NCBI GenBank assembly: GCA_013360745.1
Contig: JABWBA010000033.1
Coordinates: 1 to 32,906 of the forward strand
Length of the DNA: 32,906 nucleotides
From: Chthonomonadales bacterium
Lineage (GTDB): Bacteria; Armatimonadota; Chthonomonadetes; Chthonomonadales; CAJBBX01
Direction of reading: 5' to 3'
Shown: positions 1 to 32,906 of the stretch, piece after piece
Layout: each line of letters opens with the position of its first letter
How positions within the stretch are numbered: the first letter of the stretch is position 1
The notes under the pieces: model-generated
What the model was told of the DNA's origin: nothing
What the model saw: the letters and a program-made list of their open reading frames with translations, nothing else
Database searches by the model: none
Program-made: the position numbers and the translations under genes

Positions 1-327
1 AGAAGGCGAACGCGCCAGGGTTCGGTCAGCATTGGTTCGATCCAAGACCGTCAGGGGGAGCGCCCGGCGGTGGGATCGCGATTCGAGTCACTGGCATGGC
101 CGCTTGTTCATCGTTCACTGGCCTATTAGGAACGCCTTGTTGTTGGACCGCCAGCCGCCGGATGTGCTACAGCCTATGAGGTTCCGTGTCCGCGAAATGG
201 CCATCGACGACCGGAGCTGATTCTCCCATACGGGAGCGCTGCTGCATCTATTGTATAAGAGACTCCATCCGGCGGTTATGTTACGCATTGGAGCAGATAT
301 CGGATCGGCGCTGGTCCGGTCGATCCG
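1..327. other. Left-edge stretch without a confident gene
   Basis: No convincing gene is seen here. The + strand frame beginning at base 2 is open to a stop ending at 220 and could be the last 72 codons of a gene entering from the left, but the peptide (rich in Arg and Trp) matches nothing I recognise and the codon bias is weak. The frame at base 1 stops at 129. On the minus strand, downstream of the SIS operon, there are only short frames with no good ribosome binding site. A small perfect hairpin (CTCCC-ATAC-GGGAG) lies at 223-236. The region may be the spacer after the end of the leftward operon. Confidence 0.4.
223..236. repeat. Small hairpin CTCCC-ATAC-GGGAG
   Basis: A perfect 5-base-pair inverted repeat with an ATAC tetraloop lies about 90 bases after the end of the leftward SIS gene. 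There is no T-run on either side, so it is not a classical intrinsic terminator. Its 12-base core TCCCATACGGGA recurs in the hairpin at 31791-31806. Confidence 0.35.
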
Positions 328-1065
328 CTAGATATAGTGGATCCGATCTTTGTAGCGTGCCAGCATCCGGTTGTTGTACTCGTCCCCACCATCGAGGTTT
401 GCGCTCATGAAGATCGGCGGCTCCACGCCTCTTGCGGTCAGGTTGGAGGCCACCGAGCAGACGAGGGCGTTGACGAGGGCGCAGCCCAGGACGGTAGACA
501 ATGGTCCGACCGGCTGGGCGAATCCCTCGATTGCGACCGCCGCGTCTCCTGCCGGCGCCCCATTGTCCAGTACCACATCGCAGTGATCGATCAGCCTTGT
601 GCCCGTCGAATGCCGACTGGTAACGCTCTGCGTATAGGAGACCGACGTTACGCCGATCGTGCTGACCCCGCAGGACCGGGCTGCGATCGCCATATCGATG
701 GCGACGGCATTCCGCCCCGAAGTCGAAGCGATAAGCGCCAGATCTCCGGATTGCGCACCGGAAGCCTGGAATAGCTCAGCCCCCAATCCCTCGATCCGCT
801 CCAATCGCGAAGTCAGCGTCATCGGGCGCACGAACAGGTTCATGCCGTGCGGGTAGATGGGGTTCACGACCATCAAGCCGCCGGTGCGATAGACAAGCTC
901 CTCTGCAATCATAAAGGAATGGCTGGCGCCGAAGGCAAAGAGGCTTCGGCCTTGAACGATCGTGTCGGTCATCAGCCCCGCTGCGCGCTCGACCGCTTCG
1001 GCCTGCGATTGGACCAGACGCTCGAGCGCCCCTACTGCGACCTGGATATAGCGTTCCGCTGACAT
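328..1065 (-). CDS. SIS-domain phosphosugar-binding protein, UPF0309/COG4821 type
   Basis: This 245-residue protein is a single sugar-isomerase (SIS) domain of the UPF0309/COG4821 type, a group thought to bind phosphosugars but without a firmly established reaction. Visible hallmarks are FGASHS near residues 45-50, EELVYRTGG (55-63), the phosphate-loop STSGRN (114-119), SRHSTGTRL (150-158), NGAPAGDA (168-175) and the C-terminal SANLDGGDEYN (221-231). I place the start at the ATG at 1065, because AAGGAG (1074-1079) lies exactly 8 bases ahead. An upstream in-frame start at 1107 would overlap the previous gene and lacks such a site. It is the last gene of the leftward operon, 22 bases after its paralogue, and is probably cytoplasmic. 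Of the two paralogues it is the one with intact family motifs. The substrate is unknown. Confidence 0.85.
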   Translation of the reverse strand: MSAERYIQVAVGALERLVQSQAEAVERAAGLMTDTIVQGRSLFAFGASHSFMIAEELVYRTGGLMVVNPIYPHGMNLFVRPMTLTSRLERIEGLGAELFQASGAQSGDLALIASTSGRNAVAIDMAIAARSCGVSTIGVTSVSYTQSVTSRHSTGTRLIDHCDVVLDNGAPAGDAAVAIEGFAQPVGPLSTVLGCALVNALVCSVASNLTARGVEPPIFMSANLDGGDEYNNRMLARYKDRIHYI

Positions 1066-1073
1066 GGACAGAT

Positions 1074-1079
1074 CTCCTT
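1074..1079 (-). promoter_or_regulatory. Ribosome binding site deciding the start of the last SIS gene
   Basis: On the minus strand AAGGAG sits 8 bases before the ATG at 1065. It makes the internal ATG the likely start rather than the longer in-frame start at 1107. The site lies in the 22-base gap after the upstream gene. Confidence 0.7.
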
Positions 1080-1087
1080 CATAGGGC

Positions 1088-1825
1088 TCAATAGCCCTGG
1101 TCGTCAAACCGTTTGCGAGCCGCCTCGTAGAACTCCTTGCCGCCCGACCGATTGACGCTCATGAACACGGTGGGCGGCGTCCCCGCTGCCGCCATCCGGA
1201 CCATCACTTGCTCCCAGATGAGCCAGCCGGTAAACGAGAACGCAATGCCGGAGAGGGGCAGGACCGCAGTGTCGATCCCATCGATCTCGACGCCCGCGTC
1301 CCCGTAGGGCGCACAGATATCCACGGCGACGTCCACCGCCTCCCGAAGACGGAGCCCCGAAGGGTGCAGGGATGTCGTTTCGGCTGAATAGGCGAATGAG
1401 GTCAGGCCGACGGTGCGGACGCCGACCTCGCGGCAGGCGAGCGCGAGCGCCACGGGCTGGACGTTGCGGCCCGATACACTGCCCATGTACACGACATCCC
1501 CCTCTCGGAGGTTGCTCGCCGTAACGGCCAGGCGGATCGCTTCGACCTCGCGATGGACCCGTGCGGTGGTCTCGCGATCGGATAGGCAGGCCGCAACCGT
1601 ATCCTGGACCGAAAAGGCATGGCCGAACTGATGCAACGCGGCAAGGCCTCCGGCGCGATTGAGAAAGTCTCCCTGAATGCCGTGTCCGATCTCTGCGCAG
1701 AACAGGGCGCCGCGATGGGTCAGGGCATGGATGGCAAGGTCCGCAGCCCGGCCTATGGCGTCTGATTGCGACGATTCGATGTCGTCGAGGAGCTTTCGAA
1801 CCGCCCTTCCATACGGTGATCTCAT
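1088..1825 (-). CDS. SIS-domain protein, diverged paralogue of the neighbouring UPF0309-like gene
   Basis: This 245-residue SIS-domain protein has the same length and motif order as the gene downstream (328-1065), so the pair probably arose by tandem duplication. SVSGRN (116-121) keeps the sugar-phosphate loop and CAPYGDAGVE (171-180) matches the second family block. Two other blocks have changed: the first glycine loop reads CAEIGHG instead of FGASHS, and the C-terminal block reads SVNRSGGKEFY (223-233) where the paralogue has SANLDGGDEYN. Loss of the acidic DGGDE suggests altered chemistry, a regulatory role, or a partner subunit in a mixed oligomer; all of these are inference. The start overlaps the kinase stop by four bases (ATGA, 1822-1825), which points to coupled translation. 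Function and substrate are unknown. Confidence 0.8.
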   Translation of the reverse strand: MRSPYGRAVRKLLDDIESSQSDAIGRAADLAIHALTHRGALFCAEIGHGIQGDFLNRAGGLAALHQFGHAFSVQDTVAACLSDRETTARVHREVEAIRLAVTASNLREGDVVYMGSVSGRNVQPVALALACREVGVRTVGLTSFAYSAETTSLHPSGLRLREAVDVAVDICAPYGDAGVEIDGIDTAVLPLSGIAFSFTGWLIWEQVMVRMAAAGTPPTVFMSVNRSGGKEFYEAARKRFDDQGY

Positions 1826-2826
1826 CCGTGTTGGTCCTTATCCTTGTCGTATTCATAGCGAAGTCTCAGGGCGAAGTCCGCAGCGATCCCATCCATCGTC
1901 CGAGAGGCTGCGAGTATTACCCCGACCACCTCGGGCGGTGTCGGGACGATCATACGAAGGCGGGGCGCGATCCGAGCCGCTCGGTCGCTGAATCGTTCCC
2001 AGTAGATCCTCGATTTCCGCGCGACGCTGCCCGCGGCGATGCATGGCAGGTCCGCATCGACCATATCGAGCCCGGCGACCACGTCACGAAACGTTTCCAG
2101 CAACCCGTCGGCGGCTTCTTCGAGGATCCGTCGAGCGATCCCGTCGCCCGACGAGGCGTGGGCGTCGACGATGCGGGCAAGGCTTGCGACTTCCGAGCGA
2201 TCCGGGCACTCTAGCATGTACTCCACGAGGCCCATGCCTTCCTTCCGGTGGAACTGCTGGCACGCCCGCTGAACGGGTTCGACCAGCGTCGTCGCATGGC
2301 GCGGATGCCAATGGGCTCGCGCGACCGCCCGTATCGCTCGCAGGCCGATGTCGAACGCACTGCCGGAGTCGCCGAGAAGCGGGCCAAGCGCATCCAGACA
2401 CAACTCTCGCCCGTCGCTCGTGCGCCCGTACACGAACGCGCCGGTGCCCGCTAGGGCGACGACGCCTGCGCTGGCGTTGGCCAGGGCCATCGGCCCCTCG
2501 CACTCCCGCACCGGGTGGTAGACGAGGTTCTCCGTGAGACGCCGATCGAGGATGTCATCGGGCAGCGACGCTCGGCCGGCGATGTGGAGCGTATCGACTC
2601 GCATGGGCAGAAGCGGCTCGGTCGCCCGACGTACCGCCTCCCGTAGTGTCTCCAGGCTTCTGCCTGCGCCCTCCGCACCCCGCCCGCTGGCCGCGTCGTG
2701 CACGCTGCACGAACCCTGCCCTACGATCGCACCCGACGCATCAACGACCAGACAATCGGTCTTCGTGCCGCCCGAGTCGAGGCCGAGAACGTAGATCGGG
2801 GGAGACGGATCCGTCACGGTGGACAT
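1822..2826 (-). CDS. BadF/BadG-family kinase, N-acetylglucosamine-kinase-like
   Basis: This 334-residue protein has the actin/hexokinase-type ATPase fold of the BadF/BadG family and looks most like the N-acetylglucosamine kinase branch; it has no cysteine cluster of the benzoyl-CoA-reductase type. The phosphate-1 loop is GLDSGGTKTD (15-24), the phosphate-2 block AGTGAFVYG (126-134) and the sugar/adenosine block LGDSGSAFDIG (151-161). Two deviations stand out. The usual NDA catalytic block before the phosphate-2 loop reads CEG around Glu110, so the normal Asp is apparently Glu. The family's LGDEGSG loop has Ser in place of Glu. It probably phosphorylates a sugar or amino sugar that the SIS proteins then handle. 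It starts 34 bases after the radical-enzyme stop and overlaps the next gene by 4 bases. The substrate is not known. Confidence 0.8.
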   Translation of the reverse strand: MSTVTDPSPPIYVLGLDSGGTKTDCLVVDASGAIVGQGSCSVHDAASGRGAEGAGRSLETLREAVRRATEPLLPMRVDTLHIAGRASLPDDILDRRLTENLVYHPVRECEGPMALANASAGVVALAGTGAFVYGRTSDGRELCLDALGPLLGDSGSAFDIGLRAIRAVARAHWHPRHATTLVEPVQRACQQFHRKEGMGLVEYMLECPDRSEVASLARIVDAHASSGDGIARRILEEAADGLLETFRDVVAGLDMVDADLPCIAAGSVARKSRIYWERFSDRAARIAPRLRMIVPTPPEVVGVILAASRTMDGIAADFALRLRYEYDKDKDQHG

Positions 2827-2860
2827 CCTGCTGCGCCGAGCGGTCGACCGCGACCCGGTC

Positions 2861-5254
2861 TTATAGCTCCTCGTGCTCCGTGCGCGCGATGATCTCGTCC
2901 TGAAGCGCAGGCGTCAGGTCGCCAAAATAATCGCTGTACCCTGCGACGCGGACAATCAGGCCCCGATACTGTTCCGGATGCGCTTTGGCTTCGCGCAGAG
3001 TCTCCGCTGTGACCACGTTGAACTGTATGTGGTGGCCGCCCAACCGGAAATAGCTCCGAATCAGGTCGGTGAGACGCCGCAACCCCCCGTCGCCGTTGAG
3101 CACCGACGGACTGAACTTCATATTGAGGAGCGTGCCGCCGGTTCGTTCATGGTCCAGTTTGGCCACGGATCGAATCACAGCCGTTGGGCCGTTGCGATCC
3201 GCCCCCTGCACGGGCGAAATCCCCTCCGACAGAGGCAGTCCGGCACGACGTCCATCGGGAGTGGCGCCGGTAACCGAGCCGAAGTAGATATGGCAGGTGG
3301 TTGGAAGCATGTCGACGTGGTACTCGCCTCCCCGGCTGTTCGGTCGGCCGTCGATCGCATCGAAGTATATATCGAATACCGTCCGCATCAAGCGATCCGC
3401 CCGATCATCGTCGTTTCCATACCGTGGCGGCCTGCTTATGAGGCATTGACGGAGGCTCTCGTAACCCTTGAAATCGGCTGCGAGCGCGGCGAGGAGATCC
3501 CGTATGGGCAGGGTGCGGTGTGTGGGCTCAACGCCGTCCACAGGGTCAGCCTCGTCCGGAAAGACGAAGCTCCGAAGGGCGGAGAGGGAATCGGTGACCG
3601 TGCCGAGTCCGACGCCCTGGACGTAGCTGGTGTTGTATCGTGCGCCACCGGCGTTGTAGTCCATGCCTTTCGCGATGCAGTCGTCGATCAGCAAGGATAG
3701 AAACGGGGCGGGCATCCGGGTCGCGTACAGGCGTTCGATAACGTGGTTGCCCTTTAGTTTGATGTCGGCAAAGTGACGTACCTGAGTCCGGAACGCGTCG
3801 AGCAGCCCGTCGAACGACGTCATGCCGAGCGGATCTGCGGTCCGTAGACCGATCTGTTTGCCGGTCCGAGGATCTCGTCCCCGATGCAGGGTGATCTCCA
3901 GCACTTTGGGCAGGTTGAAGTAGCCCGTCAGGATGTACGCTTCTTTTCCGAAGGCGCCCGCTTCGACGCAACCGCTGGTCCCGCCGCAACGAGCGTCTTC
4001 GAGCGTTTTACCCTGCCGAAGGAGCTCGGCGATCACGGCATCGGCGTTGAACACGGATGGCTGACCCCGCCCTTCTCGGATCACCTTGCCGGCGGCCTCT
4101 AGGAATCGGTCCGGGCTCTTCGCGCTTACCTGGATGTTGGAGCTCGGCTGCACCAGCTGCATCTCATCGATGACATCGAGGAGCAGATAGGTCAGCTCGT
4201 TGCAGCCATCGCTGCCGTCAGGGCGCACGCCGCCGAGATTGATATTGCAGAAATCCGTATAGGTGCCGCTCTCCGCAGCCGTGACCCCGACCTTTGGCGG
4301 CGCGGGCTGGTTATTGAACTTGACCCAGAAGCATTGCAGCAGCTCCCGCGCTTGTTCTGGAGTCAGGGAGCCGTTGTCGATATCCCTTCGATAGAAGGGA
4401 TATAGATGCTGATCGAGCCGTCCGGGACAGAACGAGTCCCACGTGTTGAGCTCCGTGATCACGCCCAGATGACAGAACCAGTAGGCCTGCAGCGCCTCAT
4501 GGAACGTCCGGGGCGCTTGATCGGGGACCCGTTCGCAAATCTCAGCGATCGCCAACAGCTCCGCCGCCCGCACCGGATCGCTCTCATGCGCTGCCATGGA
4601 GCGGGCGAGAGCCGCATGCCGGACAGCGAACCGGACAAGGGCGTCCGCGCACAGGTCCATGGCCTTGAGCTGTTCCTGTTTGTCGAAGGCCGAAGGGTCT
4701 GTGCGCCAATCGAGCGCATCCAGCGCTTCGCGTATCCGAGCGCGCAGATCTCGCATGCCCATTCGATAGATCTTATCGTCGAGGACGGTATGGCCGGGGG
4801 CGCGCTGTTCCATGAACTCCGTAAAGACACCCGCCGCATAGGCCGCCTGCCATTCCTCGGTCATCCGGCTGAAGATGACGTCCCGCATCGAACGGCCAGC
4901 CCAGTATGGAATGATCTTGTTCGCATACGCTTCGCGGACCTCAGCCGACGTTTCATAGCGGACTCGGGGTCGGTCGTGGAGCACGGTCAGGTCGTCGAGG
5001 CTGTGGCAGCATAGTTCCGGATACGTCGGGACCGCCTTTGGAGCCGGTCCCCGTTCGCCGACAATCAGCTCGCCCGGGCCGATATAGAGGGTTTTGCGGC
5101 TCAGGAGCGCATGGAAGATCCGCGCTCGATGCATCGTCGCCGAGGCCTCGAAGGATTCTCTGTCGGCGAGCGTGACGATCTCGGCTCGTTCCGAGCTGAT
5201 GTACGGCGTCAGGTTAACGCTGAGCTCACGCAGTCTCGCTGTTCGTTCCGTCAT
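2861..5254 (-). CDS. Glycyl radical enzyme, HypD-like (trans-4-hydroxyproline dehydratase type)
   Basis: This 797-residue protein is a complete glycyl radical enzyme. The catalytic cysteine and general base lie in GTSGCVEAG (Cys429, Glu431), and the C-terminal radical motif RVAGYSDYF puts the glycyl radical on Gly772. Length and running sequence fit trans-4-hydroxy-L-proline dehydratase, which removes water from hydroxyproline to give pyrroline-5-carboxylate. Comparing from memory with the Clostridioides difficile enzyme, the residues I recall lining its pocket are all present: Phe147, His155, Asp273, Ser329, Asp334, Phe335, Tyr445 and Thr652. The neighbours are a sugar kinase and two SIS proteins, with no proC and no radical-SAM activase, so a different substrate cannot be excluded. 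The start ATG follows GAGGAGAGG at good spacing. The enzyme would be cytoplasmic and oxygen-sensitive. Confidence 0.85.
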   Translation of the reverse strand: MTERTARLRELSVNLTPYISSERAEIVTLADRESFEASATMHRARIFHALLSRKTLYIGPGELIVGERGPAPKAVPTYPELCCHSLDDLTVLHDRPRVRYETSAEVREAYANKIIPYWAGRSMRDVIFSRMTEEWQAAYAAGVFTEFMEQRAPGHTVLDDKIYRMGMRDLRARIREALDALDWRTDPSAFDKQEQLKAMDLCADALVRFAVRHAALARSMAAHESDPVRAAELLAIAEICERVPDQAPRTFHEALQAYWFCHLGVITELNTWDSFCPGRLDQHLYPFYRRDIDNGSLTPEQARELLQCFWVKFNNQPAPPKVGVTAAESGTYTDFCNINLGGVRPDGSDGCNELTYLLLDVIDEMQLVQPSSNIQVSAKSPDRFLEAAGKVIREGRGQPSVFNADAVIAELLRQGKTLEDARCGGTSGCVEAGAFGKEAYILTGYFNLPKVLEITLHRGRDPRTGKQIGLRTADPLGMTSFDGLLDAFRTQVRHFADIKLKGNHVIERLYATRMPAPFLSLLIDDCIAKGMDYNAGGARYNTSYVQGVGLGTVTDSLSALRSFVFPDEADPVDGVEPTHRTLPIRDLLAALAADFKGYESLRQCLISRPPRYGNDDDRADRLMRTVFDIYFDAIDGRPNSRGGEYHVDMLPTTCHIYFGSVTGATPDGRRAGLPLSEGISPVQGADRNGPTAVIRSVAKLDHERTGGTLLNMKFSPSVLNGDGGLRRLTDLIRSYFRLGGHHIQFNVVTAETLREAKAHPEQYRGLIVRVAGYSDYFGDLTPALQDEIIARTEHEEL

Positions 5255-5288
5255 TCCGGCCTCTCCTCACGCTGAACGGTCGGCGTTC

Positions 5289-5318
5289 TGTGTACCCCTG
5301 CTGCGGAAGGACTGTCAA
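5289..5318 (-). promoter_or_regulatory. Candidate sigma-70-type promoter of the glycyl-radical operon
   Basis: On the minus strand a perfect TTGACA lies at 5318-5313, followed after 18 bases by TACACA (5294-5289), a weak -10. Transcription would start near 5282, about 28 bases before the ATG. A perfect 12-base inverted repeat (GGAGC-AG-GCTCC, 5333-5344) lies just upstream and could be a regulator site. No experiment supports this; the call rests on the consensus -35. Confidence 0.4.
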
Positions 5319-5412
5319 GGAACCGGGACAAGGGAGCAGGCTCCATCGTACTGGATATGGAGGTCATCAGGGCGATCAGCCCGACCCGGTGACACGATAA
5401 GGAGCCTGTGTG

Positions 5413-5889
5413 ATGGAGCTTTCGATCGGCGACCGCGCGCCGTCGTTCATTCTGGAGAGCGGTGATGGAGCCTCGGTGGGTTTGAAGGACTATCGAGGCC
5501 GCACCGTTGTCGTGTATTTCTATCCGAAGGATGGGACCTCCGGCTGTACCGCTGAGGCCTGTTCCTTCCGAGACCATCTTGGCCGAATCGAGGCGATCGG
5601 CGTAGCGGTCGTCGGGATCAGCCCCGATTCCCCCGCGTCGCATCGCCGATTTGCCGCCAAACACGGTCTCACATTCCCGCTCCTGTCCGACCCCGATCAC
5701 GCCGTGGCCGAGGCGTACGGCGTCTGGGTGCCCAAGCGGATGTACGGTCGCGATTATATGGGTATTGAGCGAAGTACCTTCATCATCGACCCGGCGGGCA
5801 TCATTCAGCGCGTTTTCCGCAAAGTGCAGGTCAATGGCCATGTCGAAGCCGTGCTCACGGCGCTGTCAGAGGGGCGCGCGTCATCGTAG
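5413..5889 (+). CDS. bcp: Thiol peroxidase of the Bcp/AhpC-TSA family (atypical peroxiredoxin)
   Basis: This 158-residue cytoplasmic peroxiredoxin reduces hydrogen peroxide and organic hydroperoxides with thioredoxin-type electrons. The active-site stretch is PKDGTSGCTAEACSFRD, with the peroxidatic Cys45 and a resolving Cys50 five residues on, as in Escherichia coli Bcp. Thr42 takes the place of the threonine in the usual PxxxTPGC; the proline of that motif is Ser43 here. Arg in the C-terminal ERSTFIID block is also conserved. I prefer ATG 5413 (AAGGAG at 5399-5404, 8 bases ahead) over the GTG directly before it. The gene diverges from the glycyl radical operon over about 155 bases and converges on the foldase gene with a 17-base gap. 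A peroxide scavenger beside an oxygen-sensitive radical enzyme is suggestive, but the two are not in one transcript. Confidence 0.93.
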   Translation: MELSIGDRAPSFILESGDGASVGLKDYRGRTVVVYFYPKDGTSGCTAEACSFRDHLGRIEAIGVAVVGISPDSPASHRRFAAKHGLTFPLLSDPDHAVAEAYGVWVPKRMYGRDYMGIERSTFIIDPAGIIQRVFRKVQVNGHVEAVLTALSEGRASS

Positions 5890-5906
5890 GCTTCGCAGGT
5901 TGGAAC

Positions 5907-7199
5907 TCAGCGACTGCCAAAGTGCTGAATGCGGGCGCTCTCCTTAAACTCGGCATAGGCCTTGGCAAAACGGGGGGCATTGATCCGGTTACCCTTGTTG
6001 TTCCGTACCAGCAGCTCGGAGGTCTCGCGAACTTCCTCGAACGTATATCGGCGCGCCGGTTTGCGGCCGATGCATCGAACGATCCACCACATGTTGCCGA
6101 GCTTCGCGGGTCCGATCTGGCGGTTGGCTTCAAGGTTCTTGGCCAGTTGATCGATACCGAGCGCGTGCATCGTCATGGATCGGCCCAGGTAGTAAGCGGG
6201 CAACAGTCCTCCATTCGTCGCGCTGTCATGCAGGCTATATTTGGACGCTACGGTAGAGAACGGCTTACCGGCTCGGAGTTCCCTGATCGCCTGCTCAGCC
6301 GCTGGTTTGGTCGGTGTTGCGATAACCGCTAACTGGACGAACGGCGGTTTATAGTAGATCCCGCGGATATTCCTGGGGTCGGCGTTTCGCCTATAATACT
6401 CCCGCACCTCGGCATCGGATACGGTGATCCCTTTGGTGACCAGGTTCATTTCGCTGAGAACCCGTTTCAGACTCTCACGATATTGCTGCTCGGTCTGATG
6501 CGTCTCGCTGAGTGTCGAGAAGAACTCCGGTATCTTCGCTTCCAGGCGGTACCGGTCCTCGACCTGTTTGTCGGTAGCCTCGGCTCCCTGCGCTTTCAGG
6601 AACTGCCGGCGGAGTTCGCGCTCGGTAAGCATATCCAGCGTCGCGTCGCCGTAGGTTTCATACAGTTCGTCGTTGAGGTCGGATCGTCGAATCACCGAGC
6701 CGTTCACCGCCACCAACGGAGCGATCAGATATCGGCGATGGCGAGCGCGCATCGCGAAGGCGCCGAGCAGACCGGAGAGGATCATGACGATGCAAAGGCC
6801 GAGGATGCCCATCCGGCGTTGAGCCAGGTAGCGGATAGCCGTGGGAGCGATGCCGTGCTCGCGAGCCCGTGCCCAGCGTTCGCGAAAGCGCGAGAACATG
6901 CGCTCGATTCGAGCAATCCGAGCGGCCCGGGCCTGGTCCGATACCAGCCGTGCCGTTTGCTTCCGGCTCCGACGTAACCGAGCCCGTTCCTCGCGGGCGA
7001 GAGCGCGCTCCTCGGCGCCATACTTCAGATTGGCCAGGAAACCGGCACCCCGTCGGCGTTCGCGTTCCGGATCGGGATTCTCTGGTTGTTCCTCTGTTTC
7101 AGCCCTTTCTTCCTGTGACTCCAGCCAGGTCTTCAATTGTTCGACACTGTCCAAACCGGTGGTCTTGTCTTCTGTTTCGTTCCGCTTATCGTCTTCCAA
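5907..7199 (-). CDS. Membrane-anchored parvulin-like foldase (SurA/PrsA/PpiC type)
   Basis: This 430-residue protein has a long, highly charged N-terminal region (1-125, rich in Glu and Arg and probably helical). One transmembrane helix follows at about 131-150, then a SurA/PrsA-like chaperone region (160-280) with the typical VNGSVIRRSDLND opening. A parvulin-type peptidyl-prolyl isomerase domain lies at about 288-385. It should sit in the inner membrane with its foldase part outside the cytoplasm. The long cytoplasmic charged segment is unusual, because SurA and PrsA start with a signal peptide. The start is a TTG at 7199 with GAGGG about 7 bases ahead; no ATG lies between it and residue 101. 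It begins 9 bases after the aminotransferase stop and is the last gene of that leftward operon. Confidence 0.8.
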   Translation of the reverse strand: MEDDKRNETEDKTTGLDSVEQLKTWLESQEERAETEEQPENPDPERERRRGAGFLANLKYGAEERALAREERARLRRSRKQTARLVSDQARAARIARIERMFSRFRERWARAREHGIAPTAIRYLAQRRMGILGLCIVMILSGLLGAFAMRARHRRYLIAPLVAVNGSVIRRSDLNDELYETYGDATLDMLTERELRRQFLKAQGAEATDKQVEDRYRLEAKIPEFFSTLSETHQTEQQYRESLKRVLSEMNLVTKGITVSDAEVREYYRRNADPRNIRGIYYKPPFVQLAVIATPTKPAAEQAIRELRAGKPFSTVASKYSLHDSATNGGLLPAYYLGRSMTMHALGIDQLAKNLEANRQIGPAKLGNMWWIVRCIGRKPARRYTFEEVRETSELLVRNNKGNRINAPRFAKAYAEFKESARIQHFGSR

Positions 7200-7208
7200 G
7201 ACACGCCC

Positions 7209-8390
7209 TCACAATCCGCTCAGGTGTTGATCAACCGATGCCGCGAACGCGGCGATGTGTTCGCTGGTGTTGTACAGAGCCGCCGATACCCGGACGCCGT
7301 TGCGCGCAGGTACAAGCCTCGTATGGATCCGGTACCGCTCTCGGAGATTACGGCACACGTCCGTTGCATCGTGCCCGTCGAAGGTGAAACAGATGAGACC
7401 GGCGCGACCCTGCGGCGATCGAGGGGTCAGCGCCCGTGCGCCCTTCATCGAGGAGAGCGCATCGAACAGTTCATCAACCAACCGCTCGGAGTGGCGTCGG
7501 ATGCGGTCGTACCCAATCCCGCTCAGATAGTCCATGCTCGCCTTCCAGCCGGTGGCCAGCGCCCAGGAACGGCTACCGTATTCGAAGCGCTGGGCCGTTG
7601 GATGCAGATCCGCCTGACCGGTAGCCGGATTTGCAGCTTGCAGAGAGCCTGCTCCTACCATCCGAACGATGAGCCGATCGCGGCTTTCGGCGCTGGACCA
7701 GAACCAGCCGGTCCCTTTTGGCCCATGGAGCCATTTATGCCCGTTGCCCGCCATGAAATCGCAACCGATCGCCCGCACATCCACGGGCAGAACGCCGCAG
7801 GTGTGGGCGGCGTCCACGAGTGACAGAACCCCCCGATTGCGGGCCCAGGCGCACATCTCCGCAACGGGCAGCCGAGTCCCGGTCTCGCAGGTGACATGGC
7901 TGGTCACCAGCAGTCGAAGTTGCCTGGACCCTGCCCCGTTCAGACGATCGAGCATCGTTTGGGGGTCATCGGAGCATGGCAGTCGGGTAACGGTGATGCC
8001 GCGGGTAGCCTGCAAATGGAGCAGTGGATGAAGGGAGGCTTCGTGCTCTTCGTCGGTGGTGAGGACCTGATCTCCGTCCGACCAGTCCAGGCCCGCGAGC
8101 GCGAGGTTGATCCCGTCGGTGGCGTTGCGCGTCAGTGCGATGTCAGCGGCCTCACCGCCGATCATGTCTCCGATCGCATGGCGGCACCGCTCGGCATCGG
8201 CGGCGAAGTCCATGCCGCACGCCACGCCTTCCCTTTCGAGCGTGGCGGTCGCGTGCAGAAGGGTCTCGACGGCCGGTTCCGGCATCAACCCATAGGTGCC
8301 CGTATTCAGATAGATAAAGCGCTCGAGACCCGGGAAATCACCCCGAATCCGCTCCATGGTTGCGGTGTCCATGCCTGAGGAGGCGCTCAT
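7209..8390 (-). CDS. Class V aminotransferase-fold PLP enzyme (cysteine desulfurase/isopenicillin-N-epimerase-like)
   Basis: This 393-residue protein has the fold-type I PLP architecture of the class V aminotransferase family. Visible landmarks are the N-terminal YLNTGTYG substrate loop (27-34), RNATDGINLAL (88-98, cofactor phosphate region), Asp193 in LVDAAH, which binds the pyridine nitrogen, and the Schiff-base lysine Lys219 in GNGHKWLHGPKGTG. The NTGTYG opening and lack of a mobile active-site cysteine loop favour an epimerase/lyase-like branch over NifS or SufS, but the reaction cannot be read from sequence. Translation starts within the tag stop codon (ATGA, 8387-8390). A glycosylase and a foldase as operon partners give no clear hint of the substrate. 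It is probably cytoplasmic. Confidence 0.85.
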   Translation of the reverse strand: MSASSGMDTATMERIRGDFPGLERFIYLNTGTYGLMPEPAVETLLHATATLEREGVACGMDFAADAERCRHAIGDMIGGEAADIALTRNATDGINLALAGLDWSDGDQVLTTDEEHEASLHPLLHLQATRGITVTRLPCSDDPQTMLDRLNGAGSRQLRLLVTSHVTCETGTRLPVAEMCAWARNRGVLSLVDAAHTCGVLPVDVRAIGCDFMAGNGHKWLHGPKGTGWFWSSAESRDRLIVRMVGAGSLQAANPATGQADLHPTAQRFEYGSRSWALATGWKASMDYLSGIGYDRIRRHSERLVDELFDALSSMKGARALTPRSPQGRAGLICFTFDGHDATDVCRNLRERYRIHTRLVPARNGVRVSAALYNTSEHIAAFAASVDQHLSGL

Positions 8391-8944
8391 ACTTGATCTC
8401 GGCGAAAACAGTCCATGACGTGGTCGTTGACCATGCCGGCCGCCTGCATGTACGCATAGCAGATGGTTGGGCCGACAAACTGAAAGCCGCGCCGTTGGAG
8501 CGCCTTGCTCATTGCCTCGGCCTCCGGCGAACGGGTCGGGATATCGCCTGCTGCTCGGGGTTCGTTATTGATCCGCTGACCGCCCACAAATCGCCAGATG
8601 AACGCATCGAACGAGCCTTCCTCCTCCTGTATCTCGATGAACGATCTTGCATTATGAATGGCCGCGACGATTTTGGAGCGATTCCGGATGATCCTCGGGT
8701 CTTCCACGAGACGATCGACATCTGCTTCCGTAAAGGCGGCCACTCGGGCGGGGTCGAAATCCGCAAAGAGCGCCCGATAGCCCTCACGCTTACGTAGAAC
8801 GGTCAGCCAGCTCAGACCGGCCTGTGCGCCATCCAGAACGATGAACTCATAGTGTATGCGGTCATCGTGGACGGGGACGCCCCACTCTTCATCGTGGTAA
8901 CGGACCATCAACGGATCGCAGAGGGCCCATGCGCAACGATTCAT
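8387..8944 (-). CDS. tag: DNA-3-methyladenine glycosylase I
   Basis: This 185-residue protein excises 3-methyladenine from alkylated DNA. All four zinc ligands of the Escherichia coli enzyme are at identical numbers: Cys4, His17, His175 and Cys179. The MNRCAWA opening and the YHDEEWG block are typical. The base-recognition block reads LDGAQAGLSW, so the position equivalent to Glu38 of E. coli Tag is Asp38, a conservative change within the recognition pocket. The length matches the family. The start overlaps the stop of the large secreted-protein gene by four bases (ATGA, 8941-8944) and its own stop overlaps the aminotransferase start the same way. It is therefore translated from the middle of a polycistronic message, an odd place for a repair gene. 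Confidence 0.95.
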   Translation of the reverse strand: MNRCAWALCDPLMVRYHDEEWGVPVHDDRIHYEFIVLDGAQAGLSWLTVLRKREGYRALFADFDPARVAAFTEADVDRLVEDPRIIRNRSKIVAAIHNARSFIEIQEEEGSFDAFIWRFVGGQRINNEPRAAGDIPTRSPEAEAMSKALQRRGFQFVGPTICYAYMQAAGMVNDHVMDCFRRDQV

Positions 8945-11900
8945 CGTCGGTATACCCGATCAATCGCAAAGGTGACGCCGGGTGTGTTAGCCGGATCGAT
9001 ACGAAGCCCCGTAATCGTCTGTCCGGCCCAGGCCCGGTGCGCACCGGCGGAGATCGTAACCTCGTGCCATTGGTTATCCGGGGCGAAGGTGAACGGGAAC
9101 ACCCTGGTTTCGTCGAAGAACGGGACAGCATCCGTTGTCCAGTAGAACTGTCCGCTGCCGGAGCCGCTCGCCCGAATGCGGAGGACGAGTGTATCGGCCT
9201 CCTGTCCTGTGAACCGGGTATTCGTCCGGACAAGATAGGGATCATCGCCGGTCGTGACGCCGCTAAGGACGCCCTCCGCTGCCTTCAGATAGCCAAGGTC
9301 GTGCTCGGCAACCCAGCCTTCCTCATCGACGACGAAATCGAACTCGCACGATGGCGTCACCGGAGGGGCGAGGGACGATTGCGCATAGCGAATGCCGGCG
9401 ATCGTAACGTCGGTGGGCGCGGCGGTGGGGATCCGGATCAGGACGGCCTTCAGCATTGGATCGTACCGCCAGCCGCTGCGCTCCGGATCGAGCGTTTCCA
9501 CGCGGGGAGCGGCCCGATCGCCGATGACGATGCTCGTCGGAGCGGTTGTGCCGCTGATCATCACCGTACCACGCCTCCCGCCCGAGTGCTCCACCCGGAA
9601 GGTCAGCCTGTCGGATCGGTGCGATACACGACTGAGCCGCCCAATCGACGAGATCCGTACGGTCTGACTCTTGCCCAGCGGAACCAGCGCGGTACGAGGC
9701 TCCTCGGTCCGTCCAAGGTAAGCGAAGGCGGTCTGGAGTATCTGACGCGGGGCGAACTCCCATGCAGCGCGCGCATCGGTAATCGTATGGAGCGAGTCGG
9801 GCCATAGGGCAAGGGTCTCCGGCCTCGTCGATTGCTGGTGCATCGCCGATCGGGCGATCCCGATGGCGATATGGCGCCAGGGAAGGCTGGGAGCGGCCGG
9901 ACTCGGGTCGTATTCGGCGAGTTTCAGGAGCGCCCAGGCGTATCGGAGACCGTTCCACTGGACGACGTTGCCGAACCAGCTTCCCCGCATCTGGGTTGCG
10001 CCGAACACGGGTATCGAGCCGTACCGCATCCATAGCTTGCCCGGGGCGTTCCACACGTATACGAAGGGTAGTCCGGTTATCGCCCAGCGCCTTGCCTCCG
10101 CAAGCCAACGTCGATCCCGGTCGTACCGATAAGCTTCGATGCAGGCGTCTACGGCGATGGCGGACGCGAGGATATCGGGGCTGTGGACCGGAACCTCCCA
10201 CACCTGAGCCGCCCTCGGCACCTCAAACTGGCAGAGGCGGCGCAGGGATTTGATCCCCGCGGCGTAGAGGGCGCGGTCGCCGGTCAGGCGAGCGGCACGG
10301 AGCATCAGGTGCGCCTGATTGGCGATCGTGCCCGACTCCACGGCGCCCGGCGGCCCGAGCTCGTGATAGTCGTAGCCGGTGAAGACGCCGGTATCTCGGC
10401 GATCGGCATCGAAACGGAAGGATCCATCCGCGCCCTCTTGGGCCATGGCGGCGATTAGACCGCCCGCCATGCCCTTGAGCGCCAGGCCGGGGTCTCCCTC
10501 GGCGAACTGCAGGTCATCGCCTGTCTGAGGGGTGATATGCCGCCGGGCGGTCTCGAGTACGCTTCGCCATCGGGGTGCATCGGGATGGTCGGGAAGAAGG
10601 GTGGCGGCCGAATGAAGGTCGAAGGCATAGCTCGGATCGAAACTCGCCTTGCGCCAGATCGCCGGGCCGTAGAGAAAAGGGAGCCAGCCGGAGCCATTGC
10701 TCTGCCACAGGCTCTTCGTATAGGCCTGCATGCTCCAGGCGATCTGAGCCCGGTCATCGCCGCGGGGGGCCGGGGCTGGACGGTCAGCCCGGTACCACCG
10801 AAACCACTCGCGTAATCCGGTCAGGCTCGGGTTCGGTCCCTGCGGCAGCGCCGACGCGAAGAGGGTCGCTTCGATCGTTAGTTTCCGTCCTCTGGTCAGG
10901 AGGCAGGTGTGGTTGAGCGATCCGATTACGTCGTTCTCCGGTCTGCCGTGGGCCGCGCTCGGAGCGGACAATCCGAGACGATGCCCCCGGGCGCCTTCGA
11001 TCCGATCCGGCGAGGCGAAGATCGGCTGGGGGCGATCCGCTAGGCCATCCCAGCGCTGGCGAGGATCCCACAGAAGCGCGACGACACCCCGAACGGTCGC
11101 GACGGACATCGCCGGCACGGTGACCTTATTGGGGTGAGGCGAATAACGAGGCCGGTCGGGATGATCCTCGACGATGTCCAGATCGCTGCTGCTGACCTCG
11201 TCGCCCACGAGCCATTCCAGGCCCGGCAGAACTGCCTCGACGCGCCGCGGATCGTTCCGGCCACCGCCTACGAGGACCGTGGGGCCGTCGAACGCGAGCA
11301 CGGACCGGGTGGCGGTACAGCGGACGCTGATCGAGATTCGGACTGCGCTGGGGGTGAGTTTTCGGATGGTCGTCGTGAACTCCCAGACGCCTCCGCTCCG
11401 GTCTCGCTGAACACCGACCAGTACGGCCCCTGTGGCCGAAGTCCGGACTCGGGTATAGCGCGGTATGAGAGTCTGACGCCCGCCCGCCGGAAGGAGGATC
11501 GTGACGGAGCCGAGGTGCGGGAGGGTGCCAAGAGGCTCGGACGCCGATCCGTTGGCAGAACGCAGCTCGCCGATGGTTCGATCGGTTCCCGTTCGCCAGA
11601 CCATCGGGCCGGCGCTGCCCGACACACGCGCACCGGGCGCGTCGCTGATCGTCAACAGGACGGGCCACGATTGCGCCTTTGCCGCGCGACCGCTCTCGAT
11701 GAGCCGGCACCTGAGGCGACGCACGTCACCGGGCCGGCCTGCGACCCGCACGGTGTAGGCCGTCTCGACACACCGTCCCGGCAACGGCGGCTGGACCAGC
11801 AGAGAACCGTCCGCCGAGGCTGGCTGGAGGAGTGTGACGCCTCGGGGCAGATCCAGCTGCAGCTTGATGGGATCGCCGGCAGCCGTGCCCCTATTGCAGA

Positions 11901-12843
11901 GCCGGGCGGTGATGCGGACGGTGGCATTCGGCCGAGGCAAGCTGGTGGACGCGAGGACCGAAACGAGTTCGACTCGGGGCGTCAGTCGCAGGATGGCCGA
12001 CTGCTCCTCATCGGCTTCCCGGGCGAGGAGCGTTATCGCCCCGGCAACGTGTTGGCCCCGGATGCTCCACTGGAGCGCCCGGGCATCCCCCGGGGCGAGG
12101 GACTCCAGTTCGGCCGGGCCTTCAGCGACGGTCTCCGGTGGGGCCGCTACGGCGACGCTAATCGGGCCGGATTTCGCAAGGCCGATGTTGGCTACTGTGG
12201 CATAGAGTCGCCCGCCGCTGTCCGGTTTGGCAGGATCGGGATAGTAATGCACCCTATCGATTTGCAGGACAGGGCGATGATCGGGCAGGAGCTCGAAGTC
12301 ATCGAACAGCACATCGGCCGGGCCGCCGACGATGCGCACCCCGACGTGGACCCATCGCACATCAGGCGATTGGCTGAAGTCGTAGGGGAGCCGTGTCGAG
12401 CGCCACTGACCATCGCCGACGCTGTCGTGCGGCAGGACGCGGAGGGCTCTGGGTGCGTTGGTATCTTCGACGCCCGTGGCGCCCATCGGGATCACCACCA
12501 GCCACACGGTCGCGTCTCGGGCGGCCTCCAGCATCTGATACCATACCTGGACAATCCCCTTCCGTTGGTCGAGCATCGCGCCCTGGACACCCCGACCGGG
12601 CATGTAGCCCCGATTCAGGCCAGTTTCCGGCGGCATCGGAACGGTCCGCTCCCGGCGGACTCGGATCGAATACTGGCCCGAATGGGCTTGCGGCGACACC
12701 TGGACCGTGTTGCCCACCGCGCTCCAATGAACCGGAAAGTACCGTTCGTCGAGCTCTTCGAAACCGCCGTTGGTGATGCGGTCGGCGCGGCTGATCGCCG
12801 CCAACGCCATTACCAACCCTATCACGGCAACATGGACGCGCAT
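8941..12843 (-). CDS. Large secreted multidomain carbohydrate-type protein
   Basis: This 1300-residue protein starts with a signal peptide (MRVHVAVIGLVMALA..., probable cleavage after about residue 20). It continues with a carbohydrate-binding-like beta domain opening RITNGGFEE (to about 190) and two CARDB/NEW3-like beta domains (about 198-415). Further beta-rich sequence (about 420-640) is followed by an alpha-helical region at about 678-980 that resembles an alpha/alpha-toroid of glycoside hydrolases or lyases. A beta domain (about 1040-1150) and a C-terminal jelly-roll-like domain (1164-1300) complete it. The start is set by GGAGG (12849-12853) five bases before ATG 12843; the longer in-frame ATG at 12864 has no such site. 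I recognise no catalytic signature, so enzyme activity is inferred from architecture only. It heads a leftward operon with tag. Confidence 0.75.
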   Translation of the reverse strand: MRVHVAVIGLVMALAAISRADRITNGGFEELDERYFPVHWSAVGNTVQVSPQAHSGQYSIRVRRERTVPMPPETGLNRGYMPGRGVQGAMLDQRKGIVQVWYQMLEAARDATVWLVVIPMGATGVEDTNAPRALRVLPHDSVGDGQWRSTRLPYDFSQSPDVRWVHVGVRIVGGPADVLFDDFELLPDHRPVLQIDRVHYYPDPAKPDSGGRLYATVANIGLAKSGPISVAVAAPPETVAEGPAELESLAPGDARALQWSIRGQHVAGAITLLAREADEEQSAILRLTPRVELVSVLASTSLPRPNATVRITARLCNRGTAAGDPIKLQLDLPRGVTLLQPASADGSLLVQPPLPGRCVETAYTVRVAGRPGDVRRLRCRLIESGRAAKAQSWPVLLTISDAPGARVSGSAGPMVWRTGTDRTIGELRSANGSASEPLGTLPHLGSVTILLPAGGRQTLIPRYTRVRTSATGAVLVGVQRDRSGGVWEFTTTIRKLTPSAVRISISVRCTATRSVLAFDGPTVLVGGGRNDPRRVEAVLPGLEWLVGDEVSSSDLDIVEDHPDRPRYSPHPNKVTVPAMSVATVRGVVALLWDPRQRWDGLADRPQPIFASPDRIEGARGHRLGLSAPSAAHGRPENDVIGSLNHTCLLTRGRKLTIEATLFASALPQGPNPSLTGLREWFRWYRADRPAPAPRGDDRAQIAWSMQAYTKSLWQSNGSGWLPFLYGPAIWRKASFDPSYAFDLHSAATLLPDHPDAPRWRSVLETARRHITPQTGDDLQFAEGDPGLALKGMAGGLIAAMAQEGADGSFRFDADRRDTGVFTGYDYHELGPPGAVESGTIANQAHLMLRAARLTGDRALYAAGIKSLRRLCQFEVPRAAQVWEVPVHSPDILASAIAVDACIEAYRYDRDRRWLAEARRWAITGLPFVYVWNAPGKLWMRYGSIPVFGATQMRGSWFGNVVQWNGLRYAWALLKLAEYDPSPAAPSLPWRHIAIGIARSAMHQQSTRPETLALWPDSLHTITDARAAWEFAPRQILQTAFAYLGRTEEPRTALVPLGKSQTVRISSIGRLSRVSHRSDRLTFRVEHSGGRRGTVMISGTTAPTSIVIGDRAAPRVETLDPERSGWRYDPMLKAVLIRIPTAAPTDVTIAGIRYAQSSLAPPVTPSCEFDFVVDEEGWVAEHDLGYLKAAEGVLSGVTTGDDPYLVRTNTRFTGQEADTLVLRIRASGSGSGQFYWTTDAVPFFDETRVFPFTFAPDNQWHEVTISAGAHRAWAGQTITGLRIDPANTPGVTFAIDRVYRR

Positions 12844-12848
12844 CCTAT

Positions 12849-12853
12849 CCTCC
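12849..12853 (-). promoter_or_regulatory. Ribosome binding site deciding the start of the large secreted protein
   Basis: On the minus strand GGAGG stands five bases before the ATG at 12843. This start gives a clean N-terminal signal peptide, whereas the upstream in-frame ATG at 12864 would add seven residues including charged ones and has no such site. Confidence 0.65.
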
Positions 12854-12951
12854 CGATGGACCAATCCGCAACGTTGATTCTACACCAGTCGCGATCGTAC
12901 GCGAACCCTCAAGAGGGCGGCCGGAATACGGGGTATGCTCCGTAGACTACG

Positions 12952-14244
12952 ATGACGCAGAGATATCGGCCCGCTCGATTGCAGCGTATGGCCGGATCGG
13001 TGATAGTAATGCGCGATCCCATACCCCATCCTATCGAGAACGATCCAGCGGATCCGGACATCCGATGCACGGCCGAGCCCGACGGGCGCAGCGTGAGGGT
13101 GGAGCTCATGATCCGGGGACGATCGGTGAGTCGATGCTGGATTGTGCCGCAGCGGATCCGAATCGGACGGGCCGTCGTCCGCATGGACGGCATCGGCGGC
13201 GTCGGCACAGACGCCCGCTATCGACGACGGGGTTACGCTCGGCGCGTGTTGGATGCCGCCCAGCGACGAATGCGCCAGGGCGATGCCGGCTTGTCCATGC
13301 TCTATGGCATCCCGGATTTCTACGAGCGATACGGCTATGTTCAGGTGGGTCCGGAGCATTCGCTGACAATACCCGCTCGTGAGACTGCATCAGTCACGAT
13401 CGAAGGCTGGAGCTGCCGCCCCGGCACCGCGGCGGATCTCGACGCGTTGGCGGATCTATACAGCGCCGTGACCGAGGATGCGGTCGGGGCTGCCGTGCGG
13501 ACCGACGCTTCGCTGGCATGGCGATGGATGCGGAACGCCTCGGACGAGGACCTGCGGAAAGGGTGCTGCGTCGCGGTCGGACCAGGCGGCGACGTTCGGG
13601 GATACGCCCTGCTGGGCGCCGGATTCTGGGCTGTCGACGTGCTGCAGAGAGAGCATCCACGGGATCGCGTGCTGGCTGAAGTGATCGCCGCCGATCCTGA
13701 AGCCGCGTCCGCTATGCTCGATCGATGCGCAGCCGTGCAAGCCATGGAACGGCGCACCGACGGGGAACGGTACCGACCGCGGGTGTTGATCCCCGGCCCG
13801 CCCGATACATTTATCGCCCGTGCCGCTCTCCGTCGGGATGCGGTGATCCAGCAGAGCCACACGGCCAGCGGCGGCTCGATGGCGTGCGTGCTGAATGCGA
13901 CACAGCTTCTGCAGCAGCTCGTCCCGGAGCTGCAACTGCGCCTCAGGAACGCGCGAAGGGTATGGCGAGGCCGGATCATCCTGCAGATCGGCGAGGAACG
14001 GATTCAGCTCCGTTCAACCCGCGACCGTCTACAGATGGAACCGGCTCCTGCAGAGGCGTCGCACAGGTGTGTCCCCGCGGTATCTTTAACCCATGCGGAG
14101 ATCGCGCTCCTTGCTCTCGGGGCGACATCTCCCGATTTCGTGCTATGGAAGAGGGACGATCCAATCGATCGGGATATTCAGGATCTCCTTGCCGCTCTCT
14201 TTCCCCAACGCCATCCGCATATGCATCTGCCCGACCGCTACTGA
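12952..14244 (+). CDS. Eis-like GNAT acetyltransferase with SCP2-like C-terminal domain
   Basis: This protein of up to 430 residues has the three-part layout of Eis-type acetyltransferases. An N-terminal GNAT domain carries the acetyl-CoA pyrophosphate loop RRRGYA after IGGVGTDARY (about 80-100) and the FYERYGY block (122-128). A second GNAT-like domain occupies about 150-290. A C-terminal sterol-carrier-protein-2-like domain (about 310-425) contains a VSLTHAEIALLALG stretch. Such proteins acetylate amines or other acceptors with acetyl-CoA; the acceptor is not predictable. The first ATG has no ribosome binding site. An internal ATG at 13009 follows GGTGA and may be the true start, removing 19 residues. 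It diverges from the secreted-protein operon and is followed closely by the SDR-like gene. Confidence 0.8.
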   Translation: MTQRYRPARLQRMAGSVIVMRDPIPHPIENDPADPDIRCTAEPDGRSVRVELMIRGRSVSRCWIVPQRIRIGRAVVRMDGIGGVGTDARYRRRGYARRVLDAAQRRMRQGDAGLSMLYGIPDFYERYGYVQVGPEHSLTIPARETASVTIEGWSCRPGTAADLDALADLYSAVTEDAVGAAVRTDASLAWRWMRNASDEDLRKGCCVAVGPGGDVRGYALLGAGFWAVDVLQREHPRDRVLAEVIAADPEAASAMLDRCAAVQAMERRTDGERYRPRVLIPGPPDTFIARAALRRDAVIQQSHTASGGSMACVLNATQLLQQLVPELQLRLRNARRVWRGRIILQIGEERIQLRSTRDRLQMEPAPAEASHRCVPAVSLTHAEIALLALGATSPDFVLWKRDDPIDRDIQDLLAALFPQRHPHMHLPDRY

Positions 14245-14283
14245 TGTCGGCGCCGATGATCCCCGAAGGAAGTGAATACTACA

Positions 14284-15324
14284 ATGGACCACGCCCACCC
14301 TGCGCCGCAGAATGACCAAGCCCTCGTCGATCTCCTGACCACGCCGTCGAAGCCCGTACTCGAATCGATCGGCGCCGGCTCGGGTGATCTGCTGATTGTA
14401 GGCGCGGGCGGCAAGATGGGACCCACCCTGGCGCTCCTGGCCCAGCGCGCAGTCGTCGCGAGCGGCGCCGTACGGAAGGTCATCGCCGTGTCCCGCTTTT
14501 CGGATCCCGGTGTTGCCGCGATGCTCCGGAGTCATGGTGTCGAAACGATATCTGCGGACATCATGGATCGTGCGGCGCTCGAAGCGCTGCCGCCTGCGGC
14601 TACCGTCTACTTTCTCGCTGGCGCCAAGTTCGGCACCGCGTCGAATCCGGGCTACACATGGGCGACGAATACGATCCTGCCCGCCAATATCGCGGAGCGG
14701 TATCGGGATTCCCGGATCATCGCTCTCTCGACGGGCAATGTCTATCCGATGATGCCGATCTCCTCTCGAGGCGCGTCGGAGGCCACGGCGCCGGCGCCTG
14801 TCGGTGAGTACGCCCAGTCCTGTCTCGGGCGGGAGCGTGTGCTTGAGTACTGTTCGTCCCTGTACGGCGCCCGGGTATTGCTCGTTCGGCTCAACTATGC
14901 GTGTGATCTCCGGTACGGGGTCCCTGTGGATGTCGCCCAGTCCGTCGCGGACGGGCGGCCCGTGGACATCAGCATGGGAGCGTTCAACGTCCTCTGGCAA
15001 GGGGATGCGAACGGCGTTCTGCTTCGCGCCGCCCATCTCGCAGCCTCGCCGCCTGCCATCCTGAACCTGACCGGCCCGGACGTCATCCGGGTGCGGGACG
15101 CTGCGCAGCTGATGGCGGATCACATGGGCGTGCCCCGCCCGGCGCTTCAAGGAGAGGAGGGCGCTACGGCCTTGCTCAGCGATGCCAGCGAGTGTGTGCG
15201 CCGGTTCGGTCCGCCACAGGTCGACACCGCTGCCTTGCTCCGCTGGACGGCCGAATGGGTTGCAGCTGGGAGAACGACTCTGGGCAAGCCGACCCACTTT
15301 CAGGTGCGGGACGGCCGGTTCTAA
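14284..15324 (+). CDS. NAD-dependent epimerase/dehydratase-like protein (extended SDR) lacking the catalytic Lys
   Basis: This 346-residue protein has a Rossmann-type nucleotide-binding motif GAGGKMG (40-46) at the start of an extended-SDR fold and the Ser-Thr pair of the SDR active site (STGNVYP, 149-155). The YxxxK motif should follow; the sequence reads YAQSC (176-180), so lysine is replaced by cysteine. The C-terminal end THFQVRDGRF resembles other members of this poorly characterised group as far as I recall. Without the lysine a normal SDR oxidoreductase mechanism is doubtful. It may use another base or be a binding protein. I prefer ATG 14284 over GTG 14272, because AAGGA sits at 14266-14270. 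The gene lies about 40 bases after the acetyltransferase and its stop overlaps the stop of the convergent Wzy-like gene. Confidence 0.78.
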   Translation: MDHAHPAPQNDQALVDLLTTPSKPVLESIGAGSGDLLIVGAGGKMGPTLALLAQRAVVASGAVRKVIAVSRFSDPGVAAMLRSHGVETISADIMDRAALEALPPAATVYFLAGAKFGTASNPGYTWATNTILPANIAERYRDSRIIALSTGNVYPMMPISSRGASEATAPAPVGEYAQSCLGRERVLEYCSSLYGARVLLVRLNYACDLRYGVPVDVAQSVADGRPVDISMGAFNVLWQGDANGVLLRAAHLAASPPAILNLTGPDVIRVRDAAQLMADHMGVPRPALQGEEGATALLSDASECVRRFGPPQVDTAALLRWTAEWVAAGRTTLGKPTHFQVRDGRF

Positions 15325-17528
15325 TCGGACAGCTGCTCGTCGCGGGCGGTCCGATCGCTTTGTTCGGTGCGAAATCGGCGGAGCGTCGCGGCGACGGCGT
15401 CAGCTCTGCTTGTACGGCCGGTCGCCCGCAGAAGGTTGGCCTCCTGTTCAAGGACCCACTCGTACCGAGAGGATGCCTCGCGCATGCTCTCCGAGCTCAC
15501 ACGCAGGCGAACGAGCAGATCGTCGCGCGTTCGCCATAGTTCGCCCAGGATCGCCGAGGCGTTCCGCAGCAGGGGGAGCGCGGCGTCTGGCGTATCCGAC
15601 TTCAAAGCGTCCTCGGCCAGAGCGGCATAGGCGATGCCGTATTCCCAATCCACGACCTCCGGCATCGCACGGACCCGGCCGACCGGACTGTGGTGCAGTT
15701 GGACCATCTCCCGGTAGATCCCGTTCGCATCCCGAGTTCGGCCGGCCGAGCGGTAGACCGATGCGAGTGCGAGAAGGGTACGGAGGTTGTGCGGGTCGAA
15801 CTCCCGCGCCTGTTCCAGAGCCCGGACGGCTTCCTCCGTGTCGCCGCGAGCGGCCAGATATTTGCCAAGGCGGTACCGCGTCTTCCCGATGGGCGCCGCG
15901 CGCACCCCGTTTCGGAGGTCCGTGAGCGCGGCGGTCGGGTCGCTCAGGCTATCGTGAATCTGCGCGGCGAGGAGATGGGGTTCCGGGTCATACGGGTCGA
16001 TGCTGGATGCGAGTCGGAATGCGTCCAGGGCACGCAACGCGTCCCGATCCCGCAGCGCACCCAGGCCGATCGCACTCCAGCTCCGCGCGGCCAGCAGTCC
16101 TCCGCAACCCACGATCAGAGCGAGCCCGCAAATGCCGACCGCGCCCCGACCCGCCAACGCCGACCGTCGGCCATCCCGATGATCCTTCGGGAGCGGAACA
16201 TCCCGGAGGGAACGCTGTCGCACCGCAATCAAGAGCCCCATGATCGCCGAAAGAACGACAAGGTTCCCGGGCACGTACAGGTCCGAATCGAACGCATTGT
16301 GTGCGAGGGCGGCGGCGAACCCTGACAGGAGCCCGGCAACGATCAGACGCTCATCGCCCAGCGGCCAATCCTCGCGTCGCGGGGTTCGGAGAGCTCGGAT
16401 GCCCGCGCTGACCGCGCCGACCACGATGGTCAGCAAGAGGAGAAGCCCGGGTGCGCCGGTCTCGGCGGCAATCTGAAGATAACCGTTATGCGCATGCTGC
16501 GTATAGCCGACCACCGCGTACTTCGGATACGCGACATCGAACGATCCTGAGCCCGTCCCGGTCCATGGGTGCGCCAGCGCCATCCGCGCCGCGCCCTTCC
16601 ATGTAAGGACACGAAAACGCGCCGAATAGCTCTGGTCACGCGAGGCCCTGAGACGTCCCACCACCGGGCCTGCGCCGATGAGTCCGCAGATCAGGACCAG
16701 CGCGATCATCAGCGCGGCTCGCCGACCGCCGGAGGTCGTGAGAATGGATCCCGGGCGGTGGTTATCTGCGGCTCGCCATGCCCCTGCGGCGAGGACGATG
16801 CCTCCGAACACGAGAGCCGCCACACCGAGCCGCGACTGGGTCAGGAGCAGCGTCAGCGACTGGATGGCGAGAAGCAGGCCGATGCCGAGGACGCTCAGGC
16901 GGTCGCGGACGCTGACGAAGAGCATAGCCGTTAGCGGGAGAATGCTGACCATGACGCCAGCCAGGAAGTTCGGCACCGAATAGCCGGCGAAGACGCGCCA
17001 GCCCGGATTCCCGTTGCGCCATTCGGTCAGGTATTCCCGAAGGCCCATGATCGCGAGGATGCCGCCGACGGCGACCAGGGCCGCAACGACGGCCGCGAGG
17101 GTCTTCGGGCTCCGCCATGCCGACGCGATGAGAATGCCGACGCCCGCCGCAGTGGTCATGACCGCAAGGACGACAAGGCCAGCATGGAGGTACGGAGCCC
17201 CCGCCGTTCTCAGGGCAGACCACACGATGAAGGCGGCGCAGAGCAGCGCGGTGGCCCGAGTCTCCGGGGCGTGCGCCTCACGCTCCGGCCGTACCGCCAG
17301 GGCGTTCAACAAGAGGCCAACGCCGACCAGCACGCCCGCGAGCGGTACGGCGATCAGCTCCAGAACGGTGGTCGATTCGGACAAGGGCGGCCGGTCGGCG
17401 AGCATGCCCCCTCGGATGCCGACAAGCAGCAGCGCTGGGATCGCCAGAGCCCCGCCGGCTGCTGCAAAGACGCGAGCCCGCGACAGGCGCCGCTCGGCGC
17501 TTCGATCGGTTACCCTGGGACGTTTCAT
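15321..17528 (-). CDS. O-antigen ligase/polymerase-like (Wzy_C) membrane protein with C-terminal TPRs
   Basis: This 735-residue protein has about ten or more hydrophobic helices between residues 20 and 435 and a C-terminal TPR-like helical region (about 495-605 and beyond). The Wzy_C signature is clear: SRLG (232-235), then HPWTGTGSGSF with a downstream HAHNGYLQ...ETG stretch (345-357) in the large periplasmic loop. These are the conserved residues of WaaL, Wzy and pilin O-oligosaccharyltransferases. It probably joins or transfers lipid-linked glycan at the outer face of the inner membrane. The TPR tail fits the Wzy_C-TPR subgroup common outside proteobacteria. It is the last gene of the glycan operon, about 10 bases after the glycosyltransferase. 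The acceptor (lipid, pilin or polymer) cannot be told from sequence. Confidence 0.85.
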   Translation of the reverse strand: MKRPRVTDRSAERRLSRARVFAAAGGALAIPALLLVGIRGGMLADRPPLSESTTVLELIAVPLAGVLVGVGLLLNALAVRPEREAHAPETRATALLCAAFIVWSALRTAGAPYLHAGLVVLAVMTTAAGVGILIASAWRSPKTLAAVVAALVAVGGILAIMGLREYLTEWRNGNPGWRVFAGYSVPNFLAGVMVSILPLTAMLFVSVRDRLSVLGIGLLLAIQSLTLLLTQSRLGVAALVFGGIVLAAGAWRAADNHRPGSILTTSGGRRAALMIALVLICGLIGAGPVVGRLRASRDQSYSARFRVLTWKGAARMALAHPWTGTGSGSFDVAYPKYAVVGYTQHAHNGYLQIAAETGAPGLLLLLTIVVGAVSAGIRALRTPRREDWPLGDERLIVAGLLSGFAAALAHNAFDSDLYVPGNLVVLSAIMGLLIAVRQRSLRDVPLPKDHRDGRRSALAGRGAVGICGLALIVGCGGLLAARSWSAIGLGALRDRDALRALDAFRLASSIDPYDPEPHLLAAQIHDSLSDPTAALTDLRNGVRAAPIGKTRYRLGKYLAARGDTEEAVRALEQAREFDPHNLRTLLALASVYRSAGRTRDANGIYREMVQLHHSPVGRVRAMPEVVDWEYGIAYAALAEDALKSDTPDAALPLLRNASAILGELWRTRDDLLVRLRVSSESMREASSRYEWVLEQEANLLRATGRTSRADAVAATLRRFRTEQSDRTARDEQLSD

Positions 17529-17538
17529 CGCCTCACGC

Positions 17539-18495
17539 TCAAGATACCCCGTTCCCTTCGTTCCGGGTTCGTCGCCGGGCGCGGAGCACCTTCAGGCTAT
17601 GGAGCCGATGTCGAATCAGCCGACCGACGGCGCGGAGCACTAGACCGGGCAGGATGAAGGGCCGAACATAGATCGGAGTGTTCGCCCGATAGTGCTTGAT
17701 ATAGAACCGGTACATGCTCCTGTGGAACTCGTAGGTCATTCGAGTCGGAACGAGATCGGAGGAGCGGCCGATCAGATGGTAGATCACCGCGCCGGGATAG
17801 TAGGCCACGGCGGCCCCGGCAAGATGGGCGCGGTAACAGAGATCGACGTCCTCGCAATACATAAAGAACCCTTCATCGAATCCGCCGAGCTCCTCCAGCA
17901 GGCGGCGGCGGATCATCAACGCCGAGCCGCTCACCCAGTCTACATCGCGCGGGCTGTTATGGTCCCACCCGCTCAACATATAATCCCGGGTGAAGCGGTT
18001 CTTCGGAAATAGCCGACCAAGGGGTGTATTGCGGAAGAACCCCGTACCCAGATTGGGAAAGCTCCGGCACGAGAGCTGCAGGCTTCCGTCTCCATTCAGG
18101 AGTTTCGGCCCGAAAACGCCCGCGTCCGGACGTGTGTCGGCATAGGCGACGAGCGAATCCCAGGCGCCCTCCGTGACGATGGTATCGGAGTTCAGGAACA
18201 GCACATACCGACCGGACGCATGGCGAATGCCCCGGTTATTGCCCGCCCCGAAACCGAGATTGGTCTCGTTCTGAATCACCCGAACCGACGGGAACTCGGC
18301 CTGCACCATCGCCACGCTATCGTCTTCCGACGCGTTGTCGACTGCGAGGACCTCCACGGACACACATGGGCGGGAATCGACGATCGATTGCAGGGCGCGC
18401 CGAAGATCATCTCTCGTGTTCCAGTTCAGGATGATGATCGAAAGATCGACGGTATCGTCCGAACGCTCCGGCGCCAGGCCGCTGGTTGCCGTCAT
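17539..18495 (-). CDS. Family 2 glycosyltransferase (rhamnosyltransferase-like)
   Basis: This 318-residue GT-A-fold transferase has the opening LSIIILNWNTRDDL (18-31), the nucleotide-binding VDNAS (52-56), the metal-binding NSD (102-104) in place of DXD, and the acceptor/base block YCEDVDLCYR (213-222). These features fit the WbbL-like group that transfers dTDP-rhamnose or related sugars to a lipid-linked glycan. The start is the ATG at 18495, which overlaps the stop of the upstream glycosyltransferase by four bases (ATGA). A longer open frame upstream lies inside that gene and has no glycosyltransferase character. The basic C-terminus may touch the membrane. The sugar specificity is not readable. 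Confidence 0.9.
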   Translation of the reverse strand: MTATSGLAPERSDDTVDLSIIILNWNTRDDLRRALQSIVDSRPCVSVEVLAVDNASEDDSVAMVQAEFPSVRVIQNETNLGFGAGNNRGIRHASGRYVLFLNSDTIVTEGAWDSLVAYADTRPDAGVFGPKLLNGDGSLQLSCRSFPNLGTGFFRNTPLGRLFPKNRFTRDYMLSGWDHNSPRDVDWVSGSALMIRRRLLEELGGFDEGFFMYCEDVDLCYRAHLAGAAVAYYPGAVIYHLIGRSSDLVPTRMTYEFHRSMYRFYIKHYRANTPIYVRPFILPGLVLRAVGRLIRHRLHSLKVLRARRRTRNEGNGVS

Positions 18496-19415
18496 CCGCT
18501 TCGCCTGCTTCGTCGGATGCCGGTCCAGCCCGCGTAGAGCCATGAGGTCCAGACCGCCACCCAGTACAGGGGCGCATACTGCGGTCCTGGATAGTGTTTG
18601 CGAAGGAAGCGGAGCAGGCCGCGCCTCGATTCCCACGCCATGGCGGGAGCCGCCTGACGGGTGCTGGCCCCTCCGTAATGGAGGATCTCGACCTCCGGCG
18701 TATAGAGGATCGTGAAGCCCTTCCGACGGGCGCGAAGGCACCAGTCGACCTCGTTGAAGAAGATGGGAAACCGCTCATCGAGCGCGCCAATGCTCTCCAG
18801 CGCAGCCCGGCGGATGAGCAGGAACGTCCCCATCGGTTGGTCGACCTCGCTCGGCGCATCATAATCGAACCAGGGCATGCGGTAGGAGGCGAGCAGCCGG
18901 CTGTGCGGGAAGAGACGCGACAACCCGAGCGCCTCGCACGCCACCGCCAACGGGGTGGGAAAGCCCCGGATCGAACGCTGAACAACGCCGTCGGCGCCGA
19001 CGAGTCGAACGCCAAGCGCAGCCGCGTTGCTTGCGCCGCTCAGAATGGCCATCGCTCGCTCCAGCGTAGAGGGGGGCAGGACGACATCGGGATTCAGCAG
19101 GAGGACGAACTCGCCTGACGATCGTTCGATCCCCTGGTTGTTGCCGCGCGCGTAACCGGCGTTATCCCCGTTCTCGATTAGATGGACGCCCGGGTACCGA
19201 TCGGCCACAGCCGCTCCGCTGCCGTCGTGGGAAGCGTTGTCCACCACGATCACTTCCCAACCAACATCGGGCATCTGCGCATGGATGGATTCCAGCGCCT
19301 CGAGGAGATACGCGCGGGTATTCCAGTTGACGATGACGATCGACAGGCGCATTGGCCTAGGCGCGGACGAGGCGCTTGCCGTCGCACGCTGATCTGACGG
19401 GGCTGACTGCGGCAT
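18492..19415 (-). CDS. Family 2 glycosyltransferase
   Basis: This protein of about 307 residues is a second GT-A-fold family 2 transferase. It has LSIVIVNWNTRAYL (24-37), VDNASHDGS (58-66), the metal-binding NPD (108-110) in LLLNPDVVL, and the NEVDWCLRA block that carries the catalytic base. Sequence and length resemble the next gene, so the two probably add consecutive sugars of one glycan at the cytoplasmic face. I choose ATG 19415, which has GAGG about five bases upstream; a GTG at 19439 is an alternative that adds eight residues. It lies 64 bases after the DUF2723 gene and overlaps the next gene by four bases. Confidence 0.88.
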   Translation of the reverse strand: MPQSAPSDQRATASASSAPRPMRLSIVIVNWNTRAYLLEALESIHAQMPDVGWEVIVVDNASHDGSGAAVADRYPGVHLIENGDNAGYARGNNQGIERSSGEFVLLLNPDVVLPPSTLERAMAILSGASNAAALGVRLVGADGVVQRSIRGFPTPLAVACEALGLSRLFPHSRLLASYRMPWFDYDAPSEVDQPMGTFLLIRRAALESIGALDERFPIFFNEVDWCLRARRKGFTILYTPEVEILHYGGASTRQAAPAMAWESRRGLLRFLRKHYPGPQYAPLYWVAVWTSWLYAGWTGIRRSRRSG

Positions 19416-19479
19416 CAGGGCCTCATCCGGCGGTCCCACCGAATACCATCTCGGCCTTCTCTGGAGTGATCACCGGCGA

Positions 19480-21156
19480 TCATGGATGGCCTTCCGAGTG
19501 CGAGCCGGGAGCCGATCCCTGCAGGAATCGGATCAGGGGTACGTGCTCGACCACATGCTCATGGGCTGGCAGGAGCGAGCGCGTAGTCCGACTGCGCTCC
19601 AGCTTTCCCGCGAGCGCGCCCGCGAGATAGACGGGTCTGCGCTGGTAGTTATCCAGGATGAACCGCACGAACCGACGGCGAGCGGCGGTCTGAGGATAGA
19701 TTGTATCCGCGTGCTGTTCGCTGCCCGGGCCGGCCACGGCGAGATCGCTGCCTCGCTCACGGAGGATAAGCCGGTAACTCCGGGGTTGGAAGTAGCGGAG
19801 GCTCACGATGCGGACATCCGGCCGCAGCTTCTCAACCACAGAGGCGTACTGAAGACCGAAGCCGATCGGCTCTGCATCAACGATGACGACCCCGCGCGGT
19901 TCGATCCGTTCGATCATGGCTCGCACCATGCCTCCATCCCGATCAACCCCGTGCAGGTCATTGAGCCTGTAGTTCACCGGCAGCAGGGCCATCGGCATCG
20001 CAACCAGACCGAGCTGGATCAGCACGCGCACCTCACGGTGTTCGTGCCGCCTCATCGGCAGGCGACGATTGAGGCGCTGGAGCCAGCCGTGGATGACCCG
20101 GAGGCCGAACCCAATCCAGAGGAGGACGATGAGATGGGAGCCAAGATACGCATGGGCGTAATCCGGCCCGTAATAGGCTAGCGCTCCCAGGAGGGAGCAG
20201 CCGTATAGGAGCGCGGTAACGCCCAGCGTGCGCCGGTCGAGCCGAAGGAGGGCAATGAGGCCCGGGATCGCGAGCCATAGTGCCGGCATCGGATACTGAA
20301 GGCGGAGTAGTCCGTCGGGCCCATGTTCCTCTGGCGTGGCGGCGTAGTTCACCAAACGCGCCCGGAACACCGCGCCCGAGCCAAACCCCATTCGATCTCC
20401 CAGCGTGATGTCTCCGGCATGCGCTGCGAGGTTCGACAGGTTCCGCGCATCGCCCCAGTTGATCGCCGGATCTCTCCGAGCTGTCAGTAATGTGATCGAA
20501 TACAGCGCTAACGGGCTGAGCAGCAGGATGATCAGCCACCGTGCCCGCGGCAGGCCAGCGCGCTGCCGTGATGTCCATGCCAGAAGCAGCAGTCCCGGGA
20601 GCCACAGGATCGCGAACACGTGATGGGCGATGGCGAGACCCGCCAGCAAGGCCGCCCCCAGAGCGTACCGTCGAACCCCGGTTCGATCCCATACAAACAG
20701 GCAGAGAAGCGTCGCCGTGAGCAGCAGGTGGTGAAGTGGGAAGACGCCGGTTACGACGGCTTGCGACCAGAACGTGTCGGAGACGGCGAGCAGGACGGCA
20801 ACGCTCATCGCGAGCCAGCGATTGCGGAACAGGCGCTGACCCAGAAGGTACACGCAGACCACGGTAATCGCCGATAGGACGGAGGAGAGGATGGCGGTTC
20901 GGAATACCGGCTCGCCGGCCGGGATCAGCCGGACGAACAGGTGGGCCAGGAGCGTATAGAGGGGATAACCTGTAGCCGGGGGCACTCCCAACTCCGACCC
21001 GGCCGCCGCCAGAATCGGACCGTCGCCCAGAACAAGGCTCCGCGCCGCAGTGCGCCAGTAGAGCGCGAAGGTGAAGCATCCCAGCGCAGGTGCGATCAGC
21101 CTGTATGCGGCTGCGACGGCCGGGTTCGGCCGTCGTACGGTGGAGTCGACGGTCAC
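19480..21156 (-). CDS. DUF2723-family polytopic membrane protein (GT-C glycosyltransferase-like)
   Basis: This protein of about 558 residues has some ten hydrophobic helices, a first periplasmic loop with GDGPILAAAGSELGV followed by PATGYPLYTLLAHLF, and a C-terminal soluble part. This is the pattern of the DUF2723 family, which is related to GT-C transferases that use lipid-linked sugar donors. I place the start at a GTG (21156) that overlaps the stop of the upstream gene as GTGA, like other junctions here. An ATG at 21192 would add 12 residues and a 40-base overlap, and neither start has a strong ribosome binding site. The codon series further upstream lies inside the propeller gene and is not coding in this frame. 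It probably transfers a sugar to a glycan or protein outside the membrane. Confidence 0.78.
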   Translation of the reverse strand: MTVDSTVRRPNPAVAAAYRLIAPALGCFTFALYWRTAARSLVLGDGPILAAAGSELGVPPATGYPLYTLLAHLFVRLIPAGEPVFRTAILSSVLSAITVVCVYLLGQRLFRNRWLAMSVAVLLAVSDTFWSQAVVTGVFPLHHLLLTATLLCLFVWDRTGVRRYALGAALLAGLAIAHHVFAILWLPGLLLLAWTSRQRAGLPRARWLIILLLSPLALYSITLLTARRDPAINWGDARNLSNLAAHAGDITLGDRMGFGSGAVFRARLVNYAATPEEHGPDGLLRLQYPMPALWLAIPGLIALLRLDRRTLGVTALLYGCSLLGALAYYGPDYAHAYLGSHLIVLLWIGFGLRVIHGWLQRLNRRLPMRRHEHREVRVLIQLGLVAMPMALLPVNYRLNDLHGVDRDGGMVRAMIERIEPRGVVIVDAEPIGFGLQYASVVEKLRPDVRIVSLRYFQPRSYRLILRERGSDLAVAGPGSEQHADTIYPQTAARRRFVRFILDNYQRRPVYLAGALAGKLERSRTTRSLLPAHEHVVEHVPLIRFLQGSAPGSHSEGHP

Positions 21157-23105
21157 GGACGAATAGAGGTCATCCCGAGGAATGTGCGCCATCGTGGGGA
21201 CAACGGGACCTCGTACAGCGCTGCGTCGCAGGAGAGATAGACGCGCCCGTTGGCGGCCAGCGCCGCGTTGCTGATCCGGCTCGGCAGCGTCGCAACGGTG
21301 TGCCATTCGCCGGTCCGGCCGTTGAGGGCGACGAGCGACGAACCCGACCCGTACAGGATTACATCGCTCGACGCCGATGCGACGGAGCCCGACGTCAGCG
21401 GAGGCGCCCCCGCATACTCGGGCAGGCGAACCTGCCAACCCGGCGCATCGGCTGCGCACAGCCGCCCATCGATGGCCAGGATCGCGCGCGCATTGCCGCC
21501 GATCAGCGCCAGGATACGTATATTCGACGCCCCCTGTATTTCCTGTTGATGCAATACCGCATGGGAAGTCCGGTCGAGGACGCCGAATCGAGCCCATGCG
21601 CCAGTCTGGTTCGGCAAACCGTTAGCGCCCAGCGAGGAGCCCACCAGTACCCGGTCGGCCGTGACCCCGACACCGGACACCGCCTGGGCGCCCAGCGGAT
21701 TCTCGATGAGCTTCGTCTCACCGGTCGATGGCGACGTGATGGCGACCGCTCCGCCGTAGGTCCCATAGGCGGCCATCCATCCGGAATACAGCAGGCCGTC
21801 CGGTCCGACGAGGATGCCGCCGGTAGGGCGTATATACCCCCGGGAGTTGAGCCGGACGATCGTTTTCGGGTTCGCGCCGTTCCATTGATCCCACGGCGCA
21901 TCAGGGTCGTACCGGATGATCTCGCCACCTGCGTACGATGCCGCGTAGACCACACCATCGAGAAACGCAGCGTCGTAGACCTCGCCGCCCGAATCACTCA
22001 CCGTAGGCGTATTCACCGTCCGCTTCGTCGCCGGATCATAGTGGAACAGCGTCTGGCCAAAATGGGGACCGCCCCATAACCTTCCCCGCGGGTCAGCGCG
22101 CAGGAAGAGCGTCGGTCGAGGTCCCGGTGTGCCGGGGAGCGGTAGGAGATCGACGCTCGTGGCGCCGCGCTTGAGCACGAAATACTCCTGACCCCGGACT
22201 CCGGCGATATCACCGCTGCGCAGGCCCGCGAGCAATCGTCCTCCTCGCAAGGGGACGTCGGCAATCAGCTCCAGCGTCCGATCCGCCCTATCGATCCGAT
22301 ATACGCGATTGCCCTGTCGCAGCCAGAGAACCTCCGGTGTCGTCATATAGGCGTCCACGGCCCAGCCACCTTGATCGGCGGGCGGTGTGGGGAATGGTAT
22401 CGGATGGACGCGTTCGAGCGTCTTGCCGTCGTACACGCTGCTGCCTGCAACGAACCAACCGTCCCAGGTGGCGCCGATGCTCACACCTTGAAGGGATACC
22501 GGAACGTTTTCGAACGCCTTCGTTGCCGGATCATAGATGCGTTCCGTGTTCTTCTCGGATATATAGGAGCATAGTAGGCGTCCGTCCGGCAGGGCTGAGA
22601 CGTTGCGGAGATACATATTGGGAGGAGCCGCCGCGCCGCAATCTTCGATGGTCAATGATTTGAGGTCCAGCGCGCCGAGTTTACCGTGCGGGTAGGTGCC
22701 GCCATACACCCGGCCGTCCTTGCCGATGGCAAGGTTCCATATATAGGTTTCGCCCGGAAACGGAACCGATGCCGTGAAGACGCCCCTGTTTAGATCGAAT
22801 ACCATCATCCGACCGTCATAGAACGTGCCGACGATCATCCGGTCGCCCGGCGTTTCGCAGAGCGCCCAGGAACCCGAACCGCCGGGGGCATGGACGACCT
22901 TGCCGGATCGATCGGCAAGGTTGATGAGCAGCAGCTCGGCGCCTGTCGTCTCGTTCATGTCCGACACGACGAGCGTCTCGGCGCCGCTTCGACGGTCGAG
23001 AGTCACCCGGCCCGCGAGGACGTTATGGGCTCGGCACGGCTCGCCCACCTTCGTGATTCTGGCCGGGGGCGGCGGGGGCGCTGGGGTCAGGGCTATGGGC
23101 AGCAT
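21153..23105 (-). CDS. Beta-propeller repeat protein of unknown function
   Basis: This 650-residue protein is made of repeated beta-strand blades with motifs such as DGRVYGGTYPHGKLG, PDGRLLCSYISEK, DPRGRLWGGPHFGQ and PDGLLYSGWMAAYGTYGG, as in NHL, SMP-30 or PQQ-like propellers. There is enough sequence for two propellers. The N-terminus (MLPIALTPAPPPPPARI) is proline-rich and has no clear signal peptide, so its location is uncertain. The start has GAGGAG eight bases ahead. It is the first gene of the leftward glycan operon and joins the DUF2723 gene by a GTGA overlap. It might bind or sense a glycan, or serve as a scaffold, but I do not recognise a specific function. Confidence 0.7.
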   Translation of the reverse strand: MLPIALTPAPPPPPARITKVGEPCRAHNVLAGRVTLDRRSGAETLVVSDMNETTGAELLLINLADRSGKVVHAPGGSGSWALCETPGDRMIVGTFYDGRMMVFDLNRGVFTASVPFPGETYIWNLAIGKDGRVYGGTYPHGKLGALDLKSLTIEDCGAAAPPNMYLRNVSALPDGRLLCSYISEKNTERIYDPATKAFENVPVSLQGVSIGATWDGWFVAGSSVYDGKTLERVHPIPFPTPPADQGGWAVDAYMTTPEVLWLRQGNRVYRIDRADRTLELIADVPLRGGRLLAGLRSGDIAGVRGQEYFVLKRGATSVDLLPLPGTPGPRPTLFLRADPRGRLWGGPHFGQTLFHYDPATKRTVNTPTVSDSGGEVYDAAFLDGVVYAASYAGGEIIRYDPDAPWDQWNGANPKTIVRLNSRGYIRPTGGILVGPDGLLYSGWMAAYGTYGGAVAITSPSTGETKLIENPLGAQAVSGVGVTADRVLVGSSLGANGLPNQTGAWARFGVLDRTSHAVLHQQEIQGASNIRILALIGGNARAILAIDGRLCAADAPGWQVRLPEYAGAPPLTSGSVASASSDVILYGSGSSLVALNGRTGEWHTVATLPSRISNAALAANGRVYLSCDAALYEVPLSPRWRTFLGMTSIRP

Positions 23106-23343
23106 GACGGGTTCTCCTCATATCGTACGGGATGGACGCCGGACCATATTCGATCGGGAGGGCAGCGGCTCCTTCTCCATCGTCCAATCGACGGTCCCCG
23201 GTGTAGGACAGAGAAGGGGTTGGTTGGGGATCGTCCGACACAACGTCCCGGTCTGCTCTGATACCGTGCATCCACCGGGGTGCGCTATCTTGTCCACAAC
23301 ACGCATGGAACGGGCGCTGAATCTGAGGAGGTCCTCGGTTTCG

Positions 23344-23382
23344 ATGCGTTCTATGTCCGAGTCGGATCATCACGATGGCTGA
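23344..23382 (+). other. Possible short upstream ORF overlapping the pilB start
   Basis: A 12-codon frame (MRSMSESDHHDG) begins at an ATG 12 bases after a strong GAGGAGG (23325-23331) and ends in a TGA (23380-23382) that lies inside the second and third codons of pilB. The pilB start itself has no good ribosome binding site, so translation could be coupled. The GAGGA-GG-TCCTC inverted repeat (23325-23336) includes the binding site. It is too short to prove. Confidence 0.25.
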
Positions 23383-25123
23383 ACAAGCGATACTCGAGGA
23401 AACGATCACCCACGCAACGCCACGCGGCGATGTGTCGGCGTTCCTGCTCCTCGGCGAGCTACTGGTCCAGCGCGGATTGGTCACCGAGTATCAGGTCCAG
23501 CAGGCGATGGACGTCCGCCTTCGGAGCAATGCGTTTGTCGGCCAGATCCTGGTGGATCTCGGGTTCATCCGCGCGGATGTGATCGGCCCGATCATCGCCT
23601 CTCGTCTGGGCGTGCGATATGTCGATCTCCTCACTGCGCCGCCCGAACCGGACGCGGCTGCTCTGATCCGCGAGGATGTGATGCGGGCGACGAAGGCGAT
23701 TCCCTATCGGATCTTCAATGGGTCGGTCGAGGTCGCCATGGTCGATCCGCTCGACGTCGGCGCGATCGACCGCATCAGCGCCCTGACGGCACGGCGCGTG
23801 ATTCCGCTGCTGACCATGGCTGGCGAGTTCCAGGCGATCATCAACGATCTATATGACGCCCAGGCTCGAACCAGCGGGGTCCTGCATGAGCTTGAGGCAG
23901 AGGCAGAAGAGCTCGAGCCAATGCCGGTCGCGCGAGCCGTCCTCGCCGCAGCCGCAGAGGCTCCCATCGTTCGCCTGGTGGATTCCATCATGGAGAGCGC
24001 GCTGACCCTGAACGCCAGCGATCTCCATTTCGAGCCGAGCGAGACGGGGCTCCGAGTCCGGTTCCGTGTCGACGGTGCGCTCATCCACCATACGAACATA
24101 CCCGCGAATCAGATACCGGCTGTGACTGCGCGCCTGAAAGTCCTGTGCACCATGGACGTGACCGAGAACCGTCGTCCGCAGGACGGCCGCATGCGGTACG
24201 ACAACCATGGCGCGATCTACGATATCCGCGCGTCCGCGGTTCGCACGGCCTTCGGTGAGAAAGTCGTCCTTCGGATCCTGGATAAGTCCTCCGTGCTCGT
24301 ACCGCTGGCAAGGCTGGGTCTGCTGCCGGATCAGCAGAAGCAGCTCGATGCGTTGATTCTGCAACCCCACGGCATGGTGCTCGTGGTCGGGCCAACCGGG
24401 AGCGGAAAGAGCACGACGCTCTACTCGGCCCTCAACCTGCTCAATGATACAAAGCGAAACATCATGACGCTGGAGGACCCGGTCGAGTACAACGTTGCCG
24501 GTCTCAATCAGGTTCAGGTGAACCCGAAGATCGGCCTGACCTTCGCCAGCGGCCTGCGAACCTTCGTCCGGCAGGATCCGGATGTCATTCTCGTCGGAGA
24601 GATCCGTGACAACGAAACGGCGGAGATGGCCGTCCAGGCCTCGCTGACCGGCCACCTGCTCCTCTCAACGCTTCATACCAACAGCGCTGCGGGAACCGTG
24701 ATGCGTTTGACAAACCTCGGTCTGGACCCATTCCTCGTAGCGCAGGCTCTCAGCGGGGTTGTTTCCCAGCGGCTCTGCGCGAGGGTTTGCAGCCAATGCG
24801 CCGAGCGCTATGAGCCCAAACCGGAGCTGCTCGATGCGGTGGGGATCGGTCCTGACGAAGCGCGTGAGATGAACTTCCGTCGCGGTCGGGGCTGCAGAGC
24901 CTGTCATGGCAGGGGTGTTTCCGGTCGAACCGCCGTGTTCGAGGTCCTCATCATCGATGAGGAGATCCGGAACCTGATCATGCGTCAGTCCTCCGAGCAT
25001 GAGATCCGCAGGGCCGCCTACCAGCGGGGGATGATGTCCCTGCGCGAGGCCGCGCTCCATATCGTCAAAGCCGGCATAACGACGCCCGAGGAGATGGGGC
25101 GCGTGGTCCTCACGAGGGTATAG
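23375..25123 (+). CDS. pilB: Type IV pilus assembly ATPase PilB
   Basis: This 582-residue hexameric ATPase powers pilus extension at the cytoplasmic face of the inner membrane. An N-terminal MshEN/GspE-type domain (LGELLVQRGLVTEYQV, 26-41) is followed by the ATPase domain with Walker A GPTGSGKST (339-347), Asp box TLEDPVEY (365-372), Walker B DVILVGEIRD (403-412) and His box STLHTNSA (431-438). A zinc site of C-x2-C (472, 475) and C-x2-C (507, 510) is complete. These features separate PilB from PilT, which lacks the zinc site. The start ATG is the only in-frame candidate after an upstream stop at 23324 and has a poor ribosome binding site. The locus is divergent from the glycan operon with a 269-base gap. 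Confidence 0.96.
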   Translation: MAEQAILEETITHATPRGDVSAFLLLGELLVQRGLVTEYQVQQAMDVRLRSNAFVGQILVDLGFIRADVIGPIIASRLGVRYVDLLTAPPEPDAAALIREDVMRATKAIPYRIFNGSVEVAMVDPLDVGAIDRISALTARRVIPLLTMAGEFQAIINDLYDAQARTSGVLHELEAEAEELEPMPVARAVLAAAAEAPIVRLVDSIMESALTLNASDLHFEPSETGLRVRFRVDGALIHHTNIPANQIPAVTARLKVLCTMDVTENRRPQDGRMRYDNHGAIYDIRASAVRTAFGEKVVLRILDKSSVLVPLARLGLLPDQQKQLDALILQPHGMVLVVGPTGSGKSTTLYSALNLLNDTKRNIMTLEDPVEYNVAGLNQVQVNPKIGLTFASGLRTFVRQDPDVILVGEIRDNETAEMAVQASLTGHLLLSTLHTNSAAGTVMRLTNLGLDPFLVAQALSGVVSQRLCARVCSQCAERYEPKPELLDAVGIGPDEAREMNFRRGRGCRACHGRGVSGRTAVFEVLIIDEEIRNLIMRQSSEHEIRRAAYQRGMMSLREAALHIVKAGITTPEEMGRVVLTRV

Positions 25124-25127
25124 GGCG

Positions 25128-26336
25128 ATGCCGACCTACGTCTACACCGCCCGGACCGCCAGCGGCCAGCTCGTATCGGAGGCGATCCAATACTCCGATG
25201 AACTCGCGCTGCGCCAGCACCTTCGGAGCAACGAGCTCTTCGTTCTCGATATCAAGGAGCGGCGGACGCGGCAGACTGCGAAGGCCGGGGGGCGTGTCGG
25301 CCTTGGCGAGATCATCCTGTTTACGCGTCATCTCCGCACCATGATCCTGGCGGGCATGCCCTTGCTCTCAGCGCTCGAAGCGCTCAGCGACCAATCCGGC
25401 AGCAGCCGCGTGTCCGCCATCATCCAGGAGATCACCAGAGCCATCGCGTCGGGCAAGACCCTGGCCTCGTCAATGAACCAGTTCCCGAGCGTCTTCCCGG
25501 AGCTGCTGATCACGATGACGCACGCTGGTGAGGAGAGCGGCCGGCTCCCGGACACGCTCAAAGAAGCGTCGCGGCAGCTGGAACTCCAGATGGAGATACG
25601 GCAGAAGCTCATCAGCGCCATGATGTATCCCGCGTTCACCCTCTGCGCGACGATTCTGACCGTCACGGTCATGCTGGTCTTCATCGTGCCGGTATTCGCC
25701 AACATCTATAAGGAACTGAATGCGCCCCTGCCGGCCATCACGAAGCTCTTGATCGAGATCAGCGATATCCTTGTGCACCAGGGCTGGATCGTCCTGCTGA
25801 TCCTCATCGCGGGCCTCGCCTTCCTGAAGCGGTACAACCGCACTCCAGAAGGCCGGCTCCATATCGATCGCCTCAAACTACGAATCTGGGCATTCGGCAC
25901 GCTCGTCCAGAAGACGGCGTCCGCGAACCTGACGAGCAGTCTGGCGGGCTTGCTGGACAGCGGCGTGCCGCTCATCCAGGCGCTTCAGACCGCGTCCCGC
26001 GTCTGCGGCAACGAAGTAATGGCCGAGGCCGCGCGGTCGGCGGCGCACAATCTCGCGCTCGGGCGGCGGCTATCATCGGAGCTGGAGCGGTCCGGTCAGT
26101 TCCCGCCGATGGTCGTCCGCATGATTTCCATGGCCGAGGAAGTCGGCGCCATGCCTGAAGTGCTTCGCCAGGTGGCGCAGGGCTATATCGAGGAAGTGGA
26201 ATACGCCATTCGCCGCGTGATGACGATCATCGAACCGGTGATGGTGCTGTCCGTGGGGGCGATCGTCGGTTTCGTTCTGGTCGCCATGTACTATCCGATC
26301 TTCAATATGGGGAATGTGTTCCTGTCGGGAGCCTAG
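25128..26336 (+). CDS. pilC: Type IV pilus inner-membrane platform protein PilC
   Basis: This 402-residue protein has two T2SSF (GspF) domains, at about residues 60-190 and 265-390, with membrane helices near 165-190, 220-240 and 370-390. It is the platform protein that couples PilB ATPase motion to pilin insertion. The N-terminal YVYTARTASGQLVSEAI and the C-terminal YYPIFNMGNVF are classical family ends. It starts four bases after the pilB stop, so the two are co-transcribed and probably translationally coupled. Length and domain order are normal for the family. Confidence 0.95.
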   Translation: MPTYVYTARTASGQLVSEAIQYSDELALRQHLRSNELFVLDIKERRTRQTAKAGGRVGLGEIILFTRHLRTMILAGMPLLSALEALSDQSGSSRVSAIIQEITRAIASGKTLASSMNQFPSVFPELLITMTHAGEESGRLPDTLKEASRQLELQMEIRQKLISAMMYPAFTLCATILTVTVMLVFIVPVFANIYKELNAPLPAITKLLIEISDILVHQGWIVLLILIAGLAFLKRYNRTPEGRLHIDRLKLRIWAFGTLVQKTASANLTSSLAGLLDSGVPLIQALQTASRVCGNEVMAEAARSAAHNLALGRRLSSELERSGQFPPMVVRMISMAEEVGAMPEVLRQVAQGYIEEVEYAIRRVMTIIEPVMVLSVGAIVGFVLVAMYYPIFNMGNVFLSGA

Positions 26337-26362
26337 CCCATCCGGGCCGCCTCCGGCATGCT

Positions 26363-26368
26363 TATAAC
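26363..26368 (+). promoter_or_regulatory. Possible -10 element ahead of the pilin gene
   Basis: TATAAC in a GC-rich region stands about 75 bases before the pilin start. No good -35 lies at 16-18 bases, so the element is weak. A perfect GCGGC-GGAGA-GCCGC hairpin (26371-26385) follows in what would be the leader. Confidence 0.25.
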
Positions 26369-26444
26369 CAGCGGCGGAGAGCCGCAACCCAAAATCCTAC
26401 ACGCCCGCGGCCCTGAGAAGCCCGGGTAATCAGGGAGGCAAGTT

Positions 26445-26852
26445 ATGAAAGCGTACCGTTCCAGAGGGCGCAGAGGCTTCAGCCTTGTCGAACTCCTCGC
26501 CGTCGTGCTCGTCTTGGCCGTCCTTGCGGCCGTGGCCGTCCCACTGTACATCTCCCAGCGCAAGTCCGCGGCAGGCCGCGCGTGCAAGGCCAACATCGCG
26601 GCCATCTCGGCGGCGGAATCCGCCTACGCGCTTCGCAACGACTCATACGCCGCCGCGATAGCGACCCTGCTCGGCGCCAACGAAGGTCTCGCCAAAGAGC
26701 CCAAGTGCCCGCTTGGAGGCGCCTATGTACTCACCATCACGGCTGGCGCTCTCGAGATCAAGTGCCCCAATGATGCTGCCCATGCAGGTTACGGTGGGGT
26801 CGCCGGTGACTGGACGGTGACGCTCGCAAAACCCGGCGCAGACTCCTTGTAA
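26445..26852 (+). CDS. pilA: Type IV pilin (probable major pilin)
   Basis: This 135-residue prepilin has a short basic leader ending RRG, cleaved before Phe12; the mature protein begins FSLVE with the conserved Glu5, followed by a hydrophobic N-terminal helix. The remaining ~85 residues form a compact head with a Cys pair in KCPLGGAYVL and IKCPNDAAH (probably a disulfide loop). A clear GGGAGG site precedes the ATG. Separate leader and 3' sequences (about 107 and 247 bases) set it apart from the neighbouring genes, which fits a highly expressed major pilin, though minor pilin status cannot be excluded. PilB and PilC lie just upstream. The prepilin peptidase needed to mature it is not in the window. 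Confidence 0.9.
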   Translation: MKAYRSRGRRGFSLVELLAVVLVLAVLAAVAVPLYISQRKSAAGRACKANIAAISAAESAYALRNDSYAAAIATLLGANEGLAKEPKCPLGGAYVLTITAGALEIKCPNDAAHAGYGGVAGDWTVTLAKPGADSL

Positions 26853-26866
26853 GGCAACGCTCCCGT

Positions 26867-26894
26867 GCTGCCGCCAGACCGTATCGGCGGCAGC
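26867..26894 (+). terminator. GC hairpin after the pilin gene
   Basis: A perfect 9-base-pair stem GCTGCCGCC / GGCGGCAGC encloses a 10-base loop starting 14 bases after the pilin stop. No T-run follows, so it may be a terminator that needs Rho, an RNA-stabilising 3' end or an attenuator. Its position between the pilin and the minor-pilin genes fits differential expression. Confidence 0.5.
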
Positions 26895-26976
26895 AGGGCC
26901 GTTCCGCGCGGGGTGCAGTGCCGTATAACTCTCACAACCTTGCGCGGTGGGCTCTCCGGCTTACACAAGGATGTCG

Positions 26977-26993
26977 TATACTATACATAGTAT
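26977..26993 (+). promoter_or_regulatory. AT-rich perfect palindrome, probable promoter or operator of the minor-pilin operon
   Basis: The 16-base perfect inverted repeat ATACTAT-AC-ATAGTAT (26978-26993) is a striking AT-rich island in a GC-rich genome, about 105 bases before the next gene. It includes TATACT and TATACA as possible -10 hexamers; TTACAC at 26961-26966 could be a poor -35 for the second, at 15 bases. The symmetry also fits a dimeric regulator site. Confidence 0.45.
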
Positions 26994-27099
26994 CGTTGTC
27001 TGTCGATCTGTTGCTCGCAGGGCAGGTCTCGATGAGCTGATGCCGGGCACCCGCAGATTCGGGTTATAGCGTCTCGAAGTTGTAGGAGATCCGAGAGCC

Positions 27100-28428
27100 A
27101 TGAGCGATAGTGCACCGGTGCGGCGAGCGGGTGGACGGCGCACCCGAAAGGGCGCAGCGATGATCCTCGCGCTTGCCCTGACCCTCTGTTTGACGATGCT
27201 CATCGTCGCGACCCAGCTAGAGGCGATGAGCGAGTTGCGGTTATCGCGCGCCGAGCGGGACTTCGAACGGGCGCTGCAGATGGCGGAGGCGGGCCTGAAC
27301 GCCTATCAGCATCGCCTGAGCTTTGGAGAGGCGGCCGGGCAGCCCGGGGCCGCTCTTCTGCCCCCGCCGCTCGAGTTCGCCGACGCCAACGCGCCCTCGG
27401 TGCAGACGGTCAAGTCCGGCATCCTCAATGGGACGTATACGCTCGTTCGCTACCCGGCCGGATCGCAGCAAGGCTATCTGGTCGGCACCCTCGGGGACCC
27501 GGGCGATACGGTTACCATCGTATCCTACGGATGGTCCAACGGCGTGGTGCGGCGCGTATCGGGCGTCGCCAACACGGAGACCGCACCGGACGATATCGAG
27601 GATGATGTCGTCGTCAACCCGACCGGCGAATATTCGATGTATGCGGTCACGCAGGGAACCATTCAGAATAACGGGAGCCTCAACGGCGGCGTGGGGACCA
27701 ACGGTCAGATATCGATGTCCAACAACTGTACGGTGACCAATGGTGTGATCGCCTGCAACGGTCCGGGTGCGAATGCGACACTGGGGAATAACTCCTCGGC
27801 GACGATCGTCCACAACCCCAACCCCATTCAGTGGCCGACGGTCTCTCAGATCGCGACCAAACTATTCCCGTCCGGCGGATTGGCGTGGCTGGAGACGCAT
27901 AACGACAACAACCTTGCGACGATCAACGGAGTGGCGGGTGTACCAGGCAATGTGATCGACGCCAAGAACAACGTTACCATCGTCCTGAACAGCAAAGTCG
28001 GCGGCGCCAACTACTATTTCACGAACGTCTCGTTCAAGAACAACGCGACCATTCAGTTTGTGAATACCCTCGGTCCGATCCGTATCTGGGTCGGTCCGGA
28101 AGGCGGCACGGGCGGCTTCTATTCGAAGAACAACACCGCCTTCAACGTCACATCCACGAATCCCGCGAATGCGCCGAGGCTCTATATCGCCACGCCGGCG
28201 GGGTTTACCGGCAAGAATAACCTGAACTGCAACTTCGGTGTCTATGCCTACAACGAAGTGAATGGCGCTAAGTTCGGCCATATCGAGCTCATGAACAACA
28301 TGAGCATGCAGGGGACGTTCATCGGTAACACCGTGACAATGAAGAACAACGCCTCGATCCTGGCGATGGCTCCGTTCTGGCAGCCTCTTGGCGGCGGTTA
28401 CTACGATATGACCGTGTGGCAGGAGTAG
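27100..28428 (+). CDS. PilX-like pilus-associated protein with repetitive Asn-Asn beta region
   Basis: This 442-residue protein has a PilX-type N-terminus: a basic segment (RRTRKG), then a hydrophobic helix (about 18-40) and AERDFERALQMAEAGLNAY, the pattern typical of PilX/PilV-associated proteins rather than classical prepilins (no Glu5). From residue 185 on the sequence is a low-complexity beta-type region with nine Asn-Asn pairs (190, 208, 230, 290, 314, 344, 373, 399, 416), often in KNN followed by a short hydrophobic run. This suggests a solenoid or polymer-like fold outside the membrane. GTAGGAG lies about 11 bases ahead of the ATG. It is the first gene after the palindrome and is followed by two prepilin-like genes. 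Confidence 0.75.
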   Translation: MSDSAPVRRAGGRRTRKGAAMILALALTLCLTMLIVATQLEAMSELRLSRAERDFERALQMAEAGLNAYQHRLSFGEAAGQPGAALLPPPLEFADANAPSVQTVKSGILNGTYTLVRYPAGSQQGYLVGTLGDPGDTVTIVSYGWSNGVVRRVSGVANTETAPDDIEDDVVVNPTGEYSMYAVTQGTIQNNGSLNGGVGTNGQISMSNNCTVTNGVIACNGPGANATLGNNSSATIVHNPNPIQWPTVSQIATKLFPSGGLAWLETHNDNNLATINGVAGVPGNVIDAKNNVTIVLNSKVGGANYYFTNVSFKNNATIQFVNTLGPIRIWVGPEGGTGGFYSKNNTAFNVTSTNPANAPRLYIATPAGFTGKNNLNCNFGVYAYNEVNGAKFGHIELMNNMSMQGTFIGNTVTMKNNASILAMAPFWQPLGGGYYDMTVWQE

Positions 28429-28440
28429 GAGGCGTCCTTC

Positions 28441-28911
28441 ATGCTGCGAAGCGGGTCCGTGCGACGACGACACGCCACCCGGGGCATGACCCTGGTTGAA
28501 GTCCTCGTGGCTGCGATGATTCTGGGCATTGCCGCAGGAGGAGCTGTCGCCAGCTGGGGGTGGGCATCGAAAGCGGCCGCGAACAAGAGGGCGACCGAGA
28601 TCGGCTACGCGCTGTGCGTCAGCGAAGTCGAGAGGCTGAAAGCGATACGGTATCCCTATCTGTCGCCGTCGGCGATTGTAAGCGGAGCCCCGGTTCCCTC
28701 GATTCGATGGTTCGATAAATACGGCAGCTGGCTGGGATCGGGCGCGACCACAGGAGCCTTTCGCGTGGAGACCATCGTCACGGTCCTCATCGATCGTGAT
28801 AACACGGCGAACAGCGAAGACCTGAAAGAGGTCGTCGTGGAAACCTGGGACGGCAATCGGACGAAAATGTACGATCGAGCGCGAACGCTGCTCACGTTCG
28901 GAGGAGTATGA
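28441..28911 (+). CDS. Prepilin-like minor pilin (PilV/GspI-like)
   Basis: This 156-residue protein has a basic leader ending ATRG, a cleavage site before Met16, and mature start MTLVE with Glu5, followed by a hydrophobic helix (VLVAAMILGIAAGGAVA). It is therefore a class III-signal pseudopilin or minor pilin. Its position after PilX-like and before PilW-like genes suggests the PilV role of priming pilus assembly. It starts 12 bases after the previous stop and overlaps the next gene (ATGA, 28908-28911). Confidence 0.8.
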   Translation: MLRSGSVRRRHATRGMTLVEVLVAAMILGIAAGGAVASWGWASKAAANKRATEIGYALCVSEVERLKAIRYPYLSPSAIVSGAPVPSIRWFDKYGSWLGSGATTGAFRVETIVTVLIDRDNTANSEDLKEVVVETWDGNRTKMYDRARTLLTFGGV

Positions 28912-29471
28912 TGGGGCGGCATCGGCTCCGCCGGGCGCTGGGCGCCAGCCTGGTCGAAATGGTCGCCGGATTGCTGATCCTCTCCTTCGTAACGGCAAGC
29001 GTCGTTTCTATGTACACCACGGGCAGGCAGTCGCATCGCCGGGCTCGCTTCTACTCGAAGTCGCAGACCGAGATCCGGTATGCGCTGCGGGAAATGACGC
29101 GGCGGATCCGTACGTCGAATGCGCTCCTTGCCCAGGGCACCCAGGGCAACCTTTCCGGTATCGCCTCGAGCTCGTTTCAGGTGGTGATGACTGTTCCATC
29201 GGGGGGCGGGACCAAGCAGTGTCGTTATTACGTCTCCAACGGGATCCTGTACCGCCAGACCAGCACCCAGAGCGCACCGGGCACGCCGATCCTGAAGGAT
29301 GTCGTCCAGCTGACCTTCGCATACTATAAGACCGCTGCGGGGACCCGGATATCGGCGACAGGAGCCGTAGGATCCGCGACCGAGGTCGAGATCCTGCTGC
29401 AAGCCAGGTACGAGAGCGTGACCACGGGTCTGGCAGCCTACGTCACCCTCAGGTCCGTGGTTGCCGGCTAA
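28908..29471 (+). CDS. Prepilin-like minor pilin (PilW/GspJ-like)
   Basis: This 187-residue protein has a basic leader ending LG, a likely cleavage before Ala13 (ASLVE, Glu at +5), then a hydrophobic helix. A beta-rich head with YYVSNGILYRQTS and LKDVVQLTFAYY stretches follows, as in PilW or GspJ minor pilins. GGAGGAG (28900-28906) precedes a double ATG; the second ATG at 28911 has better spacing (about 6 bases), so the true protein may be one residue shorter. It overlaps the PilV-like gene by four bases. It probably sits in the tip complex of the pilus. Confidence 0.8.
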   Translation: MMGRHRLRRALGASLVEMVAGLLILSFVTASVVSMYTTGRQSHRRARFYSKSQTEIRYALREMTRRIRTSNALLAQGTQGNLSGIASSSFQVVMTVPSGGGTKQCRYYVSNGILYRQTSTQSAPGTPILKDVVQLTFAYYKTAAGTRISATGAVGSATEVEILLQARYESVTTGLAAYVTLRSVVAG

Positions 29472-29532
29472 GACGTGGTCGTAGATCCCAGCGTACCGCC
29501 AGAACATACCTGAGGAGCGAAATCGCCGATCA

Positions 29533-31152
29533 ATGGCAGGCGATGTCCGTGGAGCCAATCTGGGCCTGTACTTGTGCCCGGAGGTCATCATTGCGGTTTT
29601 TACCCGATCCGTCCGGGGGGCCGTACGTATCGCGTCCGTCGGCACCACACCGATGCCGCGCGGCGGTATGGACGTCTCGATGGTACGGGATCCCGCCCGG
29701 GTGGGACAGGCCATCAAGGCCCTTCTGCGCAGCATGCGGAGCCGCGTTACCTCCGCCTCGGTGGCGCTGCCGCCCGCATCCTCTGGCATGCGATCCTACC
29801 GACTGCCCGATGCCCCGGATCGTGAGAAACGCCTGCTGGTGCGCGGTGAGCTCGAGAACTCCGGTGCGCTCCCTCTTGGCGCAGGAGCCTTCGGGCACTT
29901 GTGGATCCGCACCCCGTCCGAGGAGGATCGATCCGAAGCGGACGTCTTCGCGTTTTATTCGGACGACCTTGGCATCGAGAACGTTCGGGAATCCCTCCGA
30001 TTAGCCGGTCTTCGCCTCGAATGTATCGAGCCCTATTCGGTCGCTGCGATGCGCGCGTACCTGCTCAGCCGTGAGCGACCCGAACCGGTGGCGATGGTCT
30101 GCGCATCCGACGCCCATACGGACCTGTGTATCCACGACGGTAAGCAGGTCCGCTATTTCCGGCGGATCATCGGCGGTTGGGATGATCTGCGGTACGAACG
30201 GAGCTACGAGGGCGGAGCTCCATCCGGCGGCGCCGCGGCGCCGGTCTACCCGCTCGGCGCGTCTCCAGCCGCAGACGCCGACGATACCGCTTCGTCGGAA
30301 CCTCTGCCGCCGGACACGGCCTCAACCCGAGGATTCCTCGCAGCCGAGATCGCCCGTAGTTTCGCGTACTATTCCCGAGACTATCGTGCGGCCGACGTCC
30401 CCCGCTCGCTGGTCGTCCTTTCGGCAGAGCGGATCGCGCAGAATATCATGGAGACGATTGCCCCTGCGATACCCATACCGGTCAGCATCGACGATGCCTC
30501 CTCGAAGCTGGAACTGCCGGAGAACACCGCAGGCGAAGGGGGCCTTCTGGGATTTCTGGCCGCCGCCGGCACGGCGCTTGGTGATATTGCTGAGGCGATG
30601 CCTCGAGTTGATACCTCGCGGCAGGAGGCTGCCGCCATCACCCGACGGCAGGCTCCGAATATCCTGCTCATGGGTATGGCCGGATCGACGGTCTGGATGA
30701 TTTGCTGCGTTGCGGCGCTCATCGCACTGGCGATCCTCCAATCGAATGTGTCTTCGGAGAATAGCCGGCTCCAGGCGGAGATTAAAACCGAATGGGAGAA
30801 GCACGCAGCGCCGCTGCGAAATCAGGAGGTCTTCGCTGAAGCCAGGAACGCTCAGACGAAGGTCGCGGTATCGGCTCCTGCCGTGCTTGCTGCCATCGGT
30901 CAGGCGTATACACCCTATATGAGCGCAGGCAAGATCGAGATCCAGGCGGAGTCGAAGGTCGTGATCGAGGGCACGGCGCTGACCCCTGAGAGTCTGCAGG
31001 AGTTCGTGGACAACCTGGCGGCGACCGGTGCGCTCGGTACGCCGGCGTTTGATATGATGCATCAGGATGCCGACGGACGCTTCAGCTTTCGTATCCTCGG
31101 CTCATGCAAGGATCTGACGCCTGAAGGCGCCCTGAAGTCGGAAGGCGGGTGA
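29533..31152 (+). CDS. PilM-PilN fusion protein of the pilus alignment subcomplex
   Basis: This 539-residue protein joins what are normally two genes. Residues 1 to about 330 look like PilM, the cytoplasmic actin-like protein, with a DLCIHDGKQVRYFRRIIGG strand series (197-215), AAEIARSFAYYSRDY (270-284) and LVVLSAE (293-299). The ATP-binding phosphate-1 region reads LGLYLCPEVIIAV instead of the usual DIGSSSVKAV type, so nucleotide binding may be lost. A Pro/Ala-rich linker (about 225-262) and a region up to 370 lead to one transmembrane helix (376-402). A coiled stretch and a PilN-like ferredoxin-type periplasmic domain (about 440-525) follow. In other bacteria PilM binds the cytoplasmic tail of PilN; here the link is covalent. 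The start has a poor ribosome binding site, 61 bases after the PilW-like gene. A PilO-like gene follows six bases later. Confidence 0.8.
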   Translation: MAGDVRGANLGLYLCPEVIIAVFTRSVRGAVRIASVGTTPMPRGGMDVSMVRDPARVGQAIKALLRSMRSRVTSASVALPPASSGMRSYRLPDAPDREKRLLVRGELENSGALPLGAGAFGHLWIRTPSEEDRSEADVFAFYSDDLGIENVRESLRLAGLRLECIEPYSVAAMRAYLLSRERPEPVAMVCASDAHTDLCIHDGKQVRYFRRIIGGWDDLRYERSYEGGAPSGGAAAPVYPLGASPAADADDTASSEPLPPDTASTRGFLAAEIARSFAYYSRDYRAADVPRSLVVLSAERIAQNIMETIAPAIPIPVSIDDASSKLELPENTAGEGGLLGFLAAAGTALGDIAEAMPRVDTSRQEAAAITRRQAPNILLMGMAGSTVWMICCVAALIALAILQSNVSSENSRLQAEIKTEWEKHAAPLRNQEVFAEARNAQTKVAVSAPAVLAAIGQAYTPYMSAGKIEIQAESKVVIEGTALTPESLQEFVDNLAATGALGTPAFDMMHQDADGRFSFRILGSCKDLTPEGALKSEGG

Positions 31153-31158
31153 TCTGCG

Positions 31159-31776
31159 GTGTTATCGGGTCTTCCTCCTCATATTCAGCAGCGCGTGGCC
31201 GTTCTCGTACCGCTTGTTGCCCTTGCGCTCTCCATCTTCTTCGTCTATCCCGGATGGGTCCAGTGGCGGAAGGGGCTGGCGGAGACCGAGGACCTGGGTC
31301 GCCAACTCGCCGAGATCAAAGCCACCCCGATACCGCTGGCGTCGGCCAGAGAGCCGGGGGCGGAGGATACCCCTTCGGAGCCGCCCGAGTTCTTTGCCAA
31401 AGCGCGCGAAGTGGCACAGGCTGCGGGATGTCGGATCGTGGGTTTCGATCTAACACTGCCGCCAGCGCCTCCTAGTGGTGAAAAGGAAATCGCCATGGGC
31501 GGTAACGAAACCGAAGAACAGAAGGCAGCCCGGAAGGCTAAGGAGAAGCCTCCTCTGATCCGTCCGGTTCGCGCCAAGTTCGAGCTCGAATCGAACTACA
31601 TGGGGATTCGACGCTTTATGATGGGGATCATCCAGGCTCCGCGGCTCTATGCGATCGCATCGGTGGAGATCACCGCGCCGAACCTGGACAATCCGGGTGT
31701 GTTGAAGGGAGTTGTGGAGATCGAACGCTATATCCGCACCGCCGCCGCTGTTCCTGCTCCGGAGCCGCCGAAGTGA
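31159..31776 (+). CDS. pilO: PilO-like pilus alignment protein
   Basis: This 205-residue inner-membrane protein has a transmembrane helix at about 13-30, a short helical stalk (35-55) and a ferredoxin-like periplasmic domain (about 70-195). The domain contains FFAKAREVAQAAGCRIVGF and a final beta-alpha-beta unit (RRFMMGIIQAPRLYAIASVEI). A charged, Lys/Glu-rich loop (106-132) interrupts the domain and the tail is proline-rich. PilO pairs with PilN and links the platform to the secretin. The start is GTG 31159, six bases after the PilM-PilN stop. Sequence similarity is weak, so the call rests on layout and position. Confidence 0.75.
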   Translation: MLSGLPPHIQQRVAVLVPLVALALSIFFVYPGWVQWRKGLAETEDLGRQLAEIKATPIPLASAREPGAEDTPSEPPEFFAKAREVAQAAGCRIVGFDLTLPPAPPSGEKEIAMGGNETEEQKAARKAKEKPPLIRPVRAKFELESNYMGIRRFMMGIIQAPRLYAIASVEITAPNLDNPGVLKGVVEIERYIRTAAAVPAPEPPK

Positions 31777-31790
31777 TTGGGACGAACTCC

Positions 31791-31806
31791 CATCCCATAC
31801 GGGATG
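31791..31806. repeat. Perfect hairpin CATCCC-ATAC-GGGATG before the secretin gene
   Basis: A 6-base-pair perfect inverted repeat with an ATAC loop lies in the 61-base gap between the PilO-like and secretin genes. It shares the core TCCCATACGGGA with the hairpin at 223-236. No T-run follows. It may lower or time read-through into the secretin gene, or be a small protein-binding palindrome. Confidence 0.45.
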
Positions 31807-31837
31807 CAGGACATTGACAGCAAAGGGGGCCTCACTC

Positions 31838-32906
31838 ATGAGAGCGGCCATTGTTAGGGTGCGATATAGCCGGATCAGGCCTGTCCTGATGGGCGGCGTG
31901 TGCGGTGTTGCCGCGCTGTTGGGCTGTGCGATCTGGACAGCCGCGCCAGCCGGCGCCGATCAGGATCCGGATCAACCCGCAGCGGTCCGTGCACGGCCAC
32001 TGCGAGGGGGAGCGGCGCCATCATCCTCCCGACCGATCACGACCGCCTATCCCGAGCGCCTCTCGCTGACGTTCTCCAATGTCAACGTTCGTGATGCTCT
32101 CGTACGGATCGCACAGTATTCCGGCGCCGATGTCCTGCTCGCCCCTGGCGCGACGGGCAATATCTCCATCAACCTGCGCCAGCGGACTGCCGAGGAGGCC
32201 ATACGGATGGTTGCCGCATCGGCAGGTCTGTATGTCACTCAGGCCAAAGGCGCCTATGTCATCGGTACGGCTGAGGAAGTCCAGCGTGCGATCAGCGAGT
32301 TCGGCCTGACGGAGGTGGTTCCGCTCCAATACGCCAAACCGGACGATGCAGTGAAATACCTTGGCCAGACCGCTCCGACCGTCAAAGTAGAGCCGACGGC
32401 AAACGGCGTCGCGATGACCGGACTGCTGGAGGACCTTCGCCGGGCTCGAGAAGCTATCCGCGGATACGACATACCGCCCGTTGAGGCTCCCGATCCGGTG
32501 ATCACATCTCTGGTAGCCATCGAAAAGGCCAGTCCGGAGAAAGCCGAGGCCGTCTTGAAGCAGGCCTTCCCCGGAGCTGCCATCTCCCGTCAGGACCAGG
32601 TTCTCGTGGCCTCCGGCCCGTCGAGCGTGGTCGGCGCGTTCGAGCGCGCTGCCAAAGCGATCGACGTGGCGCCGCCTACGCTCCCGGACCAGCCGAAGGT
32701 TGCGGTGTATCGAACGCAGTATATCAATGCTGAACGGGCGGAGAAGGCGCTGAAGGAGGTCTTTCCCAGCGTCAAGATCGCGGCGTCGCCGGAACCCAAC
32801 GTGCCCCCGACAGCGGTGTTCCTGCCGCTCACCTCCGGCGCGTTCAGCAGCGCGGGCGCTGGCGGCACGGGCAGCGGCGGCACGGGCGGCGGCATGGGCG
32901 GCGGTA
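31838..32906 (+). CDS. pilQ: Type IV pilus secretin PilQ, N-terminal part (truncated by window edge)
   Basis: The first 356 codons of an outer-membrane secretin are present; the pore-forming domain lies beyond the window. A basic N-terminus and hydrophobic stretch (about 16-34) ending APAGA form a signal peptide. An STN-type domain follows (LSLTFSNVNVRDALVRIAQYSG, about 73-94). Then come three N1-type beta-alpha-beta repeats with linkers: PLQYAKPDDAVKYLGQ, LVAIEKASPEKAEAVLKQ and VYRTQYINAERAEKALKE. Near the window end a Gly/Ser/Thr-rich stretch (GTGSGGTGGGMGGG) begins within or after the third repeat. AAAGGGGG lies ahead of the ATG. The frame is open to the last base. Confidence 0.93.
   Translation, partial: MRAAIVRVRYSRIRPVLMGGVCGVAALLGCAIWTAAPAGADQDPDQPAAVRARPLRGGAAPSSSRPITTAYPERLSLTFSNVNVRDALVRIAQYSGADVLLAPGATGNISINLRQRTAEEAIRMVAASAGLYVTQAKGAYVIGTAEEVQRAISEFGLTEVVPLQYAKPDDAVKYLGQTAPTVKVEPTANGVAMTGLLEDLRRAREAIRGYDIPPVEAPDPVITSLVAIEKASPEKAEAVLKQAFPGAAISRQDQVLVASGPSSVVGAFERAAKAIDVAPPTLPDQPKVAVYRTQYINAERAEKALKEVFPSVKIAASPEPNVPPTAVFLPLTSGAFSSAGAGGTGSGGTGGGMGGG

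Follow-up and report, generated by a model that had tools for sequence, protein, structure and literature searches.

A probable trans-4-hydroxy-L-proline dehydratase in an operon-like cluster with a BadF-family sugar kinase and two SIS proteins in the Chthonomonadales

Introduction

The glycyl radical enzyme (GRE) trans-4-hydroxy-L-proline dehydratase (HypD) has been characterized from C. difficile (CdHypD; PDB 6vxc/6vxe), for which the residues H160, D278, S334, D339, F340, C434, E436, Y450, T645, and G765 were tested by mutation (PMC7077986). Among SIS proteins, NagS from Streptomyces (SCO4393; PDB 9eol) dehydrates GlcNAc-6P to 6P-chromogen I using active sites built across the dimer interface, its confirmed orthologues share 58.7% identity or more, and homologues at 26-36% identity are inactive or nearly so as GlcNAc-6P dehydratases (PMC12680351). 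True NagS has been reported from the Streptomycetaceae only. Relatives of both enzymes, together with a BadF/BcrAD-family kinase whose closest solved match is a MurK-type MurNAc/GlcNAc kinase (PDB 8zo3), are encoded side by side in a Chthonomonadales bacterium (Armatimonadota; contig JABWBA010000033.1). The window, meaning the whole stretch of DNA analyzed, spans 32,906 nucleotides.

Gene content and organization of the locus

All four open reading frames described in a sequence-only reading of this DNA were located as claimed on the minus strand, and family models confirmed its assignment of the partner genes to a BadF-family kinase and two SIS proteins. The features were:

2861..5254, minus strand, probable HypD (trans-4-hydroxy-L-proline dehydratase, GRE), 797 aa, from NF043068, the CdHypD 6vxc match, pocket residues, and tree
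1822..2826, minus strand, BadF/BcrAD ATPase-family sugar kinase, MurNAc/GlcNAc-kinase-like, PF01869 at 72 bits
1088..1825, minus strand, SIS1, SIS_2 protein and diverged paralogue of NagS-like SIS2, NF002805 at 148 bits
328..1065 (listed ORF 328-1107), minus strand, SIS2, NagS-like SIS_2 protein, NF002805 at 293 bits
5410..5889, plus strand, Bcp-type peroxiredoxin, outside the operon, PF00578 at 147 bits

The reading order on the minus strand is HypD, BadF kinase, SIS1, and SIS2, with 34 bp between HypD and BadF, a 4-bp overlap between BadF and SIS1, and 22 bp between SIS1 and SIS2, a tight and operon-like arrangement. Clear Shine-Dalgarno sequences precede HypD (GAGGAG) and SIS2 (GAAGGAG), and because the latter lies just past the SIS1 stop, the ATG at 1065 is the more likely SIS2 start than the listed ORF start at 1107. 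The opposite-strand peroxiredoxin gene separates HypD from the minus-strand genes lying further upstream, so that a promoter dedicated to the operon is to be expected. The peroxiredoxin was not seen at the corresponding place in the related genomes G007 and G010, where a peptidyl-prolyl isomerase gene directly precedes HypD. Further upstream (5907-12864), the window encodes the peptidyl-prolyl isomerase, an aminotransferase of class V, and a large protein that resembles glycosidases in an order kept in G007 and G010, to which the peroxiredoxin and a methyladenine glycosylase gene are additions. The first base of the window coincides with a contig end (G000:C7:1, G000 being the window's own genome), limiting the view downstream of SIS2 to 327 bp.

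The glycyl radical enzyme retains the HypD pocket

The window enzyme passed the NCBIfam HypD equivalog model NF043068 (1215.2 bits against a cut-off of 1100), as did the enzymes of G007 and G011, the two scores being 1225 and 1265 bits. Its top solved-structure match was a full-length alignment with CdHypD (6vxc, 1000 bits) followed by glycerol dehydratase (518 bits), whereas matches to PflD (447 bits or less) and YbiW (421 bits) were much weaker despite the shared superfamily. The earlier claim that the HypD pocket residues are present held in full, with 10 of 10 mutation-tested CdHypD residues identical in the alignment (PMC7077986), and the VAGYS glycyl radical motif was likewise shared. 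This ten-residue pattern was common to 84 sequences including CdHypD and the window enzyme, and the pockets of the two other GREs encoded in G000 differed from it. The tree proposed in the sequence-only reading placed the enzyme inside the HypD clade: CdHypD fell in the same clade in FastTree, split from other GREs at 0.91-0.99 support, and IQ-TREE gave 100/100 for the outgroup branch; PflD and YbiW were compared by score rather than in the tree.

HypD membership and the intact pocket are established at the level of sequence. The enzyme is probably a genuine trans-4-hydroxy-L-proline dehydratase, a judgment that forms part of the overall explanation weighed below, with dehydration of trans-4-hydroxyproline to P5C as its predicted activity. 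It would be an ordinary-looking oxygen-sensitive hydroxyproline-breakdown enzyme of an already known kind, extending HypD to a little-studied environmental phylum. A HypD-like protein in another genome (L130:10352-12520, G097) carries N in place of D278 and T in place of E436 with an internal stretch unmatched, and is possibly a decayed or altered HypD.

Activation and the fate of P5C

Unlike CdHypD, the window enzyme has neither an adjacent activase nor a P5C reductase (proC), it shares its operon with genes for a sugar kinase and two SIS proteins, and its P5C probably goes to glutamate. No activase adjoined HypD in any of the six genomes found to carry this operon, and in each of them a single activase, located away from HypD, scored above the TIGR02494 cut-off. 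The only clear GRE activase of G000 lies on a contig other than that of the operon (G000:C36:24423-25133; L131:9357-10253) and reached 273 bits with the HypD-activase model (cut-off 425; 238 of 299 positions matched), and the HypD-adjacent activase of L125 also fell below this cut-off (358 bits). The single activase presumably serves all GREs of its genome, activating them in trans, and an adjacent activase is a customary rather than a defining trait of HypD. G000 has three GREs for one clear activase, and relatives with six GRE matches also have one over the cut-off.

Two independent models (TIGR00112 and PF14748) found no proC in the window or the 97%-complete G000 genome, bearing out the absence remarked upon earlier, nor in G007 and G010, and proC was present elsewhere in the genomes of G006, G009, and G011. 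The gap of a single model was rejected as the cause since PF14748 agreed with TIGR00112. P5C dehydrogenase exceeded a curated cut-off in all six operon genomes, with that of G000 (G000:C8:7915-9444) passing two, including PRK03137, so that the HypD product can go to glutamate. In G000, a route from hydroxyproline via P5C to glutamate would be complete on paper, and in the three proC-bearing genomes proline could be an additional outlet. Missing proC was therefore rejected as a sign of new chemistry, and with proC in half of the operon genomes it calls for neither of the explanations offered in the sequence-only reading, namely a hydroxyproline-linked glycan or a sugar-derived substrate. HypD need not travel with an activase or proC, such that P5C may go to glutamate.

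Regarding proline supply, proA had no match over the cut-off in any of the six operon genomes. Ornithine cyclodeaminase was considered as a proline source; none was found in G000 and it was found in the other five, which allows no general conclusion. A proline dehydrogenase beside the G000 P5C dehydrogenase was also discounted, the neighbor being a GFO/IDH/MocA oxidoreductase. With no matches to proA, proC, or ornithine cyclodeaminase, G000 may be auxotrophic for proline or obtain it by a route other than these.

The kinase and the SIS proteins

The BadF protein resembles MurNAc/GlcNAc kinases and its substrate would be an amino sugar, as suggested by family membership and by its best PDB match, the MurNAc/GlcNAc kinase 8zo3, although at 76 bits the similarity is weak. 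It differs from the MurK-type enzyme in that a Glu apparently occupies the place of the canonical catalytic Asp, judged by the Asp position in human NAGK. This Glu was invariant in all aligned BadF kinases of the type encoded with SIS1 and SIS2 (window 1822-2826 and homologues in L183-L262) and, where checked, precedes GTG by 19 residues.

SIS2 was 43% identical to NagS SCO4393 (PDB 9eol) over 242 aa and keeps nine of nine tested NagS residues (H53, S54, R64, S91, E94, S119, S121, D179, and N228). SIS1 was 28% identical and keeps seven of them, with S54 replaced by G and S91 by R. The SIS2 identity falls short of the 58.7% orthologue level and, unlike NagS, SIS2 is paired with a divergent paralogue and lies next to a kinase. 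Since NagS homologues at 26-36% identity are inactive or nearly so, SIS2 is named NagS-like only, and dehydration of GlcNAc-6P is a putative reaction offered as a guess. As the NagS active site spans the dimer interface, a SIS1-SIS2 heterodimer is a natural, likewise putative, guess by analogy.

Distribution across the phylum

The HypD-BadF-SIS1-SIS2 order was conserved in six genomes (G000, G006, G007, G009, G010, and G011) of one family and three genera, in line with the neighborhood check suggested from the sequence; the HypD frame is split in two pieces in G006 and runs off the contig in G009. The outer genes differ between a G007/G010 group and a G006/G009/G011 group, the four-gene block being kept in both with close spacing at 65-70% HypD and 44-52% BadF identity. 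The operon layout and its conservation are apparent from these genomes, and the partnership of HypD with the kinase and SIS genes appears as a new, lineage-specific operon. Conserved neighborhoods in which HypD sits with proC and without the kinase and SIS genes had been named beforehand as evidence against the proposal, and part of this was found: none of 74 other HypDs (approximately 59-66% identity; up to 10 kb of DNA fetched on each side) had a BadF or SIS gene nearby, and 65 of them lie next to an activase. Within the same family, G005 and G008 have HypD with an activase and without the BadF-SIS1-SIS2 trio, and G004 has the trio with HypD absent. Monophyly of the operon HypDs received weak support (0.67 in FastTree; 34/65 in IQ-TREE), and hence one single joining event is not proven.

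When SIS1 and BadF were used to search 291 genomes of the phylum, the two genes were found adjoining in about 48 (counted from listed coordinates), usually with SIS2 next, and HypD was attached in only six of these, leaving about 42 with the trio and no adjacent HypD. By sequence, the trio is an independent, self-contained module. Because it usually stands alone, including in G004, its substrate should not be hydroxyproline-specific, and nothing around it elsewhere in the phylum points to hydroxyproline. In other families the trio lies near genes for deacetylases (PIG-L and YdjC) and for proteins resembling beta-galactosidase or WbsX, and some genomes have housekeeping genes there, a genome-to-genome variation on which a shared transporter or glycosidase was rejected. 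A kinase with a NagS-like SIS pair as a phylum-wide module contrasts with the Streptomycetaceae-only report of true NagS.

Interpretation of the gene cluster

The preferred explanation, with a probability of roughly 0.62, is that a genuine HypD stands ahead of a pre-existing amino-sugar module, and that two scavenging routes are co-expressed rather than forming one pathway. The single clear GRE activase, encoded on the other contig, would install the glycyl radical on HypD, the radical would drive hydroxyproline dehydration to P5C, and P5C would most likely be oxidized to glutamate by P5C dehydrogenase in the proC-less G000 and could also become proline in relatives with proC. With the HypD gene placed in front of the self-contained module, the BadF kinase would make an amino-sugar 6-phosphate, which the NagS-like SIS2, perhaps paired with its paralogue SIS1, would dehydrate or isomerize. 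The operon would in this way co-express two anaerobic scavenging routes, the simplest reading of the locus; enzyme activities, trans activation, co-expression, and the amino-sugar substrate are what we infer from gene content. The linkage across three genera despite changing flanks could also reflect a closer metabolic link than co-expression.

One such link would be a single pathway in which the kinase and SIS proteins phosphorylate and split a hydroxyproline conjugate of glycosyl or Amadori type (e.g., GlcNAc-Hyp or fructosyl-Hyp), and HypD consumes the hydroxyproline set free. Lyases, etherases, and deglycases are all known among SIS-domain enzymes, which together with the tight gene order kept while flanks change speaks for such a pathway. 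Against this, about 42 genomes carry the trio without adjacent HypD, the SIS proteins are NagS-like with no fructosamine deglycase among their solved-structure matches, and no glycosidase, peptidase, or glycopeptide gene was observed in common at all six operon loci, making the proposal quite unlikely. The same phylum-wide and mostly solitary occurrence of the trio, together with the lack of a recurring glycosidase or glycopeptide gene in the six loci, weighs against the earlier suggestion of a hydroxyproline-linked glycan as the source. The specific anaerobic route, with the conjugate phosphorylated, split by the SIS pair, and its hydroxyproline taken by HypD, is a shade less likely still, and if true would be the first to connect glycyl radical chemistry with an amino acid in glycosylated or glycated form.

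HypD might instead have arrived in front of the trio a single time and been kept there through common descent, functionally unconnected to it, as the separate occurrence of each within the family (G004 for the trio; G005 and G008 for HypD with activase) would allow. This is unlikely given that linkage and close spacing persist at the observed HypD and BadF divergence with all outer neighbors differing between the two groups. A neofunctionalized GRE acting on a sugar-derived compound, for instance the product of the SIS step, is suggested only by the neighborhood and by the loss of the adjacent activase and, in three genomes, of proC. It is highly improbable in view of the operon-group NF043068 scores of 1215-1265, the P5C dehydrogenase, and proC in three of six operon genomes. 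The move to a sugar substrate considered in the sequence-only reading was likewise rejected on the intact pocket, in which all ten catalytic and binding residues are kept, carboxylate contacts (S334/Y450/T645) and the proline-stacking ring contact (F340) included.
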